From a virus, in the IMG/VR virus record IMGVR_UViG_3300044627_004527, positions 62,001-126,000 of that record: 64,000 nt of DNA; one strand, given 5' to 3'. Each line of letters begins with the position of its first letter. The stretch's first letter is position 1. This document shows, one piece after another, positions 1 through 64,000 of the stretch. The translations under genes were made by a program, and so were the position numbers. The notes under the pieces are model-generated. The model was not told the origin of the DNA. It saw nothing but the letters and a program-made list of their open reading frames with translations, and ran no database searches.

Positions 1-27
1 TCTTACATTCTCTGATACTTTTGGCAT
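1..27 (-). CDS. 5' end of a gene leaving the window
   Basis: Only nine codons are inside the window, reading MPKVSENVR. The start is supported by a strong Shine-Dalgarno, AGGAGG, five bases upstream. This site lies just after the stop codon of the gene at 40-414, so the two are co-transcribed. The same AGGAGGATCTC leader precedes the gene at 19043-19330. The product cannot be named. Confidence 0.6.
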
Positions 28-39
28 GAGATCCTCCTT

Positions 40-414
40 TTATTTCTTTGGGTTGTACTTGTCTGCGAGGTGATAAAGATCACCATCCTTGAACACTCGT
101 CCCTCATCGATCGCTCTTTGGAGTGCGAGGTCAAAGTGCCCTTTGTAATAAGCACCGATGATCTTGAACTCGTCTTGATACTTGATGACGCGCTGCCGTA
201 GAGTCTCAGCATCGATCTTTTGACCGACGAGCATCATAAAGATGTGATCTCCAGTGCGACCGACCTCGTCGCTTATGCGTCGGGGGCGATCTTCTGGGAT
301 GCGAACAAGATCCGGCTCTCCGATGTAGGGGCGAGCACAGAGCAAAAAGCCTTCTCCAGTGCATACAAACCGACGAGGCTTATGTTCGACCGTTTTTCTA
401 TCACTCAAACCCAT
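40..414 (-). CDS. Hypothetical protein, 124 aa
   Basis: I do not recognise this protein. It is a mixed alpha/beta-looking soluble sequence with an Arg-rich stretch around residues 40-50 and no membrane segment. The start has an AGAGG ribosome site eight bases upstream and lies about 50 bases downstream of the promoter at 466-494, so it is probably the first gene of its transcript. The next gene (1-27) follows closely. Confidence 0.8.
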   Translation of the reverse strand: MGLSDRKTVEHKPRRFVCTGEGFLLCARPYIGEPDLVRIPEDRPRRISDEVGRTGDHIFMMLVGQKIDAETLRQRVIKYQDEFKIIGAYYKGHFDLALQRAIDEGRVFKDGDLYHLADKYNPKK

Positions 415-465
415 GACATGCCTCTATTTTGTTGTTGTGGAAAGCATCAGCGCTGCCATACATAT

Positions 466-494
466 TTTATACAGCAGCACTAATTTTGATGCAA
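466..494 (-). promoter_or_regulatory. Minus-strand sigma70-like promoter (TTGCAT/TATAAA family)
   Basis: Reading the minus strand, -35 TTGCAT and -10 TATAAA are separated by exactly 17 bases. The spacer carries the TTAGTG core shared with other promoters of this cluster. The -35 sits directly after the stop codon of the phosphoesterase gene, and a 6-bp inverted repeat (ACGAGT/ACTCGT, 494-512) spans that stop. It should drive the gene at 40-414. Confidence 0.7.
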
Positions 495-501
495 CGAGTT
501 T

Positions 502-1320
502 TTACGACTCGTCTTCTCGCTCACCGAAGATCACTCCACCGTTTGGCCAGCGGTCACTCGGACGCCGCGCCACGCTCTCACGGTCAAGCTCCAGCGCGGT
601 GATGAAGTAGTCGATGGGATAGGGCGCATAGCAGCGCTGCTGCATGTACTGGTAGACAGGATCGGCCAGGTCGGCGCCGAGAGCGGTCAGGGCATCACGG
701 TGTCGGGCTGCGACCACATCAGCGCAGATGTTGAACCGTCCCTGCATCCGATCAGCCGGATCGTTGTGATGAACATGACCGTGGAACAGGATGCCACTCT
801 TCTCACATCCGTGCCACTCCTCGGCTGGATAGTGGTCAAAGTTGATGCGGCTCACAGTCATGCCAGACCTTGACTGGTAGACAAGGCCACGCAGACACAG
901 CTTGTCAACATACCAGACCTTCCAGTTGTCAGGGAAGAGCAGAGGCTTGTTGAGGTAGTAGGTCTGGTCGCGATGCTCAAGCGTCCCATCAGGCTTCATG
1001 ATGGTCAGGACGCGGAGGTCTGGATCGTGGTTGCCACGAACACAGATGATCTGGAAGGGGCACTTCGACAAGAACTCTGTGAGCTTGTCGTTCTTGCCCA
1101 TGCACAGGTCGCCATTGCAGATGATGATGGCATTGTCTGGCATGTGCTCCAGCATGTTCTCGATCATCGACTGCTGCATGTGCGCGAGGCTTGAGAATGG
1201 CCTCTTGCCCATCTTGATGATGCCGGTACTACCGTCATCGGCGCCATGCCACAGATGCGGATCGCTCCAGAGCCAGATCTCTTTGCCCTTGAGCGGCTTG
1301 TCGGTAATGTTGAGCTGCAT
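502..1320 (-). CDS. Calcineurin-like metallophosphoesterase
   Basis: The metallophosphoesterase signature is complete: SDPH (residues 19-22), NGD (69-71), GNHD (96-99) and GHVH (181-184), the residues that bind the two metal ions. At 272 aa it is of normal length for the family. The substrate cannot be told; phage members can be cyclic nucleotide or DNA-end phosphoesterases. I chose the ATG at 1320 because GAGGAG, inside the end of the upstream gene, is correctly spaced; a longer reading to 1344 is possible. It ends at the promoter for the next transcript. Confidence 0.88.
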   Translation of the reverse strand: MQLNITDKPLKGKEIWLWSDPHLWHGADDGSTGIIKMGKRPFSSLAHMQQSMIENMLEHMPDNAIIICNGDLCMGKNDKLTEFLSKCPFQIICVRGNHDPDLRVLTIMKPDGTLEHRDQTYYLNKPLLFPDNWKVWYVDKLCLRGLVYQSRSGMTVSRINFDHYPAEEWHGCEKSGILFHGHVHHNDPADRMQGRFNICADVVAARHRDALTALGADLADPVYQYMQQRCYAPYPIDYFITALELDRESVARRPSDRWPNGGVIFGEREDES

Positions 1321-1321
1321 C

Positions 1322-1717
1322 TCAGTCCTCCTCGGGCAGGTCATTCACGACCCGCAAGGTCATCTGGTAAACGACGTCGCCATACTGGAACAGGTATGCC
1401 TGCTCCTTGAAGTCGTCGATCTGATCAGAATCCAACTCGATCATCTCGCCCCCGTTCATGCCTGGCGACCAGAGCACGAGCTCACCCCACGCAACCTCAT
1501 CAGGATCTTCATCCTCGAAGTCACAGGGCGCACGCACGAACAGATCAAGATCAAAACCGTCATCGAACGTCGCCGTGACATCCCAGACGATGTCGCCCTC
1601 ATCATACTGTGAGAGATAGTCGTGGTTCGGCCATTCTGTTGCAGGCGTCTTGAACGCCTCCAACAAGGCTTCATACTTCTCGCGACCGATCTCAACTTCA
1701 CACACCTTGGTCTCCAT
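1322..1717 (-). CDS. Hypothetical acidic protein, 131 aa
   Basis: Not recognised. The protein is very acidic (runs such as FEDEDPDE around residues 67-74) and rich in aromatic residues, with no membrane segment. The ATG at 1717 has a GGAGG site six bases upstream and is preferred over upstream in-frame starts. It ends two bases before the phosphoesterase start, so the two are translationally linked. Confidence 0.78.
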   Translation of the reverse strand: METKVCEVEIGREKYEALLEAFKTPATEWPNHDYLSQYDEGDIVWDVTATFDDGFDLDLFVRAPCDFEDEDPDEVAWGELVLWSPGMNGGEMIELDSDQIDDFKEQAYLFQYGDVVYQMTLRVVNDLPEED

Positions 1718-1787
1718 GACGCCTCCGTTTGTTATGGGGTCAGAAGGTGCTGCGAGTGTATCACAGCACCTATTGAACCACAACAGA

Positions 1788-2462
1788 TCAGCGCTTGTTG
1801 ACCTTGCGCTTGGTGATCTCGTGGAACTTCTCGTTGGTCTCGGGATCACTCACTGACTTGACAGCTCGGGGTTGTGAGACCTGGCAGAACACGTCAGGAG
1901 AGATCCGCATGTTCTGAGCGTCATACAGATCTTCGACATCGTTGTAGTCATACACGAGCTTGTTGATGGATGAGGAGTTAGACTCATCACCTGTGCGATC
2001 CACATCAGCCTTGGCGGCGCGGAGCAGCGCACCCTTGGGCACCTTGACGGTCAAGACGTCCTCCTTGTGGTACTCGACCGTCACAGGCACGTCGATCTCG
2101 ACCATCTCATCGAAGGAGTCAGCGATCTCGTTTACGCGCTCGCTCAGGCTCTTATTGGGGGCCAGAGCCAGATCATGGATCGATGTGTCGATCTTGAAGC
2201 CCATATTGGGATCGTTGACCAGCTCGCCGAGGAAGGCGACCTCATGGAGCGGCAGCATCTGATCGTGAGTCATGAGCGTCACGACACGGTCGTCAAGATG
2301 ATGGGTGAAGTCATCGGCGCCAGCCGTGGTGTCTTCCACGATGAGCTGTGCGACGAGGCGCAGCCGGACACCCACAAGCTTGAAGCGCTTGCCATCGAGA
2401 TCGCCATCGGCCAGATCCAGGGTGTCATCATCGAACACGATATTCTCTTCGGTCTCGTCCAT
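1788..2462 (-). CDS. Hypothetical protein, paralogue of the 2524-3258 gene
   Basis: Not recognised. This 224-aa acidic protein resembles its upstream neighbour (2524-3258). Both have an LDL(A/N)D start, a KxVGVRxxLxAxI-type strand, a (M/Q)GF block followed by an LxExIxxIxD helix, and an IDVPV/IQVSVPV strand before a VPxGA/VPMEM block. An old tandem duplication is likely. The ATG at 2462 has GAGAG upstream. Confidence 0.8.
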   Translation of the reverse strand: MDETEENIVFDDDTLDLADGDLDGKRFKLVGVRLRLVAQLIVEDTTAGADDFTHHLDDRVVTLMTHDQMLPLHEVAFLGELVNDPNMGFKIDTSIHDLALAPNKSLSERVNEIADSFDEMVEIDVPVTVEYHKEDVLTVKVPKGALLRAAKADVDRTGDESNSSSINKLVYDYNDVEDLYDAQNMRISPDVFCQVSQPRAVKSVSDPETNEKFHEITKRKVNKR

Positions 2463-2523
2463 CTTGATACTCTCTTTTGGTTGGGGCGAACCTGTCGCCC
2501 GTTGTTGTCATCAGCAGAACAGC

Positions 2524-3258
2524 TCAGCCCTTGGACTTGGCGAGCATCTTGAGCTTGAGTGCGTTGAGTGCGAGGGAACGTGTCTTCACAAGGATGCCCT
2601 CGTCATGCTCATCTGCGCCTCCAAGATGAGCATGACCGATCAAGATCTTGTCGGTGGAGAGATCCTTGTCGTACTCTTCATACGAGACCTCGCCACCAGC
2701 GAGCATGGCATCGACTTGCACGTCGAGCGTATTCTGATCGAGGAGATGGCGCGTTAGCTCCTCGCTGCGCTCTTGATCGTCCTGCGTGCTCAAAAGGATC
2801 TTGGCGTACTCTCGCGTCGACATCTCCATCGGCACCATCACGTCATAGACCCGCGTCGCGCGCACTGGCACCGAGACCTGGATCTTCTGGTCCTGATCAT
2901 CCGCGAGCTGATTCATCATAGCACAGATCCGATCGCAGACCTTGCCGATCTTCTCTTCGAGATTGGCTGGCGAGTCGATGGTGTCTTGGTAGATGCTCGA
3001 CATGAGCAGAGCCTGAAAACCTTGCTCAGGATCAAAGGAGACCATGTTGTCGACGACGATCGGACTGGAGAGATTGGCCGTGCAGAGATGCTCAGAGAAG
3101 CCGGTGTTGTCGTGGTAGCCGAGGCAGCCCGCGACAGGGTCTTCGTAGGTGCCGAAGATCTCGGCGGTGAGGTGGAAGCGAACGCCCTTGATGATGAGCG
3201 ACCGGTGACGGTTCTTGGCAACGGCGTCGTTGAGATCGAGACGGTCTTCTGGCAGCAT
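2524..3258 (-). CDS. Hypothetical protein, paralogue of the 1788-2462 gene
   Basis: Not recognised; 244 aa, acidic, no membrane segment. See the neighbour at 1788-2462 for the shared blocks. The C-terminal 60 residues (KILIGHAHLGGADEHDEG onward) are not shared. The AAGGA site upstream of the ATG at 3258 is well placed. Confidence 0.8.
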   Translation of the reverse strand: MLPEDRLDLNDAVAKNRHRSLIIKGVRFHLTAEIFGTYEDPVAGCLGYHDNTGFSEHLCTANLSSPIVVDNMVSFDPEQGFQALLMSSIYQDTIDSPANLEEKIGKVCDRICAMMNQLADDQDQKIQVSVPVRATRVYDVMVPMEMSTREYAKILLSTQDDQERSEELTRHLLDQNTLDVQVDAMLAGGEVSYEEYDKDLSTDKILIGHAHLGGADEHDEGILVKTRSLALNALKLKMLAKSKG

Positions 3259-3323
3259 GATACTTCCTTGCAGTTGAGATTCAGGGCGAGTTGATCGCCC
3301 GTTGTATTGCTTGAGGGCCTTGC

Positions 3324-4115
3324 TCAGCTCTGGTGGCTGATGTACGCGAACATGAGCTGGCGCGCATCACCATCGTAGATGGGCAGGCCATAGTTGAGCG
3401 CCTCGCTCAAGACTGAGCACTCGTTGAACACGTTGAAGCCGATCTTGGCGATGTCAGGGATGATCGACTTGAACTTGGTCTTGATCGGCTCGCCCATCTG
3501 AGCGAGCTTGATCTCTGCCTCGCTGGTGGGAGATCCGGTCTCAAGCGCATAGTCCATCGCGATCATGACCTCGGGGAAGCCCATCGACTTGATCTTGCGC
3601 AGCGTGTTGAGGACGGTCTGACGCTCCAGATAGTAGGAAACCCCCAGCCAGACGAACATGGTGGGCTTCGTGAGATCGATGCCGTGCTCAATGAGCAGCG
3701 CAGCGAAGTCATCAGACTCGAAGTCACAGGGCACATAGGTGATATGGTGCTCGTGCAGGTCGATGTCATCAGGTGTGCTCAAGAGCTTCAGGCGCTTGAC
3801 AGCGATCGTTGAGGCCAGATCGACCTCGAAGAAGGTGACAGGGCGCATGTAGTAGCGGTGGGCCAGCAGATCCAGTCCGGCACCAAGCAGGACCACTTGA
3901 TCAGCACCACTGCCGAGGATCATTGTGTGCGACCACTCAGCGCGCAGGCCGAAGACATCGACGGTCCCAGGAGGGAAGTGAGCCTCGATGATCGGCTTGT
4001 ACTGCTCGATCTCGTCTCGGATGATGTGGGCCTCCAGATCACTGCCTTGGTAGGGGTGATTCGGATCGAGCTTGCACAGTTGGCGGCAGACAGCGGTCAG
4101 AGCATAGGTCTTCAT
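3324..4115 (-). CDS. SAM-dependent methyltransferase, leucine carboxyl methyltransferase (LCMT) family-like
   Basis: The 263-aa protein has the LCMT-family order. It begins with an N-terminal region ending DVFGLRAEWSH, then VVLLGAGLD (residues 74-82, the SAM-binding loop), FEVD (96-99), VPCDFE (128-133) and WLGVSYYL (156-163). In known members these correspond to GAGLDTRAYR, FEVD, VPVDF and WEGVxxYL. The family methylates carboxyl groups of proteins or small metabolites. The target here is unknown. GGAG lies eight bases before the ATG. It follows the 4118 gene by two bases, as part of the same operon. Confidence 0.82.
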   Translation of the reverse strand: MKTYALTAVCRQLCKLDPNHPYQGSDLEAHIIRDEIEQYKPIIEAHFPPGTVDVFGLRAEWSHTMILGSGADQVVLLGAGLDLLAHRYYMRPVTFFEVDLASTIAVKRLKLLSTPDDIDLHEHHITYVPCDFESDDFAALLIEHGIDLTKPTMFVWLGVSYYLERQTVLNTLRKIKSMGFPEVMIAMDYALETGSPTSEAEIKLAQMGEPIKTKFKSIIPDIAKIGFNVFNECSVLSEALNYGLPIYDGDARQLMFAYISHQS

Positions 4116-4117
4116 CG

Positions 4118-4402
4118 TCAGATCTCCAGTTTGGTCTTGAAGGTCTCCAGCAGCTCACCAGCGGAGCAGCCGAAGCGTTGTTGGGTGGCCATGCAGGCGA
4201 CAAACCACTTGCCGCCAGCGCCGCGTGCATGGAATCGGAAGACCCACGCATGGTCCTTGGCATAGTCGCTGACACACAGAAGCGCCGGATCTTTGCTTCT
4301 ACCGCTTGTCTGCGGCACGAAGACATCGAACCGAGTCTTGCCGTTTTCGAGCTTTGGGAAGGCGCGACACAGCTCTTCAACCTCTTTCAGTTCTTCTTGC
4401 AT
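4118..4402 (-). CDS. Hypothetical protein, 94 aa
   Basis: Not recognised. It begins with an acidic helix (MQEELKEVEEL), followed by a compact beta-rich middle with HAWVFRFHARGAGGKWFVAC. The stop of the upstream gene (4402-4941) and this ATG share one base (TGATG), suggesting coupled translation. Confidence 0.78.
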   Translation of the reverse strand: MQEELKEVEELCRAFPKLENGKTRFDVFVPQTSGRSKDPALLCVSDYAKDHAWVFRFHARGAGGKWFVACMATQQRFGCSAGELLETFKTKLEI

Positions 4403-4941
4403 CAGTAGAGCCTTCTTGCAAGGCGAAGCGTCCTGAGCAGCAGCTCGATAGCTTGGCCTGGATCTTCTGGGAGCATCTCGTTACGCTTGGCGATCAGGTC
4501 TTCGATGAGCAGCTTGATCCTGTCGCAGGACTGATCAGCTTCAATGCTCCGAAGCTCACTGATCGATAGCTCATCCAGCCTGGGGTGATCGACGATAGCC
4601 AGCTCAGCGCTGGTCGGGATCACTCCCATGAAGAGAGCTGGATCTCGATCGGCTACATCGTTCACAGCGTTGTCTTTGGCGACATCAAAGCCAAAATCGT
4701 CTTCGATGTGATCCTTGATCACAAAGCAGCGCTGACTTCGCTCGGCATCGCTCATGCCTTTCCAGATGTCATAGACCTCGCCGTAGACTTCACTGGCTTC
4801 AAACTGGGCAGACTCGTCCAGCGCATCAGGCGGCGCATCAAGCTCGCTGAGGATCTCAAACTTGCGCTCATCCACGGGCACGAGGATCGTCTGCCAGTGA
4901 TCGATGCGTACATCGATCTTCACATACTTTTGCTCACTCAT
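4402..4941 (-). CDS. Hypothetical acidic protein, 179 aa
   Basis: Not recognised. It is acidic and helical, ending in a basic leucine-rich tail (LLLRTLRLARRLY). The ATG at 4941 has GAGAGG upstream and is preferred over an upstream in-frame ATG at 4974. Its start overlaps the end of the 4934-5302 gene by eight bases. Confidence 0.78.
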   Translation of the reverse strand: MSEQKYVKIDVRIDHWQTILVPVDERKFEILSELDAPPDALDESAQFEASEVYGEVYDIWKGMSDAERSQRCFVIKDHIEDDFGFDVAKDNAVNDVADRDPALFMGVIPTSAELAIVDHPRLDELSISELRSIEADQSCDRIKLLIEDLIAKRNEMLPEDPGQAIELLLRTLRLARRLY

Positions 4942-5302
4942 CACTGCCTCTCGCTGCTCGCACCGCGTCAACATGATCGCGTCTCCGCTTGCGCTCTCGC
5001 TGTACCTTGTTCAGGACACCGGTGAGCTTCTTTGTGTGAGTCATGGACCGCTCAGTCCTCTTCAGCAGATCGTTGAAGAGCTGCTCAAGAGCTTGGTCGC
5101 TCCAGTGAGCGCGTTGGAACTCCGTTGGTTCAGTGACGGTCAGATCGTCCAGTAGCTCCTTCGTCATCTTGTCGAGTTGCTTGTTGAGGTCCATCAGCTT
5201 CTCAGCATTCTGAGCCAGGTTCAGGATGATCTGAGCAGTCTCCTCGTATGTCTTGCCCTTGATGCTCTCGATGATCTTTGCGAGCTTCTCACTGTCATCC
5301 AT
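4934..5302 (-). CDS. Hypothetical helical protein, 122 aa
   Basis: Not recognised. It is almost entirely helical, with probable coiled coil from residue 5 to about 70 (KLAKIIESIKGKTYEETA, then NAEKLMDLNKQLDKM), and a strongly basic C-terminus (QRERKRRRDH). This suggests an oligomer that binds nucleic acid or acts as an adaptor. It has AAGGAGG upstream of the ATG at 5302 and is first in the transcript from the promoter at 5349-5377. Confidence 0.78.
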   Translation of the reverse strand: MDDSEKLAKIIESIKGKTYEETAQIILNLAQNAEKLMDLNKQLDKMTKELLDDLTVTEPTEFQRAHWSDQALEQLFNDLLKRTERSMTHTKKLTGVLNKVQRERKRRRDHVDAVRAARGSDE

Positions 5303-5348
5303 GATGCGCCTCCTTATGATGTTGGCAGCCTCGTCGCTGCACACTTTC

Positions 5349-5377
5349 TTTATGCTATATCACTATTTATTTCGCAA
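5349..5377 (-). promoter_or_regulatory. Minus-strand promoter (TTGCGA, 17, CATAAA)
   Basis: A member of the cluster's promoter family. It has -35 TTGCGA, a 17-base spacer containing ATAGTGAT, and -10 CATAAA. It lies directly downstream of the terminator at 5380-5419 and upstream of the gene at 4934-5302. Confidence 0.6.
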
Positions 5378-5379
5378 CG

Positions 5380-5419
5380 AGAAAATAAAATAAGAGCTGG
5401 ACCTCTCGATCCAGCTCTT
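5380..5419 (-). terminator. Rho-independent terminator
   Basis: The arms AAGAGCTGGA (5392-5401) and TCCAGCTCTT (5410-5419) form a 10-bp stem. On the minus strand it is followed by TTATTTTATTTT. It ends the transcript of the 5423-5809 gene and is immediately followed by a new promoter. Confidence 0.85.
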
Positions 5420-5422
5420 TGC

Positions 5423-5809
5423 TCAAGTGAACTTGTTGACATACTTGATGCGCTCGACGCGCATCAAACGATACGGATCGAACTCTTCATCGAACATCTC
5501 AGCTTGAGATTCCAGCGCGCCAGCAGAGAGCTTGCAGATGCGCCCCAGCTCTTGATCGTAGCAGCGGCGGATCTCTTTGTTGGCTTGACGCTTGAGGCCT
5601 CGCCAAGGCTGGCCGCAAGGCCAGTATCCCTTGAAGCGATGATGATCGGAAGGCGCTTCCCAGTGGTCGATGAACGCCTGTGGGTCTGGATCATTGTCGT
5701 CATCGCCGTAGCGCTCCAGATGGCTCAGCCCGAGCTTGTAGAGCCTCTTTCGGCAGCCACTGGCGGTCCCACGATTGGCGCGAACACTCTCACGACTCTT
5801 GTGCATCAT
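5423..5809 (-). CDS. Hypothetical basic protein, 128 aa
   Basis: Not recognised. It is rich in Arg/Lys, Trp and His (for example HWEAPSDHHRFKGYWPCGQPWRGLKRQ), with no membrane segment. Two adjacent ATGs follow GAGGACG; the second (5806) is better spaced. It overlaps the end of the 5790-6683 gene by 20 bases and is last before the terminator. Confidence 0.75.
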   Translation of the reverse strand: MMHKSRESVRANRGTASGCRKRLYKLGLSHLERYGDDDNDPDPQAFIDHWEAPSDHHRFKGYWPCGQPWRGLKRQANKEIRRCYDQELGRICKLSAGALESQAEMFDEEFDPYRLMRVERIKYVNKFT

Positions 5810-6683
5810 CGTCCTCGACGGTGTTCTCGCGAATCCAGTTGGTGCGCTCTACGAGCAGATCAAAGTCTTTGGGATACAGATCGAAGGCGGCCCACGACAA
5901 GGAGCGGTCATACTTGTGCAGTCGGTTCTGCTCATGAAGCTGCGCCTGAATCCAGTGCTCAAGGATTTCGTCCTCGTCGTAGCGACGAAAGTCCAGATCG
6001 AACTCTTCCACGCGCTCTTTTGCGAGTGTCCGAATGGCTGCGCAGAGCTGTTGTTCCATATAGGCGTTGACAGCACGCATGATGATGTCATCGAGGGTGT
6101 CGTTCGATCGGATGGTGTCGCCGATCTCTCTCAAATAGTCAACGCCTTCGCATAGGTCGTTCTCTTTGTCGTAAAGGTTCTTTGAGAAGAAGATCTTATA
6201 CGACTCAAGAGTGTTCTCGGTCCAGGAGTTCTCTCTGACATGCTCAAGGGCGCCCTCAAGTGAGCGCTCATCTTTGACGAGCTTATCAAAAGCGTCAGCC
6301 TCGAAGTCAGGCTCGTCAGTGATCCAGCTTGCGATCTTCTCGAACTTCTGCTCAAGTGTCGCGATCTCTGGCGCGAGAGCGCGAGCCTTTCGCATAAACT
6401 CGGCGCACAGTGCCGGATCAGCGCTGCCCTCCATCAAGTAGCGCCGAGCATCTGAGTAGACGTCGAACATCCGTGATGGGATGCCCGCAGCGTTGTAGAT
6501 GCAGTGATCGTACAGGATGCGCTCTTCATCGCGCGAGAAGCCAGGACCAAAGAATGGCCACTTCATGGCTTCCATCGAGCGGAACATCTGATGGTACTTG
6601 TTTACCCGATCCTGGACCGCTTCGAGGTAGGACGATCCATGCTTCTCGATGGCGACGTTGAATAGAGGATGCTGCTCATTCAT
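5790..6683 (-). CDS. Hypothetical protein, 297 aa
   Basis: Not recognised. It is acidic and mainly helical, with an aromatic-rich segment MKWPFFGPGFSRDEERILYDHCIYN near residues 40-65 and an acidic C-terminus. The start forms an ATGA overlap with the stop of 6680-6916. Confidence 0.8.
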   Translation of the reverse strand: MNEQHPLFNVAIEKHGSSYLEAVQDRVNKYHQMFRSMEAMKWPFFGPGFSRDEERILYDHCIYNAAGIPSRMFDVYSDARRYLMEGSADPALCAEFMRKARALAPEIATLEQKFEKIASWITDEPDFEADAFDKLVKDERSLEGALEHVRENSWTENTLESYKIFFSKNLYDKENDLCEGVDYLREIGDTIRSNDTLDDIIMRAVNAYMEQQLCAAIRTLAKERVEEFDLDFRRYDEDEILEHWIQAQLHEQNRLHKYDRSLSWAAFDLYPKDFDLLVERTNWIRENTVEDDDAQES

Positions 6684-6916
6684 TTTTGAGACTCCAGACT
6701 GAGGCTTGCTGTTGACTTTTCTTCGAGCTGCTCGGCCAGCGCCCAGATCTTCTGTCTGGATAGGTTGAGGCCGATTCGCTCAAGCTCTTGACACAGAACA
6801 CTAAATAGCGCAGCCGAGAGAGGCTGCTGCTGATCTCTCTTGACGATCCTGTGGCCAAGCAAGTAGGCGTGTTCAACGCCGTCCTGCTTGATATACTGGA
6901 TCTCGAAGGTGATCAT
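6680..6916 (-). CDS. Hypothetical protein, 78 aa
   Basis: Not recognised. It has a short beta start (MITFEIQYIKQDG) followed by helices ending EELEEK-like. It is coupled on both sides: TGATG with the upstream 6916-7527 gene and ATGA with the downstream 5790-6683 gene. Confidence 0.75.
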   Translation of the reverse strand: MITFEIQYIKQDGVEHAYLLGHRIVKRDQQQPLSAALFSVLCQELERIGLNLSRQKIWALAEQLEEKSTASLSLESQK

Positions 6917-7527
6917 CAGTAGTGAGAGACTGAGCGCTTCTCAAGCTCGCGCTGGTCGAGCGCCATCTTGCCAGCGACGGTGGCCGAGATAGAGCCGTTC
7001 TTGGCGACCTTGACGAGGCCCTTCTCGACGAGAGACACGACGACAGCATGAGCTGCGTCATAGGCGCCGCCGACGTCACGACGCCAGCTCTCCTTGCGGT
7101 ATGAGCTGGAGCAGTGGCAGACGATAGACAGCCCCTTGGCCTCCTTGTCGGTCATGTCGACGCTGTCGGTCTTGTAGGTCTCAAACGTCTTCATGTTGCA
7201 CTCGACGACGGCGCTGGCGCGAGGATAGCCAGTGTAGCAGCGGACGATGTACTCGTCATCGCCGAGCGTGATCTTGCTCTTCACATGATCGATGGTGCGC
7301 TCGAACATGTTGGCGCCACCCCAGGAACCGACGAACGTCTTGACCTCGCCCGTCGCGACGTTGACGTGATGCTGCGTACAGCGCTGACCATCGTTCGAGA
7401 TGGGAGCGACGTAGGGCTCATCGTTGCCAGTGAGCCGGATGTCAGGCGTGTTGATCTTGCCAGCGCGCAGCAGCGGGGCGATGATGGCGGGGAGCTGAGA
7501 GATGAGGACAGTCTTCGATCCGTACAT
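6916..7527 (-). CDS. Hypothetical protein, 203 aa
   Basis: Not recognised. The ATG at 7527 is chosen because the neighbouring gene 7572-7949 occupies the region upstream. The C-terminal third (DAAHAVVVSLVEKGLVKVAKNGSISATVAGKMAL) looks like a winged-helix fold; this is inference from pattern only. A central block holds VECNMKTFETYKTDSVDMTDKEAKGLS-type beta strands. Confidence 0.78.
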   Translation of the reverse strand: MYGSKTVLISQLPAIIAPLLRAGKINTPDIRLTGNDEPYVAPISNDGQRCTQHHVNVATGEVKTFVGSWGGANMFERTIDHVKSKITLGDDEYIVRCYTGYPRASAVVECNMKTFETYKTDSVDMTDKEAKGLSIVCHCSSSYRKESWRRDVGGAYDAAHAVVVSLVEKGLVKVAKNGSISATVAGKMALDQRELEKRSVSHY

Positions 7528-7571
7528 GATGATACCTTGAGATGATTTGTTGAGAATGTTGACGTGACTTC

Positions 7572-7949
7572 TCAGTCGACGTCGATTGAGGGCGCACAGA
7601 CGTTCGGCGTTGAGTCTGTGATAGACTGACAGACGACAACGCTTTTTGCGACGTAGAATTTCTCCCACGTCGTGTAATCGTAGCTCGGCTTGCCATTCAA
7701 CATATAATAGAAAGAATACTTGCTGCCAGAGCAACCCTTCGCTCGGCACAGGTCGTATCTCTCCGCTAACTTGCACCTCATGACTCGATACCACTCGAAG
7801 ACAAAAGGGACAAGGCAGGTGTTTGGATACTCTGGCCACTGAAGCCAGTAGGCTGCCTCGCACGTCACCACATGAGCAAACTCATGATAGCGTCCCTGCG
7901 CCATCACAAGAGAGCTTATATTTTTGAAGGTCTGCGAAGCGGGCTGCAT
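7572..7949 (-). CDS. Hypothetical Cys/Tyr/Trp-rich protein, 125 aa
   Basis: Not recognised. It contains HEFAHVVTCE, a pattern recalling the HExxH zinc-protease site but without the second catalytic-motif residue in the usual place, so no protease call is made. There are eight cysteines in all. The ATG at 7949 follows CGGAG by six bases; an internal ATG at 7904 is an alternative. The promoter at 8004-8033 lies just upstream. Confidence 0.7.
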   Translation of the reverse strand: MQPASQTFKNISSLVMAQGRYHEFAHVVTCEAAYWLQWPEYPNTCLVPFVFEWYRVMRCKLAERYDLCRAKGCSGSKYSFYYMLNGKPSYDYTTWEKFYVAKSVVVCQSITDSTPNVCAPSIDVD

Positions 7950-8003
7950 TGTATGCTCCGAGTTTGTGTTGAGGATGTTGCGCGGTATGCGCTGCGTGGA
8001 TAC

Positions 8004-8033
8004 TATTTAGCTCGATCTCTAAAAAATTTACAA
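8004..8033 (-). promoter_or_regulatory. Minus-strand promoter (TTGTAA, 18, TAAATA)
   Basis: A weaker member of the promoter family, lying between the terminator at 8068-8111 and the start of 7572-7949. A second, partial TTTAGTGATC core lies at 8045-8056, so the exact start is uncertain. Confidence 0.45.
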
Positions 8034-8067
8034 CGAGATAAAACTGATCACTAAATTGCGACTATAC

Positions 8068-8111
8068 TTGAAAAACATCCGACACAGACCGCAAATCTGT
8101 GTCGGATGTTT
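8068..8111 (-). terminator. Rho-independent terminator
   Basis: A perfect 15-bp stem, with arms 8074-8088 and 8096-8110, is followed on the minus strand by TTTTTC. It ends the transcript of 8125-8463. The outer sequence GAAAAAC...GACACAG recurs near 15267 and 23810. Confidence 0.88.
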
Positions 8112-8124
8112 GAGAGGCTAGACC

Positions 8125-8463
8125 TCAGTAGTCGTCATCGCCCTCGAAGAGATCGTAGCCCATTGCCTCGTTGTAGCCAGCGGTCCCATGAGACATGCCA
8201 GCGAGCATGGCCCGCTCCGCCTGCTCCTCACCATAGTCGTCATCTTCGTCATCTTCATCTTCATCGCAGAACTCTTCTTGACACAAGACAAGCTGGCCCT
8301 TGACAGGTCGGCGAGACTCAGGGCCAGCTTCTTCTGCGCCGTCAGCGATCCATGTGCTTGTGATGAGGCTGTACTCGTCATCATCAGTGCAGAGCGTCAC
8401 CTTGTGATCGAGGAAGGTCGGGTCCATCTTGGAGATCTTTTCGAGCAGTTCACGATACGTCAT
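8125..8463 (-). CDS. Hypothetical very acidic protein, 112 aa
   Basis: Not recognised. The N-terminus is MTYRELLEKISKMDP; a Glu/Asp run (CDEDEDDEDDDYGEE, about residues 66-80) is followed by another acidic tail ending EGDDDY. Such strongly acidic small phage proteins are sometimes DNA mimics, but nothing here proves it. It is the last gene before the terminator. Confidence 0.78.
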   Translation of the reverse strand: MTYRELLEKISKMDPTFLDHKVTLCTDDDEYSLITSTWIADGAEEAGPESRRPVKGQLVLCQEEFCDEDEDDEDDDYGEEQAERAMLAGMSHGTAGYNEAMGYDLFEGDDDY

Positions 8464-8507
8464 GATACGTTGCCTTGAGAAAGGGCCTTGCGGCCCCGAG
8501 TGTTGTT

Positions 8508-9680
8508 TTAGCCCTGATAGTCTTCAGCGCGATCCACGAGGAGCGCGAAGCCAGGATAGGTGATGTAGAGCTGGTGCTCGTTGATCATGTTCCTGATACC
8601 GTTCCACATGGCGCAGTCATAGATCGAGAACAGGTTCTCCATCTGACGAACGCTGATGAACAGATCTGGGAACTTGTTGAGCATCTTGGTGTGCATGGAG
8701 CGATAGTCAGTCATCGAGAATCCATGCGCCCTGTACATGACAGCCATAGCGAACTGGTTGTTCGTGACGCGCGGACGGAAGCGCTGGCGGATGCCGCCCT
8801 CGATCTTCTTGGCGCTGATCAGCGGCCACATGTCGTGGAGCATCTTGAACGGCGCCGACTCGACGATCTGTGAGATGACAAAGCTGTTCGGCCCTGTCTT
8901 TCTCATGTGCTCAGGCGCCCGCCGCCACTTGTTGGCCAATGCGATCTCTTTGGGCAGGAGCTGCCCGTTGAGCGCCGCGCCAGTGTCACGACCGACGATG
9001 CTGCGATGATCATGCTCGGGAGACGTGGAGAGCCGACGCTTGGTCAGCGTCATCAGATCTGCTGACTTGCGGGTGGTGCTCAGATAGGAAGACACAGCAG
9101 AGAACTTGAGGTCAAGCCGCTTGGTGATCTCTTCCTCGCTCAGGCCACATACCGCGAACAGCAGACCAGCAAGCATCTGCTTGGGATACTGGAGGTTGTC
9201 GATGATGGCCTGCCTGATCTTCATGACCTCTTTGGTCGGCTCGGGCACAGACAGGGCCAGCAGCAGCGTATCGGTGTCGATGTTGCGCAGCGCCGAGTGA
9301 TGCAGGCAGTCCTCGATCAGGTTGTCTCCGCTGATGCGAAGCTGCGGCGTGAACCCTGGGAGCGACCGGCGAGAAATCGTCTTGTACTGCGCAGGATCGT
9401 CTACAACGGGCGAGAACGTGCCGGTGCGAACCCTTGGGGTCTCACTTGAACGGAACGCCTCAGCAGCGCTCTTTGGGGCCTTCTCGACGATGCTTGCCTG
9501 CCGATCCCAGTTGGTGCCCATATCGATCTCAGCAGTTGCTGCTGGCGCGACAGGAGCGGCGACAGTCACCGGGGGCTGGTGCTCGCTCATGCGAGCCTGC
9601 ACTTGGCGCTTGAAGTATTCTGTGAACTCATCCTGACCGTTCTTGACGCTCAGGATGAGGAGATCGAGTTCTTCTGACAT
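8508..9680 (-). CDS. Hypothetical protein with helix-turn-helix-like segment, 390 aa
   Basis: Not recognised as a whole. Around residues 180-215, the segment AVCGLSEEEITKRLDLKFSAVSSYLSTTRK resembles a sigma-region-4/LuxR type helix-turn-helix (pattern only). The N-terminus has a Pro/Ala-rich linker (residues 35-50). The ATG at 9680 follows TGTGAGG from the end of the upstream gene; a GTG four codons earlier is less likely. It could be a regulator or DNA-binding replication factor. Confidence 0.78.
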   Translation of the reverse strand: MSEELDLLILSVKNGQDEFTEYFKRQVQARMSEHQPPVTVAAPVAPAATAEIDMGTNWDRQASIVEKAPKSAAEAFRSSETPRVRTGTFSPVVDDPAQYKTISRRSLPGFTPQLRISGDNLIEDCLHHSALRNIDTDTLLLALSVPEPTKEVMKIRQAIIDNLQYPKQMLAGLLFAVCGLSEEEITKRLDLKFSAVSSYLSTTRKSADLMTLTKRRLSTSPEHDHRSIVGRDTGAALNGQLLPKEIALANKWRRAPEHMRKTGPNSFVISQIVESAPFKMLHDMWPLISAKKIEGGIRQRFRPRVTNNQFAMAVMYRAHGFSMTDYRSMHTKMLNKFPDLFISVRQMENLFSIYDCAMWNGIRNMINEHQLYITYPGFALLVDRAEDYQG

Positions 9681-9688
9681 GTTGTGCC

Positions 9689-10090
9689 TCACACCTTGTC
9701 GTTGTTGATGAACCAGCTCTTGATGTCACCGAACGTACCAGTGACATGAACGAGTCTGTCATGTCTTCCGAGATAAGAAGACGGGTCGTAGAGGTTGAAC
9801 GACTGATCGTCCTTGCGGTCGTGCCAGCACTTGCACAGGAACTTGAGGTTGTCGTCTGCGCGACCAGCAGCATTTACATCGGCAAACCCTGGCATACGAC
9901 CTGCCTCCTTGATCGAGCCGCTGACGATCACCAGCTCACCGCCCTCATCGTTAGGCTGATTCCAGAGTACCACACCACCACCCAGATAAGTGAGCCTGTC
10001 CGCCTGCTCCTTGATATACTGAGGGATGCTCTCTCCCTGCTTGAGGTTGTTGATCCAGAGGGTGATGTCGATGCTGTCCATCGTCTTCAT
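9689..10090 (-). CDS. Hypothetical protein, 133 aa
   Basis: Not recognised. It contains a beta-rich core with LTYLGGGVVLWNQPNDEGGELVIVSGSI and a CKCWH motif near residues 86-90. GGAG precedes the ATG. The start overlaps the stop of 10087-10470 by four bases. Confidence 0.78.
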   Translation of the reverse strand: MKTMDSIDITLWINNLKQGESIPQYIKEQADRLTYLGGGVVLWNQPNDEGGELVIVSGSIKEAGRMPGFADVNAAGRADDNLKFLCKCWHDRKDDQSFNLYDPSSYLGRHDRLVHVTGTFGDIKSWFINNDKV

Positions 10091-10470
10091 GGCTGATACT
10101 CCTGTTCTGACATTCTGATGATGTCCTCGATGTCGAGGACGAGTTGGGCGACAATGATCTCATCGTCGTCTTGGTCTGGGTCTCGGTTGGGCCTGAACAC
10201 TACCCAGTCGAGCATGAGAACACCTTCTTCGATCTTGTGATCGCGGATGTTTCGACAGATCGCGTCGGAGATCTCACGGTAGGGCTGATGCCCTTGGATG
10301 ACATCAGTGTAGCGCAGGCCGAGCGACACATACTTTGCAAGCCGCTGCATCACAGCCTGCTCAGACATGACAGCGCAAGGCACGCTACCAATGAGGTTTT
10401 GGTACTGACCTAGCGGGCTCTCGTGAGCGACCCAGCTATCCCAGTGGCGCACAAAGAGTTGGGGTGTCAC
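10087..10470 (-). CDS. Hypothetical protein, 127 aa, GTG start
   Basis: Not recognised. The start codon is GTG, overlapping the TGA of 10467-10859 (GTGA), with GAGGAC upstream. The C-terminal part is acidic (NRDPDQDDDEIIVAQ). Confidence 0.75.
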   Translation of the reverse strand: MTPQLFVRHWDSWVAHESPLGQYQNLIGSVPCAVMSEQAVMQRLAKYVSLGLRYTDVIQGHQPYREISDAICRNIRDHKIEEGVLMLDWVVFRPNRDPDQDDDEIIVAQLVLDIEDIIRMSEQEYQP

Positions 10471-10859
10471 TTCATGTCCTCGTCGATCAGCTTGAGCGCA
10501 TTTCTGACCATCTTGTACTGGAGATCGTGCTTGCGATCGAACATGAAGCGATCGACGCAGTCGAGGTAGCCGTCGCCCTCGCCGTCGAGCTGAATCGCAG
10601 CGATCGCCGTCATGTTGGTGCCGCCGCCAAACTCGTCCTCGAAGGCGCTCTCTAGCGAGAGACGATCGTCCAGATCCACGCCATAGCCCGCAGCGATCTT
10701 CTTGAGCTGCTCGACGTCTTTGAAGTTGGCGATCGTGCGCTCAGTGATGGCGTGGATCTCATACAGCTCTTCGTAGCCCTGGAGCAGATCTGCGATGCGA
10801 GTGTCGTCGGACTCTCTCGCGAGGGAACGGATCAGATTCTCGAACTCGATATGCGTCAT
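10467..10859 (-). CDS. Hypothetical protein, 130 aa
   Basis: Not recognised. It is acidic and helical, with a FEDEFGGGTNMTAIAAIQLDGEGDGYLD segment. The ATG at 10859 follows AAGGAA in the cluster's usual AAGGAA-GTATC-ATG context; longer in-frame readings run into the ribbon-helix-helix gene. Confidence 0.78.
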   Translation of the reverse strand: MTHIEFENLIRSLARESDDTRIADLLQGYEELYEIHAITERTIANFKDVEQLKKIAAGYGVDLDDRLSLESAFEDEFGGGTNMTAIAAIQLDGEGDGYLDCVDRFMFDRKHDLQYKMVRNALKLIDEDMK

Positions 10860-10887
10860 GATACTTTCCTTGAGATAGGTCGTTTTG

Positions 10888-11139
10888 TTAGAGCTCAATG
10901 ATGGTGAGCACACGCTCACCATCGACCATCCTGACCATGTGCAGCTCGCCGCCTGCGATCCTGTTGTCGATCGCCTTCTCATAGAGGGTCAGGGCCATCT
11001 TGAACGTCTGCACGAGAGAACCATCGCCAGACTTCTGCACAAGATCCTCAAGACGCTGAGCCAGATCTGGCGCGAGCTTGAAGGTGAGCACTGACGTCAT
11101 GCGACCCTTGATCTTATCCTTGAACAGATCCTTTAACAT
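10888..11139 (-). CDS. Ribbon-helix-helix-like DNA-binding protein, 83 aa
   Basis: Residues 14-60 (MTSVLTFKLAPDLAQRLEDLV, then a second helix FKMALTLYEKAI) match the strand-helix-helix pattern of CopG/Arc-type dimeric repressors. The C-terminal HMVRMVDGERVLTIIEL is a beta hairpin. The ATG at 11139 has AAGGAG; a second ATG at 11100 would give just the core domain. It may regulate this cluster. It lies directly downstream of the tRNA-like element. Confidence 0.7.
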   Translation of the reverse strand: MLKDLFKDKIKGRMTSVLTFKLAPDLAQRLEDLVQKSGDGSLVQTFKMALTLYEKAIDNRIAGGELHMVRMVDGERVLTIIEL

Positions 11140-11169
11140 TTGCGACTCCTTGACTGGCACTATTGCCAA

Positions 11170-11238
11170 AGACAGATAGCGGAGTTGAACCGCTCCGGCA
11201 GTTCGCGCTGCCGCCAAGCCCTGTGCTTGGATCTGTCT
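11170..11238 (-). ncRNA. tRNA-like cloverleaf without a canonical anticodon loop
   Basis: Read on the minus strand, the 69 bases fold into a closed four-way junction. It has an 8-bp acceptor (AGACAGAT/ATCTGTCT), a 5-bp D-like arm (CCAAG/CTTGG), a 6-bp anticodon-like arm (CGGCAG/CTGCCG) with loop CGCGAA, and a 5-bp T arm (AGCGG/CCGCT) with loop TTCAACT. The T arm matches the GGTTCRANYCC tRNA consensus. There is no U33, the variable loop is one base, and no CCA is encoded, so it is not a normal decoding tRNA. It sits just upstream of the ribbon-helix-helix gene. Confidence 0.5.
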
Positions 11239-11461
11239 ACTCGTTGGACACCGCGAGCCACGGCTTGGAAAGACCATGTAGCACTGGTCTCAGTCCGTTG
11301 TGGATCTACCACAATCTGTCTCATGCAATCAGCGGAGGTGTAGACAGGAGCGAGGCTCAACTGTCCGGGTGATTTCTGACTCATGAAATGTTAGACTTTA
11401 CTGCACCCTTGCCGAGCCATAGCCAAGTCTAACTAGGCGTTTAGCTCCATAGCTTTAGATC
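11239..11461 (-). ncRNA. Gene-free structured stretch upstream of the tRNA-like element
   Basis: No convincing gene is present. Several hairpins can be drawn on the minus strand: GTTAGACTT/AAGTCTAAC (11390-11433), TTGTGG/CCACAA and AGACCA/TGGTCT. The sequence lies between 11462-11947 and the tRNA-like cloverleaf, and may form one larger RNA with it. This is inference. Confidence 0.3.
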
Positions 11462-11947
11462 TTACTTGTTCCTGCGCAGCCCGAGGCAGCGGAGGATCGG
11501 CACCCATGTGCCGTTGGGGAGCTTGGCTCTCGTCGTCTCGAAGCCGAGGAGATCGCCGGGACAGACAAAGTCGATGCGACCCTTGCCCCACATGACCTCA
11601 CAGACAGCCTGAGAGGCTACATACAGCGCGCCCTCGATCGGCTCAGGCTCAGGCAGGATGTCTTGCTCGTCAGGACCAGAGAGGTTGTTGGTCGTGAACT
11701 CGACATCGACCACAGTATCGTAGATCTCGACGGCACAGGAGATCGTCTCAGTCGCGTTCCTGTATGAGCGCTCAGCGAGGAGCTGGGTGTAGATCTCGCC
11801 TTCGATCTCCCGAGCAGCAGCCAGGGTCTTGGATGGGGCCAGCGAGATGAAGGCCCCATCGCAGCTCTCGATGCGGAGATGGAAGGAGAGGAGAGAGATG
11901 AGGACAGATTGAGGCAGCTCTTTCTTCTGCACACCAGTGAACAGCAT
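11462..11947 (-). CDS. Hypothetical protein, 161 aa
   Basis: Not recognised. The N-terminal half is hydrophobic/beta; the C-terminal half contains CEVMWGKGRIDFVCPGDLLGFETTRAKLPNGTWVPILRCLGLRRNK. AAAGGTGACGTC precedes the ATG, the same leader as the upstream gene. Confidence 0.78.
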   Translation of the reverse strand: MLFTGVQKKELPQSVLISLLSFHLRIESCDGAFISLAPSKTLAAAREIEGEIYTQLLAERSYRNATETISCAVEIYDTVVDVEFTTNNLSGPDEQDILPEPEPIEGALYVASQAVCEVMWGKGRIDFVCPGDLLGFETTRAKLPNGTWVPILRCLGLRRNK

Positions 11948-11988
11948 GACGTCACCTTTAGTTTTTTGTTATATAACGTGGCCACAGC

Positions 11989-12381
11989 TCAGTCTTCATC
12001 GCCAGTCGGATAGTTTTCTGGCGTGAGCGGCTCTCCGTCTTCGGTGAAGAAGTCTTTGTAGTCCCAGTCGTTCTTGCGGTCGCTATCGGCGTCATCCCAG
12101 AGATCATCATGGCAGATCGCCACTTCTTGATCGAGGACATGAGCCATAGCGAGCACGACAAGATGTCGAGCTTGCATCTTCTCAGGCGTGATCGACCCCA
12201 CGCGCGAGACATGAGGATACATGTCCAGGAAGGTCGAGATCATGTGGCCAGAACACAGGTAGTCGTAGAGAGAGGGGATCTGCTTTGACAGTTCGGGGTC
12301 GTGCGGGGCCGCCCGCATCATCGCGGACATCATGTCAGCACAAAGTTGTTGCAGATAGTATTCGGAGAACTTGAGATTCAT
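11989..12381 (-). CDS. Hypothetical protein, 130 aa
   Basis: Not recognised. The helical N-terminus is methionine-rich (QLCADMMSAMMRAAP); the C-terminus is acidic. The ATG at 12381 follows AAGGTGACGTC. It is the first gene after the promoter at 12439-12467. Confidence 0.78.
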   Translation of the reverse strand: MNLKFSEYYLQQLCADMMSAMMRAAPHDPELSKQIPSLYDYLCSGHMISTFLDMYPHVSRVGSITPEKMQARHLVVLAMAHVLDQEVAICHDDLWDDADSDRKNDWDYKDFFTEDGEPLTPENYPTGDED

Positions 12382-12407
12382 GACGTCACCTTGAGGCTTG
12401 ATGTTGA

Positions 12408-12437
12408 AATGGTCGGGGCCACACTGCCCCGACCATT
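12408..12437 (-). promoter_or_regulatory. 5' mRNA hairpin
   Basis: AATGGTCGGGGC and GCCCCGACCATT form a perfect 12-bp stem with loop AGTGTG. It starts within about six bases of the -10 box of the promoter at 12439-12467. The transcript would therefore begin with this hairpin, as expected of a 5' stabiliser; the long T run is on the plus strand, so it is not a minus-strand terminator. Confidence 0.6.
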
Positions 12438-12438
12438 T

Positions 12439-12467
12439 TTTATAGTGCATCACTAATAATGATGCAA
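12439..12467 (-). promoter_or_regulatory. Minus-strand promoter (TTGCAT, 17, TATAAA)
   Basis: The best member of the family: -35 TTGCAT, exact 17-base spacer with TTAGTGAT, -10 TATAAA, then AAATGG. The -35 and spacer also form the palindrome TGCATCA-N7-TGATGCA, a possible operator. It lies immediately after the stop of 12482-13555. Confidence 0.75.
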
Positions 12468-12481
12468 CGATTTTTTAGCGA

Positions 12482-13555
12482 TCACTTCTGGTAGACGGCG
12501 GCGTCATCGCTCTGGAGATGATCCACGTCGGCCACCTTGAAGCGCTGCAAGCCACGCTCGCTGAGCAGCACACAGCGCTTCAGCTCATCGCGATACTCGC
12601 GCAGGTTGTCGAGAGAGACGCCGCCACCGACAGAACCAGCGGTCAAGGTGCTCTCGACGCGGTAGACGATGCTATACATCGAGTCATGCCAGCAGAAGCT
12701 GACGCAGTCCCAGTAGGCGCCGAAGTCACCACCGTTGTACTCATAGCCCATCAGATCCAGCAGAGTATAGCGGCCATTGAGCTGCTTGATCTCATCCTCA
12801 GAACGCTCGAAGTGATACTCAGGGCTCTCGATGAACTCATCGAGACAGTCGATCATGCCTTCGAGGGCGCGATGAGAGCAGATGGGGCACTCGCCGTTGT
12901 AGGCAGTATGGCTATCAGGCTCGCAGCGACACTGGATCTTGTTGGCGAGCCCGAGCTTGTCGAACAGCGGGATCTGGTTCCAGTCGCCGATGGGGATCGA
13001 GAAGAAGTCCTGATGCCTGCCATGACCGGGACGCGGGTCATCGAACGTCCGCAAGGCCTTGATGGCCTTCTTGAGATCGCTCTTGTTGACGCCGACCTTC
13101 TGGGCGACCTGTGCCAGCTCGATCTCGCGCTTGTGAGTGCTCGGCTGTGGGTAGTTGGTGACCTCGACATGCTCGTTCATGTAGCGAGCCTTGGGGGTCT
13201 GGTCCTCGCCCTCCTTGACCACATCGATCCATGCGAGGTTGATCGTGGCCTCGCCGCGCTTGATCATGTAGTCGTAGGCGCGACCAGAGACAGACTGCGT
13301 GGTCACGACGACGTACATCTGGTTGTTCTTGAGCGCGCGACGCTTGACGCGCTTGATGAGATTGTCGCGCGCAGCGACGCAGGCTGCTTGATTGTCACCC
13401 AGACGACGCGCGAGCGGATGCAGATCGACGAACCTGGGGGTGATCGCCTTGTCCTGGACCTCGGCCTCGAAGCCATAGAGGGTGTAGTCCTTGGCGAGGA
13501 AGGCGAGACAGACGGCGACGGTGTAGGGGCTGGGAGCATTGTAGCGCTGCTTCAT
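12482..13555 (-). CDS. Hypothetical protein with Cys cluster, 357 aa
   Basis: Not recognised. A cysteine group CRCEPDSHTAYNGECPICS (about residues 208-226) could bind zinc. The N-terminal part is basic (LIKRVKRRALKNNQ). The region around HKREIELAQVAQKVGVNKSDLKKAIKAL suggests a helix-turn-helix. It may be a nucleic-acid-binding protein. The ATG at 13555 has AGAGAAG upstream, and the tRNA-Glu gene lies only 60 bases upstream. Confidence 0.78.
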   Translation of the reverse strand: MKQRYNAPSPYTVAVCLAFLAKDYTLYGFEAEVQDKAITPRFVDLHPLARRLGDNQAACVAARDNLIKRVKRRALKNNQMYVVVTTQSVSGRAYDYMIKRGEATINLAWIDVVKEGEDQTPKARYMNEHVEVTNYPQPSTHKREIELAQVAQKVGVNKSDLKKAIKALRTFDDPRPGHGRHQDFFSIPIGDWNQIPLFDKLGLANKIQCRCEPDSHTAYNGECPICSHRALEGMIDCLDEFIESPEYHFERSEDEIKQLNGRYTLLDLMGYEYNGGDFGAYWDCVSFCWHDSMYSIVYRVESTLTAGSVGGGVSLDNLREYRDELKRCVLLSERGLQRFKVADVDHLQSDDAAVYQK

Positions 13556-13616
13556 GATACTTCTCTTGATGCTTGAGGTTTGACACTGGAGACACTCTGA
13601 GGGCGCTTGCGCGCAG

Positions 13617-13689
13617 TAGCGTTGGCGGGATTTGAACCCAGCACCTTCGGATTGAAAGTCCGACCGCCTGACCATTAGCAGACAACGCC
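13617..13689 (-). tRNA. tRNA-Glu (UUC)
   Basis: This is a 73-base cloverleaf. Its 7-bp acceptor is GGCGTTG/CAACGCT, with a D arm TGCT/GGCG containing two wobbles and an anticodon arm TCGGA/TCCGA with loop CTTTCAA (anticodon TTC). The T arm has a GTTCAAATC loop region and one C-C mismatch at its base. CCA is not encoded. It lies between 13555 and 13711 in the cluster's transcript direction. Confidence 0.85.
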
Positions 13690-13710
13690 TCGATCCCCCC
13701 CCCGTAGAGA

Positions 13711-13980
13711 TCAGTCCCCGCCGCCTGAGCCGCCATCGCAGCCAGCGTCACAGGACGTTGAGTCACACGAGACATCACAGGACAGAGGTGTCTCGATATT
13801 GTCGAAGTATTCGATGTTCGAGACGTTCAGGATCTTCTGAGCATCAGACATCTCTCGATGTTTTCGATCCATGTGCTTCTCGATCATCAATCGAGACTCA
13901 CGCTCTTGGCGAGCAGCGCTCACCACAGCGAAGATCAACATAAATCCGAACATAACGATCACAGCGATGAAGACGTACAC
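13711..13980 (-). CDS. Small membrane protein with Cys-rich tail, 89 aa
   Basis: Not recognised. Residues 2-22 (YVFIAVIVMFGFMLIFAVVSA) form one transmembrane helix, followed by a charged linker and a C-terminus with a repeated Cys pattern (CDVSCDSTSCDAGCDGGSGGGD, split here for reading: CDVSCDS, TSCDAGCD, GGSGGGD). The start is GTG with AAGGAG upstream. A metal-binding or lipid-anchored role cannot be decided. Confidence 0.72.
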   Translation of the reverse strand: MYVFIAVIVMFGFMLIFAVVSAARQERESRLMIEKHMDRKHREMSDAQKILNVSNIEYFDNIETPLSCDVSCDSTSCDAGCDGGSGGGD

Positions 13981-13997
13981 ATTGTCTCCTTGACAGC

Positions 13998-14228
13998 TTA
14001 GATGGGAGAGGTGAAGCGCACGACATCTTCGTACTGGTCGTGCTCGTCAGGGTAGCGGATCTCGATGATCCGCGTATAGCAGGCATACCACTGCCCATCG
14101 ATCTCGATCACACCGTAGTCGGTGCAGTCGTCAGGATTGCCATGCTCGACACCGCAGATCCAGAACTTGGCCTCGCGCTCGTTGTTAAATGGTCCGCACT
14201 GATTGATTTGGCGCTTGTAGTCTTCCAT
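13998..14228 (-). CDS. Hypothetical protein, 76 aa
   Basis: Not recognised. It is acidic and beta-rich, with DDCTDYGVIEIDGQWYACYTR in the middle. The ATG at 14228 has AGGAG eight bases upstream; an in-frame GTG three codons earlier is too close to that site. Confidence 0.72.
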   Translation of the reverse strand: MEDYKRQINQCGPFNNEREAKFWICGVEHGNPDDCTDYGVIEIDGQWYACYTRIIEIRYPDEHDQYEDVVRFTSPI

Positions 14229-14261
14229 CACTGACACTCCTGCTTGAGGTTATGGCACCAG

Positions 14262-14335
14262 AACAGCGTGAGGGACTTGAACCCACATGGTAGGACTTAG
14301 AAGATCCTTGCATTATCCAATTATGCTAACGCTGC
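14262..14335 (-). tRNA. tRNA-Arg (UCU)
   Basis: This is a 74-base cloverleaf. Its 7-bp acceptor is GCAGCGT/ACGCTGT with one G-U pair, with D arm GCAT/ATGC and anticodon arm AGGAT/GTCCT with loop CTTCTAA (anticodon TCT, reading AGA). The T arm has loop TTCAAGT and one T-T mismatch. CCA is not encoded. AGA is a codon often served by phage-borne tRNAs. Confidence 0.85.
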
Positions 14336-14375
14336 TGACGCGCCAGAGAGAGGCTCTGGCGCTTGAGAGAACTGA

Positions 14376-15191
14376 TCAGCCGTTGGGCTGATCCTCGCCG
14401 CTTGTGATGCTCGCTGGACGACGATCCGCGACGACCTGAGCCTTCACACGCTCACTCTGCGTCGGCTTCGGCTGACGCTGGGGCTTGGGCTTGGCGATGA
14501 CGGGGCGATTGTCAGTCTTGGTCTTCGCCTTGCGAGAGATGCGCAGACAAGCTGTCTTGGGATCGAAGCGCTGGAAGGACTTGATGTAGCGCGCGACGCG
14601 CTTTGCATCGTCCTTCTCGTCCCAGAAGCCAGGGTTGGCGGCGCTGGTGTCATTGAGGAACTCCAGCAGCGCAGAGACGAGCGCAGGACGCCTGCCGACA
14701 TCGTAGGCCTTGTCGGGCGGCAGACTGACAGACACTCGATCATCGACGACCTTGAGGTCAAAGTAGTCGACGCCCATGTCCTCGCAGAAGTAGGTGAGCG
14801 CGAAGATCACCAGCGCCTTCTGGTCAGGCTTGAAGCGGTTGTCTCGCAGACACATGCCGCTCACCGTCGTACCCAGGCCCTTCTTCTGCGAGTACACAGA
14901 GTAGAGCTGGGGCACAGCTTCGATCGCCCGCTTGATACGCGCGACACTCTCTTCCTTCGGCAGGTTGTGCAGCTCGGTGAGCTGCGCCGAGATGACTCGG
15001 TTGACCTTGGGATCGACCTCGTCAGCATACCATGTCACATGGATGCGGTTGACATCGCCATCTTCTGGCAGAAAGATATGCTTGATCTGCGCACCTTGCG
15101 CAGCCGCACGCTCCAGCCAGTAGAGGAACATGGAGAGGTCGCTTGCCTTCTTGAAGGCGGGGCGATCGGTATTCTTGTTCTGATTGCTCAT
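14376..15191 (-). CDS. Hypothetical protein, 271 aa
   Basis: Not recognised. It has a folded N-terminal domain of about 210 residues, then a basic low-complexity tail (KPKPQRQPKPTQSERVK) ending DQPNG. AAAGG precedes the ATG at 15191. The tail suggests nucleic-acid contact; this is inference. Confidence 0.78.
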   Translation of the reverse strand: MSNQNKNTDRPAFKKASDLSMFLYWLERAAAQGAQIKHIFLPEDGDVNRIHVTWYADEVDPKVNRVISAQLTELHNLPKEESVARIKRAIEAVPQLYSVYSQKKGLGTTVSGMCLRDNRFKPDQKALVIFALTYFCEDMGVDYFDLKVVDDRVSVSLPPDKAYDVGRRPALVSALLEFLNDTSAANPGFWDEKDDAKRVARYIKSFQRFDPKTACLRISRKAKTKTDNRPVIAKPKPQRQPKPTQSERVKAQVVADRRPASITSGEDQPNG

Positions 15192-15229
15192 CTTGAAACC
15201 TTTTGAGTTGAGATACAAAATTTTCAGGT

Positions 15230-15258
15230 AGTATCAAACTTCACTTGATATTTGCGAC
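15230..15258 (-). promoter_or_regulatory. Possible minus-strand promoter
   Basis: GTCGCA, 17 bases and GATACT lie upstream of 14376-15191. The region also holds an inverted repeat TTTTCAGGTAGT...ACTACCTGAAAA (15220-15270), so the sites may be read as a hairpin instead. Confidence 0.35.
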
Positions 15259-15291
15259 ACTACCTGAAAAACACACGACACACTGCCGCAG

Positions 15292-15639
15292 TTAGGCGCG
15301 CTTCAGCTCGCGATGGACCTTGTAGGCCGCACCCATCTTGCGGCGGAACTTCGAGGCCTGACGAGCGGTGTTCTTCACACCTGCCAGCTCACACGCCTCC
15401 TTGAACGCCTCGCTTGAGGCGGCGAACTGCTCGTTCGTGACCTCTGGCTTCTCCTGCGGATAGGCCGGACATGGGGACGCCATCGCATCAGCGAAGCGGA
15501 GAAGGATCGCGTCGAGACCGGGATTCTTCTCCGGCGTGCCAGCATCGCTCGTCGCCCGGTGGCGCTGCCACCACGACGTGAGGAACTCGGCGTTGTTGTT
15601 TGCGAACTCGAACAGGATGGGGCTCAATGAACGGGCCAT
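15292..15639 (-). CDS. Hypothetical protein, 115 aa
   Basis: Not recognised. It is helical and basic at the C-terminus (ARQASKFRRKMGAAYKVHRELKRA). AAAGGTATCAGTC precedes the ATG. It is the first gene after the promoter at 15701-15729. Confidence 0.78.
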   Translation of the reverse strand: MARSLSPILFEFANNNAEFLTSWWQRHRATSDAGTPEKNPGLDAILLRFADAMASPCPAYPQEKPEVTNEQFAASSEAFKEACELAGVKNTARQASKFRRKMGAAYKVHRELKRA

Positions 15640-15700
15640 GACTGATACCTTTGGATGAGCAGGACGACATGTCCTGGGTCAGCTTGTTTGCTGATGTCTC

Positions 15701-15758
15701 TTGATAGCGTGACACTGTTAAAATGGCAACGAGATTTTTAGGCCTCGTTGCCATTTTT
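15701..15758 (-). promoter_or_regulatory. Fused terminator hairpin and promoter
   Basis: Arms AAATGGCAACGAG (15721-15733) and CTCGTTGCCATTT (15744-15756) form a 13-bp hairpin with T runs on both sides, so it can terminate in either direction. On the minus strand the -35 TTGCCA (15724-15729) lies inside the downstream arm. It is followed after 17 bases by -10 TATCAA (15701-15706). Terminator and promoter therefore overlap. Confidence 0.65.
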
Positions 15759-15781
15759 ATTACTACTGGAAAATGGGGCAC

Positions 15782-16143
15782 CGATGCTCTGTGGCCAGAC
15801 CTCTAACGAGCGTCTTGGTTGAGAGCTTTGGGTCTGTTACATGATTGTACTCACGCTCGGTCGTAGAAAGCCTCTACGGGGCTATTTGACGCCTCACAGC
15901 GAGGTCTTGAGTATCTTGGCTCGGTATAAATATGGGCTGAGCGACTGATCAGGGCGGGTCTCTACACATATTGGCTGGCCTTCATGGCTTTAATGTTCGG
16001 GTGGATGTTGTCGCGGTGGCGAAGGTGCGGTGCCACCTGAGAGGAGATCTTGAACGGGTCATCGTGCCTCTTTCACAACGAACCACTGACACCACCTACC
16101 GCGAAGGGCAGACGATGTCAAGGGAGTTGGGAGGTCGTCGAAG
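15782..16143. other. Gene-free stretch, possible structured RNA
   Basis: No gene with a ribosome site and plausible composition was found on either strand. Short hairpins are visible on the minus strand, such as AGCC-CCGTAGA-GGCT and CCTC-GCTGT-GAGG, and AGACC/GGTCT pair across about 40 bases. The role is unknown. Confidence 0.3.
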
Positions 16144-16410
16144 TCAGAGACTGATCCTGCCGATGAGGGGTGGTTCATACTTGACGAATACCAGAGGGAT
16201 GTCGTCTTCCTCATTGGTATCGTCGAAGTAGATCAGATAGATCTCTCCATTGAACGTGACGATCTCTGGGCAGCTTACGATGTCGCTGTTGCGCAGCAGT
16301 TCACCTGCGAAGTAGGCCTCTGCGGCTTGATCGCTGGGGAAGCCGTGCATCACTCGATTGAAGTCATGCTCGGATGCCAGCTCAGCGATCTCTTTGGGAC
16401 ACTCTTCCAT
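16144..16410 (-). CDS. Hypothetical protein, 88 aa
   Basis: Not recognised. It has a helical acidic N-terminus, then beta strands with EEDDIPLVFVKYEPP near the end. AGAGG precedes the ATG. Confidence 0.75.
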   Translation of the reverse strand: MEECPKEIAELASEHDFNRVMHGFPSDQAAEAYFAGELLRNSDIVSCPEIVTFNGEIYLIYFDDTNEEDDIPLVFVKYEPPLIGRISL

Positions 16411-16434
16411 AACGGACCTCTCTTGTGTTTTTTG

Positions 16435-17010
16435 TTAATTGAGCGCGGCGAGTGCATCGGCGAACGTGTTGATCTCGGTGAAGTCGTTGTTCACGATTCC
16501 CTCGATCTTGTTCTTGGCGATGTACAGCCGAGCGATGTAGCCAGTCGTCCCGAGGATACCCGGGCCAGCGGAGCGAGCACAGTCCCACTTGAGCAAGATC
16601 AGGTCTCCCGCCTCGCTGGTGAGAGTCGCCTCAGTGCCGAAGATGGAGGTACCCTTGTCCACCAGCCAGCCAGCAGCACGCGCATCTTCCAGGATCTTGT
16701 CGAGCCGGATGATGTTGTCGTGAGCGGCCAGGTTGCGGCGGTACTGATCGCGGACATACTGTGGCCAGACCATGTAGGCGGTGTACTTGTCGCGAAGCGC
16801 CTGAATGTGGTAGGCGTAGTCCTTGGCGCGCTTCTGCTTGTACTCAAAGGACCGCTTGTGTGCCTCGGTGTAGCAGGTGTCTCGCCAATCGAGCGCATCG
16901 AGCAGCGCCGTTGCGCAGCAGGTCTCGCGATGCTCGATGTTCAGGTCTGGCTGATCCTGGATGATGCGGATGAGATTCATCGCAGAGGTGAGTCCGATCT
17001 GATGCTTCAT
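16435..17010 (-). CDS. Hypothetical protein, 191 aa
   Basis: Not recognised. It is helical, with a lysine/arginine/tyrosine-rich middle (SFEYKQKRAKDYAYHIQALRDKYTAY). AGGAG lies six bases before the ATG, and the diverged fifth copy of the two-hairpin leader element (17025-17092) lies directly upstream. Confidence 0.78.
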   Translation of the reverse strand: MKHQIGLTSAMNLIRIIQDQPDLNIEHRETCCATALLDALDWRDTCYTEAHKRSFEYKQKRAKDYAYHIQALRDKYTAYMVWPQYVRDQYRRNLAAHDNIIRLDKILEDARAAGWLVDKGTSIFGTEATLTSEAGDLILLKWDCARSAGPGILGTTGYIARLYIAKNKIEGIVNNDFTEINTFADALAALN

Positions 17011-17024
17011 GAAAGACTCCTGTT

Positions 17025-17092
17025 GGCGTATCGTGATTGATACGGCGGAAGCTACGAGGACAGCTCATAGCTCCCAGCGCATCACGATCTAC
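17025..17092 (-). promoter_or_regulatory. Two-hairpin leader element, copy E (diverged)
   Basis: On the minus strand, GGAGCTATGAG pairs with CTCGTAGCTTCC, followed by a small GTATC-aatcac-GATAC hairpin, then AGGAG and the ATG of 16435-17010. The architecture matches copies A-D, but the flanks are less conserved. Confidence 0.6.
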
Positions 17093-17718
17093 TACTTTTT
17101 GTCATAGCGGTTGGGATCAAGCCACTGGCCGTCCTGCCACTTCTCTTTGTCATCGACGAGATAGCCTTTGGGAGTGCCAGCCTCAGGGGCGGAGATAGCG
17201 ACGAGGATCGTGTGGCCATTCTCATCCACAAAGCTGTGTCTCTCAGTGTGATCGACTTGCGCGATCACTTCGCTCAGGCTCTTCTTGACGCCGAGGATCT
17301 CATCGAGGTCCCAGTGGTAGGGCGTGTACATGTCGCTGTTGTCGATGTCTCGATGCCCGAGGTCGCGGAAGTCTTCGGCGAAGTCCTTGAAGTCCTGCAC
17401 CTCTGCCACAGGCATCGCGTGCAGATCAGACCAGCCGAAGTAGCTGACGTCGTCGCCAGCGGTGCTGTTATCCATCTCAAAATCAGAGAGCTTCTCACCG
17501 TGCTTCTCGCTGTTGTACTTCTCGTTGGTCGAGCAGATGATCCCACGGGGCCAGCACTCAGCAGAACCAGTGCCTGAACAGCAGTGAACGCTGAGCTTCT
17601 CGTTGAGCGCAAGGACCTCGAAGATGCGATCCACATAGATGGGCTTGCTCGTGAAGTGACATGTGATGTCATTGAGGCGGTAGGTGACTTTGAGATGCTT
17701 GTCGAGGGAGATGGACAT
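17092..17718 (-). CDS. Hypothetical protein, 208 aa
   Basis: Not recognised. It contains HCCSGTGSAECWPRG (about residues 45-59), an acidic middle with DFKDFAEDFRDLGHRDIDNSD, and a C-terminal beta region. AAGGAA precedes the ATG. The stop codon borders the copy E leader element. Confidence 0.78.
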   Translation of the reverse strand: MSISLDKHLKVTYRLNDITCHFTSKPIYVDRIFEVLALNEKLSVHCCSGTGSAECWPRGIICSTNEKYNSEKHGEKLSDFEMDNSTAGDDVSYFGWSDLHAMPVAEVQDFKDFAEDFRDLGHRDIDNSDMYTPYHWDLDEILGVKKSLSEVIAQVDHTERHSFVDENGHTILVAISAPEAGTPKGYLVDDKEKWQDGQWLDPNRYDKK

Positions 17719-17779
17719 GATGCGTTCCTTGATGCTTGGGTTTGATTCATGATGGCGGCGTGATGCCGCGCACCATTTT

Positions 17780-17808
17780 GTGATATGCGATCACTAAATT
17801 TATCGCAA
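17780..17808 (-). promoter_or_regulatory. Minus-strand promoter (TTGCGA, 17, TATCAC)
   Basis: A family member with spacer core TTTAGTGAT, followed by AAAATGGTGC in the early transcribed region. TGCGAT/ATCGCA form an inverted repeat around the spacer. It drives 17092-17718. Confidence 0.62.
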
Positions 17809-17832
17809 CGATATTTTAGAGATCGCTGTTGT

Positions 17833-18264
17833 TCAGTAGAGGTCGGTCATATCGACACCGATAGTGCCGTTGCCGGTGAACTTGGTGCCGATCTTGTGGG
17901 AGATGGAGAACTTGGCGGCGCTGGTCTTGAGCATGTCTGCTTCCAAAGCGCAGATCCATGAGCGAAGGATCTCATCCCAGTTCTCGTCGTGGAGGTCGTA
18001 GTCGCTGGTGGCGGTGCTACCAATCTTCTCTTCCCACAGCGGCCTGATGCGACTGTGTCGCCCCTCATTGGAGAGAGATGGGGCCATCATGCCGATCACC
18101 CACATGCCGACTTGGTAGCATAGCTCTTTGTGATTCTTGACTGCGCTCTCTGGCGGCTCTTCGTCGCCAGGATCTTCATCAGTGACAAAGAACAGGGCGT
18201 GCTCTGTCGTCTTGAGGTTCACGAAGTCGAGGGCGAGGACCACTGGGGTCATAATTGTTTTCAT
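17833..18264 (-). CDS. Hypothetical protein, 143 aa
   Basis: Not recognised. The N-terminal strand is hydrophobic (PVVLALDFVNL), followed by an acidic region (DEDPGDEEPPE). GAGGAG precedes the ATG. Confidence 0.77.
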   Translation of the reverse strand: MKTIMTPVVLALDFVNLKTTEHALFFVTDEDPGDEEPPESAVKNHKELCYQVGMWVIGMMAPSLSNEGRHSRIRPLWEEKIGSTATSDYDLHDENWDEILRSWICALEADMLKTSAAKFSISHKIGTKFTGNGTIGVDMTDLY

Positions 18265-18281
18265 GAGATTCTCCTCGGTTG

Positions 18282-18503
18282 TTAGTGCCAGCCAGCAGCG
18301 GCCAACAGATCATCGAGCTTGTTGAGATCGTCACCAGCCTGAGCGACCATGCGCTTGAGCTGATTTACCTCGGCGGGAGTACGGTCCTGGAAGTTGCGCT
18401 GGTCTGACATCACATCGTTACCAAAGAAGCCTTTGGTTGTGCGCTCGATCTTGAGGCAGCATCCGCCGCGCGTCTTGGTCACAGTGAACTTGCATCCGGT
18501 CAT
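18282..18503 (-). CDS. Hypothetical protein, 73 aa
   Basis: Not recognised. Basic beta-like N-terminus (MTGCKFTVTKTRGGCCLKIER), helical C-terminus. AGGAG precedes the ATG. Confidence 0.74.
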   Translation of the reverse strand: MTGCKFTVTKTRGGCCLKIERTTKGFFGNDVMSDQRNFQDRTPAEVNQLKRMVAQAGDDLNKLDDLLAAAGWH

Positions 18504-18530
18504 GGGGAACTCCTGTCAGGTTGGTTTGTT

Positions 18531-18767
18531 TTAGCGGTGTTTAGCTCTCAGAACTGCATCGCTCTCTGAGCAGCGGCGCGAGAGCTTGGCGATCGCCTTC
18601 TCTTCTGTGTCAGCAATCGCCCACGCAACAGCGTGAGGTGGGGCGTATGCTTGCCAATAGGCGATCCAAAGCTCTTCGCCGTCTTGTTGCGCCCACGCGC
18701 TCAGCAGAGAGAGGTTGATACCGTCGCGGCTGCCCTGTGGGTACTTCTCAGTGATTCTGTTCACCAT
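18531..18767 (-). CDS. Hypothetical protein, paralogue of 18792-19046
   Basis: A 78-aa protein aligned throughout with its upstream neighbour. Shared are ITEKYPQGS/YTEKFPQGS, NLSLLSAWAQQDGEELWIAYW/NLSHMSALAKRDGKDLWFACW, and an A(W)xIxxTExxAxxxLxxxC block. The function is unknown. GAGAGG is upstream. Confidence 0.76.
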   Translation of the reverse strand: MVNRITEKYPQGSRDGINLSLLSAWAQQDGEELWIAYWQAYAPPHAVAWAIADTEEKAIAKLSRRCSESDAVLRAKHR

Positions 18768-18791
18768 TTCAGAGCCCCTCTCAGATATTGG

Positions 18792-19046
18792 TTAGAACAG
18801 GTTCTGTTTGTGAGCTAGCTGAATTGCTTCATGCCGATCTCGGCACTTGAGTGCCAGATTTTGAAGAGCCTCGGCTTCTGTGTTGCCAAGAGACCACGCC
18901 GCAATCCGGCCAGTTTCGTCTGTCTTCCAACAGGCGAACCAGAGATCTTTGCCGTCTCTCTTGGCGAGGGCACTCATATGCGAGAGGTTGACGTCCTCAG
19001 GTTGTAAGCTGCCTTGCGGAAACTTCTCAGTGTAGCGCCTGATCAT
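18792..19046 (-). CDS. Hypothetical protein, paralogue of 18531-18767
   Basis: An 84-aa tandem duplicate of the following gene (see there for shared blocks). Start and the stop of 19043-19330 overlap as ATGA. Confidence 0.76.
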   Translation of the reverse strand: MIRRYTEKFPQGSLQPEDVNLSHMSALAKRDGKDLWFACWKTDETGRIAAWSLGNTEAEALQNLALKCRDRHEAIQLAHKQNLF

Positions 19047-19330
19047 GATTGGATGATTGCTCCAGCGAGGCTATCGCGCAGAACGATAGCGAGATCCATC
19101 GCATCCTTGAGCACTCGCTCAGGCTGGTCATGGTACTCATATGACCACTCGTCTTGCAGCACAGATCCGATGAAGCCAGTCCTGATCGTGTACGGGCCAT
19201 TGCCACGAGAATTGTACGCGATGATCTGAGCTGAGAACGTATAGCCATGAATCACGACATCACTGTACCAAGACAGAGGGATGGTGGTGTTGTCTGGCCG
19301 ATCATGCTTGTGCCACTTGTTTTCTGACAT
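19043..19330 (-). CDS. Hypothetical protein, 95 aa
   Basis: Not recognised. A beta-rich middle (VVIHGYTFSAQIIAYNSRGNGPYTIRTGF) with a helical C-terminus suggests a small sandwich domain. The leader AGGAGGATCTC-ATG is identical to that of the gene at 1-27. Confidence 0.76.
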   Translation of the reverse strand: MSENKWHKHDRPDNTTIPLSWYSDVVIHGYTFSAQIIAYNSRGNGPYTIRTGFIGSVLQDEWSYEYHDQPERVLKDAMDLAIVLRDSLAGAIIQS

Positions 19331-19359
19331 GAGATCCTCCTATGAGCGTTATATGCTAG

Positions 19360-19890
19360 CTACCGTCGATTGCCTTTGTTATCGAGGGTGCATTCATCCA
19401 TCAAGTGCCAGCCACCACCAAGGATAGCTGGCTGCATCACGCTGATCTGGGCGTAGTCGTAAACCCACGGACTGGGCTGACGATGCCATCCCTTGTGCCA
19501 TCCCACGACAAGAGACAGCGCCGATCCATCTTCTAGATCAATCGTCGCCGATGTCCACGCTGAGTCTTCGCCAGCCCATTCGGCCAGAGGACCTGAAGGC
19601 TTCAGATTCACGGCCTCAAGAGCAGCGAGCAAGCGTGGTGTGCGATCCATCTTGGAGATTGCGTCTCCTTTCGGATGGATGATGGGCGTGAGGGCGACTG
19701 CGAGTAACCACGAGGTGGAGCCCCGACCCAGAGGCAAAGCCTTGGCCAGAACTGCGCGCCCATGCGCGAGTCGATCTTCATCGAGTTTGGCCAGCCGATT
19801 CCGATCAGATACACTGGCGCCAAATCTCTGAGCACGAGCATAGATCTCGTGATAAGAAGTGTGTTGAGCACTTCTATCCTCGATGAGCAT
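19360..19890 (-). CDS. Hypothetical protein, 176 aa
   Basis: Not recognised. It contains TSWLLAVALTPIIHPKGDAISK and a Trp-rich C-terminal region (VVGWHKGWHRQPSPWVYDYAQ). The ATG at 19890 has AGGAG; in-frame extension upstream would only translate the leader element. Confidence 0.76.
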   Translation of the reverse strand: MLIEDRSAQHTSYHEIYARAQRFGASVSDRNRLAKLDEDRLAHGRAVLAKALPLGRGSTSWLLAVALTPIIHPKGDAISKMDRTPRLLAALEAVNLKPSGPLAEWAGEDSAWTSATIDLEDGSALSLVVGWHKGWHRQPSPWVYDYAQISVMQPAILGGGWHLMDECTLDNKGNRR

Positions 19891-19906
19891 GATATACTCC
19901 TGTTGA

Positions 19907-19971
19907 CGTATCATCAGCGATACGAGTGGAGCTGCTACCATGCGTAGCAGCTCCACTTGCCTGACGATCAG
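19907..19971 (-). promoter_or_regulatory. Two-hairpin leader element, copy A
   Basis: It begins at the stop codon of 19968-20402 with TGATCGTCAGGCAAG. A perfect 14-bp hairpin (GTGGAGCTGCTAC/GTAGCAGCTCCAC) follows, then CTC, then the GTATC-gctgat-GATAC hairpin, and AGGAG before the ATG of 19360-19890. There is no U tract after either stem, so it is not a standard terminator. Confidence 0.75.
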
Positions 19972-20402
19972 TATGCGAACTCGTAGCCTTGCTGTTCAAG
20001 CCGACCTTTTGAGTAAAAGTCTTTGCTCCACTTGAGATAATCCTTGATGTTATCCCAGTAGGTATCCTGCAAAGCGCGATCAACGATGCCGATCATCTTC
20101 TCTTCGTGATCAGAGAGACCATGACGACTTAGCAGCGTATGGCCGAGATCAACAAAGTCAGATACCTTGACCTTCTCGACGATGATCTCCTTGCGAGTGA
20201 GGGTGTTGACGATCCGCAGATGAGGACCGTCGAAGTGAAAGCGCATCTCACCTGTGCGCTCATCACCCAGCACATAGCCGATCGGCCATGTGAAGATCGC
20301 CTCTGAGATAGACAGGCCATGCTTGGTATGATCTGGGAGCTGCCGAGCAATATCGAACAGCTTCCAGCGCATACCGAGGCAGAAGTGGGGCATGTAGTAC
20401 AT
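19968..20402 (-). CDS. Hypothetical protein, 144 aa
   Basis: Not recognised. It has a beta-rich middle (GEMRFHFDGPHLRIVNTLTRKEIIVEKV) and a helical C-terminus. The ATG overlaps the stop of 20402-20602 by one base. Confidence 0.76.
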   Translation of the reverse strand: MYYMPHFCLGMRWKLFDIARQLPDHTKHGLSISEAIFTWPIGYVLGDERTGEMRFHFDGPHLRIVNTLTRKEIIVEKVKVSDFVDLGHTLLSRHGLSDHEEKMIGIVDRALQDTYWDNIKDYLKWSKDFYSKGRLEQQGYEFAY

Positions 20403-20602
20403 CAGTCCCTCCCCGAACAGACAGCCACAGCCGCAGCGATCTGGGCCTCGACCTGATCCCAGTCAGACTCAGGGTTGCAGTTGATGCAGCCGAGCGTGAA
20501 GGTCACGCCGTCGATGTTGGCCGCCACGAGGGAGAGTGACTCGCCACAGCAGGGGCAGGAAGGCTTCTCGCTCTTGAAGACATGCTGATGCTTGTTCATC
20601 AT
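20402..20602 (-). CDS. Small zinc-ribbon-like protein, about 66 aa
   Basis: CPCC (about residues 16-19) and CINC (39-42) are spaced as in a four-cysteine zinc ribbon, with beta strands between. It may bind DNA, RNA or a protein partner. Two consecutive ATGs follow GAGG; the second (20599) has better spacing. ATGATGA overlaps the stop of the upstream gene. Confidence 0.75.
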   Translation of the reverse strand: MMNKHQHVFKSEKPSCPCCGESLSLVAANIDGVTFTLGCINCNPESDWDQVEAQIAAAVAVCSGRD

Positions 20603-20943
20603 GCCACCTCGCTATTGATCTTGGAGAACTTGACGCGCAGCTCGGAGGGATCAACGCCCTCATACCACTCGTGCAGGAGGATCTTGCGGACAGCCTCAGA
20701 GGCCATGCCAAAGAGCTGCTCAGAACGCTTATAAAGCTCACCGCCATAGCGGAGCTTGAGCAGCATAGAGTTGTAGGCGGTGTTGCTGCGGTCAAACTGC
20801 ATATCGCAGCAGACAGCGCACGCCCACTCCTCGAAGGTGAGGCCCTGATCGTTGGCGTCGCCACGCTCAGCGAGACGATAGATGCCGTCGCGCGAAGCGA
20901 TGTCAGTGTTGAGACCAGACACAGTGAACTGCTTGAGGGGCAT
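20599..20943 (-). CDS. Hypothetical protein, 114 aa
   Basis: Not recognised. Helical, with an EEWACAVCCDMQFDR segment. AGGAGTCCATC precedes the ATG, downstream of leader element copy B. Confidence 0.76.
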   Translation of the reverse strand: MPLKQFTVSGLNTDIASRDGIYRLAERGDANDQGLTFEEWACAVCCDMQFDRSNTAYNSMLLKLRYGGELYKRSEQLFGMASEAVRKILLHEWYEGVDPSELRVKFSKINSEVA

Positions 20944-20958
20944 GATGGACTCCTGTTA

Positions 20959-21026
20959 GCGTATCATCAGCGATACGAGCGACACCACCACAGCTAGAGT
21001 GATGATGCCGCTTGCCTGACGATCAG
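20959..21026 (-). promoter_or_regulatory. Two-hairpin leader element, copy B
   Basis: TGATCGTCAGGCAAG begins at the stop codon of 21023-21370. A 13-bp stem GCGGCATCATCAC/GTGGTGGTGTCGC follows, with several G-U pairs possible only in minus-strand RNA, then the GTATC/GATAC hairpin and AGGAG. Confidence 0.75.
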
Positions 21027-21370
21027 TTGATCTGAAGAATCATCGTCTTGGCTTCGATCCAGATAGAGCTGTCGTCCTCTTGCGTCAGCTCATACTCGTC
21101 TGACTCACCATCATAGCCGAGGATGTAACCCTCATAAAAATCAGATCCGTTGTAGCCTCGGGCATAGTGACCGAGCACAGTCTCAGCAGATGCCAGACGA
21201 GCAGCGCGGGCCTCCGCTTGTTCGGCCCATGCCAGCTCTCGCCGAAGCATGGTCGTGCGATTGCGAGCGAAGCACAGAGCGAGAGCTGAGCCTGGCTCGC
21301 ATGTCTTGACACAGTGGCACTGATAGTCGGAGCAGTTCTCAAGCAGAGGCATGACGATAGAGAGGGGCAT
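21023..21370 (-). CDS. Hypothetical protein, 115 aa
   Basis: Not recognised. The N-terminal third has several cysteines (CSDYQCHCVKTCEPGSALALC), followed by a helical Ala/Arg-rich middle and an acidic end. I chose the ATG at 21370 because GGAG lies six bases upstream; an ATG at 21382 is also possible. Confidence 0.74.
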   Translation of the reverse strand: MPLSIVMPLLENCSDYQCHCVKTCEPGSALALCFARNRTTMLRRELAWAEQAEARAARLASAETVLGHYARGYNGSDFYEGYILGYDGESDEYELTQEDDSSIWIEAKTMILQIN

Positions 21371-21422
21371 CGGATTCTCCATTTGTTGTTTTGCCTTGCG
21401 GCATGGGTTGCGGCACCATTTT

Positions 21423-21451
21423 TTTATAGGGCATCACTAATTTTGTTGCAA
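21423..21451 (-). promoter_or_regulatory. Minus-strand promoter (TTGCAA, 17, TATAAA)
   Basis: A strong family member with spacer core ATTAGTGAT and AAAATGGTGC after the -10. It lies directly after the stop of 21459-21803, whose last codons (GCGATCGC-TAA) belong to the conserved sequence. Confidence 0.72.
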
Positions 21452-21458
21452 CGATATT

Positions 21459-21803
21459 TTAGCGATCGCTCTTGCGAGAGCGACGGCCTCTGTTCTCGCG
21501 GCAGGTGTAGTGACTGCGCACCGCCCACATCTTCTCTTGCAGAACGGACATGGTGCGCTCCAGCTCCAAGAGCTGCTTGGCATAGCTTCTGTCGTTGAGC
21601 GAGCGAGCTCGGATGTCAGCGGTCTTGCGAGCCACCGCATCAAGCTTTCTCGCAAGCTTGCGGGTCTGGATGATGACAGCCATACGGCGGCGCGCATCAT
21701 CGTGTCCCTTCGAGTAGGGGAGTGTGCCAGAGAACTGGGTCCGGCCCATGCGGTCGTAGATGCGATCGCGAGACATGTCTTGAGAGAGCTTGGTCAGATT
21801 CAT
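21459..21803 (-). CDS. Hypothetical basic helical protein, 114 aa
   Basis: Not recognised. It is rich in Arg/Lys and predicted helical throughout (RKLARKLDAVARKTADIRARSL), with a basic C-terminus RRSRKSDR; it could bind nucleic acid. The ATG at 21803 follows GGAAGA; one at 21818 is an alternative. Confidence 0.74.
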   Translation of the reverse strand: MNLTKLSQDMSRDRIYDRMGRTQFSGTLPYSKGHDDARRRMAVIIQTRKLARKLDAVARKTADIRARSLNDRSYAKQLLELERTMSVLQEKMWAVRSHYTCRENRGRRSRKSDR

Positions 21804-21825
21804 GATGACGTCTTCCATGTAGAGT

Positions 21826-21889
21826 GGAATGGTTCCGCGCAGCGAGCGCTGCACCATTCCTTCATGCTGCATCATTAAATTTGATGCAA
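21826..21889 (-). promoter_or_regulatory. Promoter with 5' hairpin
   Basis: -35 TTGCAT (21884-21889) and a weak -10 CATGAA (21861-21866) are 17 bases apart. The following sequence, GGAATGGT...ACCATTCC (21826-21860) with an inner GCAGCG/CGCTGC pairing, would form a hairpin at the 5' end of the message. Confidence 0.5.
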
Positions 21890-21896
21890 CGATATT

Positions 21897-23003
21897 TTAG
21901 CGATCGCTCTTTGAGGCGTTGAGATCCGGCGCTGGCAGACACATGAGCTTCGCTGCCATCGCTGTATCAGCAGCTTTGGTGGTGATGCTCTTGGTCTGAT
22001 AGCTTGCGATGACATGATCCATGCGTAGCTGGGTCGCGATGTCTGAGCTGCTGCCGTCATACTCCAAGAGCTCAAACTCCAAGCCGCAGATCGATGACAC
22101 GCTCGGGCCTTTGTACATGGAGCAAAGAGAGGTCATCTGCTGAGAGCCATCACCGCCAGCCAGGATAGTGACCATGCTGTGCTCAATGATGGTGTGCTGG
22201 TCAAGCATCCATCCATTGACCGGCGAGATCGGCAGCGGACCTCTACCTCTTGCATGAGAGATTGCGTTACAGATCTGCTCAACAAGCGCTGAACCTGTGA
22301 GCACAGTGTAGTCATGAGTGTTGTCGATCATGCTCTCGACCGATTCGCTGTGCTCCATGAAGAACTGGAGGACGATCTTGGCGTTGGTGTTCTGCTCATC
22401 TGTCGGCTTATCCGAGATTGATACCTTCTCGACCTGAGCCAGACTGAGCATCGCTGGACTGGTGCTTCTGACGAAGCGACGCTTGAGAGGCGCCTTGTGG
22501 TCAAACTGAAAGAAGCCGACAGCGCCGTAGCACAGCCCCTCTCGATACTCTGCTGACAAGCAGTTGATCCGACGAGACTGATCTTCTGTGAGGCGAGCGA
22601 GCGCATGGACTAGTGTGTTCTCGCGCTCAGAGATGGGCTTGTCACCATAGAGGATCTCGTCTGCGATGTCCTCGACCGCAAAAGGCTTCTTGTAGGGCTT
22701 ACAGAAGGCGACGACCTTGTCGAGCAGATCCTGAACTTGAGCCGGATCATTCATGTCGCCGATGAAAGGAGGTAGTTGCTCGACAGCAGTTGTCTTGCCA
22801 TAGAGCGGCCCCCAAGCGCGATGCTTCTTGTCGAGGACCATGTTCGTGAGCATCGCCACAACTTCGGCTACGACCTCTTTGTCCTTGTGCTCCTCCATGA
22901 GGAACATGAACTTTGAGATCGAGAGATGATCTTCGATGCGATACTCGCGGCCCCAGCGGCGGATGTACTCTTCTGCGATGTTTGGTGCATTGAACGTGAC
23001 CAT
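21897..23003 (-). CDS. Hypothetical protein, 368 aa, paralogue of 24579-25715
   Basis: Not recognised. The N-terminal 130 residues clearly match the 24579-25715 product: both have (Y/L)RIEDH/YLIEDH, a KKHRAWG motif and LPxFIGD. The second halves diverge. No membrane segment or known catalytic motif. AAGGAA precedes the ATG. Confidence 0.8.
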   Translation of the reverse strand: MVTFNAPNIAEEYIRRWGREYRIEDHLSISKFMFLMEEHKDKEVVAEVVAMLTNMVLDKKHRAWGPLYGKTTAVEQLPPFIGDMNDPAQVQDLLDKVVAFCKPYKKPFAVEDIADEILYGDKPISERENTLVHALARLTEDQSRRINCLSAEYREGLCYGAVGFFQFDHKAPLKRRFVRSTSPAMLSLAQVEKVSISDKPTDEQNTNAKIVLQFFMEHSESVESMIDNTHDYTVLTGSALVEQICNAISHARGRGPLPISPVNGWMLDQHTIIEHSMVTILAGGDGSQQMTSLCSMYKGPSVSSICGLEFELLEYDGSSSDIATQLRMDHVIASYQTKSITTKAADTAMAAKLMCLPAPDLNASKSDR

Positions 23004-23031
23004 GATGCTTCCTTATGAGGCTGTTGACAGA

Positions 23032-23724
23032 TCAGATGATCTTCTTGAGTTCGGAGATGAGCTTGCGACCGCTGCGAGCGCCGCGCGTATGCGTCCAGTA
23101 GTTTCTGTTGCACTCGTGGATCTTCTCAGCGATGCTCACGCATTGCGTCGGGATGCCAGGATAGGGGTCCTCCGAGTTGTAGCGCCAGTCGTGAGCATTG
23201 CCGATCAGATACTGGGCCAATTGGTAGGCTTCAGCTCCAATGGTGGTCTTTCTGATGGTGTTGTAGCAGAGAGCATAACGCTCTCGCCAAGCTGTCTCAA
23301 CCTCGACAGGCCAGAACAACCGCATGGCGCCGATGAGACCGTCTTCTGAGAAGCGGTCAGGGATCACCCATCTGATGTCAGGTGTCTCATAGTCAATCTG
23401 TTTCACTTTATAATAAGAGCGCTTATCCCAACGGATACCTTGCGGGGCAAGGATACCCGAGACGATCTTGAAGATCTCTGGCGCTTGATCAGCATCTGTC
23501 TTGTCAATTCCCATCGACTTGTTATCGAAGTAGCGCCAAGAGTCGATCCTCAGAAGGGAAGACCCGCGAGTGTCTGTCACACATGCGCGAGCGACGACCT
23601 TCCAGTCGACTCTCTTGCTGAGATCCTGGTGTGGTCTGGGGTTGCGGAGCATGTCTTCCCGGATAAGCCGCGCCTGTTCAATGGCGGTGTTCATGCTCGC
23701 GATTTTGAGTTTGTTGGGCTCCAT
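23032..23724 (-). CDS. Hypothetical protein, 230 aa
   Basis: Not recognised. It is a soluble basic protein ending in THTRGARSGRKLISELKKII. AAGGAA precedes the ATG at 23724. The upstream gap (23725-23880) contains the hairpin and GAAAAAC repeat described separately. Confidence 0.78.
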   Translation of the reverse strand: MEPNKLKIASMNTAIEQARLIREDMLRNPRPHQDLSKRVDWKVVARACVTDTRGSSLLRIDSWRYFDNKSMGIDKTDADQAPEIFKIVSGILAPQGIRWDKRSYYKVKQIDYETPDIRWVIPDRFSEDGLIGAMRLFWPVEVETAWRERYALCYNTIRKTTIGAEAYQLAQYLIGNAHDWRYNSEDPYPGIPTQCVSIAEKIHECNRNYWTHTRGARSGRKLISELKKII

Positions 23725-23754
23725 AAGAGTTCCTTGAGGCTTTTGGGTTGATGC

Positions 23755-23840
23755 ACTAAAATTTCTGGACCAGTAAGACTTGACTGGACCAGATCGACAC
23801 GTTCCTGAAAAACGCGCGACACAGCACCACAAAACGCACA
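23755..23840 (-). repeat. Gap with TCTGG(T/A)CCAG hairpin and GAAAAAC repeat
   Basis: On the minus strand, a TTTTTC run is preceded by GTGTCGCGCG; this matches the repeats near 8070 and 15267. Further along, TCTGGTCCAGT and ACTGGTCCAGA can pair with one mismatch. It probably ends the transcript of 23881-24501; a promoter is not clear. Confidence 0.4.
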
Positions 23841-23880
23841 CGAAAAATGCGCATCTTGTGATGCCGAGTCGGCCTCCAGA

Positions 23881-24501
23881 TCAGAAGTAGCAGGGGCCAT
23901 CGCCGACGCAGACACGACCAACACCATCGATCCACCAGTTGCGCTGCAACCACTGGATCGGCGACAGATCACCCATGTCCGGCTTGACGGGTACAAAGGG
24001 CTTGTACTCGGCGCCCCACGGCCCGAAGATCGCCTTCTTGTGGCTGTTGTAGGCGTTCTCGCGATGCGGCGAGATGAGGTTATAGAGCGGCTCCTCAGTG
24101 ATGAGGCAGACGAGGTACATCACCTCCTGCCACACGTCCGCAACATCCTCGGGGATCTCCTCCTTGATCGCAGCCACCAGATCCTCAAACTGGCTGCCCT
24201 TGATGCCATAGGCCTTGCATCGCTGCTGGTCCATGCTGTCATAGAGGTGCCACTTGCTGGCGTGGATGCTCGGAGCGTTGAGCACCACCATCGCATCGTA
24301 GCTGACATAGCTGCTCACATACAGCTCGGTGCCGCCGTTTCGACGGTAGAGCTGGAGATCGATGTAGCGAGGACCGATCTGCTTGCCGAATCGGATGTCG
24401 GTGTTGTGGCCAGTCTCCTCGTTGCGCGAGGAGTTGGTGCTGTGGGTGTAGTAGGGAGTCGGGCGGGCAATGGGAGCGACGGTGTTGTTATCGGCGGACA
24501 T
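23881..24501 (-). CDS. Hypothetical protein, 206 aa
   Basis: Not recognised. The N-terminus is Ser/Thr/Asn-rich and probably disordered. It is followed by a folded domain with RYIDLQLYRRNGGTELYVSSYVSYDAMVVL and ends in an aromatic GPCYF. AGGAG precedes the ATG at 24501, downstream of leader element copy C. Confidence 0.78.
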   Translation of the reverse strand: MSADNNTVAPIARPTPYYTHSTNSSRNEETGHNTDIRFGKQIGPRYIDLQLYRRNGGTELYVSSYVSYDAMVVLNAPSIHASKWHLYDSMDQQRCKAYGIKGSQFEDLVAAIKEEIPEDVADVWQEVMYLVCLITEEPLYNLISPHRENAYNSHKKAIFGPWGAEYKPFVPVKPDMGDLSPIQWLQRNWWIDGVGRVCVGDGPCYF

Positions 24502-24517
24502 TTGAGACTCCTGTGAA

Positions 24518-24582
24518 CGCATCATCAGCGATGCGAGTGATACCACCACATGAGTGGATGATACCACTTGCCTGACGATCAG
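24518..24582 (-). promoter_or_regulatory. Two-hairpin leader element, copy C
   Basis: TGATCGTCAGGCAAG starts at the stop of 24579-25715. The stem AGTGGTATCATC/GGTGGTATCACT has different pairs from copies A and B at the same positions. The second hairpin is GCATC-gctgat-GATGC instead of GTATC/GATAC, a compensated change. Confidence 0.75.
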
Positions 24583-25715
24583 ACAGGATAACGCCTGAGC
24601 GTGAGACGCGGGACGATTTGACGAAGACAGACAGTCGCGCCTGACTCCAAGAGCGTGTCAAAATAGTCAAAAGGCTCTTGAGTTTGCACAGAGGGCCAGA
24701 CAGTGAACTCGGCATGTGTGTCGACGCCGGACATCACGACGTTGTTTGCGCCGTCCTCGGCAGCCCACAGCCGAACCCTGGCCATGACCTTCGCATAAGA
24801 GATCGGGTCATCGTTACCCTCTGCTACATAGTAGCGAGAAGAGATCCTGACACGGTCCTCCTTGTGACTGAAGGTCAGCTTCATGCTCTTTGAGCGGTAG
24901 GTCTTCGACACAGCACCATCAGTGATCGGGGAGATGCGCACCATCACGTCATAAGGATCGCGATGGGGAAAGAACTTCTCAGCCAGAGCGGCGAGTCGAT
25001 GGTCGATCACAGCACTCTTGCGACTGTCGACGCGACCATCACGAAACTCCATGTCACACAAACAGTCCATATCATGGACAGCCTGACTGACCGAGTCACC
25101 TTCATCAACCAGCGGATCTTGGTTGATCTCAGCGACGTTGACGTCCAGGATGGCCCTGTGGACATTCTGCTTTGGCATGAGGGTCCACGGCATATAGTCT
25201 CTGACGTGAGGCACGAGGATGCCTGCTCCACAGTAGCGCAGCGGTAGATGGTGCCCTGCCGAGAAGTAGTTGATCCTCTGCGCCTGCTCGTCATCGAAGT
25301 CGAGGATGATAGATCTGCGCAGCTTCGGCAGTGAGGGATGATCAAAGAAGCGATGCCCGAGCTTTGAAGCTGTCATCAGGAAGCTCTCGACATCAGCAGC
25401 ACTGTAAGCATCGCCGATGAACTGAGGCAGCTCGATCAGGTTTTCAGTGGGCGCAAATAGCGATCCCCACGCTCGGTGCTTCTTCTCGTTGTAGATGTTG
25501 GTGATAATGTCAAGAGCATCTCTGTGCTCCGCGTGCTCCAGATGAAACAGCCACCAGCACAGCTCGAAGTGGTCCTCGATCAAGTAGTCCCGACCGAACA
25601 TGTCAAGGAACATGTTGATAATCGGCTGAGCGTCGTCTGACTTTGTGTCATAGATCTTGGCCAACAGCTTGATCTGATTGATGTTTTCTACTGACATTTC
25701 ATTGAGATTGATCAT
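24579..25715 (-). CDS. Hypothetical protein, 378 aa, paralogue of 21897-23003
   Basis: Not recognised. See 21897-23003 for the shared N-terminal blocks, here YLIEDH, KKHRAWGSLF and ELPQFIGD. The second half is unrelated by eye. AAGGAG precedes the ATG at 25715. Confidence 0.8.
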   Translation of the reverse strand: MINLNEMSVENINQIKLLAKIYDTKSDDAQPIINMFLDMFGRDYLIEDHFELCWWLFHLEHAEHRDALDIITNIYNEKKHRAWGSLFAPTENLIELPQFIGDAYSAADVESFLMTASKLGHRFFDHPSLPKLRRSIILDFDDEQAQRINYFSAGHHLPLRYCGAGILVPHVRDYMPWTLMPKQNVHRAILDVNVAEINQDPLVDEGDSVSQAVHDMDCLCDMEFRDGRVDSRKSAVIDHRLAALAEKFFPHRDPYDVMVRISPITDGAVSKTYRSKSMKLTFSHKEDRVRISSRYYVAEGNDDPISYAKVMARVRLWAAEDGANNVVMSGVDTHAEFTVWPSVQTQEPFDYFDTLLESGATVCLRQIVPRLTLRRYPV

Positions 25716-25746
25716 GATAGACTCCTTGAGTTGAGAGTTGAGATAC

Positions 25747-25810
25747 CGCATCATCAGCGATGCGAGCGACACCACGACTGCCTGTCATGATGCCGCTTGC
25801 CTGACGATTA
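25747..25810 (-). promoter_or_regulatory. Two-hairpin leader element, copy D
   Basis: The upstream stop here is TAA, followed by TCGTCAGGCAAG. The 14-base stem AGCGGCATCATGAC/GTCGTGGTGTCGCT is fully paired when G-U is allowed. The second hairpin is GCATC/GATGC. The gene served is 24579-25715. Confidence 0.75.
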
Positions 25811-26488
25811 TTTCACTGTATCCTTGTAGGCCACGAGGACCTTCTTTGTGAACCTGTCGTTGTATTGCTGGTAGGTCTCCTCATAGTCATGAGACGAGAA
25901 GTTGTTACGAGCAGAAGCGAGGAACCCCTGCACTGCTTTCTGAATCCCGATCTCCAGATCCACCCTCGCTGACATCGCCATCAGCAGCTTGTTAACCCAG
26001 GGCCACCAGCGTTGACTGAGAGTGGCCGCTCTCAAGGCTTGCTTGCAAGCGAGCATCTCCTTGCTACGAGGCTCAGTCTTGATCGCAAGCCTGTACTGTG
26101 CGATCAGGTCAAACACTTGGGGCGCTGCCAGAGCAATGTCCGCATTATACTGAACAAGCGCCTCCTCGATGATCTCCTCGCACCAACGATGCGACATCTT
26201 CTCAAGGTCCATATCACGATACGACAGGATCATCAGGTGCCACTGACCGATCTCCCATCGCCACGCGACGTGACGAGCGGCATCGACCGTAGGATACGAG
26301 TCAAAAGCGCTGATCCACTGTACGCCTGCCTTCAAGAGGCTGTCGATGTCAACATTGATCCACCAGTCACGCAGCGCTGCGTCGCGCTCATCGCCTACTG
26401 GCATCTGCTTGAGGATGCGCAGCGGTTCTCTCCAGTTGTTGCTGATGAAGGCCTCTTCTCTCGCCGAACGATACTCACCGTAGTTCAT
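25808..26488 (-). CDS. Hypothetical protein, 226 aa, paralogue of 26520-27260
   Basis: Not recognised. It shares NYGEYRSAREEA, NWxxPxxxxxxMPxGxERDAALRDWW and a similar helical C-terminal half with its upstream neighbour; a tandem duplication. Mostly helical, soluble. AGGAG precedes the ATG. Confidence 0.8.
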   Translation of the reverse strand: MNYGEYRSAREEAFISNNWREPLRILKQMPVGDERDAALRDWWINVDIDSLLKAGVQWISAFDSYPTVDAARHVAWRWEIGQWHLMILSYRDMDLEKMSHRWCEEIIEEALVQYNADIALAAPQVFDLIAQYRLAIKTEPRSKEMLACKQALRAATLSQRWWPWVNKLLMAMSARVDLEIGIQKAVQGFLASARNNFSSHDYEETYQQYNDRFTKKVLVAYKDTVK

Positions 26489-26519
26489 GATATGCTCCTG
26501 TGGGTTATAGTGTTGTTGA

Positions 26520-27260
26520 TTAGCGCAGAGTCTGCTTGTATGCCTGAAGGATGATCGTCATGTACTCACTGCCGACATCCTCAATTGTGTCCCAGTATTC
26601 TTGCTCGCCCTTGCTGCGGCGCTCCGCATTGTAGGCGTTCTGATAGTGGAGCGCGACCCCTTCCAGATAGTAGTCGTACTCCAGAAGGCAGACGAGCATC
26701 GCATAAGCGATCGACTCCAGAAGGGAGTGCTGCTGGCGCTCGTCGATGTCGTCGGGAGAGATCCTGAGGTAGACATTCGACAACAGATGGATGTCCCAGC
26801 GCCTCTCCAGGCTGTCCTTGGGCGACTGGATAGACTCTCTGTACTGGTCCAGGAGCTGCCACAGGATGATGTCCTGCTTGATCTCAGCCTCGAAGCTCTC
26901 AAGCAAGCGCTCAACGAGGAGCCGACCAAACTTGTGAGCGAGCTTCGGCAGCTCGACATCGGAGCCGCGAAACACGCGCTCCTCATGGTAGCTGATCTCA
27001 CAACAGTCGTCTGTCATGGTGAGGTGAGAGATCCTGCGAGCAGCTCCGAAACGATAGCCTCCGCTCCTCGTCCCGTTCTTCTCGATCCTCAGATCGCAGG
27101 GCGAGAGATAAGCGCTGGTCTCGGTCAACCACCAGTCTCGCAACGCGGCGTCTCTCTCCTCACCCCTTGGCATCTTGATAGCCAACCAGAACGCACGATC
27201 CCAGTTGCCGTTCGTCTTGGCTTCTTCCCTCGCCGAACGATACTCACCATAGTTGCTCAT
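26520..27260 (-). CDS. Hypothetical protein, 246 aa, paralogue of 25808-26488
   Basis: Not recognised; the second copy of the duplication described at 25808-26488. The ATG at 27260 follows TTGAGGTCTATC. It is the first gene downstream of the palindrome-rich gap at 27261-27549. Confidence 0.8.
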   Translation of the reverse strand: MSNYGEYRSAREEAKTNGNWDRAFWLAIKMPRGEERDAALRDWWLTETSAYLSPCDLRIEKNGTRSGGYRFGAARRISHLTMTDDCCEISYHEERVFRGSDVELPKLAHKFGRLLVERLLESFEAEIKQDIILWQLLDQYRESIQSPKDSLERRWDIHLLSNVYLRISPDDIDERQQHSLLESIAYAMLVCLLEYDYYLEGVALHYQNAYNAERRSKGEQEYWDTIEDVGSEYMTIILQAYKQTLR

Positions 27261-27289
27261 GATAGACCTCAATTGGGGGCAAAGCTCAC

Positions 27290-27310
27290 ACGCGGATCTT
27301 ATATCCGCGT
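27290..27310. repeat. Small inverted repeat upstream of 26520-27260
   Basis: ACGCGGAT and ATCCGCGT form an 8-bp stem with loop CTTAT. It lies 30 bases before the start codon; an operator or leader hairpin is possible. Confidence 0.4.
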
Positions 27311-27411
27311 ATAGGCAGCCTCTGTTTTTGGATTGGATCGGGTCTCTCAAACCGAACCTACTTTCATCTCACACTACAACGCACGATGCGTTATGCTAGG
27401 ATGCTATACAG

Positions 27412-27444
27412 ATCAAGCACATAGTCACTTGACCACTGCTTGAT
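27412..27444. repeat. Inverted repeat ATCAAGCA/TGCTTGAT
   Basis: Perfect 8-bp arms separated by 17 bases, in the gap before the 26520-27260 gene. It may be a protein-binding site. The gap has TTGATC and TATAGC boxes on the minus strand, but no clearly spaced promoter. Confidence 0.4.
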
Positions 27445-27482
27445 ATGTATGACACAGCACAACGATAAAGCAACCCACACTA

Positions 27483-27522
27483 GTTATACAGCCGTATAGG
27501 AGATCCTATACGGCTGTATAAC
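27483..27522. repeat. 40-bp perfect palindrome
   Basis: The arms 27483-27500 and 27505-27522 are perfect 18-bp complements around AGAT. It lies 28 bases after the stop codon of 27550-29061. There is no T run on either side, so it may be an operator, a replication or recombination site, or an RNA processing hairpin. Confidence 0.8.
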
Positions 27523-27549
27523 GTACTACCGAACACTTTTTGTCAGGAC

Positions 27550-29061
27550 TCAGTCATCGAACTCCACACCATCGATCGCATCGCCCTTGACAGGATAGTC
27601 AAGGTGGCCCTGCTTGGCATAGACCTTGTGCTCCTTCAACACCTCGATCAACGTGTCGGTGAGCCCACCCTCGGCCACACAGGCCTCGAACGTCGAGTAG
27701 TTCTCGACGTCCTCGAACAGGTCGAGGAGGCCGTGGTGGCGATGATGCCATGCCCTCTCAAGACAGCGCTCAAGCATCGACAGGACACCAGCGAAGCCGC
27801 CCCCCTCGGAGAGGCGCTGGATAGCCTGCCGGGCGTTCTCATAGAGCAGCTCACGCATCTGCTCGATCGGACCATCGTTCATCCAGATGATGGCGCTCTT
27901 GGCGATCAGCATGTGGTCAACATGGTGACCGACCTTGTCGCTGTTGTGGGTGAGCGCCATGTCACAGAAGGCGGCCAGCACATTGACAGGAGGACAGTAG
28001 TTCTCAAGAGCCATCATCTCTTGAGGCGTACCCTGCAAGCGCTTGCGGTCCATCCTGCGAACCACCGCATCCTGGACAGCCTCGACCTTGTTGAGGCGAC
28101 TGGTAGCGAGGTTCTTGGCCGATGAAGCATGGTCCTTCATCTTACCAACGCCCGCCTTGGCAAGCTTCGCCTCATAGATGTCCTTGTCGATCGAGGTCGC
28201 ATTGACGAACTCGACATTGACGAACCGAGCAGCCGCGAGCCGTTCCAGAACCTTCATGCCGAAGCGGAAGAACTGCTTGCTCCCATGCAGAGCAACGATG
28301 CACTGCTCGCCGAAGACTCCACACTGGAAGTATGCAGCCTTGTTCTGAGCGATGGTGTTGAGCAGCATCCCAGCCATGCTATCGCCGATGAGGATCTCAT
28401 TCTGAGCATAGCTTGTGGCATTGCTCGATGACCTCAGGTCGATGCTCTTACGAGCCTTGCGGAGCGCGCTCGCGACCTTCTCACGAACCTTGTCAGGCTG
28501 GTCGAACCAGCACAAGAAGCCGTCAGCCCTGAGCGATGGCACAGAAGGATCGTCACTCGGCACAGAGTGCTTCTCGATGCTCAGGAGCGAAGCCTTGACA
28601 CCAGTGGTCACGAGCGCATCGCGCCCGGTCTTATTCCCGGCCCCATCGACGATACGAGTCGCCTCACGACCAGCAACATCACGCAGCGAAGCGCTGCGAC
28701 CATTGAGGTCAGAGAGAGCAGAGGCGCTCTTGTCAACGCCACCCGCCACACGCTCCCTCACGACATCACCATGAACGTCAGTCGTCAACACCCAAGCGCC
28801 ACGATCGGCGCCCTCGCCCACGACAGGCACTCGCTCCAGTGACGAGACACCACGAGACGAACCATGACGCATGGGCACCACCTCCGGCACCACATGACGA
28901 ACCTCGACGATCTCCTTGTCCTCGGTCATGACAGTCTTGAACAAGCCCTCGACCTCAACACTGGGGAGAGGAGTAGTGGGGATAGAGTTGACATGGAGGA
29001 GAGAGGGAGACACAGCGACAGGAGCAACGATACGACGACCAGCACGCTTGACAGTAGACAT
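27550..29061 (-). CDS. Hypothetical protein, 503 aa
   Basis: Not recognised. The N-terminal 180 residues are low in aromatics and Ser/Val-rich, probably extended. The middle (200-300) has a hydrophobic core with ILIGDSMAGMLLNTIAQNKAAYFQCGVFGEQCIVALHGSKQF. The C-terminal third is helical with HHVDHMLIAKSAIIWM and an RAWHHRHHGLLDLFEDV block. GGAG lies about ten bases before the ATG. It is the largest gene of the left arm and the first after the 1.6 kb gene-free region. Confidence 0.8.
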   Translation of the reverse strand: MSTVKRAGRRIVAPVAVSPSLLHVNSIPTTPLPSVEVEGLFKTVMTEDKEIVEVRHVVPEVVPMRHGSSRGVSSLERVPVVGEGADRGAWVLTTDVHGDVVRERVAGGVDKSASALSDLNGRSASLRDVAGREATRIVDGAGNKTGRDALVTTGVKASLLSIEKHSVPSDDPSVPSLRADGFLCWFDQPDKVREKVASALRKARKSIDLRSSSNATSYAQNEILIGDSMAGMLLNTIAQNKAAYFQCGVFGEQCIVALHGSKQFFRFGMKVLERLAAARFVNVEFVNATSIDKDIYEAKLAKAGVGKMKDHASSAKNLATSRLNKVEAVQDAVVRRMDRKRLQGTPQEMMALENYCPPVNVLAAFCDMALTHNSDKVGHHVDHMLIAKSAIIWMNDGPIEQMRELLYENARQAIQRLSEGGGFAGVLSMLERCLERAWHHRHHGLLDLFEDVENYSTFEACVAEGGLTDTLIEVLKEHKVYAKQGHLDYPVKGDAIDGVEFDD

Positions 29062-30007
29062 GACACATACTCCATAGACCTCACCCGCAACATACAGACC
29101 CAGTATTAGGTGCTGTATGAGGCAGGTGAATGAGTGAGGACGGCTTGTGCGCTTTACACAGACTTGTCCCCGAACCTTTTGGCTCGTGGAATCACACTAC
29201 TCGATCACTAACAAAAAGTCAAGAACTATTTAGTGGAACTTGAAAATAGTTTTAGAGCTACGTTTTGCGCCAGGTCTGGTCAATCTTCAAGGCTTCTTAT
29301 GCCACAGGTCTGACTTCCAGACGAGAGAATGGCACAACTAGAAATCTAAAAATAGCGTGCAGAAGCTTTCTGGATCATGCAGCGCCCGAGGTGTCAACTA
29401 GAAACCAGCGGGATTTTCCGAACGATCGAGCACGAGAGAGGCCACTGGCCAGATCGAAAGTGACCTTTGCTCCCACGGTGGACACCCCGAAAACAGATCG
29501 ATAAATAGTTGATTTTTTGTAAGTGATTGTGATATAAAGAGGTGCATAATTTGTCTATAATTCGCTGAAACCGATGAATAACCGATCAAGACCTGTTTGG
29601 ACCATCAGCCCTGCCAGCACCACTGGCCCATCAGGTCTGGCAGCTATCCTGTGACATCCTGTCTCACTCTTACTGTGCCACCTTGTCTCACTAGACCAAA
29701 ATCTAAGATCTCAAGATGAGCCCATAAGAGTGGTCTCTCATCTCAGGCCTCTCCCCCTCTATCTTCACCAGCTCTACGACACTACCCCCTCTCTCTTTGG
29801 CTGCTCGCCCTCTCCAGGGTATTACACTAGCGTCATCAAATTTCTACCACTATTTGAACTCATTAGTGAAATTTTCTGACGGGGTTAAAGCGCAGCGCCT
29901 GGTGTTTGCGCGGAGCTTTCTGATCTAAGATCTCTATGCTATTTTGCTTTCGCATTAAAAATCCGCCAGGCTTTTGGGTTGGGATCGTTTATTTTCTGAC
30001 GGGTAAA

Positions 30008-30103
30008 AAGCGGCGCCTCCTGTGCAGTCGGCTTGCTCGGCGCCACATTATACCACGGCGGCTAAGTGCCTGTCAAGCCTAAAATGCACAGGAGGCGCCG
30101 CTT
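30008..30103. repeat. Long inverted repeat module A
   Basis: Perfect 19-bp arms (30008-30026 and 30085-30103, starting AAGCGGCGCC) are separated by 58 bases. TTTTCTGACGGG lies just upstream (29992-30003). The layout resembles three further modules at about 32202, 32990 and 36208. Confidence 0.8.
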
Positions 30104-30279
30104 CGGCACATTCGACATGACACTCGACAAGACAACTCGACATGTCGTGGGCGTTGTATCGAATTGGAATTGTACACTTCAATTGCATATGATATTCGAC
30201 ACTTACGCGAACACTAGGTGCCGAGGTAGCGGCGAGCCCATTTCGATATAACGCGACATATGCAATCGACACCCAGCTC

Positions 30280-30343
30280 GACGGCCTGCAATGCGGGTCT
30301 GCGAGGTGTACACTGTGCGGACGGCCTGCAATGCGGGTCTGCG
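30280..30343. repeat. 24-bp perfect direct repeat, period 40
   Basis: The 24-mer beginning GACGGCCTGCAATGCG occurs at 30280-30303 and exactly again at 30320-30343, with a 16-base spacer containing the palindrome GTGTACAC. Confidence 0.85.
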
Positions 30344-30729
30344 CTATGCCTCGCCAGCGTACAAATTTATCAAAAAAGGCTTGACGGGAGGGAGGGCAGG
30401 GGCTAGCTTGTCTCTTGTCAGGGCCGCACGCCTTGACGGTGGCCGGGTCGGTCGCCTCCTCGCCAGCGTGGCGAGCGTCTTTGACAAGTGAATATGAGTG
30501 AACGAGCAGATCGGCGCGCGCTTTGGCGAGCGTTGGATCTGACGCGATCCGATCCCTGCGCAATGGATCGGCCTTGTCCGTTAGGCAACGGAAAACCGCA
30601 ACCCACACAACGCACCTTGATCGCTCAGAACGGGGCAAACAGCCCCGCCAAGCGCCTTAATCGGCAAACGTGAATGACCAGCCAGACGGCCCCAAACAAT
30701 GCCGCTGGCAAGCTCTAAGGAACCCCAGA

Positions 30730-31797
30730 ATGAACACGAACACCACCACTGCTCCCGCTGTTGTCGCAACCCTCCTTAATGAGCAGAACGCCGCGAAGCT
30801 GGCGAGCGCGAAGAATGAGAAGGAGGGCGGCGAGGCGCAATCGTCCGCCCTCACCGCCTCTAAGGCGAGCGGTCAGAAGACAACCCAGTCGGCCTCTTTG
30901 GACTGGGAGAAATGGGAGGCTGCGCTTGACGCATACGACGCCGCCCAACTTGTCTATGACACCAAGATCGCAGCGGGTGAGGATGCGACCCCGCCCGTGT
31001 ATCCTAATCAAGCCGACTTCATGCTATACACCTTGACGGTTCACATCACGGGAAAGGGTTGCGAGATCTCGCCCCGTCCTGATGTGTCGGGCCTCGCCCC
31101 GCTGGTCAAGCTCCAGACAATGCACGATGAGTTTGCAGCAATCGCAAGCGAGTTTCAGCGCAAGCGTGACGCCCTGATGTTGGAACATTTCGGCCTCTCA
31201 AGCGCGGATCGGCCTAAGCCGATCCCCAATGAGGCCGATCATCACAACTTCGCCGCATGGATCATGCGGCGCACTGGACGGACGGCCAAGGATGGGACAA
31301 GCGAGATCCGCTTGACACACCACAAAAATCCGGCCCTCACGTTCCTGACCTGTAAGGGTGAGGTTGACACACTCACCAAGATCAAGGGTGACTTTAAGTT
31401 AGCCTTGATCCAGATCGCTACTGATGGAATGGCGGCGCTCAACGCCCCGATCCGCCGATTCGACGCCTTGCGAAAGGCTGAGATGAAGCACTTTCGCGAG
31501 CGGCTCACAAGCGCGTTCGGGGAGGACATCGCCCGCAATCTCTACCGCGCGCCTCGCGCGGATAATGAGAGAGTCAAGGCCCTGACAGATACAGCTCAAA
31601 AGGCAGCCGAAAAGGCTGCTGAGAACGCCGCCGCTGTCAACGCCCTCGACGATCTCCCGGTGGAGGGGGAGGACGTCGCAGCGGAGCCCGCCGTGATCGA
31701 TGCGGAGCCCACACCAGCCGCCGCCGCTGCGGTGGAGGTCGCCCCCGCGCCCACACCAGCCCCGGTCAAGCCCTCGGCGCCCCGCAAGCGCAAGTGA
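30730..31797 (+). CDS. Hypothetical protein, 355 aa
   Basis: Not recognised. The ATG at 30730 follows AAGGAA; an upstream GTG at 30670 has no such site. It has an Ala/Lys-rich N-terminus, a folded middle (about 50-285) with ILxxHFGLS and WIMRRTGRTAKDG blocks, and a helical Ala-rich part. A low-complexity Ala/Pro tail ends in basic PRKRK. It is a plus-strand gene in an otherwise minus-strand half, next to the origin-like sequences. A replication-initiator or DNA-binding role is only a guess. Confidence 0.78.
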   Translation: MNTNTTTAPAVVATLLNEQNAAKLASAKNEKEGGEAQSSALTASKASGQKTTQSASLDWEKWEAALDAYDAAQLVYDTKIAAGEDATPPVYPNQADFMLYTLTVHITGKGCEISPRPDVSGLAPLVKLQTMHDEFAAIASEFQRKRDALMLEHFGLSSADRPKPIPNEADHHNFAAWIMRRTGRTAKDGTSEIRLTHHKNPALTFLTCKGEVDTLTKIKGDFKLALIQIATDGMAALNAPIRRFDALRKAEMKHFRERLTSAFGEDIARNLYRAPRADNERVKALTDTAQKAAEKAAENAAAVNALDDLPVEGEDVAAEPAVIDAEPTPAAAAAVEVAPAPTPAPVKPSAPRKRK

Positions 31798-31804
31798 CCT
31801 GCTA

Positions 31805-31841
31805 GGCGAGGTGGCCGATCTGCACAATCGGCCACCTCGCC
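31805..31841 (+). terminator. Hairpin after the 30730 gene
   Basis: A 15-bp stem (GGCGAGGTGGCCGAT paired with 31827-31841) begins eight bases after the stop codon. It lacks a T run; the proper terminator follows at 31889. Confidence 0.6.
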
Positions 31842-31856
31842 CAAACAACCCACAGC

Positions 31857-31877
31857 TTTTCCACAGGCTGTGGAAAA
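31857..31877. promoter_or_regulatory. DnaA-box-like palindrome 1
   Basis: TTTTCCACAG and CTGTGGAAAA flank a single G. Each half contains TTTTCCACA, one base from the DnaA box TTATCCACA. Confidence 0.55.
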
Positions 31878-31888
31878 CTCACGCCAGC

Positions 31889-31925
31889 GCCCCGCCGATC
31901 CACGATGGATCGGCGGGGCTTTTTT
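31889..31925 (+). terminator. Rho-independent terminator
   Basis: GCCCCGCCGATCC and GGATCGGCGGGGC form a 13-bp stem with loop ACGAT, followed by six T. It ends the plus-strand transcript of 30730-31797. Confidence 0.92.
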
Positions 31926-31934
31926 GTTCACAGG

Positions 31935-31955
31935 TTATCCACAGCCTGTGGAAAA
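31935..31955. promoter_or_regulatory. DnaA-box-like palindrome 2
   Basis: TTATCCACAG / CTGTGGAAAA around one C. The left half contains a perfect DnaA box, TTATCCACA. It is 78 bases from palindrome 1. Confidence 0.6.
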
Positions 31956-31968
31956 CTTCGCTGTGGTG

Positions 31969-32112
31969 TTGATAATGAGCGGTCATTATCGCCGCCCTCC
32001 CGCCTGGCCAATTCGATACAACGATTCGATATAACGCGGGGCGTATTCGATACAACGATCCGCCCGTCCCCACGGAGACGCAGGCCTATTGATAGTGAGC
32101 TATCATTATCAG
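31969..32112. repeat. Pair of 22-bp operator-like sites
   Basis: TTGATAATGAGC...TCATTATC (31969-31990) and TTGATAGTGAGC...TCATTATC (32089-32110) differ at three positions. The first contains the palindrome GATAATGA-gcgg-TCATTATC. Three TTCGATAYAACG motifs lie between them (32012, 32025, 32046). Confidence 0.7.
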
Positions 32113-32201
32113 TGGCGACACACACGGCGGGTCACGCCCTCCGGCGTCAAAATCCCGTCAGGCTTTTGGGCTGGACCGTCATTTTTTTGACTGAGCCCGG
32201 A

Positions 32202-32274
32202 GCCCACCAACGTGTGTGTCGCCACTGCTTTGGGTCCTCGGGCCTCCAGGGCGCGACGGGACACGTTGGTGGGC
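32202..32274. repeat. Long inverted repeat module B
   Basis: 14-bp arms GCCCACCAACGTGT and ACACGTTGGTGGGC are separated by 45 bases. Upstream at 32145-32190 is a block AATCCCGTCAGGCTTTTGGG that matches 29959-29980 with few changes. Confidence 0.75.
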
Positions 32275-32328
32275 GTATTCGATACAAAACTCGATACAAC
32301 TTGGGCGATGTATCGAGTTCGATTCATG

Positions 32329-32357
32329 TTGACGTGGGGCACGGCATCGGCTAGGTT
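32329..32357 (+). promoter_or_regulatory. Island promoter 1
   Basis: TTGACG, 17 bases, TAGGTT, followed by a leader with GATGGCGAATGAGCGCC shared by other island promoters. It drives 32426-32830. Confidence 0.5.
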
Positions 32358-32425
32358 GGTGGAGTGTGGTAGATGGCGAATGAGCGCCAGACGCCGCCAC
32401 CCCACCCCTTGCCTCGGAGCCTCCC

Positions 32426-32830
32426 ATGTCCACCATCACCACCGTTCGCTGCGCTTCCTCCTGCTTCACCGGTCGCCTCGCCAACACCATTCTCGACCGT
32501 ATGGAGGCGGCGAGCTTCGCGCGCCCCAACGGGCGCCTTGAACACGTCCTGATCAATGGAGACTTCGCCCACCGCAGCCGCACACGCTTTGAGAACAACA
32601 GTTGTTTGCCACTCCCGCTGGAGGCTGTGTGCGACCACAGCCGCGCCGTACTGATCATGTTCGGCGAGAGGGCTTTGTTTAGCGGCTATCTCGCCGACTA
32701 TGGCGATCTGTTCCATCGGTTCACAGCCGATGATGTACCGGGCACAACATTTATATGTGACTACAAGCTATACGAGTCGGGCTTTAAGGGCGAGTGGTGG
32801 GAGAGGACCTCCCGGTCTCTCTACATATAG
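32426..32830 (+). CDS. Hypothetical protein, 134 aa
   Basis: Not recognised. It contains RLEHVLINGDFAHRSRTRFENN and a C-terminal aromatic block (TFICDYKLYESGFKGEWWER). CGGAG precedes the ATG. It is followed by an inverted pair of TTCGATACAAC motifs. Confidence 0.72.
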   Translation: MSTITTVRCASSCFTGRLANTILDRMEAASFARPNGRLEHVLINGDFAHRSRTRFENNSCLPLPLEAVCDHSRAVLIMFGERALFSGYLADYGDLFHRFTADDVPGTTFICDYKLYESGFKGEWWERTSRSLYI

Positions 32831-32841
32831 AGACCGGTCGC

Positions 32842-32875
32842 CCGTTGTATCGAGTTGGCTTTCGATACAACGGGC
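32842..32875. repeat. Inverted TTCGATACAAC pair after 32426-32830
   Basis: GCCCGTTGTATCGA and TCGATACAACGGGC are 14-bp complements separated by GTTGGCTT-like loop bases. It may serve as a transcript-end hairpin and as a double binding site. Confidence 0.7.
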
Positions 32876-32989
32876 TGTCACTCAGGCGTCATTATTCTAA
32901 TGGTGCCATTGAGAGCCTTTCACTTTCCTGATCATATTTTCCAGCACATTTCAACCTAAATCGCAAAAATTCTGACGGGCTTAAAGCCG

Positions 32990-33074
32990 CGCTCCATGTG
33001 CATTGCGGCGGCTTTTTTCGCCTCGATCGTCCTGGCTTGAAATTGGATCTTGCCTGCCCGCTGCACATGGAGCG
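32990..33074. repeat. Long inverted repeat module C
   Basis: 13-bp arms CGCTCCATGTGCA (32990-33002) and TGCACATGGAGCG (33062-33074) are separated by 59 bases. The motif TTCTGACGGGCTTAAAGC lies just upstream (32970-32987). Confidence 0.75.
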
Positions 33075-33106
33075 GGACAAAATCGTGCCAACACGCAAAA
33101 ATGTAT

Positions 33107-33166
33107 TATATCGAATTGCTTTCGATATAACGATCTGGCCAATTCGATATAACATTCGATACAACA
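33107..33166. repeat. Cluster of four TTCGATAYAAC motifs
   Basis: TTATATCGAA and TTCGATATAA form an inverted pair (33107-33131). Two direct copies follow at 33143 and 33155. This lies upstream of the promoter at 33204. Confidence 0.75.
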
Positions 33167-33203
33167 AAAATCACAAAAAAGACGATTTATTTTGTGAGAG
33201 GTG

Positions 33204-33232
33204 TTGACTTCGCGCGGCCTCGCCTGTATAGT
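33204..33232 (+). promoter_or_regulatory. Island promoter 2
   Basis: TTGACT, 17 bases, TATAGT, then CTTTTTTAGGTGATGGCGAA, the shared leader. The spacer end GGCCTCGCCTG resembles that of island promoter 5. It drives 33305-33556. Confidence 0.78.
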
Positions 33233-33304
33233 CTTTTTTAGGTGATGGCGAATGAGCGCCGCGCCGAAATGACCAGCCCGATAGGGCACACACTGGAGTC
33301 TACC

Positions 33305-33556
33305 ATGTCTCGTTTCTCGTTTGCCAAGTCTGCCAAGTCTGCTCGCATATCCGATCGCGATCTTGATAGTGAGATCCGTATGTTTCAGGATCTCTCATGC
33401 GAGGAGTGTCAAGACTGTGGTGCTTTTTATCGCGAGTTGAATGACGGTTATTGTTTCGATTGCATCGTGGCGCGAAACAATCGCGATTTTTACCGCAAGT
33501 ATTCGACCGCCACGATTGGCGGGCGCCCCATGACAGTTGAGCGCATCACGCGGTGA
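33305..33556 (+). CDS. Small Cys-rich (zinc-ribbon-like) protein, 83 aa
   Basis: Not recognised by name. CEECQDC (about residues 32-38) and CFDC (about 50-53) can form a four-cysteine zinc site. The N-terminus is basic Ser/Ala/Lys-rich. GGAG lies before the ATG at 33305; in-frame codons upstream belong to the shared leader. Confidence 0.72.
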   Translation: MSRFSFAKSAKSARISDRDLDSEIRMFQDLSCEECQDCGAFYRELNDGYCFDCIVARNNRDFYRKYSTATIGGRPMTVERITR

Positions 33557-33561
33557 CAGCT

Positions 33562-33590
33562 AGGCTGGCGATCCATGTGATCGCCAGCCT
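33562..33590 (+). terminator. Hairpin after 33305-33556
   Basis: AGGCTGGCGATC and GATCGCCAGCCT form a 12-bp stem with loop CATGT, five bases after the stop codon. No T run, so it may be an attenuating or stabilising hairpin. Confidence 0.55.
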
Positions 33591-33607
33591 GTCAACATGG
33601 AAAGAAA

Positions 33608-33712
33608 ATGATCAAGGGATCGGACGTTCTCATGAGTTTGATCAATGGCGCGATCTGCGCCTTGATCGTGGTCCTGATGTTCTGGCAGCTCATAGACGCT
33701 GCCACACGCTAG
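33608..33712 (+). CDS. Small membrane peptide, 34 aa
   Basis: The product starts MIKGSDVLMS and contains one hydrophobic helix (residues 11-29, LINGAICALIVVLMFWQLI). GGAAAG lies four bases before the ATG. It lies between the zinc-ribbon gene and the next small gene, all in one direction. Function unknown. Confidence 0.55.
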   Translation: MIKGSDVLMSLINGAICALIVVLMFWQLIDAATR

Positions 33713-33723
33713 AGAGGTAGATC

Positions 33724-33891
33724 GTGGATAAGAAGACAAGGGCGTTTGTGGCGAGATGCCACAACGCCATGACCAAGCGAGATGAGCGCGAGATGCGCGC
33801 TTGTCTCGCGGCAATAGGGGAGGCAGGGGGGAAGGCTAGAAACCTCTCCACGAGCCTCTTAAAGGCCTTGTCGGCGCTTCACAAGCGCTGA
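33724..33891 (+). CDS. Small basic protein, 55 aa, GTG start
   Basis: The product begins MDKKTRAFVARCHNAMTK and is rich in Lys/Arg and Ala, with helical character. GAGAGG lies seven bases before the GTG. It ends inside a strong hairpin (33863-33898). Not recognised. Confidence 0.5.
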   Translation: MDKKTRAFVARCHNAMTKRDEREMRACLAAIGEAGGKARNLSTSLLKALSALHKR

Positions 33892-33898
33892 CAAGGCG
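33863..33898 (+). terminator. Hairpin at the end of 33724-33891
   Basis: GCCTTGTC.GCGCTT and AAGCGC.GACAAGGC pair with single mismatches around CAC, overlapping the last codons. No T run. Confidence 0.5.
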
Positions 33899-33976
33899 AC
33901 AATAGAGAGGCCGATCGGGAGGATCGGCCAGACTAGAGACACAACAAAAAATGTTAGTGTCTTTTGTCGTTTTCCC

Positions 33977-34005
33977 TTGATCGGGATCATCATTTTCTGT
34001 ATTGT
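33977..34005 (+). promoter_or_regulatory. Island promoter 3
   Basis: TTGATC, 17 bases, TATTGT, then CTTTTGTAGGTGATGAATGG. The same leader occurs on the opposite strand at promoter 4. It drives 34052-34273. Confidence 0.75.
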
Positions 34006-34051
34006 CTTTTGTAGGTGATGAATGGTCGTCACCCAAACGAGAGAGCCCAAA

Positions 34052-34273
34052 ATGATGACGCAGACTGAGATCGCTACCCTCCTTTCCAAGTTCGAGAACA
34101 CCGTAGACACCTTCGCGGGTGTCTTCGCACAGGACGCCGTGATCGCGCTTTGCGAGCGCGACATCATCGAAGTTCTGCCCCATGTGTTCGATGATGGCTC
34201 AAGTGTGTCCTACATGTGGACACACTTTCAAGCGCATATAATAAGTTTGATAGAGAAGAAAAAGATGAAATAA
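34052..34273 (+). CDS. Hypothetical protein, 73 aa
   Basis: Not recognised. Helical; starts MMTQTEIATLLSKFENT and ends in a lysine-rich tail. GAGAG precedes two adjacent ATGs (34052, 34055). Confidence 0.7.
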   Translation: MMTQTEIATLLSKFENTVDTFAGVFAQDAVIALCERDIIEVLPHVFDDGSSVSYMWTHFQAHIISLIEKKKMK

Positions 34274-34274
34274 A

Positions 34275-34310
34275 AAGAGAAGGGCCGTCTATCAAGACGG
34301 CCCTTCTCTT
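34275..34310. terminator. Bidirectional hairpin
   Basis: A 16-bp stem AAGAGAAGGGCCGTCT/AGACGGCCCTTCTCTT with loop ATCA. A T tract follows on the minus strand only. It separates convergent genes 34052-34273 and 34511-35044. Confidence 0.75.
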
Positions 34311-34449
34311 AGGCTAGAGGTCACAAGTAAATAAATTTGCTAGGTCTCAAAACTTGGTATGATATTTGTACCTGGCCACATAACAAAAATTCTGCACGCT
34401 ACTATAATTATACCACAAAAATTGTCTTGTGTCAATATATAAAATTGAA

Positions 34450-34491
34450 AAAGATAAAAATAAAACAAGCGGCTTTCTTAGGGCCGCTTGT
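34450..34491 (-). terminator. Rho-independent terminator
   Basis: ACAAGCGGC/GCCGCTTGT form a 9-bp stem, followed on the minus strand by TTTTATTTTTATC. It ends the transcript of 34511-35044. Confidence 0.85.
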
Positions 34492-34510
34492 CGTTTTCTC
34501 TTGACTTACG

Positions 34511-35044
34511 CTAGAGTATCTGGTCTAGCGCGTAGCTTGCAAGGTGACTCGCAAGCCCCTTGCGATTCAGATCAAGGTTGTTGACATACAGCGTGGATTG
34601 TGCATCCTCGCATGTCATGTCATGCTTGACGTCAAGGATCATCTGACGCGCAAACGAGAGATTCATCTTGACATACTCCAGAATGAACATCTTAACGGGA
34701 TCGCGATTGATCACAAACCCCGTCAAGTCACACTGCGCAGCGTCAAGGTTCAACCATACGCGCTTATTGTCAAGCACATTCTGCACTGCGCAGAAAACAT
34801 CATCCTCGCCTTCGATCCACATTGACAAAACGTCAATGGCGAGGATCGTTGCATCCTTATCAGACATGGCGCGCCATGTCTGGACATCTTGAACCGACGT
34901 CAAGGCATTGATGATGTCTTGTGTCAACATGTCGCGATCCATGCCTTCTGAGAAGGTATCAAGCGCACAAGATACCATGTCGCGCACGTTGTCACCCTTG
35001 ACAGCGGCAGTGATGATGGTTGACATGTTGAGGGAGTAGAACAT
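34511..35044 (-). CDS. Hypothetical protein, 177 aa
   Basis: Not recognised. Acidic and helical, with no membrane segment. The start is uncertain. The ATG at 35044 corresponds in position to the start of the gene driven by promoter 3; an ATG at 35026 (MSTIITAAVK) is also possible, and neither has a strong ribosome site. Confidence 0.72.
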   Translation of the reverse strand: MFYSLNMSTIITAAVKGDNVRDMVSCALDTFSEGMDRDMLTQDIINALTSVQDVQTWRAMSDKDATILAIDVLSMWIEGEDDVFCAVQNVLDNKRVWLNLDAAQCDLTGFVINRDPVKMFILEYVKMNLSFARQMILDVKHDMTCEDAQSTLYVNNLDLNRKGLASHLASYALDQIL

Positions 35045-35088
35045 CGGAAACTCGCGCTTGATGATGAACCATTCATCACCTACAAAAC

Positions 35089-35117
35089 ACAATAGACTAT
35101 CGCGCCCACAAGATCAA
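35089..35117 (-). promoter_or_regulatory. Island promoter 4
   Basis: TTGATC, 17 bases, TATTGT, then GTTTTGTAGGTGATGAATGG, nearly identical to promoter 3 over the leader. It drives 34511-35044. Confidence 0.75.
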
Positions 35118-35215
35118 GAAAAAATAACACGACAAGGAAAGATTTTTTCAAACCTTCCCGATCACATGCCCCGTATTTTGTCAAAGAAAAAACTTTTTTA
35201 TTTTTGTCTTGACAA

Positions 35216-35241
35216 GGGGGAGGGTCTTTCAACCCTCCCCC
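35216..35241 (-). terminator. Probable terminator hairpin
   Basis: GGGGGAGGGT/ACCCTCCCCC form a 10-bp stem directly after the stop of 35248-35685. The following TTGTC is a poor T tract. Confidence 0.55.
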
Positions 35242-35247
35242 ACACTG

Positions 35248-35685
35248 TTAGCTCTTATAGCGGGGCATGAAACGCCCCTTAACGTCCCTCGCATCCCCTA
35301 TGATGCGAGGCGCCATCACCTTGACACCCTCGCCCTGATAGGACGGGGCGATGATTGCGGGGATGCCCGTCAAGGTTGTGGCTGGCTTTTGGTCGCGAGC
35401 GTCAAACATATTGTCATAATACGTTACCGTGTCGCCTATGGCGCGGGGGAGGGTTGACGACTCCCCCTTGACAACACAGGAGGGGATATCGATTGTCGTG
35501 ATCTGCGATTTTTTCCATCTCTCAACGTGAGCAAGGAAAAGCTTGTGATCGGGAGCGTCTGCGATAGACGCATACCACGTCGCCTTGCCAGCGTCGAACG
35601 ACGGCGCCATAGCGATCCCCATTGCGCAAGCGAACACAGGCAGGATCACGACGATGAACACGATAGCAGCGGTGAGAGAGATCAT
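35248..35685 (-). CDS. Membrane-anchored or secreted hypothetical protein, 145 aa
   Basis: Residues 1-27 (MISLTAAIVFIVVILPVFACAMGIAMA) form a hydrophobic anchor or signal sequence; the rest is soluble. GGAGTCCACC precedes the ATG at 35685, almost the same as the leader end of 33305. An envelope location is likely. Not recognised. Confidence 0.74.
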   Translation of the reverse strand: MISLTAAIVFIVVILPVFACAMGIAMAPSFDAGKATWYASIADAPDHKLFLAHVERWKKSQITTIDIPSCVVKGESSTLPRAIGDTVTYYDNMFDARDQKPATTLTGIPAIIAPSYQGEGVKVMAPRIIGDARDVKGRFMPRYKS

Positions 35686-35764
35686 GGTGGACTCCACTGG
35701 CTTGACCCTATCAGGTCGGTTATCGGTAGACGTTGCGCTCATTCGCCCCGTCCACCTAAGAAAG

Positions 35765-35793
35765 ACTATACAGGACGCCTCGCCATAGATCAA
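35765..35793 (-). promoter_or_regulatory. Island promoter 5
   Basis: TTGATC, 17 bases, TATAGT, then CTTTCTTAGGTGGACGGGGC and GAATGAGCGC. Inverted TTCGATAYAAC motifs lie upstream (35822-35848). Confidence 0.78.
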
Positions 35794-35821
35794 GCATTAT
35801 TTTTATTTTTTGTGTTTTTTA

Positions 35822-35891
35822 TTATATCGAAAGCAATTCGATACAACGATCAATGCAATTCGATATAAGTATATTTTGTATTTGATATAAC
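35822..35891. repeat. TTCGATAYAAC motif cluster upstream of promoter 5
   Basis: TTATATCGAA and TTCGATACAACG form an inverted pair. One further copy (35859) and a variant TTTGATATAAC (35881) follow. The position upstream of a promoter mirrors the 33107-33166 cluster. Confidence 0.7.
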
Positions 35892-35893
35892 AT

Positions 35894-36350
35894 TATTATT
35901 ATTTTGTGCTTGACATGGCATTGTTGGCATGGATCATGTCACTGGTCTAGTGGTATGACCAGTGCGGCGAGCCGCCCAGATCCATATGTCAAGCCAGATC
36001 GATCCAAGCATGAAATGACAGTGGGTCACATAGCTGGCATGGTCTTTGAAACTGTCAAGATGCTGACACCACACCAAATTTAGGTTTCGCACGAGTTGTT
36101 CAAAAAATCGCAGGGCGACGGCTTGGAGCAGACAAAATCTTGACGGTTTTAAAGGCCATCCAGTTGTGTGGACCACTGACTTTGCGGCAGCCCAAAACCA
36201 AAGACACAAGGGTATTTCAAACGCAAGCTCAGGTCCTGTTGTGGCAGAATCTGTTTGCGTTTGAAATACCCTTATGTCTGACCCAGAAATTTGCGGAGGG
36301 CCTAAAAAGCTGTTTTGGCCCAGTAGTTTGGGCCAGGTCTAAAAGCTGCT
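35894..36350. other. Gene-free stretch at the right border of the island
   Basis: No supportable gene. It contains TTGACGGTTTTAAAGG (36141-36156), which resembles the CTGACGGG motif, inverted repeat module D, and a GGGCC-rich stretch with a GGGCC/GGCCC pairing (36298-36333). Confidence 0.55.
36208..36273. repeat. Long inverted repeat module D
   Basis: Perfect 19-bp arms (36208-36226, AAGGGTATTTCAAACGCAA, and 36255-36273) are separated by 28 bases. AGACA/TGTCT extends the pairing beyond one mismatch. Confidence 0.85.
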
Positions 36351-36581
36351 TCAGGTGCTACGGTGTCTCGATCGGAAGTGACTGTGCCAGTCAGACGTTT
36401 CCTGCACCTGGCCTCGGGTGTTGATGACCAGCGGCTCCTCCTGCATGGCAGCGAGACACATGGCGCCCCACCTCTGCATCCGAGCCTGCTCCTCCAATTC
36501 GCTCACCCACCTGACGGAGGCCATCAGGCGTTGGCGCGAACTCTCTCGCCGAGGCTCTCGGTATCCATTATCGGTGGGCAT
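36351..36581 (-). CDS. Hypothetical protein, 76 aa
   Basis: Not recognised. Arg/Glu/Met-rich, helical. It starts MPTDNGYRE, close to MPTDDNHRE of the upstream gene, so the two may be partial duplicates. It is the last gene of the right minus-strand operon. The ribosome site is weak. Confidence 0.6.
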   Translation of the reverse strand: MPTDNGYREPRRESSRQRLMASVRWVSELEEQARMQRWGAMCLAAMQEEPLVINTRGQVQETSDWHSHFRSRHRST

Positions 36582-36585
36582 TGGC

Positions 36586-36813
36586 TCAGCCTGGAGGGTG
36601 ATTGAGGAAGAAGGCGTTCCAGTCGAATGGCTGTCGGTCTCTTGGATGCACAAGAGGCTGCGACAGGGCAGCCTCCATCGCATCGGCAAAATAGCTCGCC
36701 CACCACTCCGGCGTGTGCGTCGTATTGCCCGAGCGTGGGCTGACGTAGAGCCGATCGAAGCTCGGCCTGATGTCGTCGAAGGACAGCTCTCTATGGTTGT
36801 CGTCGGTAGGCAT
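36586..36813 (-). CDS. Hypothetical protein, 75 aa
   Basis: Not recognised. It has the pattern DDIRPSFDRLYVS then TPEWWASYFADAMEAAL. The ATG overlaps the TGA of the DUF3307 gene (TGATG). Confidence 0.66.
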   Translation of the reverse strand: MPTDDNHRELSFDDIRPSFDRLYVSPRSGNTTHTPEWWASYFADAMEAALSQPLVHPRDRQPFDWNAFFLNHPPG

Positions 36814-37202
36814 CAGTTCAGCAGGTAGGCTGGATGCCACAGCACGGCCAGCACGAGCAGGTGGCCTGTGTTGTCGACGATAATGGTCGACCAGGGCTTC
36901 AGGTGCTCAGCAAACCCCTTCTGGTCCACCACCTCTCTCTGCATCCACCTCTTCGCGAGCGAGTAGCGGTCCATCAGGTAGTGGGTGATGAACACGACGA
37001 GCAGCTTCAGCCCGAACACCGGCGCCGTCTCCTGCGAGTACCAGAACTGCGGCATGAGCATCAGCCAGATGATGCTCGTGTAGACTCCGGCATGGAGCGC
37101 AGCCACCCAGTTGGACCTGGTCTTGTTCTGCGCCATGAAGTCTGTCTGGAAGACGAAGTCACCCAGCAGGTGCGCCAGGATCATGATTGCACTAAACTCC
37201 AT
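36813..37202 (-). CDS. DUF3307 family membrane protein
   Basis: The N-terminus, MILAHLLGDFVFQTDFMAQNK, carries the hallmark LxHxLxDFxxQTxxxAxxK of DUF3307. Three to four hydrophobic segments follow (about 30-52, 62-80, 105-125). At 129 aa it is near the family's length. The family is found in phages and bacteria; its function is unknown. AGGAG precedes the ATG at 37202. Confidence 0.82.
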   Translation of the reverse strand: MEFSAIMILAHLLGDFVFQTDFMAQNKTRSNWVAALHAGVYTSIIWLMLMPQFWYSQETAPVFGLKLLVVFITHYLMDRYSLAKRWMQREVVDQKGFAEHLKPWSTIIVDNTGHLLVLAVLWHPAYLLN

Positions 37203-37521
37203 TCTCTTCTCCTGGCTTGACAAACCGCTTTGGCACACAGTGCTCATTGGCGAGCGCTTCTTGCTTCATCTTGATGCTCTGATCCAGCGCCTTGATCCAG
37301 TCGCAGCACGCGATGATTCCGCAGATGCACGAGTTCTCCTCGCTCTTGGCCTTGCCCTTGAGCTGCGTCTTACCATGAAGCTCGACCCTCCATTCGCCTC
37401 CAGGCTCACCGAAGATCACGATGCCATGCTTTGCGAACACGCCGCAACGAATGACGCCGTCCTCCTGTACCGTCAGGTGCAGATCTTCTTCTGTCATGAT
37501 CTCTGTCGTCTCTTCTGTCAT
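37192..37521 (-). CDS. Hypothetical protein, 109 aa
   Basis: Not recognised. An acidic N-terminus, a small beta domain (GVIRCGVFAKHGIVIFGEPGGEWRVELHG) and a CICGIIACC cluster. Its end overlaps the DUF3307 start by 11 bases. Confidence 0.74.
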   Translation of the reverse strand: MTEETTEIMTEEDLHLTVQEDGVIRCGVFAKHGIVIFGEPGGEWRVELHGKTQLKGKAKSEENSCICGIIACCDWIKALDQSIKMKQEALANEHCVPKRFVKPGEENGV

Positions 37522-37524
37522 CGT

Positions 37525-37800
37525 TCAGTCCTTTACCCTTTCGAGCATGTCGATCATTGTGAGTAGCACGAGCTTCATATGGAGCACAGCCTCCTGCTTC
37601 GCCTCGGCGATGCCTTCAGCCTTTCCATGATTGGTGACCTCGCCCGAGCGGGTGTGGAGCCACTGGCCATCCGAGAGGACGATGAGGGCTCCCAGCGAGC
37701 CCATAGAGAGGCGCCAGTTGCCTGGTGTGAGTTCTTCCCAGTGAAGAACATCGGATGGGCTCTGAGGGGCTGTTTGGAGGTCGTGGAGGGCGTCTGTCAT
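37525..37800 (-). CDS. Hypothetical protein, 91 aa
   Basis: Not recognised. A beta domain (LTPGNWRLSMGSLGALIVLSDGQWLH) followed by a helix. ATGA overlap with 37797-38321. Confidence 0.74.
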   Translation of the reverse strand: MTDALHDLQTAPQSPSDVLHWEELTPGNWRLSMGSLGALIVLSDGQWLHTRSGEVTNHGKAEGIAEAKQEAVLHMKLVLLTMIDMLERVKD

Positions 37801-38321
37801 GTCTTGTTCACCTTTGGTCTGTCCAGGAGGGTCTGGAGCTGCATGTTGATCTTCCCGACTTCTGCGATAGCCTCCTCAAGAGGCATCCTGGAAGCGAGCT
37901 GGAGCGCGAGGTATGAGCTCTGGTCCATGAGGGCGTGACAAGACTGATTGAGGAGCTTCCAGAGGCGGTCCTGCTCTTTCTTGGCAGCGATCTCTTGCTC
38001 GAACCTGATGACCGCGCAAACGGCCTCATCCTCCGTCCTGAAGGGATAGACCTGGAAGTGGATGTAGCCCTGCCCTGCTCGATGGTGCAGGTGCGTCATC
38101 TCGGGCTCTGCGATGACCTCGCCCTCAACCTCCTTGAGGGCGAAGCGGGCCTTCCTGTCGTGGGCCGTGCCGTGGTTGACGAAGATGGTCTCATTTCGGC
38201 AGCTCGTGATGTGGCGCAGGACTGGTGGGTCGACATGGGGCGATCGAACATCGACTGTCCAGATGGTGTCTGCGGTCGGACAGCCGAACCATCTGGCTGC
38301 GAGCGGGGTGAGCTTAGCCAT
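37797..38321 (-). CDS. Hypothetical protein, 174 aa
   Basis: Not recognised. It has a beta N-terminal half with several histidines (EMTHLHHRAGQGYIHFQVYPF) and a helical C-terminal half. AAGGAG precedes the ATG at 38321. Confidence 0.75.
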   Translation of the reverse strand: MAKLTPLAARWFGCPTADTIWTVDVRSPHVDPPVLRHITSCRNETIFVNHGTAHDRKARFALKEVEGEVIAEPEMTHLHHRAGQGYIHFQVYPFRTEDEAVCAVIRFEQEIAAKKEQDRLWKLLNQSCHALMDQSSYLALQLASRMPLEEAIAEVGKINMQLQTLLDRPKVNKT

Positions 38322-38742
38322 CTGAGGACTCCTTCTGATCTGTTTGTGACTGGCGGCTACACACCATGGTGGCGAGCTTGAGGGTGAGATCGATACTTGC
38401 AAAAGTGAGCGTTCCTCGAACGCCCGAGAGGCCAAACTCTTTTGCTGTCTCCAGATGGCCGTACTTGCACCATCTGCTCCAGATGAGCCTGTCGTGGCGC
38501 CAGCGCATGTACCGCATCAGGTAGGTCGATGGCGCCTCGGGGTCTCGGATCTTTGCGCTCTCGTCATCGTCGCAGATGATGACCGCGAGCGGGACGTTCT
38601 TGTCTGTCTTGAGGACGTAGTATTCGTCGATCCCGACAGCCTCCACTCTCTCCCATCGGGTTCTCTCATCGCTGAGCTTCGCCTGCTCTTCAGTGAAGTA
38701 GGCTGCTGCTCTGCTGAGTCGAGCAGTTTCTTCGTCACTCAT
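38314..38742 (-). CDS. Hypothetical protein, 142 aa
   Basis: Not recognised. Charged helical N-terminus; a beta middle (YYVLKTDKNVPLAVIICDDD); Arg/Trp-rich stretch YMRWRHDRLIWSRW. The ATG at 38742 overlaps the upstream stop region. Confidence 0.75.
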   Translation of the reverse strand: MSDEETARLSRAAAYFTEEQAKLSDERTRWERVEAVGIDEYYVLKTDKNVPLAVIICDDDESAKIRDPEAPSTYLMRYMRWRHDRLIWSRWCKYGHLETAKEFGLSGVRGTLTFASIDLTLKLATMVCSRQSQTDQKESSDG

Positions 38743-39551
38743 CACTTGAGGCCTCTGACCTTGAGGCACTCATGCTGGAGCTCGATTAACACTGCCTTCC
38801 TGGCCTCCTCAAAGGCACCTGGTGAAACACCAGGGGTTCTTCTTGGTTCGAGCCAGGTCTTCTCTCCCGTCTCTGCCGAGATCGTGCGGATTCTCCATTC
38901 ATGGTTGTTGCGATCGAGGTGATGGAGCTTCGCCCAGACTGTGCCAGTGTCATCGTGCAGCTCCCAGTCGTTGGGTGAGCCATTGCCAGCGTGCTGCCAG
39001 CCTGCCCTCGACAGCTCCATGTGTAGCTCCATCAGATAGTTGGCGGTGATCTGACTGGCCCCCTCTTGCTTCTCTGTCGGCGCCTCGACCTGAGAGCTCG
39101 GCTTCTCTCCTGCCAACTCCTTCTCTCTGGTTGCAAGGATCAGCCAGTTGGCGATGGAGTCAAACGCTGCTCGCGAGGCCACAAGGCTTGCCCTGACGGT
39201 CGCCTTGGCATCGCCCATGATCTTGTCGGGCTTGCCGAAGACCAGGTTGTCACTCACCTGCGTCAACTGCTGCGTATTGGGATCTACCGAGAGGCGCCAG
39301 AGCATGGAGGTCCGGCTGCCCGCGACAAGCATGGCAAACACTGGGCTCTTCTCTGATTGCAGCTTGTAGTAGGGGATGTTGGCGCCATCGTCGACGTACT
39401 CCCACTCGGCTGCGACATCCAGGAGCTGGACGAGCTTGTCGATCTCGTCTCGGCGGGTCCAGAGATCCAGGACAACCTGATGGTTTGGCCATTTGGCGGT
39501 TGGTGGCTTGAAGGATTCAGCGAGGTCTTTGAGCATATTGCTATCTGTCAT
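38742..39551 (-). CDS. Hypothetical protein, 269 aa
   Basis: Not recognised. Two similar-looking halves, each with a Trp-containing beta domain, are joined by a Lys/Glu/Pro-rich linker (KELAGEKPSSQVEAPTEKQEG). Co-transcribed with neighbours by stop/start overlap. Confidence 0.75.
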   Translation of the reverse strand: MTDSNMLKDLAESFKPPTAKWPNHQVVLDLWTRRDEIDKLVQLLDVAAEWEYVDDGANIPYYKLQSEKSPVFAMLVAGSRTSMLWRLSVDPNTQQLTQVSDNLVFGKPDKIMGDAKATVRASLVASRAAFDSIANWLILATREKELAGEKPSSQVEAPTEKQEGASQITANYLMELHMELSRAGWQHAGNGSPNDWELHDDTGTVWAKLHHLDRNNHEWRIRTISAETGEKTWLEPRRTPGVSPGAFEEARKAVLIELQHECLKVRGLK

Positions 39552-39985
39552 CAGTATGCCTTCTTGATCAGGTAGAAGCCTGTGCCCGAGGCGATGAGCG
39601 CCTGGGCGACGAGGATGGTGTGTTCATACAACATGAGACCGATGATTGTCAACAGAGGGATGATGGCGAGCGCCATGAACGCATGGCCCATGATGTCCAG
39701 ACGTCTCTGCTGCTTTGCAGCCTCGTGATGCCACCAGGCTTCGTAACCGATCATGATGCTGATCTTGTCGACGTGGGCATCGAGCTTGTCTCTGGCGGCC
39801 TCTCTGGCTCTCTTCTCGCTGGAGAAGAACTGCGCCTCGACGACCTCGCCCTCTTCGTTGCAGAGCTGTGCGAGGATACTGCCGGAGCAGTGATCCCAGC
39901 ACTTGGCGTCGGTGGTGTACTTCGGCTTCTCACCTGTGTACACAACCCACACGCTCCCGATGATGTTCTCTCTGGGCTTGCTCAA
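39551..39985 (-). CDS. Membrane protein, 144 aa
   Basis: A soluble N-terminal domain (residues 1-95) is followed by two hydrophobic helices (about 101-118 and 122-138: MALAIIPLLTIIGLMLY and ILVAQALIASGTGFYLI). Inner-membrane location is likely. Not recognised. Confidence 0.76.
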   Translation of the reverse strand: MSKPRENIIGSVWVVYTGEKPKYTTDAKCWDHCSGSILAQLCNEEGEVVEAQFFSSEKRAREAARDKLDAHVDKISIMIGYEAWWHHEAAKQQRRLDIMGHAFMALAIIPLLTIIGLMLYEHTILVAQALIASGTGFYLIKKAY

Positions 39986-41124
39986 TCGACCTTCCTGTAT
40001 CGCTTCTGGAACTGGCTCTGATCGACTCGGCTGCGCACCTCACCGGTCGTCTCTCGGATGATGTAATCTCGATCCTGGCGCTCGACCGTCACAAGATCCT
40101 GGCAGCGCCGCTTGTCCTTGTTGATGTACAGGCCTGGCAGGATGCTGTCCAGCGGGATCTGAGAGGGCGGCGTAGGCAGTACGACGTCCTCGCATGGATT
40201 GCGATCGTTCGGATCGCGCATGTACTGTGCGACGTGTGTTCCTGTGTAGCCAGGCTCCGACTCCTGCGGCTCCTCATCTGCTTCGCTGTCGTCTGGCCGC
40301 ATCTCCTCTTCGGTGATCGGCGAGCAGGCCTCCATGTCGGGGTAGTTCTCCGGGTGAGCAGCCATGTCCTCCCAGAGCGCGCGGAGGCTTGCGCCGCCTC
40401 TCTCGAAGTTCTCCTCGTCCACCTCGAAGCTCTGGGCCTTGATGTTGCCGAGCTCGGTGGTATCCGGCAGGCTGACGGCCTCGAAGCCCATGTGAGTGAG
40501 GTTGCTGACGCCACCCTCGATCCAGGGACCAAACGCACAGGGCTTCGGATCGGGGCCGCCGTTCCACAGCATCTTGTCAGGCGCCCCGAGCGTGATGGGC
40601 AGCGGGTTTGCTGGACGAGTGGGCGGCTGGAAGGGCCGATGGTTCAGTCTGGTCACGAAGGCCTGCATGATGCTCACGGCCTCTTCCATCCGCTGCTCAG
40701 CACGCTGAACGATCTCTTGCGTGCTCTTGGTCGCCTCGGCCATCTGCTGGATCTGCTTTTCGAGCATGTCGACTCGGTTCTTGAGCTCTTCTCTCATCGC
40801 TGTCTCTTTGGTCCTTGGGTTGTTGTCGCATCGCAGTGCGAGGTCTTCTTTGCACGCAGCTTTCAGCTCTTGGAGGCTGAAGGGTAGCTCAAAATTGTAA
40901 AGTTTGTTAAACACGAATGGCTTCGAGGCACAGGCTGGGCACACGTCAAGTCTTTTATTTTGCGTATTATCTGTGAACGCCCATCCGAGCCTACTGGCCT
41001 CGCGTTCTGCCCAGTAGACGACTGGTGAATTTGCATACCGATCAAGCTCGATCTCATGCTTGTTCATGCAGAAGTCGCACTCGACGACGATGGTGAGGCT
41101 ATCGGCTTCTTTTGTCAGGCTCAT
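39982..41124 (-). CDS. Hypothetical zinc-finger and coiled-coil protein, 380 aa
   Basis: Not recognised by name. CDFC (residues 16-19) and CPAC (62-65) form a possible zinc site in the first 70 residues. Residues about 105-155 are coiled coil (REELKNRVDMLEKQIQQMA). The rest is Pro/acidic-rich, with a C-terminal basic segment. An adaptor or regulator is plausible. Confidence 0.76.
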   Translation of the reverse strand: MSLTKEADSLTIVVECDFCMNKHEIELDRYANSPVVYWAEREASRLGWAFTDNTQNKRLDVCPACASKPFVFNKLYNFELPFSLQELKAACKEDLALRCDNNPRTKETAMREELKNRVDMLEKQIQQMAEATKSTQEIVQRAEQRMEEAVSIMQAFVTRLNHRPFQPPTRPANPLPITLGAPDKMLWNGGPDPKPCAFGPWIEGGVSNLTHMGFEAVSLPDTTELGNIKAQSFEVDEENFERGGASLRALWEDMAAHPENYPDMEACSPITEEEMRPDDSEADEEPQESEPGYTGTHVAQYMRDPNDRNPCEDVVLPTPPSQIPLDSILPGLYINKDKRRCQDLVTVERQDRDYIIRETTGEVRSRVDQSQFQKRYRKVD

Positions 41125-41618
41125 GCTGCTCTCTCGCTCAGGAGTTCTTCGATCAGGTGTTGTCTGTCCTCGGCGGCCTCATCAAACAGGGCCTTGGCTT
41201 CTGTCATGGCGGCCAGGCTCTCGATGGTCCAGCAGGTCAGGACAGCCTTCTTGGCCTCTTCGAGTGTGTCGAACAGGTAAGGCTTCTCGCCCCACTCGCC
41301 GCCAGGCTGCACGAACTTCTCGTACAGGCTCTGGGGCCTTGCCGGATGGCACCTGGGCCTCGTGAACTTGTTCATGCTCGCAATATACACTCGACGAGCT
41401 GTCGCTGCCGCCTTATCGCTCAGCGTATTCACCAGTGAAGGGACCGCCTTCTCGTCAGGGTATTCGCCGCTGAACTCGGCATCTACGAAGAATCCGCTGA
41501 TCCTCCAGGCCCCATCCAGATCGGGCGCCGGTAGGTCGTATTGGCTGCCGAAGAACGTCTTGCCATTTCGGCTGTGCGACCCTTCGCGGCTGATCCAGCG
41601 GGGTTTATTATAACTCAT
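41121..41618 (-). CDS. Hypothetical protein, 165 aa
   Basis: Not recognised. It has a beta N-terminus, a Pro/Arg stretch (FTRPRCHPARPQSLYEKF), and a helical acidic C-terminus. ATGA-type overlaps on both sides. Confidence 0.75.
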   Translation of the reverse strand: MSYNKPRWISREGSHSRNGKTFFGSQYDLPAPDLDGAWRISGFFVDAEFSGEYPDEKAVPSLVNTLSDKAAATARRVYIASMNKFTRPRCHPARPQSLYEKFVQPGGEWGEKPYLFDTLEEAKKAVLTCWTIESLAAMTEAKALFDEAAEDRQHLIEELLSERAA

Positions 41619-42262
41619 CCCTGGCCTCTCGTGTCTTGGGCAAGCACTGCTCGCCGGATTGCATTGTGCTTTTGCAGTTGAGCCTCATACTGCTCTTTTG
41701 CAGCTTCATCCCACTCGTTACACAGCCTGAGCAACTCTCTGGCTGCGATGGCTTTGGCCTCTTCCATCGTCTTGGGAAGAGAGTCGCAGACCTCAGCGCT
41801 GATCCTGGCTCCATGAACGTGCTCACCGATGTTGCCAGAGCTGTACTCCAGATCATCGCTGTCATAGTCTCCATAGTCGCTTGCGCAGCGATCTTTCGTG
41901 ATCCTGATGACGAAGACCTTCTGGAGCTTCTCGGCCTCGTCCAGGCTGATGGACAGCTTGGTCTTCAAGCCTCTCTCATCGTCTCTCAAGAGAATCGGCC
42001 AGCCTGGCTCTTTCGCAAAGGAATTGTCGACGACCATCAGCTCAACGATGTTGGCCGTGACGTCTGGCAGCAGAAGCTGAGCCGAGTGCTTGAGCTCTGT
42101 CGCAAACGCATTGATACTCCAGGTGCTGTCTGCTGGAATGTCGCGCTGGCCATTCACCACTCGGGCGACGACCCTTTTGGTCAGGGGCGGGTTCTTGCCT
42201 TGCATCTTCTTTGGCACCCACCGCTCAGTCAGGATGTACTCTCGCTCTGTCTCTGACCACAT
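41615..42262 (-). CDS. Hypothetical protein, 215 aa
   Basis: Not recognised. Beta-rich first two thirds with ITKDRCASDYGDYDSDDLEYSSGN, then a helical end with ARELLRLCNEWDEAAKEQYEAQLQKHNAIRR. AAGGAG precedes the ATG at 42262. Confidence 0.75.
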   Translation of the reverse strand: MWSETEREYILTERWVPKKMQGKNPPLTKRVVARVVNGQRDIPADSTWSINAFATELKHSAQLLLPDVTANIVELMVVDNSFAKEPGWPILLRDDERGLKTKLSISLDEAEKLQKVFVIRITKDRCASDYGDYDSDDLEYSSGNIGEHVHGARISAEVCDSLPKTMEEAKAIAARELLRLCNEWDEAAKEQYEAQLQKHNAIRRAVLAQDTRGQG

Positions 42263-42263
42263 G

Positions 42264-42884
42264 CTATACTCCTTGTTGGACTTGCTGTCCTTGTGACGTT
42301 GTACTCTTTTTATTGAGACTGTCAACAGAATTTTGTGATTGTTCGTTGTAGAGATCGATGGCGAGTGATGCGCCATCCCATGCAGGGAGCTGGACGTTGA
42401 CATCCAGGGGGCGCTCGGAGCGCTTGAGCAGCATCACCAGATCGTAGTCGTCGTTGGACACCTCTGACACAAGCCTGAAGCCCATACGCTTCCAGAAGCG
42501 GAAGGCCCTGTCCACCGAGTAGAGCATGAAGTTCTGGTCAGGGTAGACATCAAGCAGCGACTTGAAGCAAGCCTCTGCCACACCAGTGCCCCTGTACTTT
42601 GGGTGACACTCGAACAGATCGAGGAAGATCGCCTTGGTGCGCTCACGGCTGCCACTGCCAAGCGGGACCTGGGTGATGCTCGGGCAAACCGTCAGGATCG
42701 CCAGCGCGACTGGTTGCCTGCGCCCCTTGATGAACCATCCGAGCATCAACCGCATGTTGGAGTCGGGACAGATCATCTCCATCTCGCCGCCCCAGTCATA
42801 GTGCCAGCTCGAATCATGCCCTACGCAATCTGCTAAAATAGGAAGAGGCCCTGTCAGCCTCCCTCTCTTTGTCTGGGCGGCCAT
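42264..42884 (-). CDS. GNAT-family acetyltransferase
   Basis: The core ECHPKYRGTGVAEACFKSLL (residues 92-111) matches GNAT motif A (Q/RxxGxG/A, acetyl-CoA pyrophosphate binding). AFRFWKRMGF (127-136) matches the motif B FYxxxGF. The C-terminal 50 residues are a Ser/Gln/Asn-rich tail. The substrate is unknown; phage members may modify host proteins or small molecules. Confidence 0.82.
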   Translation of the reverse strand: MAAQTKRGRLTGPLPILADCVGHDSSWHYDWGGEMEMICPDSNMRLMLGWFIKGRRQPVALAILTVCPSITQVPLGSGSRERTKAIFLDLFECHPKYRGTGVAEACFKSLLDVYPDQNFMLYSVDRAFRFWKRMGFRLVSEVSNDDYDLVMLLKRSERPLDVNVQLPAWDGASLAIDLYNEQSQNSVDSLNKKSTTSQGQQVQQGV

Positions 42885-42940
42885 CAGGACCTCTCATTCA
42901 AGACTCGGGTTGCAATCATCGCCGTCAAGCGATGATTTTT

Positions 42941-42969
42941 GTGTACCCGTTCTCTCGTCGGCTGTCAAC
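42941..42969 (-). promoter_or_regulatory. Possible promoter for the 36351-42884 operon
   Basis: TTGACA, 17 bases, TACACA on the minus strand. The leader then contains the hairpin AATCATCGC/GCGATGATT (42915-42939). Confidence 0.45.
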
Positions 42970-42977
42970 CGATTTTA

Positions 42978-43361
42978 TCAACGACCGAACTGATCGCCGT
43001 CGTCATCGCAGGCAGGGCAGCCATCTCCCTCGCACTCGGCGCACGCATCCGGCTCAGCGTCGGTCGGGACCTCGGCCTCCTCGGCGATGGGCTCGGGCTC
43101 GCGGATCTGATCGGCCTCAGCGAAGATCGAGGCGAGGTTCGTCTTGAGCTGTCGAGCGATCGTCGACAGGTTGTCGAGTGTGAGGGCCTCGCCCTTCTCC
43201 ATCTTGGCGACGATGGTGGCCGAGATGCGATCGTTGGCGACCTGCGCCGCCTTCAGCCCCAGTCGCTCACGCTGGCGCTGGAGCGTCTTGCCGACGCGCT
43301 CGTAGATGCCCTTATCCTTCTGCTTGTATGCCTTGCGCTCTGTCGTCTTCTCTGCTTGCAT
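42978..43361 (-). CDS. XRE-family helix-turn-helix regulator with Cys tail
   Basis: Residues 27-80 (LQRQRERLGLKAAQVANDRISATIVAKMEKGEA then LSTIARQLKTNLASIF) match the HTH_3/XRE fold. The acidic C-terminus carries CAECEGDGCPACDDDG, like a DnaJ-type CxxCxGxGxC half-finger. It probably represses transcription nearby. AGGAAGAGAAG precedes the ATG. Confidence 0.82.
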   Translation of the reverse strand: MQAEKTTERKAYKQKDKGIYERVGKTLQRQRERLGLKAAQVANDRISATIVAKMEKGEALTLDNLSTIARQLKTNLASIFAEADQIREPEPIAEEAEVPTDAEPDACAECEGDGCPACDDDGDQFGR

Positions 43362-43407
43362 CTTCTCTTCCTTTGCTTGGCTTTATTGCCTGAGTCGCTT
43401 TAACAAA

Positions 43408-43436
43408 ATCTGTGTCTCTCTTATTTCGAGAGACTC
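43408..43436 (-). terminator. Hairpin after 43435-44244
   Basis: GTCTCTC and GAGAGAC form a 7-bp stem with loop GAAATAA, followed on the minus strand by ACAGATTTTGTT. Confidence 0.5.
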
Positions 43437-44244
43437 AGATGGGGAACGCCGAACCGTCGAGCTGCGCGAGCGATCTCTCGATCTTCTGCATCAACGACTT
43501 TGCAGAATGGCTCTCGTTATACCTCTTGGTATGTGGCTGCTCGCTTGTTCTGGGATCGGTCAGTGACTCCTTGAGATCCTTGAACATCTTCTGAGTCCCC
43601 TTGAGGTCGAGCGACTCAGCGATCTCTTCGTCAGTCGCGAGGACCGCACCGAGCTCAGCGAGCCAGGTGATCAGCTTGCGAGCATGTTCGGCCTTGGCCG
43701 CAATCATCAGGTTGCGCCACTCCGCAAGATGAGCTGGATCGGCCAGTCGAGCGAGTCGACTCGCTGGCAAGCTCTCCTCGAACACCTCAAAGAGCACTGC
43801 CCTCTCCCGGAGGCCAGTCTTGCTGTGCTCATCGGCGACGTCAAACCGGCCCTCGACAGATCGCCCGCTGCTCTGGACATCGATCTTTTGATCGACTGCC
43901 CAGCGATCCGAGAACAGGTTGCCATTCTCTCGGCTCTCAGTGAGCAGCTCCTCAAGATCCTTTGCTCGGAACTTGATCTCGATGTCTGCCGGATACTGGG
44001 TCTCCAGCACTTCGTAGTCGACGCTGATGGAACGGCCTGTCGTTCTGTACTTGCGGAACACACCAGTGCTTTTGACAGCCTGAAGCTCCACGAAGACGAA
44101 CGTCCTGACCATCTTATCCTCGCCGAGGATGACTCTACACGGCGGCCTGGGCAGGCCCATATGGGTTGTGCTATGCCTGGTGCGCTTGTACACGCCCTCG
44201 AACTGAGCGAGTAGCTTATCAGGGAAGATGAACTTTGCGGTCAA
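43435..44244 (-). CDS. Hypothetical protein, 269 aa, TTG start
   Basis: Not recognised. The start codon appears to be TTG with AGGAG six bases upstream. N-terminal beta half, then helical with repeated LAxLxDPAHLAEWRN-like charged helices. Last gene of the right replication-type operon. Confidence 0.75.
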   Translation of the reverse strand: MTAKFIFPDKLLAQFEGVYKRTRHSTTHMGLPRPPCRVILGEDKMVRTFVFVELQAVKSTGVFRKYRTTGRSISVDYEVLETQYPADIEIKFRAKDLEELLTESRENGNLFSDRWAVDQKIDVQSSGRSVEGRFDVADEHSKTGLRERAVLFEVFEESLPASRLARLADPAHLAEWRNLMIAAKAEHARKLITWLAELGAVLATDEEIAESLDLKGTQKMFKDLKESLTDPRTSEQPHTKRYNESHSAKSLMQKIERSLAQLDGSAFPI

Positions 44245-44253
44245 GGTGACTCC

Positions 44254-44862
44254 TTATCTCTTTGCGTTGATCGCGCTCGCGATCTGGATCGCTGGTGCGC
44301 CGAACCACATGATGCGTTCGACCTGCTGCTGGTGGTGCAGGTACTCGGCTTGCAGCGACATCTCTCTGTGCCGAGAAGTCATGTATGGCATATTTTCGAG
44401 GAGCGTGTCAACGATTTTTGAGGCTGGGGCCTTAAAAATATCGAGACCCGTCCAGAGTACCTCGCGCTTGGGCCGCTGGTCAACGAGGCTATCGGTGGTC
44501 ACCGAGAAGCCCACCTCACCGTCTTGCTTGAAGTGGATGAAGCCCTTCAATGGTGAGAGGTGCGTAAAGGCGCCTTTCTGGCCATCAGACATGACGCCAA
44601 CTCGCCACTCCAACTTGACGTCCTCGATCTTCGGCTGCCTGTAAGGCAGGTTCTCCACGAAGAGCTGGATGACCAGCCTGGCTGTTGTCGTTGCATCCGG
44701 ATCCATGTCGTTCGACTTGGACTCTTCGATGTAGGCTCGGGTCTCCTCTTGAGTCAAAACAAAGTCACGGCGGTAGGCGCGACTGTGGCTGATCTCTGTG
44801 GCCTTGGCAAAGGATTCTGCTAGCCTGTCCTCAATCTTTTTTGCAAACTGTTTGATATTCAT
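44254..44862 (-). CDS. Hypothetical protein, 202 aa
   Basis: Not recognised. Helical N-terminus (MNIKQFAKKIEDRLAESFAKATE), a beta middle and a helical C-terminus with HREMSLQAEYLHHQQQVERIMWF. The ribosome site is weak; the start follows the upstream stop by one base. Confidence 0.74.
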   Translation of the reverse strand: MNIKQFAKKIEDRLAESFAKATEISHSRAYRRDFVLTQEETRAYIEESKSNDMDPDATTTARLVIQLFVENLPYRQPKIEDVKLEWRVGVMSDGQKGAFTHLSPLKGFIHFKQDGEVGFSVTTDSLVDQRPKREVLWTGLDIFKAPASKIVDTLLENMPYMTSRHREMSLQAEYLHHQQQVERIMWFGAPAIQIASAINAKR

Positions 44863-44863
44863 A

Positions 44864-45442
44864 TTATTTTTTCTGCATGTTATAGACGTAGTCGTTTGTG
44901 GAGTCCAGCTTGAAGCCGATGTTGGCTTTGCTGAGCTGCTTGAAGAACTGGTCGGCCTGCATCTGCTTGTTGCCGTACTGCTCGCAGAAGTGGTAGTAGT
45001 GGCGCCACACCTCCTGGAACTTCGTGCCGAGGTTGATGTTGAACGCGCTGGACCGATCGGTCCTCCAGAACTGCTGGATGTACACCTTGAGCATGTTGTC
45101 CTGGATCGCCTGGGCAGCCTGCCCCGAGATCTCGGCGAGCGGGCGCATCTTGACCTCTCGCTGCAAGACAACCTTGCTGATCACGAGATGGATCCAGTCA
45201 TGAACCTTGAGGGCGAACCACTCGCCGCTTCCTTCTCGGCTGCGATAGCCCTCAAGGAAGCGGTGAATCGCGTCCTCGTCTTGCTTTGTGGGGCAGTCGA
45301 ACAGAGCGATCAGGCGGCAAGGCCAGGGATTGCCAGTCTGGATCGTGTCGAGGCGGCCCTCTGGGGAGGTGCCTGTGAAGCCGATCTTCCACAGGCCCAG
45401 AGAGAAGCCAAATACATCAAGGGCTTCTACTACATAGACCAT
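44864..45442 (-). CDS. T5orf172/MUG113-type (GIY-YIG superfamily) protein
   Basis: Residues 2-78 fit the T5orf172 pattern: VYVVE start, then WKIGFTGTSPEGRL (18-31), a QTGNP turn (35-39), H60 with RFLEGYRSREGSGEWF (61-76). These correspond to KIGxTxxxxxRL, the NPxxl turn, H and GEWF. The domain belongs to the GIY-YIG nuclease superfamily. The C-terminal 100 residues (TKFQEVWRHYYHFCEQYG...FFKQLSKANIGFK) resemble a winged helix. A nucleic-acid-cleaving or -binding role is likely. Confidence 0.72.
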   Translation of the reverse strand: MVYVVEALDVFGFSLGLWKIGFTGTSPEGRLDTIQTGNPWPCRLIALFDCPTKQDEDAIHRFLEGYRSREGSGEWFALKVHDWIHLVISKVVLQREVKMRPLAEISGQAAQAIQDNMLKVYIQQFWRTDRSSAFNINLGTKFQEVWRHYYHFCEQYGNKQMQADQFFKQLSKANIGFKLDSTNDYVYNMQKK

Positions 45443-46140
45443 CAGTCACGGTCCTTCCGATATGCGATCGGAGCTGCGGGTGCCGCTGGAGCAGGCTCCA
45501 GGCTGTCGTCGGTGTACGCCTCAAACAGCCAGTGCTTGTTGTTCTCATCGAGGTTCTGATCGTCGAACAGCAGCACGCTACCAAAGTCAGCGAAGATGTC
45601 ATAGGGATCATCGGTCTCGCTGGCGATCATCACCAGATCGGTCTCGCTCGGGAACATGTCTACATTGTCATCGCCAACAAAGCTCGCCACAGCTTGTCGG
45701 CCATAAACCCTGGAGAGACAGCACAGCCCTGTCGAGATCATCGCTGTGGCATCGTTCAGATCAAGGAGCACCGAGCTTGCGACGCGCTCGATCCCGTTGA
45801 CATCGGGCATGTTGCAATCGACCGAGATATGATCGCTCTTGTGCTCAGCCGCGATCACAAAGCGCTTGCCTTGTCGCTGATGATCGCGCATGAGCGACAT
45901 CATCTCGTTGGCGAACATCGTGATGGGGTCAAGGGGCGCCTCGCCAGTGTCGACGGTCCGCTTCAGCACGCGCTGTCCCGCGATGTCGATGATGGCGATC
46001 AGCGTCGCGCAGGTCTTCTTGTCCATCTTGATCTTGCGGCTGGCCAGAACAGGCGCTGGGGCAGCACCCGGCTTCAGCGAAGCTTTCTCGGGGAAGAACG
46101 ACCAAGCCTTGCGGGCGTTGCCAAATTTTACACCACTCAT
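45442..46140 (-). CDS. Hypothetical protein, 232 aa
   Basis: Not recognised. An Ala/Pro-rich N-terminal segment leads into a mixed domain (TCATLIAIIDIAGQRVLKRTVDTGEAP) and an acidic aromatic C-terminus. GAGGCGG precedes the ATG. Confidence 0.75.
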   Translation of the reverse strand: MSGVKFGNARKAWSFFPEKASLKPGAAPAPVLASRKIKMDKKTCATLIAIIDIAGQRVLKRTVDTGEAPLDPITMFANEMMSLMRDHQRQGKRFVIAAEHKSDHISVDCNMPDVNGIERVASSVLLDLNDATAMISTGLCCLSRVYGRQAVASFVGDDNVDMFPSETDLVMIASETDDPYDIFADFGSVLLFDDQNLDENNKHWLFEAYTDDSLEPAPAAPAAPIAYRKDRD

Positions 46141-46742
46141 ACCGCCTCCTCTGCATAGTGCAGGATCAGTTTCTCATCCTTGTATTCGAGCAGCAGGTAG
46201 TCAGGCCTGTACCACTCATCAAAATTATCGTCGCAGATCTCGGCCAGGGCCTCAACTAGATTTTGCTCGGCCCTCGTCTCCATCTGCTGCTCCAGCACCA
46301 ACAGCACACGCTCATAAGCGTCTCTGTCGAACACCATGTTGATCAGATCGTCACGACTGATCAGAAACTCGGTGGGCATATCAAGCTGCGTCACAGCGTC
46401 GCATGGCTTGAGACGTAGCTCTCCGCTCTGGATGAGACCTCGCTCATCAGGATGCAGCAGCAGATCGTAGTCGCCTTCGAGGCTGATGGCATTGAGGTAG
46501 CCGACCACGGCCTCGGCGCGCGTGAGCTGGAAGTAGATCCTTGCGACCAGAGGCCCTTGAACGCTCAGGAGGTCGTAGATCTCCGGCGACGGATCCTCAA
46601 GGGCTGGTTGGAACATCTTCTCCAGGACCAGGGCGTGCAGCACTGTCTGCGTAAACTCGCCGAAGTCAAGTTTTTTTTGACAGAGCTTTCGCTCGCGGTC
46701 ACGGACATCACGAAGAGAAGCGATAGAGATCAGTGATTCCAT
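46137..46742 (-). CDS. Hypothetical protein, 201 aa
   Basis: Not recognised. Acidic and helical. The only good Shine-Dalgarno (GGAGGAG, about 46771-46777) is separated from the ATG by a hairpin, which if folded would bring them to normal spacing (see the feature at 46751-46771). Confidence 0.75.
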   Translation of the reverse strand: MESLISIASLRDVRDRERKLCQKKLDFGEFTQTVLHALVLEKMFQPALEDPSPEIYDLLSVQGPLVARIYFQLTRAEAVVGYLNAISLEGDYDLLLHPDERGLIQSGELRLKPCDAVTQLDMPTEFLISRDDLINMVFDRDAYERVLLVLEQQMETRAEQNLVEALAEICDDNFDEWYRPDYLLLEYKDEKLILHYAEEAV

Positions 46743-46750
46743 ATTTTTTA

Positions 46751-46771
46751 AGCGGGGCTTTTGGCCCCGCT
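46751..46771 (-). promoter_or_regulatory. Hairpin between ribosome site and start codon
   Basis: AGCGGGGC and GCCCCGCT form an 8-bp stem with a CAAAA-type loop between the PhoH stop and the ATG of 46137-46742. GGAGGAG precedes it and TTAAAAAAT follows. No T tract, so a terminator is unlikely. Confidence 0.55.
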
Positions 46772-46778
46772 CCTCCGT

Positions 46779-48233
46779 TCAGTTGAAGATGTCTGCGGCG
46801 ATCTCAGCGACCTTGCTGCGCTCGGTCTTCTCAAGATGCACATGGGCGAACAGCTCACGAGCTGCTGGCGACTGCTTGGCCCTGTCGATCATCACCGACA
46901 AGCCGTTGCTCTCGATGTCGAGGTAGTCGTTATCGATCTGCCAGGGGTCGCCGAGGAACACGATCTTGGAGCCCTCTGAGATTCGGCTCATGAACGTCTT
47001 GATCTCGTGAGGCGTCATGTTCTGAGCCTCGTCGATGATGAAGATGGTCTGAGCGATGCTCGCGCCACGAATGTGCTCGGGCGACTCGATGGCAGCCTTG
47101 CCGATGTCGACGAGGTCCTGCCACACCTTGGCGCCTGTGCGGTGCTCCGGATCCTTGCCGCCCTTGGTCTTCGGAGCGCTCAAGTTGTGCAGCAGCTCTA
47201 CCGCATCAAGCACACCTCGCATCCAGGGTGCCATCTTGTCGTCGATGTCACCAGGGAGGTAGCCGAGCTCGCGGCCCGTCGATACCGGGGTGCGCGATAC
47301 GACCACACGGTCGTAGATGGCACCTGGCTCAACGGTCTGCTGGAGGGCTGCTGCCAGCGCCAGCAGGTTCTTGCCAGTGCCTGCCTTGCCGGTCAGCGCG
47401 ACGATCTTGATGTTGGGATCGAGCAGCGCGTCAAGCGCATAGTTCTGCTCCCGGTTGATCGGCTTGATGCCATACACCTTCTTCTTCTCGAAGAAGCGGG
47501 TCTTGACGAAGTGGTCGTTGCCAACGCCCTTGATCAGAACTGAGGTCGCGCCCTCGGACTCGCCACCGAGCATCGCATACTCGTTCTTCAGGATCTTGAC
47601 GTCGTCAGAGTAGACCGTCTGGCCCTCGAAGAGCGGATGCGGATCGAAGGTTAGCGGCATCTGCTTGATGGGCTCGAACAGCTCGGGCGTCTTTGCCTTG
47701 CCGCTCTCATAGCCCTCAGCCTGGAAACCCAGGCACTTCGCGCGAACGTAGAGCGCCGCATCGTTGGTCACGAGGATCGGCTCAGGATAGAAGCCGTCCC
47801 ATGTCTTCATCTGCTCGCGCGCCTCGTCGCGGGTCTGCTCTCGGATAAGGGAGGTCAGGGCGTTGAGCTGCTCAAGGATCGTGTTGTCGCCTGACAGATC
47901 GCTCTGCTCAGAGAGTGCCTGGCCATCTCGCCACAGGGGCTGGCGACCATCGTAGAAGAACACACGGATGTCGCCAGGGAGCTCGATCGGCACTGGATTG
48001 CCGACGCTGTCCTTGATCGAGGGGACAGACTGAGCCCATGCCTTGAACTTGCGAGTGACTGTGCGGGCAGCGTGTGCCAGCGCAGTCGAACCCTTCTTCT
48101 TGGTGTCACACTCCTCGATCACCTTCAGGAAGACGTAGACGTCATTCCCAACGAACTGCTCGATCGCATCCGGATCGAGCAGCAGCACATTCGTGTCGGT
48201 CGCAAATTTCTTGCGCATCTTTTTTAACTCCAT
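46779..48233 (-). CDS. PIN domain-PhoH ATPase fusion
   Basis: The N-terminal 170 residues form a PIN nuclease-like domain (TDTN at residues 12-15, VTNDAALYVRAKCLG at 155-169). The C-terminal half is PhoH: GKAGTGKN (282-289, Walker A), VVSRTP, PGDIDDKM and IIDEAQN (399-405, Walker B). The length of 484 aa fits PIN-PhoH (PhoH2-like) proteins, thought to be RNA unwinding and cleaving enzymes. An ATG at 48218 has GGAG and may be the true start. Confidence 0.9.
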   Translation of the reverse strand: MELKKMRKKFATDTNVLLLDPDAIEQFVGNDVYVFLKVIEECDTKKKGSTALAHAARTVTRKFKAWAQSVPSIKDSVGNPVPIELPGDIRVFFYDGRQPLWRDGQALSEQSDLSGDNTILEQLNALTSLIREQTRDEAREQMKTWDGFYPEPILVTNDAALYVRAKCLGFQAEGYESGKAKTPELFEPIKQMPLTFDPHPLFEGQTVYSDDVKILKNEYAMLGGESEGATSVLIKGVGNDHFVKTRFFEKKKVYGIKPINREQNYALDALLDPNIKIVALTGKAGTGKNLLALAAALQQTVEPGAIYDRVVVSRTPVSTGRELGYLPGDIDDKMAPWMRGVLDAVELLHNLSAPKTKGGKDPEHRTGAKVWQDLVDIGKAAIESPEHIRGASIAQTIFIIDEAQNMTPHEIKTFMSRISEGSKIVFLGDPWQIDNDYLDIESNGLSVMIDRAKQSPAARELFAHVHLEKTERSKVAEIAADIFN

Positions 48234-48463
48234 TTTCTGGCGAGCTCGTCAGGCGACAGGGACTGTCGATCCTGAATATACTGGGTGTGCAGCGCTGACA
48301 TCGTCAGCAGCTTTTCAACAAAGACGGCGTGCCGTTTATTTGGATTGGGATACGTCGTGAGCAGCTTCTGAGACACGAGCACGATCGCATCGAAGTTCGT
48401 GGCGCCGATCATCTTGACCAGCGCCACGACCTCGCTATCAGTCAGCGTCATCGGCTGGACCAT
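48224..48463 (-). CDS. Hypothetical protein, 79 aa
   Basis: Not recognised. Helical throughout. M5 (48451) is an alternative start. It overlaps both its neighbours, the ThyX gene by 26 bases and the PIN-PhoH gene by 10. Confidence 0.72.
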   Translation of the reverse strand: MVQPMTLTDSEVVALVKMIGATNFDAIVLVSQKLLTTYPNPNKRHAVFVEKLLTMSALHTQYIQDRQSLSPDELARKWS

Positions 48464-49376
48464 CCTGCCACAGCATCACGATGCGCTCAAACTTGGCGGC
48501 CCGCTCCAGCAGCACACCAGGCACTGGCTTGTTGGGATTGTAGGTCTTCATCAGGTTGATGTCCTCCAGGATCCGCAGGTGGGCCGTCTTGATATTGCAG
48601 TCGTTATCAGCCAGATACTGGATGTCACTCTTGCTCAGGGTCATGCCATTGAGGATGTGCTCGTCGAAGGCCTTGTAGGTCATCGGGAACAGATCCTCAA
48701 CGATGTTGGCGAGCAGGCGAGCGAACTGCCTGATCGGTCCCTGTGCATGGTGATCGAGGCGCAGTCGCAGCAGCCAGAGCATGTTGCGAATGTCCATCTG
48801 CCAGACCATCGTGACGTAGTGGTTGAGCGTCAGGACGCCGCGAGCCTGCTCCTTGGCCATGTTGTAGGGCGGCGCCAGGAGACGAGCGTATGTGGCGTTG
48901 GCCGCCTCACACTGATCGATGATGATCTGTTGCACAGCAGTCGCCATCTCCAGCGACATCTCATCGCCAGATCCCTGCTTCTTGGTCGACGACTGGTGGC
49001 AGCACTGGTCGTAGTCGGGCACATAGAACGTGCCGTCGTGCTCGATGTAGCGCAGGCTGCTCTCGTTCAGACGAGCTGTCCTGTGGCGGATGAGCTGGTT
49101 CTTGAGCTGCATCGGCACCTTGATCTGAACCGTGATGCCTGGCAGCTCCAGCGGGCTGCCGTGGTGGTTGCGGACCAGGTAGTCGATGAGACCTTCATTG
49201 GCGGCGTCGTCCTTGTACTCGTCTCGGGCGAACGAGGTGCGGGCTGCCTTGGCGATGAGCTGGTCTGAGCCGTGGTGCTCGACGTAACGAACATATCCGC
49301 CGTTGAAGATCGGCTGATCGACGTGCTTGTCTTGAAGCATCGAGATGTGGGCATGGTAGTTCTTGATTTCGTTCAT
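48438..49376 (-). CDS. thyX: FAD-dependent thymidylate synthase
   Basis: The ThyX signature RHRTxxxNxxSxRY is exact: RHRTARLNESSLRY at residues 97-110. A flavin- and nucleotide-binding helical core follows. The enzyme makes dTMP from dUMP using FAD and methylenetetrahydrofolate, unrelated to ThyA. At 312 aa it is slightly longer than most. AGGAAGAAG precedes the ATG at 49376. It presumably supplies thymidylate for phage DNA synthesis, beside the replication NTPase. Confidence 0.93.
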   Translation of the reverse strand: MNEIKNYHAHISMLQDKHVDQPIFNGGYVRYVEHHGSDQLIAKAARTSFARDEYKDDAANEGLIDYLVRNHHGSPLELPGITVQIKVPMQLKNQLIRHRTARLNESSLRYIEHDGTFYVPDYDQCCHQSSTKKQGSGDEMSLEMATAVQQIIIDQCEAANATYARLLAPPYNMAKEQARGVLTLNHYVTMVWQMDIRNMLWLLRLRLDHHAQGPIRQFARLLANIVEDLFPMTYKAFDEHILNGMTLSKSDIQYLADNDCNIKTAHLRILEDINLMKTYNPNKPVPGVLLERAAKFERIVMLWQDGPADDAD

Positions 49377-49816
49377 GTCTTCTTCCTGATGAGTTTTGTA
49401 AACCAGCGCCACGCTCTCGTGCGCGCAGGCTCATGGCTGCTGATCTCGGCTGGCTCTTCTGTTCGCAGCAGATACTCATACTCGATCTGCTCAGCTTCGC
49501 CAACCTTGACGACCCTCTCTATATAGCGCCCATGAGCCTCGGGTGCAACATAAAAGAGTCCTTCTTGTGTCATGCCAATAATTTGACGGGATGTCAGCAC
49601 TGTCTGGAAGGTGCTGAAGTGCTCTTTGAAGAAGCTCGTCCAGGGTACTGGATCGGGCATGTCGTCCACGAACACTTTCTCGATGAGCTGGTCAGAGCTC
49701 ATCGGGCCAAGGCTTGCATACTTGCTGCCGCCCTTCACGATCTTCATCTCGATGACCTCGCAGATGGTATCCATCACCACCTGCGAGGGCGGCATACTCA
49801 ACACTGTCACTCTCAT
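49373..49816 (-). CDS. Hypothetical protein, 147 aa
   Basis: Not recognised. Beta-rich N-terminal half and a basic C-terminus (RAWRWFTKLIRKKT). ATGA overlap with the helicase gene and four-base overlap with thyX. Confidence 0.75.
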   Translation of the reverse strand: MRVTVLSMPPSQVVMDTICEVIEMKIVKGGSKYASLGPMSSDQLIEKVFVDDMPDPVPWTSFFKEHFSTFQTVLTSRQIIGMTQEGLFYVAPEAHGRYIERVVKVGEAEQIEYEYLLRTEEPAEISSHEPARTRAWRWFTKLIRKKT

Positions 49817-51534
49817 CCTGTCACCGCCTGAATCTTTGCCAGCTTGGTTCGTTGACCAAGGACAAGGTTTGCTCTGTCATACCGGGCTTTCTTTGTGACC
49901 TTGCTGCTGAACTTGGTCTCCTGAGCGTGGTCTGCTCTCAAAGTCTCAACGTGAGCTTTGAGCTGCTCCAACGGGCAGTTCTCGATGTCGATCTCCTCGG
50001 GCTCGCGCACCATCGTCTCTACTGCTCCGACCTCGATAGGGGCAAGATCAGCCACCACATCAGCGTCCTCTGCGAGCTCGACGTCGTTGATGATCGCCTC
50101 GGCTTCCTCGTCATCAAATCCGTTGCAGGTCAGGATCATCTTGATCGTCTCACTCTTGAGACGGTAGTAGTTGACAGCCGCGATGCTGCGCGCTGAGACG
50201 GAGTCTGGCACTGGTGGCCTCATCCGCTTCTTCTCGGCCTGAACCATCTGGACCATCTCCGACATCTTGAGCCAGTCGACGCCCTTTGCGATCGTCTTCG
50301 GCATGTACAGGTCCCACTCTTCCTGACAGCAGCCGACGTTGACCCAGATCTGACCTTGCTTCCGAATCACGCCTCTTGCGCCTGGGGTCCGCAGAAGACG
50401 ATAGATGAGCTGCGCCAGCGCGCGCATGTTGCCCGACTTGAACTCCAGGCTGTCTGTGACCTGGTTCTGCCAGCCACGGACGATGAAGCGCTGATTGCCT
50501 GCGTTGGGCAGCACCCGCGTCTTCGCGAGCCAGAGGACGTGCTCTGCAATCTTGTACTTGGCGAAGCTCGTCGTGAGCTCGTTGAGCGTGAGGCTCTGCT
50601 GCTCTGCGAGCTTTGCCAGACAGTGCCTGCCGTTCTCAGAGCACTGGATGTAGCCGATACGCTGTTTGACGGCGTTCAAGTCATCAGTGTTGTAGCTGCC
50701 CAGCGCCTTGACCAGCCGCTCGTTGTTGGCTGTGATGACGAGACGGTAGTTGGTTGTGAGGTTGTAGACCTGGCGGTTCTTCTCTTCCAGGCTGATCTGA
50801 TCAGTGCCGATGAGATCTCGCATGACGTCGAGCAGATCGGCGAACTTTGGCTTCTCCATCTTCTCGTTCGCCCAGATCATCGGGGTCTGACCCATCATGC
50901 TCTGGAAGTTGAGCGCCACCTCTTTCCAGTTTGCAAACCCACCAAACATTGCAGAGAGGCCCGCTGCGAGCAGGTTCTTGCCAACGTCGGGGGCGCCAGC
51001 GATATAGATGGCGCAGATGGGACGGCTCAGATCAACGGATCCCGCGAGCCAATTCAGGCCATACTCGATCTGCTGATCCCCGAGCAGCGCCAAGAGCCAC
51101 TCGGCGACGTCGCGATGCTCTTTGGGTTTGAAGCGCTGGGGCGCGAGCACCGAGATTGTTGCGATTCGATTCTCAAGATCGACATGGCTGCCATAGTTCA
51201 TCATCTGCATGTTGAACTTCTTCATGCGGGTCATGAAGCGGGTCGAGACCTCTTTGAACGACATGCCAAAGCCGCCATCCTCGTACCATGACTTCACGCC
51301 GTAGAAGATCGTGGGGCAGAAGGAGTTGAGCGCCCCCTCAAGATCGTCCTTGGCATCCCAGAAGATGTAGGTCTCAAGCTTCTCATCCCAGATATAGAGA
51401 TCATTCTGACGCGAGCCCTTGAGCAGCAGCAGCTTCATCATCCCTTCTGGTGTCGATGTTGGCTGGCCGACCTTGTGCCACATCGAGGTGAGCTTCGCGA
51501 GGCGGCGGTCGTTCATTGGCTCTTCGGATGTCAT
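49813..51534 (-). CDS. SF3/D5-like replication NTPase (helicase)
   Basis: The 573-aa protein has GAPDVGKN (residues 180-187, Walker A), PMIWANE (218-224, Walker B position) and NYRLVITANN (262-271, motif C with terminal Asn). This is the order of superfamily 3 helicases such as the D5/phage-P4-alpha group. The N-terminal 130 residues lack an obvious primase motif. The C-terminal 170 residues include a winged-helix-like region and an acidic stretch. It probably unwinds DNA at phage replication forks. GGAG precedes the ATG. Confidence 0.8.
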   Translation of the reverse strand: MTSEEPMNDRRLAKLTSMWHKVGQPTSTPEGMMKLLLLKGSRQNDLYIWDEKLETYIFWDAKDDLEGALNSFCPTIFYGVKSWYEDGGFGMSFKEVSTRFMTRMKKFNMQMMNYGSHVDLENRIATISVLAPQRFKPKEHRDVAEWLLALLGDQQIEYGLNWLAGSVDLSRPICAIYIAGAPDVGKNLLAAGLSAMFGGFANWKEVALNFQSMMGQTPMIWANEKMEKPKFADLLDVMRDLIGTDQISLEEKNRQVYNLTTNYRLVITANNERLVKALGSYNTDDLNAVKQRIGYIQCSENGRHCLAKLAEQQSLTLNELTTSFAKYKIAEHVLWLAKTRVLPNAGNQRFIVRGWQNQVTDSLEFKSGNMRALAQLIYRLLRTPGARGVIRKQGQIWVNVGCCQEEWDLYMPKTIAKGVDWLKMSEMVQMVQAEKKRMRPPVPDSVSARSIAAVNYYRLKSETIKMILTCNGFDDEEAEAIINDVELAEDADVVADLAPIEVGAVETMVREPEEIDIENCPLEQLKAHVETLRADHAQETKFSSKVTKKARYDRANLVLGQRTKLAKIQAVTG

Positions 51535-51541
51535 AGCGCTC

Positions 51542-52024
51542 CTAGATATTCTTGTTTTTATTATGGTTTAGCAGGTATCGCTGTAATACGAGGGCGTCGA
51601 TCCGCTTCAGCGTGGAGGCGACCTTCTTCTCGCTGACCTGCCATCGGTCAAGCTGCTCCAGTCGTTCCTCGTCGCTCATGCGACGCTCCAGCCATATAGC
51701 CGCATCACGGTCGGTCTGGCAACTGAGAACTTCGTCAATCGACCGCTGGATCGTCGTGACCCAGTAGTCGATCGTTGCTTTTCTTTCACCAGGATCATGA
51801 CTTGCGCTGTGAGATGGCAGATCAATAAATTTAACACGAGGGTGGTTCCACCGCACCTTCCTGGCCTTTCTGGCGATCAGGCACAGGGTGGTCGGGTCAT
51901 TCATCGGGTTGCTCGCGTCATCGCGATACAGGGACACTGCGTACTGCAAAATCACAATAAGATCTTGCACTTTAGAGATGGTGGGCTCCTTCAGCATGAA
52001 GGCCCAGTCATTGGCATCGCTCAT
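51542..52024 (-). CDS. Hypothetical protein, 160 aa
   Basis: Not recognised. Helical, with a WHxxPRVKFIDLPSHSASHDPGERK segment (as RWNHPRVKF) and an ERRMSDEERLEQLDRWQVSEKKVASTLKR end. GAGG precedes the ATG at 52024. First gene of the right minus-strand operon, next to the hairpin array. Confidence 0.75.
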   Translation of the reverse strand: MSDANDWAFMLKEPTISKVQDLIVILQYAVSLYRDDASNPMNDPTTLCLIARKARKVRWNHPRVKFIDLPSHSASHDPGERKATIDYWVTTIQRSIDEVLSCQTDRDAAIWLERRMSDEERLEQLDRWQVSEKKVASTLKRIDALVLQRYLLNHNKNKNI

Positions 52025-52082
52025 CTTTGACCTCGTGGTCGTTGGGTTTCTTGTCCAACAGCGGGCGCCTGCCCCTTGTTCC

Positions 52083-52130
52083 TGTGTACCGGGGGTCGAT
52101 CCTGGTACTCCAAACGCAGCCCGGTACACA
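52083..52130. repeat. GTGTACCGGG hairpin 1
   Basis: TGTGTACCGGG and CCCGGTACACA arms are separated by 26 bases. First of five related palindromes. Confidence 0.8.
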
Positions 52131-52194
52131 CTTAAATCAATGTAAAATATAATGTTTTCTTTATGATGGCGAGAGAACCTCCCGAAGATTCCGC

Positions 52195-52236
52195 AAGTGT
52201 GTACCGGGTGTGTGTCGGCGCACCCGGTACACACTT
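52195..52236. repeat. GTGTACCGGG hairpin 2
   Basis: Perfect 16-bp arms AAGTGTGTACCGGGTG and CACCCGGTACACACTT, loop of ten bases. Confidence 0.85.
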
Positions 52237-52271
52237 AAACGTATGAGATCAAATCTATTATTCTCTGAGTC

Positions 52272-52358
52272 GAGCGGTGTGTACCGGGGGGTTAGGCCTT
52301 TCTTTCTATATACAAACTCGATCCATAAAGAAACATGGGTGATGCCCGGTACTCGCTC
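52272..52358. repeat. GTGTACCGGG hairpin 3 (diverged)
   Basis: GAGCG...GTACCGGG and CCCGGTAC...CGCTC arms lie about 55 bases apart. The arms are interrupted but recognisable. Confidence 0.65.
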
Positions 52359-52396
52359 CTTCTTCGTGTTGTAAACATCAAATAAAACAAAACGAT

Positions 52397-52438
52397 AGGC
52401 GTGTACCGGGCACGTCGACACACGCCCGGTACACGCCT
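52397..52438. repeat. GTGTACCGGG hairpin 4
   Basis: Perfect 15-bp arms AGGCGTGTACCGGGC and GCCCGGTACACGCCT. The outer pairs differ from hairpin 2 in a compensated way. AAAACGATAGG precedes both this and hairpin 5. Confidence 0.85.
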
Positions 52439-52480
52439 CAAGCCAAAAAAATTCTTCGGTAGTAAAATCAAAACGATAGG

Positions 52481-52526
52481 TGTGTACCGGCTAGTTTATG
52501 TTGCGGCTCTGAGCCATCGGTACACA
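52481..52526. repeat. GTGTACCGGG hairpin 5
   Basis: TGTGTACCG and CGGTACACA arms are separated by 28 bases; shares the AAAACGATAGG lead-in with hairpin 4. Confidence 0.72.
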
Positions 52527-52686
52527 GTGACATGTCAAATAATTGTCTCATGCCGAGGAAATAAAACGCACCATTCACTGCGTTATCTTCGATGCCTAAC
52601 GCCAACGTCCCATTTTCTTATGGGCGACTTTACAAATTTAATAGAACGGCTCCGCCCCACTATTATATCTATTAACTATTCTTTTT

Positions 52687-52736
52687 TTCTACGAAAAAAA
52701 GGGTATACGCACTCCACTTCGTGGAGCGCATATACC
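52687..52736 (-). terminator. Rho-independent terminator
   Basis: The arms 52702-52717 and 52721-52736 form a 16-bp stem with a three-base loop. The two imperfect pairs become G-U only in minus-strand RNA. It is followed on that strand by CCTTTTTTTC. Confidence 0.82.
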
Positions 52737-52906
52737 AGAGGCTCGTTCTGAAGACAGTTTTGACATGGTTTTCGCGATGTTAAAGGGAAAGTTACGATGC
52801 GGTTTTGACGGGGAAACAGCCTGCGGCAGTATCTTGAAGTGATAATTGAACTGAAAGGAAGACCACCTCCCCCAGTTCCGCTGCCCCCCTCCCGCCGTAC
52901 ATCAGC
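52687..52906 (-). ncRNA. Possible small RNA opposite the structural-operon leader
   Basis: On the minus strand, TTGACA (52937-52942), 17 bases and TTTATA (52914-52919) would start a transcript near 52906. A strong terminator stops it near 52690. No credible gene lies between. The product would be about 215 bases, antisense to the leader of the terminase operon. Confidence 0.45.
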
Positions 52907-52962
52907 CCACAAATATAAATGAACTCCGATGTTTGCTGTCAAACACGGCTCAGGAGGTCCGC

Positions 52963-53727
52963 ATGGCCAGCAAGATCCCAACACTACCACAGCAAGCTCC
53001 AGGCGCTTCTCTGAACTTGAAGCAGCGCCAGTTCTGCCAGATGATGGTCCGAACGACCTCTTTGTCAGACGACGATCTGTCTCGCCTCCTCGGGGTGCCA
53101 GACACCAGCATCCGCCTGTGGCGCAAAAACAAACACTGCAAGGCTTACATCGAAGCGCTGACCGAGGAGGTCGTGTCCGATCGTGAGTTCATGGAGCGAG
53201 CGAAGCAGACGACTTATCGTTTGTATGAGAAGCAGGCTGTCGAGCTTGAGAGCCGCTTCGACGAGCCGGACATGGAGCATTACAAGGGGCTGCCCGATGC
53301 AGCAGCAAGGCAGGCGTATCTGGACCGCTTCGCTCGCATGGCGTCTTACAAGGACACCGTCAGAGCTTTTGAGGCCATCAACAAGTCCACGCGCCTCATG
53401 ATGCCGACCGAGATCGAGTCCGAGACGGTGATGTCTTTCCAGGACATGACCGAGAAGATCCGCTCCAACTACGAGCTCACCGTTCAGCGCCGCGCCGACT
53501 TCGAGAAGCGCTTGCTGCGCGGAGAGGTCGAGAAGCAGTCGAACCCGATCGGCGAGCTGTTTGACTACAAGAAGCAGATGGCCCGACGTGCAGAGGGGCG
53601 CCAGCAGGTGCTCGACCGCCAGAAGCTCGGTATGCCCGACGCCATCATTGACTCAGATGAAGACTCCACCGAAGATTTGATGGAAGTCACAATCAAGACC
53701 AAGACGACCACGAGAGGCCCGAAATGA
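52963..53727 (+). CDS. Probable terminase small subunit
   Basis: First gene of the rightward operon, directly before the large terminase. Residues 20-60 (LKQRQFCQMMV, then DDDLSRLLGVPDTSIRLWRK) form a helix-turn-helix. A helical middle and an acidic C-terminus follow, typical of small terminases that recognise the packaging site. AGGAGG lies before the ATG at 52963. Called from position and domain pattern, not from close similarity. Confidence 0.7.
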   Translation: MASKIPTLPQQAPGASLNLKQRQFCQMMVRTTSLSDDDLSRLLGVPDTSIRLWRKNKHCKAYIEALTEEVVSDREFMERAKQTTYRLYEKQAVELESRFDEPDMEHYKGLPDAAARQAYLDRFARMASYKDTVRAFEAINKSTRLMMPTEIESETVMSFQDMTEKIRSNYELTVQRRADFEKRLLRGEVEKQSNPIGELFDYKKQMARRAEGRQQVLDRQKLGMPDAIIDSDEDSTEDLMEVTIKTKTTTRGPK

Positions 53728-54017
53728 GCGATCAAGACGATCTGACCCCTATCAACTTTGAGCTGCTGCTCGACGATGCGGCTGAGACCGCCGTAGACGC
53801 TCCAGGAGCGGTTGCAGAGCTCGGCCTGATGGAAGAGACCAACCCACTGCCTCCAGCCCCTCTGAAGGCCTCTGACAAGCCTGTCGAGAAGAAGGGCGCC
53901 ATGAGCAAGGACAGCGCGCTTGTCGACATGGAGCCGACCGAGCGCAAGTATGAGCTTGCGAAGAAGGGCATGGACAAGAGCTGCCGCCCTTACTTTGGCC
54001 ACGGCTGGCGAGCGTAA
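53724..54017 (+). CDS. Hypothetical acidic protein, 97 aa
   Basis: Not recognised. Acidic, low complexity, Ala/Pro-rich (PLPPAPLKASDKPVEKKG). ATGA overlap with the small terminase gene and one base from the large terminase. It may help couple the two subunits; this is a guess. Confidence 0.72.
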   Translation: MSDQDDLTPINFELLLDDAAETAVDAPGAVAELGLMEETNPLPPAPLKASDKPVEKKGAMSKDSALVDMEPTERKYELAKKGMDKSCRPYFGHGWRA

Positions 54018-54018
54018 C

Positions 54019-55953
54019 ATGAGCAAGATCATCCAGAGCAAAGTGATCGAGAGCCTGGATGGGGAGGCCGGAGGCAGACAACCCACGCGCAGAGGCATCC
54101 TGGAGTCTACGGCGCATGGGCCGCTGATCGTTGTGCCAAGGCAGATCGAGAAGCAGGATCTACCAAAGATCGTCAAGCACATCGCTGACAGCGAGTCTGA
54201 CTTCGCTGACATCCTGTTCGATCAGGAGGCGCTCGACCGGATGAACCGCCTCGGGCGCAAATGGGAGTGGGAGCCTTATCAGCGCTTCTACTTCGATCTT
54301 GTGATGGGGATGATCACCAACAAGCCTCGCCAGGTCGGTCTGAGCCTCGCCGCTGCCGTGAAGTATTTCATCGTCGCGATGATGAGCAATACGACCTTCA
54401 CGGCTATCTTTGTATCCTATAAAAAGGAAGAGGCGATCAACAAGATCAACTATGTGCGGCAGATTATGGACTGTCTGCCGCCCGAGTTCCGCAAGCCGAT
54501 CAGCCGCGACCCCCTCCAGATGATCGAGTGGATCAACCCATCAAACGGCACCAAGGCTCGCATCATGAGCCACGCCCAGAAGCCGATTCGTGGTCTGACC
54601 GCCAACAAGATCCTGTTCGACGAGTTCGCGTTCTTCACGCTCGCCAACACCATCTACGAGTCGGCGGTTCCTGCTCTCGGCCAGACTCGCGGTACAATGG
54701 ACATCATCTCTACGCCGTTCGGCAAGGGTGGACTGTACCACGACATCTTGTCTCTTGAGTCGCAGTATCCAGACTTTCACCGTATGCACCTCAACTGGTG
54801 GAACTGTCGAATCTACCTTGAGGATTCGAGCCCAGAGGGCATGGCGCTTGCGGCTGAGCAGGCCGAGCACATGACAACCGAGGAGCGCGTCGAGGCATTT
54901 GGCAGCGACATCCTCAAGAAGCAGTGGCGTGCGGCCATCAGCACAGACTCTTTCCGCCAGGAGTTTGAGGGCGAGTTCCTTGATGAGGAGGCTGCGTTCT
55001 TCCACAAGGAGCTCATCTTCGACTGCATGTTCGATCTGCCGACCGATATGGAGACTGACTACCAGCCCGATGATCAGGACGACTGGATCGATCCAAAGAC
55101 TGGCGCGGCCATGACGGCTGAGCAGGTCTTCGACGATATGCAGGAGGGTATGTCTGGCCAGATCGACCTGCTTGGCATCAACAGGGTGCGCTATACTCGC
55201 ATCGAGGATCTGTTGCTCGGGGTTCACCAGGGTATTGTTGGAAGATACCTGTATGCTGGTTACGACGTGGGCGCGACGCACCACAGCGCTGTGCTGGTCG
55301 TCCTGGAGGAGTTCAGGATGCCAGACGGCGCCACCTTCCAGATCGAGCGCCTGAGAGAGAAGTTTGATGGCCTTCTGCTCAAGGAGCAAGAGGCGAAGCT
55401 TATGCAGCTCATGAGCTACGGCATCATCCGAAAGCTCAATATCGACGCCACCGGCATCGGTATGCAGATGGCTCAAAATCTGAAGAAACGCTACCGCAGC
55501 AACGTGGAAGAGTGGCAGATGGGCGGCACCGCCAAGAAGAAGGAGCTGCTCGCCACAAACTTCAAGATCCGAATGGAGCATCAGACGATCGGCATCTTCT
55601 TCGACAAGGAGACGGTCGATCAGCTCTACGCGATCAAGCGAAAGGTCCGCGCGAACAAGACGGTCGTGTATGAGGCTGACGAGAAGGTTCGTCACCACTC
55701 AGACATCGCCTGGGCGTTGATGTTTGCCAGCCTGGCTGGAACAAAGGCCTCAGCGCAGAGGTTGACGGTGAGTCGCAACATCTTCAGGCCTCAGATCGAG
55801 AAAGAACGAGACACGAAGCCCAACATCTTCGGCAAACCTGCTCGCAAAGCAGGCCCTCTGGATGCGGTCCTCGCAACTCCTCTCGGTAAAAGCCCCGGTG
55901 GCTTGGCGCCCCAAATTCATGGTCAAGGCCTAAAGAACCCCTTCAGTAGGTGA
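54019..55953 (+). CDS. Terminase large subunit
   Basis: The 644-aa protein has an ATPase domain with RQVGLS (residues 104-109, the deviant Walker A of T4-type terminases), ILFDEFAF (198-205, Walker B plus catalytic Glu) and STPFGKG (231-237). The RNase H-like nuclease has Asp at GYDVG (about 416), DATGIG (about 476) and HSDIAWALMFA (about 562). It packages and cuts concatemeric DNA. The ribosome site is weak, so coupling to the upstream gene is likely. Confidence 0.94.
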   Translation: MSKIIQSKVIESLDGEAGGRQPTRRGILESTAHGPLIVVPRQIEKQDLPKIVKHIADSESDFADILFDQEALDRMNRLGRKWEWEPYQRFYFDLVMGMITNKPRQVGLSLAAAVKYFIVAMMSNTTFTAIFVSYKKEEAINKINYVRQIMDCLPPEFRKPISRDPLQMIEWINPSNGTKARIMSHAQKPIRGLTANKILFDEFAFFTLANTIYESAVPALGQTRGTMDIISTPFGKGGLYHDILSLESQYPDFHRMHLNWWNCRIYLEDSSPEGMALAAEQAEHMTTEERVEAFGSDILKKQWRAAISTDSFRQEFEGEFLDEEAAFFHKELIFDCMFDLPTDMETDYQPDDQDDWIDPKTGAAMTAEQVFDDMQEGMSGQIDLLGINRVRYTRIEDLLLGVHQGIVGRYLYAGYDVGATHHSAVLVVLEEFRMPDGATFQIERLREKFDGLLLKEQEAKLMQLMSYGIIRKLNIDATGIGMQMAQNLKKRYRSNVEEWQMGGTAKKKELLATNFKIRMEHQTIGIFFDKETVDQLYAIKRKVRANKTVVYEADEKVRHHSDIAWALMFASLAGTKASAQRLTVSRNIFRPQIEKERDTKPNIFGKPARKAGPLDAVLATPLGKSPGGLAPQIHGQGLKNPFSR

Positions 55954-55956
55954 GCT

Positions 55957-57612
55957 ATGCAAGAAAATGATCTGAAGCTGTTGAGCCTGTATTGTGGCTC
56001 GCAGAGCTGGCTCACCCCGGAGGTCGCGACGAATCACTTCGTCAGCGTCTCCGGCGATCGTGACGTCAAGGGTCCAATGGATGCCCTCTTTGATGCCATG
56101 AGCCCGAACGGTTTGCTTCGCAAGAAGCGAGTCGTCAAGAAGACGGCTTACGATCTCAACGATCCCAAGCCGTCTGACATGCGCGAGCGCGCTGTCAACA
56201 ATCGTGGCACCAGTGAGCCCGAGCTGGAGATCTACAACCCTCTCCGCTACGATCTCTACACTTACAATGAGATGATCGATGATGACACCATCCGGTTGTC
56301 AACTCAGATCATCGTGGGCTTCATCAGCAAGCTTGGTTTCCGTGTGCGCAGCTCTGACCCTCGCGTCGCCGCTGTCGTCCGAGCAGCCTTGGAGCCTGTG
56401 TTCGCTCAGCTCATTCGAGACATGGTCCGAGAGGGCCTGAAGAACGGCTTCATGTTCTCTCAGAAGGTCTGGGGCAGAAAGCGGGTGACCCTGACTGACA
56501 AGTCATCTCAGGAGAAGGAGATCATCTATCAGGGCTACATGGTATACCCTGAGAAGATCAAGACCCTGAACCCGAACAATCGCTTCAGGTTCTACCTTGA
56601 CACAGTGGCTGATGAGATCGTCCGCGTCGAGCAGAACGTGGGCATGACCAATGAGACGTTCTGGCGGCACCAGCTTGTCTGGTTTGCTCTCGACAGGACT
56701 TACTCTGGTGTCTGGGGCAACTCTCGATACAAGAGCGCCTACAAGCCCTGGTTCTACTTCGGGGCGACGATGATCGCGCTCCTGCAAAAGCTCGCCAAGA
56801 CCGGTGATCCGCCCGTAGTCGTCGAGTTCCCACCGGGCGAGACCGATACGTCTGATGGCCCACGCCAGAATGACGAGATCGCGCTGGACATCCTTGAGCA
56901 GGCGATGACCAACAAGGCAGTCGCTCTCCCGAGCGAGCGCGACGAGAAGTCTGGCGAGCCGCTCTGGAACATCAAGTTCCTTGAGATCTCGAATGCTGAT
57001 GTCAGCAACTATATGACAGTGCTGGATCTTCTGGAGAAGCAGAAGGCCCAGTCTCTCGGTGTATTCGGTGCATTTGTCGGCAAGTCCAACTTCTCTGAGC
57101 TCGATGCGAAGGAAGATCTGGTCATGATCACGGTCGAGGACATCGTCGATCAGATCGAGCAGGTGGTCCGTGTTGACGTCGTCAACCAGATCATCGCCTA
57201 CAACTTCGGACCGAAGCGTATTGACGAAGTTGAATTTGAGATCGATCGCAATAGTCTTGGTAGATCCAAGATGATCAAGGAGATCCTCAAGTCGTCCATG
57301 CAGATTCAGTCGAGCTATGCGGCTCTTGGCTACATGGCTGACGCAATGCCGGACATCAAGGCCATGTGCAGCGACCTCGGGATTCCGTTCCGCAGCCAGC
57401 TCTCTCAGCTTGAGGAGCGTTCCAGCTCGACCATTGAGGCTGAGAAGCAGAAGCAAGCCGAGAAGCAGCAGCAGGCTCAGGCGCAAGCCAAGCAGGCTGC
57501 TCAGAGCCAGGATCAGCGCAACGAAGCCTCCAACGATCCAGACAAGCGGACGCCTCAAAAGCGTGATCGAGTCCGCGACGCAAAAGATAAAGACATCACG
57601 GAAGGTGAGTGA
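55957..57612 (+). CDS. Portal protein
   Basis: A 551-aa protein between terminase and protease. It has the phage portal layout of the DUF935-type: a wing/stem with EIYNPLRYDLYTYNEMIDDDTI, FWRHQLVWFALDRTYSG, and a long helical region. A Gln/Ala-rich C-terminus (EKQKQAEKQQQAQAQ) ends it. The 12-mer portal is the DNA channel of the head. The ATG follows the terminase stop by three bases. Confidence 0.88.
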   Translation: MQENDLKLLSLYCGSQSWLTPEVATNHFVSVSGDRDVKGPMDALFDAMSPNGLLRKKRVVKKTAYDLNDPKPSDMRERAVNNRGTSEPELEIYNPLRYDLYTYNEMIDDDTIRLSTQIIVGFISKLGFRVRSSDPRVAAVVRAALEPVFAQLIRDMVREGLKNGFMFSQKVWGRKRVTLTDKSSQEKEIIYQGYMVYPEKIKTLNPNNRFRFYLDTVADEIVRVEQNVGMTNETFWRHQLVWFALDRTYSGVWGNSRYKSAYKPWFYFGATMIALLQKLAKTGDPPVVVEFPPGETDTSDGPRQNDEIALDILEQAMTNKAVALPSERDEKSGEPLWNIKFLEISNADVSNYMTVLDLLEKQKAQSLGVFGAFVGKSNFSELDAKEDLVMITVEDIVDQIEQVVRVDVVNQIIAYNFGPKRIDEVEFEIDRNSLGRSKMIKEILKSSMQIQSSYAALGYMADAMPDIKAMCSDLGIPFRSQLSQLEERSSSTIEAEKQKQAEKQQQAQAQAKQAAQSQDQRNEASNDPDKRTPQKRDRVRDAKDKDITEGE

Positions 57613-57614
57613 CG

Positions 57615-59438
57615 ATGGGTATGAATAAGGACAAGCGCAAGGGACCAGCCAGGGGGCCAAAGTCCATTGTGCAGCTCAACAAGGGCGGCATCCAGCTCCC
57701 CGACGACGCACCACTCTCCATCAACCCTGGCGAGACGTATCCGGTTGAGATCGAGATGCTCCGCACAGGCGTCTACCAGTATTGGTGGCGAGAGATCAAG
57801 CTCGGTCGTCAGCAGCTCCAGCAGATCGTCGACAACCGCAACGCTGGCCGTCCGCACACCCCACTCTCGTTTGATCTGGATCACAACCCAGGTTCTGTGG
57901 GTGCGGTGGCGTGGCTCGATGATGCAGACGACGCGCTCTACATCCGCAACAAGACGTACACCGATCCTGATGGCGTGGCGCGCACCTGTTATGTGCTGGT
58001 CGGCAAGGTCAATCTGAACTCGCTCGGCTACGCGCTGGTCAAGGACCGTCGCTACAAGTTCTTCAGCGTCGAGATGGCGCTCCAGTACCAAAGCCAGGAG
58101 AAGGTGCGCCGCAGCAGACAGATCAGCCCAGAAGATGACACTTCTGAGTACGAGATGGAAGATCCGAAGGGGTATTGTCTGTTGTCAGGAGCACTCACAA
58201 ACCGTCCGTTCATCCCGGACCTCGCGCCCATCAGCCTCTCGGTAGATGGCGCAGCTCCTGTCGAGATGTCTGGTCTCGTCGGTATCGACGATGGATCCGA
58301 CTTCGTCACGTTCGTTCGCGAGAACAAGAAGAGCTCCAAGCCAAAGGGCGCGGCGAAGGCTTCTGATCCGGGTGACGAGGAGGAGGGCGACGAAGATGAG
58401 ATGCCGGACCTTGAGCCGGAGCCTGGTGATGATGAGGACGAAGAGTACAGCGACGTCGCGGCCAGCGAGCCCATCAACCCGCCTATTGGCAACGATTTGA
58501 ATAACCCCCCGGTCAATTTGTCAAAAAACGACATTGACCCCCTGGCCACGCCAGCAGAAGAGAAGGAAGACAAGATGAAGTTCATGCAACTGTTCGTGAC
58601 GCTCAGCGCCCTCGCAACACCGGCAGAGCAGCTCGCCAAGATGGACGAGCTCTCGGCGACCTTCTCGACCGATGTCGAGGACCAGAAGCAGATCGCTGGT
58701 TATCGCAAGATGCTGGAGCTCTCGATCGCCAACGACCGCCTCGCCCGCGAGCAGACAGCCAAGGCTTCGATGCTCCAGACCGAGAAGGCCCGTCTGGAGT
58801 CTGAGCAGGTCGAGCTCCGCAAGAAGGCGATGGAGAACGCGCAGCTCAGCTATCAGCAGAGCATCGATCTCTTCGCTCAGGCGCTGCGCACCGATGGTCA
58901 CCACGAGGCGCCAATCAAGGCCATGAGCGAGCTGTTGCTCTCGGTCCACCCCGACGCGCACACCCTGAAGTTCTCGACGGTCACCGGCGACAAGCAGTTT
59001 GAGCTGAAGGATCTGGCCAAGGCCATCTTCGACTCGCTGCCCAACGAGGCTCGTCTCGGCAAGCCTGTGGATGAGACCAAGGTCGCTGAGGTCACCCCTG
59101 TGGCTGCGCCGACCCCAGAGCAGGTCAAGGCAAGCGAGGTCACCCCGCTCGATCCGTCGAAGCCTGACACCTTCCGCACCCGCTTCAGCGCTGAGCAGCA
59201 GACGCAGATGTTCTCTGCGAACCGCCAGTGGCTTGAGGAGCTGTACGGTCAGAAGTTCAGCCAGGCCTCCGAGATCCCTGTCAGCTTCTGGCAGCGCTGT
59301 GACGACAAGGGCAACTTCCAGAAGAAGGTGCTCGCGCCGGTCGCGCCTCAGCAGGCCGCTCCTACGGGTGAGCCTCCTGTGAAGGCTTCGAGCCTCAAGG
59401 GCCGTCCCGCAGAGCCTGGCATCAACCCCTGGTACTGA
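57615..59438 (+). CDS. Prohead protease fused to scaffold (Mu gpI-like)
   Basis: Residues 40-235 match Mu gpI-like prohead proteases: HTPLSFDLDHNPGSVGAVAWL (81-101), YCLLSGALTNRPFIPDLAPISL near 190. An acidic linker (EEEGDEDEMPDLEPEPGDDEDEE) follows, then a helical, coiled-coil, scaffold-like C-terminal half (from about 320). The ATG at 57615 is preferred to a GTG at 57609. An internal in-frame ATG at 58575 with AAGGA six bases upstream could make scaffold alone. Confidence 0.82.
   Translation: MGMNKDKRKGPARGPKSIVQLNKGGIQLPDDAPLSINPGETYPVEIEMLRTGVYQYWWREIKLGRQQLQQIVDNRNAGRPHTPLSFDLDHNPGSVGAVAWLDDADDALYIRNKTYTDPDGVARTCYVLVGKVNLNSLGYALVKDRRYKFFSVEMALQYQSQEKVRRSRQISPEDDTSEYEMEDPKGYCLLSGALTNRPFIPDLAPISLSVDGAAPVEMSGLVGIDDGSDFVTFVRENKKSSKPKGAAKASDPGDEEEGDEDEMPDLEPEPGDDEDEEYSDVAASEPINPPIGNDLNNPPVNLSKNDIDPLATPAEEKEDKMKFMQLFVTLSALATPAEQLAKMDELSATFSTDVEDQKQIAGYRKMLELSIANDRLAREQTAKASMLQTEKARLESEQVELRKKAMENAQLSYQQSIDLFAQALRTDGHHEAPIKAMSELLLSVHPDAHTLKFSTVTGDKQFELKDLAKAIFDSLPNEARLGKPVDETKVAEVTPVAAPTPEQVKASEVTPLDPSKPDTFRTRFSAEQQTQMFSANRQWLEELYGQKFSQASEIPVSFWQRCDDKGNFQKKVLAPVAPQQAAPTGEPPVKASSLKGRPAEPGINPWY
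58575..59438 (+). CDS. Possible internally started scaffold protein, 287 aa
   Basis: MKFMQLFVTLSALATPAEQL begins at an in-frame ATG with GAAGGAAGACAAG upstream, exactly where the protease's acidic linker ends. Nested scaffold starts are known in lambda (C/Nu3) and Mu (I/Z). Direct evidence here is only the ribosome site and domain border. Confidence 0.5.
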   Translation: MKFMQLFVTLSALATPAEQLAKMDELSATFSTDVEDQKQIAGYRKMLELSIANDRLAREQTAKASMLQTEKARLESEQVELRKKAMENAQLSYQQSIDLFAQALRTDGHHEAPIKAMSELLLSVHPDAHTLKFSTVTGDKQFELKDLAKAIFDSLPNEARLGKPVDETKVAEVTPVAAPTPEQVKASEVTPLDPSKPDTFRTRFSAEQQTQMFSANRQWLEELYGQKFSQASEIPVSFWQRCDDKGNFQKKVLAPVAPQQAAPTGEPPVKASSLKGRPAEPGINPWY

Positions 59439-59467
59439 TCCTACCTCGGTCTTCTCAAGAAACAACA

Positions 59468-59483
59468 GGGCGCCATAGCGCCC
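59468..59483 (+). terminator. Short hairpin between structural genes
   Basis: GGGCGC-CATA-GCGCCC, 30 bases after the protease stop. No T run; may be a weak attenuator or RNase site. Confidence 0.4.
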
Positions 59484-59500
59484 ATGACAAGGTGATATGA

Positions 59501-59923
59501 ATGGCACGCACAAACACGGCTGAGGCAGTCAGCATCGAGCGCTACGGCGTCGTCCCCAATCAGAACGAGCGCGGCACCTGCACCGTCTTCATCGACGCCA
59601 GCGTCGCTGCTGATGCAGTCGGTGGCCACACGCCGACCACAACGCTGCGCGCAGGCCTCGTCCTGACACGCATCAGCGCTTCGGGCCTGTACGCCCACTT
59701 CGACTCGTCCGCCGTCGATGGTCGCGCGAACGAGGAGCACGCTGTGGTCTTGCAGTATGACATCGACCTGACGCGCTACGGCTCGTCCAACGACATTGAG
59801 GCCGGTGTCCAGTATTCCGGTCCCGTGTCGCTCGCTCAGCTCCTGGTGGGCTCGGGCTTCGTGACCGCAGATGCCAAGAACCTGACGTTCGTCCCGAACG
59901 CCAACCTCGACAGCATCGGCTGA
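59501..59923 (+). CDS. Probable head decoration protein (lambda gpD/HDPD-like)
   Basis: A 140-aa protein between protease and capsid, the usual place of gpD. RAGLVLTRISASGLYAHFDSSAVDGRANEEHAVVLQYDIDL recalls the HDPD pattern RxGxVLxx...GxY......DGxxxAxxILxxdxD. Such trimers cement the expanded capsid. The AGGTGATATGA leader lies before the ATG at 59501. Confidence 0.75.
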   Translation: MARTNTAEAVSIERYGVVPNQNERGTCTVFIDASVAADAVGGHTPTTTLRAGLVLTRISASGLYAHFDSSAVDGRANEEHAVVLQYDIDLTRYGSSNDIEAGVQYSGPVSLAQLLVGSGFVTADAKNLTFVPNANLDSIG

Positions 59924-59931
59924 CATTAACT

Positions 59932-59952
59932 GGGCGCCGCAAGGCGCCCTTT
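59932..59952 (+). terminator. Hairpin with GCAA-type loop after the decoration gene
   Basis: GGGCGCC-GCAA-GGCGCCC followed by TTT, 9 bases after the stop. Probable partial terminator adjusting decoration and capsid levels. Confidence 0.6.
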
Positions 59953-60004
59953 GGCAGTACAACCAACAAGTCTTCAAAGCCCAAGTGGCAGACAAGGTGA
60001 ATAA

Positions 60005-61297
60005 ATGAGCGCTCTGATCAACGCCCCACACTTCCGCACCGACAATATCGACGGCATCATGCAGCGCTGGCAGGCGTTCAACCCACGCTTCCTGTTCTCG
60101 CCGATGATCCCGGTCAACCAGTACGACAAGGACCGCATCGAGATGGAAATCGTGATGCAAGACTTCGGTGGTATGACACCGCTGTCGAGTATCGGAGCGA
60201 TGGCTGACGCGATTCGTACATCGAATCGTCGCAGCAAGGTCGAGTCCGAGATCCCCGTCTGGAAGGAGAAGGTCGGCACCTCGCACATCGAGATCTACGA
60301 TCGTCGTAAGGTCGGCACCTATGACGCCCTGACGGCGCTCGATGAGCTCCATGCAGCGAAGGAGCGCAAGCTCATGTATCGTCTGGCAGTCCGCAAGGAG
60401 CAGATGATCCGTGACGTGATCTTCTACAACCGCGTGGTCGGTCAGCTCAAGACGGCTGGTCAGTCGGTCCAGTGGGACTACCTGAACCACTCGCCTGACT
60501 TCGAGGTGCAGGCCCAGGTCTCGTGGGACGACAACGCCAACGCCAAGGTTGTCGAGGACATCGCGAACTGGACGAACCACTATCGCAAGCACTCGGACTA
60601 CACCCCGTCGAAGCTGCTCCTCCCGAACAGCACATGGATGAAGCTGCGCACGCACGACTTCTTCCAGCAGTTCGCTGTGAACAACTACCAGGCGTTCAGC
60701 GGCAACAACCCGTCTGTCGCGGCGTTCATCCGCGACTACATCGGCGACCTGGAGATCGTGGAGTCGTATGACCGTCTGCCAAGCGTGACGTACATCACGG
60801 CGACAGTGTCGGCTGGCGCTTCGACGGTCACCGTCCAGAACCCCTACGACTGGGCTGCTGGTGATCAGGCTCGTCTGGTCCGCATCTCGGACGGCGCGAA
60901 CGAGATCGTTGAGATCGCGTCCGTCTCTGGCCGCACCCTGACGCTGACTGGCGTGACGACCCTCGCGTATGCGATCGGTGACGACGTCCACGTCAACAAG
61001 TACACGGTGCCCGAGGGCCTCGGCGTCATCCTGGGCACCAACCCAGAGGCTCCCTTCGACCTCGGTCTGGAGGCGCAGCCTGACGGCGAGCTCCGCGAGA
61101 ACTGGCTGGAGATCGTGTCGACCCGCGCGCTCGACTCCATCACCAGCGCTCAGCGCGATCCGAAGCCTGGCCTGTTCATGCAGACGATCGATGAGCTCGA
61201 CAAGGAGACGAAGATGCTGTGGACCCTCATGGGTATCAACATGCTGCCTCGCCTCAACGTCGGCAACGCGCACATGGTCTGTGAGCTCTTCTACTGA
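60005..61297 (+). CDS. Major capsid protein, phage cap-E type
   Basis: A 430-aa protein. The N-terminal FLFSPMIPVNQYDKDRIEMEIV and RRSKVESEIPVWKEKVGTSHIEI fit the lambda gpE-like family (Phage_cap_E), as do EQMIRDVIFYNRVVGQLKT and the C-terminal QRDPKPGLFMQTIDELDKETKMLW. Gene order (portal, protease/scaffold, decoration, capsid) supports this. Residues about 258-335 form a Thr/Val-rich beta insertion. The leader is AAGGTGAATAAATG. Confidence 0.88.
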   Translation: MSALINAPHFRTDNIDGIMQRWQAFNPRFLFSPMIPVNQYDKDRIEMEIVMQDFGGMTPLSSIGAMADAIRTSNRRSKVESEIPVWKEKVGTSHIEIYDRRKVGTYDALTALDELHAAKERKLMYRLAVRKEQMIRDVIFYNRVVGQLKTAGQSVQWDYLNHSPDFEVQAQVSWDDNANAKVVEDIANWTNHYRKHSDYTPSKLLLPNSTWMKLRTHDFFQQFAVNNYQAFSGNNPSVAAFIRDYIGDLEIVESYDRLPSVTYITATVSAGASTVTVQNPYDWAAGDQARLVRISDGANEIVEIASVSGRTLTLTGVTTLAYAIGDDVHVNKYTVPEGLGVILGTNPEAPFDLGLEAQPDGELRENWLEIVSTRALDSITSAQRDPKPGLFMQTIDELDKETKMLWTLMGINMLPRLNVGNAHMVCELFY

Positions 61298-61320
61298 GCT
61301 TGAGGCCCGAGTCTAACCCA

Positions 61321-61342
61321 GGGGGCGCTTCGGCGCCCCCTT
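61321..61342 (+). terminator. Rho-independent-like terminator after the capsid gene
   Basis: GGGGGCGC-TTCG-GCGCCCCC followed by TTAT. The UUCG tetraloop makes this hairpin very stable. Confidence 0.7.
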
Positions 61343-61362
61343 ATCTGTCTAAAGGCATGTAA

Positions 61363-61926
61363 ATGAGCAAGAAGTACATTCAGATCCTCGCTGGCAAGAA
61401 CCTGATCGTCGCAGGCTGCAACCTGAAGATCGGTGATGTCATCAGACCAGATCACCCGCGCTATGATCAGATCCTGCGCGGGATCCCTGTTGCGGCGTCG
61501 CACGTCGCTCAGAGCGCAGCAGAGATCAACAAGCGCACCCGCATCCTCGTTTGTGACGAGGCCGATCTCCAGGACGTGAAGCACCAGACCCTGGAGGATC
61601 GCTTCCCGAATCTGAACAAGCCTTCGCCGTCTGACCTGTTGGCAATCGAGAGGCGCCGCAACGAGGATCTGGCCCACGGCGTCCCGCATGTGGTGGCAGA
61701 GGAGGAGGCCCGTCTGGCCCGTCTCAAGCTTGAGATGGAGGGGCCGAAGACGCGCCCACAGGGCACAGTGAGCGAGCCACGGCTCGTCGATGCCCCGGAG
61801 CCCGTTCAGGTGGCGGCTGACCCCGCTCCTGAGCTCGATGCGGTTGAGGCGCCAGCGAAGCGCAAGGGAGGCCGTCCCCGCAAGGAGGCTGCCGCAGACA
61901 GTGATGACAGCCCCAAGGGCGACTGA
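61363..61926 (+). CDS. Hypothetical protein with AT-hook-like tail, 187 aa
   Basis: Not recognised. A small folded N-terminus (residues 1-75), helical middle, Pro/Ala-rich linker, and KRKGGRPRKEA near the C-terminus, an AT-hook-like DNA-binding motif. It stands where head-tail or capsid accessory genes usually stand. Confidence 0.75.
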   Translation: MSKKYIQILAGKNLIVAGCNLKIGDVIRPDHPRYDQILRGIPVAASHVAQSAAEINKRTRILVCDEADLQDVKHQTLEDRFPNLNKPSPSDLLAIERRRNEDLAHGVPHVVAEEEARLARLKLEMEGPKTRPQGTVSEPRLVDAPEPVQVAADPAPELDAVEAPAKRKGGRPRKEAAADSDDSPKGD

Positions 61927-61953
61927 CACCCTCTTCGAGAGGGGGAGTAAAAA

Positions 61954-62340
61954 ATGGAAACCATCCTCAGCTACCTCTCTCAGCTAGGAGAGCTTCAGAA
62001 GGCTCTCACAGCAATCCTCGGCTTCGATCCCATCCTCGGGCTTCCTGTTCTGATGGCGGTGTCGATCCTGAGGAGCCTGTTCGACATGAAGGTCCATGCT
62101 GGAGCAAAGAAGACCTTCCTGACAATGTCGAGCCTCGTCGCATCGTTTGCCATGCACCTGCTGACCTCTACGGGGCAGGACTGGCAGACGATTGTCAAGC
62201 ACTCTCTGGTGCTCGCGGCGCTGGTCTCCTTCTCTTACAACGCCCTCAAAGGCATCATCCAGTGGGCCATCGACAAGACCTTCCAGCGTCTTGAGGCATC
62301 CACTGGTAAGAGCTACGACGAGCCGGAGAATCCGCTATGA
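61954..62340 (+). CDS. Holin-like membrane protein, 128 aa
   Basis: Three hydrophobic segments are visible (about 22-42, 52-72, 84-104). A charged C-terminus follows. It is followed by two spanin-like genes, which suggests a holin. A hairpin CCCTCT-TCG-AGAGGG (61929-61943) partly covers its GGGGGAG ribosome site. Capsid-cluster membrane proteins of other kinds cannot be excluded. Confidence 0.6.
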   Translation: METILSYLSQLGELQKALTAILGFDPILGLPVLMAVSILRSLFDMKVHAGAKKTFLTMSSLVASFAMHLLTSTGQDWQTIVKHSLVLAALVSFSYNALKGIIQWAIDKTFQRLEASTGKSYDEPENPL

Positions 62341-62684
62341 TCGACACAGAACAGATCCAGACCCTTTGGGGCCAGATCCGCTGGTTTGTCTTGTTCGCCT
62401 TCTGTGCAGTCCTGGCCTACGTCGCGCGCGGCTTTGGGTCAAGCTCCAAGCAGGAGAAGTACAAAGAGACGCTGGACCAGTATCGAGACAAGAAGCTTGA
62501 TGACATCCTTGTTCGCGAGCAGATCGTCATCGAGCAACGCGACAGCAAGGTCCAGGCTCAGGCCGAGGAGGCGCTCGCCAGAGTCGCAGAGAAAGAGCTC
62601 GACATGGTGCGACTCGACAATGAGCGGCGAGCGAGGGTGCGGGGGATGACCCCACGAGAGATCAGCGAGGCTCTCAACAAATGA
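62337..62684 (+). CDS. Possible i-spanin-like protein, 115 aa
   Basis: One N-terminal transmembrane helix (residues 15-33, IRWFVLFAFCAVLAYVARG) is followed by a long charged coiled coil to the C-terminus. This is the Rz-type layout. ATGA overlap with the holin-like gene and the next gene. No clear family match. Confidence 0.6.
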   Translation: MIDTEQIQTLWGQIRWFVLFAFCAVLAYVARGFGSSSKQEKYKETLDQYRDKKLDDILVREQIVIEQRDSKVQAQAEEALARVAEKELDMVRLDNERRARVRGMTPREISEALNK

Positions 62685-63142
62685 AGATTGATACAGTGAG
62701 GGTCGTGACGGCAGTGGTCGTCACGACCCTTCTGGCTTTTGCAGCCGACGCCGACACAAAGAAGCGCATCTATAAAGACGTGTACGACGACAAGGGTATC
62801 GTCCCACTGGCCGTTGAGCTGGACGGCGAGATCTACGTCCTTGTCAGTGAGGACAAGGCCAGGGAGCGAGAAGGCGAGCTGTCCGAGTGTCGTCTCAAGA
62901 TGCCATATCAGCGAGACATCATCGATCAGCAGCGCATCGCGATCGAGAAGCTCAGTGAGCTGGCGGCTGATCGTAAACAAGATCTCTCTGTCTGCGTCGA
63001 AGACAGGCGACAGGCTCACCGAGAGCTTTCAAAGCTCGCTCAGAGGGAGCAGCCTTTTTTCGAGAAGACCCAGGTAAACCAGGCGCTGGGTTTCGCTGTA
63101 TGCGCGGCAACATTCGCTGTCTGGCAATGGAGTGATCAGTAA
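62681..63142 (+). CDS. Exported or membrane protein with coiled coil, 153 aa
   Basis: Residues 1-24 look like a signal sequence (VRVVTAVVVTTLLAFAADA). A soluble part with coiled coil (60-125) and a C-terminal hydrophobic helix (GFAVCAATFAVWQW) follow. It could be a unimolecular spanin-like or periplasmic partner of the two preceding genes. The stop overlaps the next start (TAATG). Confidence 0.65.
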   Translation: MKIDTVRVVTAVVVTTLLAFAADADTKKRIYKDVYDDKGIVPLAVELDGEIYVLVSEDKAREREGELSECRLKMPYQRDIIDQQRIAIEKLSELAADRKQDLSVCVEDRRQAHRELSKLAQREQPFFEKTQVNQALGFAVCAATFAVWQWSDQ

Positions 63143-64000
63143 TGCCTACATATTGCACGTTGAACGACGTAAAGAAGATCCTTCGCTCCTCGGGACGCGA
63201 GGGTGTTCGCTTTAGCGAGAACGCCTTCAAGCGAGTGACAGTCGAGATGCGCGCTGACGTCGCAGCGGGCAATCAGTTCCGAAACAACCAGAAGGGCGCG
63301 ACGGACTTTGTTGGCGGCTTCAACTGGGCTGTCCTGACCTATGCCTCATCGCTGGCGGGCCGAGTGCAGCTCCAGATTGTCTTCAGCTCGCCGACAGACT
63401 TCGATGTATACCACAACCGATGGACGCTGGATGGTTACGATGAGCGCCAGATCCTTTACGGCTCGGGCTCCATCGGCGCCTCTTTTGATTACCAGGGGCT
63501 CATCACGATCCCGAGTACGGCATGGATCGGCACCTTCCAGAGAGGATCTGTCGTGAAGATCGACTTCGAGGTTGACATCTCGAACGACGACGCAGAATAC
63601 TTCCTGGAGAACACCGAGATCGACATCGACAACATGTGCGCTGGAGGTCGTCTACACTACCTCCAGCCAGGTGAGGACCGTCTGTTCGTATCGCCAGACA
63701 TCCCGCCAGCGATCAAGATGGTCGCCGAGTTCTTGTCGGCGTATTACATCTACTCGGGTGTCTTTGCCTCTGAGGTTGCGGATAAGACTGGCAATGGTCA
63801 GGCGCACTTCTCTGAGCGATGGAAGGCAACCGCGCTGCGAACGCTCGCCACCTACATCGCCCACAAGACAAGGCTTCCTCCATCGACAAGAGCGATTGGA
63901 GACAAGCTCCAGGACAACATGCTCACTCTGGTAAGAGAGTGGAACACTCGACGTATGCTGTCACCATGTGACTTCAAGAAGATCTACCCTTGCCCCGATA
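63142..64000 (+). CDS. Hypothetical structural protein, truncated by the window
   Basis: The frame is open from the ATG at 63142 to the window end (286 codons). It begins MPTYCTLNDVKKILRSSGRE, a pattern like head-completion/adaptor proteins that start with a short DVKxxLR helix. A beta-rich middle (LQIVFSSPTDFDVYHNRWTL) follows. Position after capsid suggests a head-tail connector. The TAATG overlap indicates coupling. Confidence 0.7.
   Translation, partial: MPTYCTLNDVKKILRSSGREGVRFSENAFKRVTVEMRADVAAGNQFRNNQKGATDFVGGFNWAVLTYASSLAGRVQLQIVFSSPTDFDVYHNRWTLDGYDERQILYGSGSIGASFDYQGLITIPSTAWIGTFQRGSVVKIDFEVDISNDDAEYFLENTEIDIDNMCAGGRLHYLQPGEDRLFVSPDIPPAIKMVAEFLSAYYIYSGVFASEVADKTGNGQAHFSERWKATALRTLATYIAHKTRLPPSTRAIGDKLQDNMLTLVREWNTRRMLSPCDFKKIYPCPD

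Follow-up and report, generated by a model that had tools for sequence, protein, structure and literature searches.

Copies of the element

Five copies of an element of about 62-64 nt occupy gene junctions on the minus strand of the phage DNA, each set between an upstream stop codon and the ribosome-binding site that follows it. Their base pairing persists despite changed letters, and the element is therefore probably a genuine RNA signal for control or processing. All coordinates refer to the window, that is, the whole 64-kb stretch of DNA that was analyzed. A preliminary description had placed five copies on the minus strand, and all of them were recovered within a few nucleotides of their earlier placement: A1 (17027-17088, 75 bits), A2 (19907-19968, 83.5 bits), A3 (20960-21023, 83 bits), A4 (24518-24579, 79 bits) and A5 (25747-25808, 84 bits). 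The family pattern ATCGTNANGCN{26,50}CGYATCNNTNANGATRCG matches exactly five times in the window and not once in 100 dinucleotide-preserving shuffles of it, and the five elements are the sole copies in the whole 176,695-bp phage genome. As had been proposed, four copies carry TCGTCAGGCAAG exactly, and the first has a diverged version of it. A1 (AUCGUGAU...AUCACGAUACG) is the most diverged copy, differing from the others by about 50%, while the mutual identity of A2-A5 is 63-86%. Four copies have almost the same base-region sequence, whereas that of hairpin 1 varies freely.

Searches for related elements

The element had been said to match no named family, and the search agrees: apart from one sub-threshold lncRNA match (E = 6.5), which grazes A3 and lies far under the gathering score of its family, no Rfam 15 family overlaps the elements at E ≤ 10, and at the gathering threshold Rfam 15 yields only two tRNAs. 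Exact and relaxed DNA patterns gave 37, then 0, then 9 matches in IMG/VR, none with the full fold; 37 is in the range that we expect by chance for a 15-base pattern. All nine pattern matches in GTDB genomes lack hairpin 1. Among 30 related or co-retrieved viral records the covariance model scored a single match, at 17.6 bits (E = 0.03), and we treated it as noise. A loose structural descriptor, with about 60 matches in the genome against 23-38 in Markov sequences, was too permissive and was given no weight, and the repeat that G001 itself carries was rejected as this element, being a promoter-plus-RBS-like leader. Scans with the terminase, PhoH, DNA polymerase and neighboring proteins identified only distant kin; in the syntenic contigs examined protein identity is mostly 24-39%, and they contain no homologs of the early arm. 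The element would be a new RNA family for the databases, with a model ready for finding relatives.

Position relative to stop and start codons

A1 follows the tandem stop TAG TAG of the gene at 17092-17718, which ends just ahead of the first paired base, and precedes AGGAG at 17017-17021 and the ATG at 17010 of the gene at 16435-17010. A2, A3 and A4 each begin with the final A of the upstream gene's TGA stop (19968-20402, 21023-21382 and 24579-25715, respectively), and the downstream ATGs are at 19890 (gene 19360-19890), 20943 (gene 20599-20943) and 24501 (gene 23881-24501). A5 begins with the last A of the TAA that ends the gene at 25808-26488, and the ATG at 25715 belongs to the gene at 24579-25715. 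The upstream stop codon is thus part of the unit, as had been suggested, its last base being the first paired base in four of the five copies. The small hairpin had been described as preceding AGGAG; the two are 5 nt apart in A1-A4, but the A5 leader is 15 nt longer. The spacing between the element and the downstream ATG is exactly 16 nt in four copies, and the distance from the stop codon to hairpin 1 is 11 nt. As we read the gene map, a single gene separates A1, and likewise A3, from a promoter-like repeat upstream, and A3 and A2 apparently lie within one transcription unit. This promoter-like repeat of the phage is a sequence separate from the element.

Conserved pairing

The first hairpin of the preliminary description is present in all copies, with up to 14 pairs: A2 has a perfect 14-bp Watson-Crick stem, A4 has 10+4 pairs around a one-base bulge, and A1 has 13 pairs plus a C.C mismatch. 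Across the five copies 96% of the pairs of hairpin 1 are kept, its sequence being largely rewritten. The stem position described as A-U, C-G or U-A in different copies was found at columns 21-45, and the switch of the small hairpin between GTATC/GATAC and GCATC/GATGC at columns 53-66. The TCGTCAGG segment is more than a flank: it base-pairs with the loop and the 3' arm of the small hairpin. This third helix, which the preliminary description lacked and in which the conserved ATCGTCAG segment takes part, carries two compensatory changes. Three helices are thus kept by the copies, with compensatory changes.

Selection for RNA structure, proposed earlier, is supported. Both sides have changed in 11 of the 24 pairs; shuffles give 5.0 ± 1.3 (0 of 500). 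In 5000 simulations run without constraint along the tree of the copies themselves, overall pairing never rose to the observed level. When the partner strands were slid out of register, pairing was lost. The earlier claim that several pairs exist as G-U only in minus-strand RNA also holds: the helix cells comprise 116 Watson-Crick, 16 G-U and no A-C combinations. Since all 16 wobble cells are G-U in the coding-strand RNA, the selected form is RNA and not DNA. No promoter-like or terminator-like sites were found within the elements; in particular, they have no intrinsic terminator with a GC-rich hairpin and a U run, hairpin 1 being followed by CGYAUC. Given the strand-specific G-U pairs and the lack of matching sites, we rejected the promoter, terminator and DNA-operator readings.

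The genes flanking the elements are unrelated orphans, and duplication of the element together with its flanking genes was rejected because these genes are not paralogous between copies. A repeated unit that spans stop codon to ribosome-binding site and lies beside unrelated orphans, with 63-86% identity among A2-A5, could be a DNA cassette similar to the PeSLs of T4-type phages, at which small early genes are inserted or exchanged by recombination, with the hairpin playing a secondary part. We consider this quite doubtful, since the strand-specific G-U pairs and the compensatory changes require selection at the RNA level, such identity (with A1 diverged by about half) is poor for homologous recombination, and the unit has no promoter.

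Predicted competing folds

The label "two-hairpin" covers only part of the picture, as the predicted minimum is one long hairpin, in competition with the two-hairpin form. This fold (a), predicted as the minimum for all five isolated elements, is a single bulged hairpin of about 24 bp: above a lower stem of 8 bp come a 3'-side bulge of 4 nt, 2 bp, a 1x1 mismatch and an upper stem of 14 bp. When more of the surrounding sequence is included, A1 prefers a lower stem that has slipped. The predicted fold (b) consists of hairpin 1 and the small hairpin adjoining the ribosome-binding site, whose loop may pair back, closing a pseudoknot. Both folds need the same GAU and are mutually exclusive there, and AGGAG is unpaired in both. 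Columns 5-7, 54-56 and 63-65, which are used by both competing helices, are invariant, while pairs that are not shared vary.

The near-fixed base region contrasted with the freely varying hairpin 1 could also mean that a phage or host RNA-binding protein reads the base AUCGUCAGGCA...CGYAUCGCUGAUGAURCG presented by hairpin 1, forming a five-gene regulon with translational or processing control. The elements are confined to five genes in the whole genome, and in four copies the unit ends 5 nt before AGGAG, near enough to hinder 30S binding. We regard such an operator as rather unlikely: the binding protein is hypothetical, A1 alters several letters of the base region by compensation, so that base identity is not strictly required, and the competing pairings alone account for part of the sequence conservation.

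The exclusive use of the GAU also fits a translation-coupling switch, in which upstream termination would melt the lower stem, the small hairpin would form by the ribosome-binding site and downstream initiation would be altered. A terminating ribosome covers approximately 11 nt downstream, similar to the stop-to-hairpin 1 distance. The stop codon ends on the first paired base in four copies (or, in A1, just before it), the ATG spacing is constant in four copies, and the long fold puts the stop effectively 19 nt from the next ATG, the ordinary non-overlapping junctions of the region being 17-31 nt. On the other hand, with AGGAG unpaired in either fold it is hard to see how initiation would be affected, the fixed registers may be merely inherited with the repeated unit, and the A5 leader is longer. 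Such a switch is possible, with limited likelihood. Unlikely is a broader version, a new kind of phage RNA switch used as a five-copy intercistronic device: a ribosome terminating at the built-in stop would flip the long hairpin or pseudoknot to the two-hairpin form, and the processing or translation of every gene would then depend on whether the one before it is translated.

Possible role in mRNA processing

We tentatively favor the reading that the element may be an intercistronic signal for mRNA processing or stability inside early operons. In size and shape, the long bulged hairpin would suit a host-supplied enzyme of the RNase III type as a substrate. If the RNA were cut where the two hairpins meet, or close by, the upstream message would end in hairpin 1, a 3' cap directly behind its stop codon, and the downstream message would begin with the small hairpin, a 5' cap directly ahead of its ribosome-binding site; neighboring genes with ends capped in this way could be expressed and decay independently. 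The 5' strand of the lower stem would be hidden under a ribosome that terminates at the adjoining stop codon; this would favor fold (b), and upstream translation could therefore tune the processing event. That hairpin 1 is kept as pairing and length but hardly as sequence is expected if the double strand is recognized.

T7-like phages have RNase III sites between genes, with several intergenic copies in one operonic region; these are long interrupted hairpins with an asymmetric internal loop that separate a stop codon from the gene downstream of it. Judged by its predicted fold rather than by sequence alignment to T7, the element resembles such sites: they are intergenic interrupted hairpins of at least about 20 bp with an internal loop, and the fold predicted here has about 24 bp and, on its 3' side, a bulge of 4 nt. 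The conserved small hairpin that competes with the long stem is a difference. By analogy with T7, the RNase III cut might be expected at the 4-nt bulge; this argues against processing, because the bulge lies inside the 5' arm of the small hairpin, which such a cut would destroy. Further points also speak against it: no RNase III domain was matched among the phage's own proteins, so that a host enzyme must be assumed, the sequence of the base region is conserved beyond the needs of a nuclease that recognizes structure only, and the lower stem of A1 slips in the longer context.

Comparison with other phage elements

A cis antiterminator of the HK022 put type, with the nascent element modifying RNA polymerase so that downstream terminators are read through, is very improbable. 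Antitermination by put proceeds through the zinc-binding domain of the RNA polymerase beta' subunit. The put RNA of phage early transcripts measures about 70 nt and folds into two stem-loops; each early transcript contains a single copy, the two copies being putL and putR near the early promoters, and the terminators affected lie 10 kb or more away (PMC9378689). Its size and two-stem layout resemble the two-hairpin form of the element, but prediction gives the competing long fold the higher stability. Five copies at gene junctions, apparently two of them (A3 and A2) in one transcription unit, and the tight coupling to stop codon and ribosome-binding site in fixed registers would be unexpected for put, and there is no Rfam match.

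The PeSL cassettes of T4-type phages, as cited in PMC4503421, are likewise small repeated intergenic stem-loops in a region of variable small genes; our element differs from the cassettes outlined there in having neither a promoter, early or other, nor a terminator.

Repeated leader or junction elements of unproven function, such as ESAS, are already known in phages. In Cluster K mycobacteriophages ESAS are conserved 17-bp imperfect repeats beside the 13-bp SAS GGGATAGGAGCCC (PMC3203893, PMC12699233). Similarly to our element, they are repeated inverted repeats that precede the ribosome-binding sites of some of the non-structural-arm genes, and the upstream stop codon can lie within the repeat, the function of ESAS being unproven (PMC3203893, PMC12699233). 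The element resembles ESAS leaders but is not one of them: instead of an inverted repeat of conserved sequence, the pairing of the hairpin is conserved and its sequence is not, and there is a third, competing helix. The SAS GGGATAGGAGCCC is absent from the start sites of the five genes, where the pre-start sequence, read directly, is of the MAACAGGAGTNNNNC type. The present element combines three-helix covariation, a competing fold and a fixed stop-codon register inside a single genome, which makes possible a sharp test of gene-by-gene setting of expression inside a long operon.

Five copies of the element in one genome

One family pattern matched only A1-A5 in the window, all on the minus (coding) strand (A1, 17027-17088; A2, 19907-19968; A3, 20960-21023; A4, 24518-24579; A5, 25747-25808), and had no matches in 100 shuffles; the five copies reported in the preliminary description were thus recovered. 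A covariance model built from A1-A5 themselves and run over the whole genome scored them at 75-84 bits; plus-strand matches of 15-26 bits were the reverse complements of A1, A2 and A5, and all others were at the noise level. No Rfam family matched the elements and no relatives were found in IMG/VR or GTDB searches, the element being known from one genome so far.

The 176,695-base record, of which the window covers bases 62001-126000, carries a 127-bp direct terminal repeat, as expected for a complete assembly, and represents a tailed phage, since genes for terminase, portal, major head protein, thymidylate synthase, ribonucleotide reductase and a DnaE-like polymerase were detected. None of 50,697 phage records was related to it at the DNA level over the element region. 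Contigs with syntenic core genes (protein identity mostly 24-39%) lack the early arm bearing the A elements. A distant relative has its own repeated leader, GGAACAATTT...AACGGCATTGTATAAGTACAAGGAGAG, directly before ATGs (L200; G001:C1 21605, 21774, 26356), which is an unrelated promoter-plus-RBS-like repeat.

Covariation and alternative folds

In the 67-column alignment of A1-A5, both partners have changed in 8 of the 14 pairs of hairpin 1 (columns 16-29 with 37-50), and 96% of its cells are paired. The small hairpin (columns 52-56 with 63-67) is 100% paired; its support rests on one compensatory pair and on A1, where the arms are fixed while four of six loop bases differ. The earlier two-hairpin description is sound, but the structure is richer: that description omitted a third helix (columns 5-12 with 58-65), whose 5' strand lies within a segment it had reported, TCGTCAGG. 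Every cell of this helix is paired, with two compensatory pairs and a one-sided G-U/G-C change. Columns 8-12/58-62 fall within the loop of the small hairpin and could pair alongside it in a pseudoknot; the GAU at 63-65 is contested by columns 5-7 and 54-56.

The 24 pairs of the pseudoknot set are 97.5% paired, and 11 changed on both sides versus 5.0 +/- 1.3 in shuffles; with slid partners, pairing collapses. Simulations started from a paired root and followed the tree of the copies themselves, with pairwise differences of up to 51%; none of 5000 runs attained the observed overall pairing. Since the null presumes equal rates over columns, this result is relied on for hairpin 1 only. When A1's changes were permuted by position and base, the lower helix on its own gave p of about 0.013. 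A single template switch from one palindrome arm to the other could account for some of the changes in hairpin 1, particularly the perfect stem of A2, but not for 16 G-U versus zero A-C cells. We consider it very probable that the A element is a selected RNA structure.

With pseudoknots left out, the predicted minimum for each isolated element is a single interrupted hairpin of about 24 pairs (-30 to -38 kcal/mol), built from an 8-bp lower stem, a 3'-side bulge of 4 nt (AUCG/AUCA), 2-3 bp, a mismatch and the upper stem. The two-hairpin form is predicted to be less stable by 4-6 kcal/mol if no pseudoknot bonus is counted, so that either fold may be populated. In longer sequence context, a slipped lower stem is predicted for A1.

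Placement at gene junctions

In A2-A5 the lower stem begins with the final base of the upstream gene's stop codon (TGA, TGA, TGA and TAA, respectively), and in A1 a tandem TAG TAG finishes immediately before it. The downstream ATG follows the element end by 16 nt in A1-A4 (5 nt, AGGAG, 6 nt) and by 31 nt in A5. By our reading of ORF coordinates, the other same-strand junctions at 16.1-26.5 kb are overlaps, short gaps (17-31 nt), gaps containing a promoter-like repeat and one structured 156-nt gap. An element junction is an ordinary junction with structured RNA inserted, since removing the hairpin leaves an effective gap of 19 nt, like ordinary ones.

The flanking proteins are orphans with no Pfam or PHROG match. 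No paralogy was found between genes beside different copies, so the element was not simply carried along with duplicated genes. The early arm does contain three pairs of paralogous orphan proteins with 30-37% identity over the aligned part (window 24579-25715 and 21897-23003; 25808-26488 and 26520-27350; 18531-18767 and 18792-19046).

A separate repeat, CTAAAATATCGTTGCANNAAANTTAGTGATNNNNTATAAA, has a sigma-70 promoter layout (TTGCAN, 17 nt, TATAAA) and about ten copies, all on the minus strand (window 466, 5349, 12439, 15701, 17780, 21423 and 21861; genome 30126, 51209 and 58649). Several overlap the upstream stop codon, and several are directly followed by a strong hairpin, which would be located at the 5' end of the transcript. 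If this repeat is read as a promoter, the A elements would lie inside transcription units: A1 and A3 would each come after the first gene downstream of a repeat copy, and one unit would hold both A3 and A2. No promoter- or terminator-like sites were found within the elements.

Possible functions

This anatomy fits a post-transcriptional junction element, whose function we infer. The closest published pattern is that of the ESAS leaders of Cluster K mycobacteriophages, inverted repeats that recur beside the ribosome-binding site in the non-structural arm, with an unproven role (PMC3203893, PMC12699233); the defining SAS and conserved repeat sequence are not present in A elements. PeSL cassettes, as described via PMC4503421, require a promoter, which A elements lack. 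The likeness to put RNA (PMC9378689) is confined to size and stem number and applies to the two-hairpin form, but the competing long fold is predicted to be more stable. A put-like antiterminator is very improbable, and a DNA shuffling cassette seems to us improbable.

We tentatively favour a processing or stability element: in hairpin 1 only pairing and length are conserved, and the long fold matches an RNase III substrate in both size and shape. Were the transcript separated between the hairpins, the upstream mRNA would acquire a 3' cap and its downstream counterpart a 5' hairpin. The need for both folds would then be a precursor/product requirement. The bulge, however, falls in the 5' arm of the small hairpin, and no RNase III domain encoded by the phage was found. 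A switch read by the ribosome, which we hold to be rather unlikely, explains well both the register of the stop codon and the GAU common to the two folds, but leaves the output route unexplained, AGGAG being unpaired in either fold. Next in likelihood, and also doubtful, is a protein operator, which accounts for the sequence conservation of the base.

Other features of the genome

A gap of about 290 nt (window 27259-27552, minus strand) contains a perfect hairpin of about 18 bp (GTTATACAGCCGTATAGG...) together with another hairpin, long and interrupted, and may represent a non-coding RNA or an origin. Two distant parts of the genome (52918-53228 and 149963-150272) share an inverted repeat of 317 bp with 76% identity. 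In the DnaE-like DNA polymerase (genome 168448-172728; L052:8448-12728), HNH-endonuclease family matches at about residues 958-1084 and a polymerase match split in two suggest an intein; the ribonucleotide reductase (genome 4535-7744) is likewise matched in two stretches.
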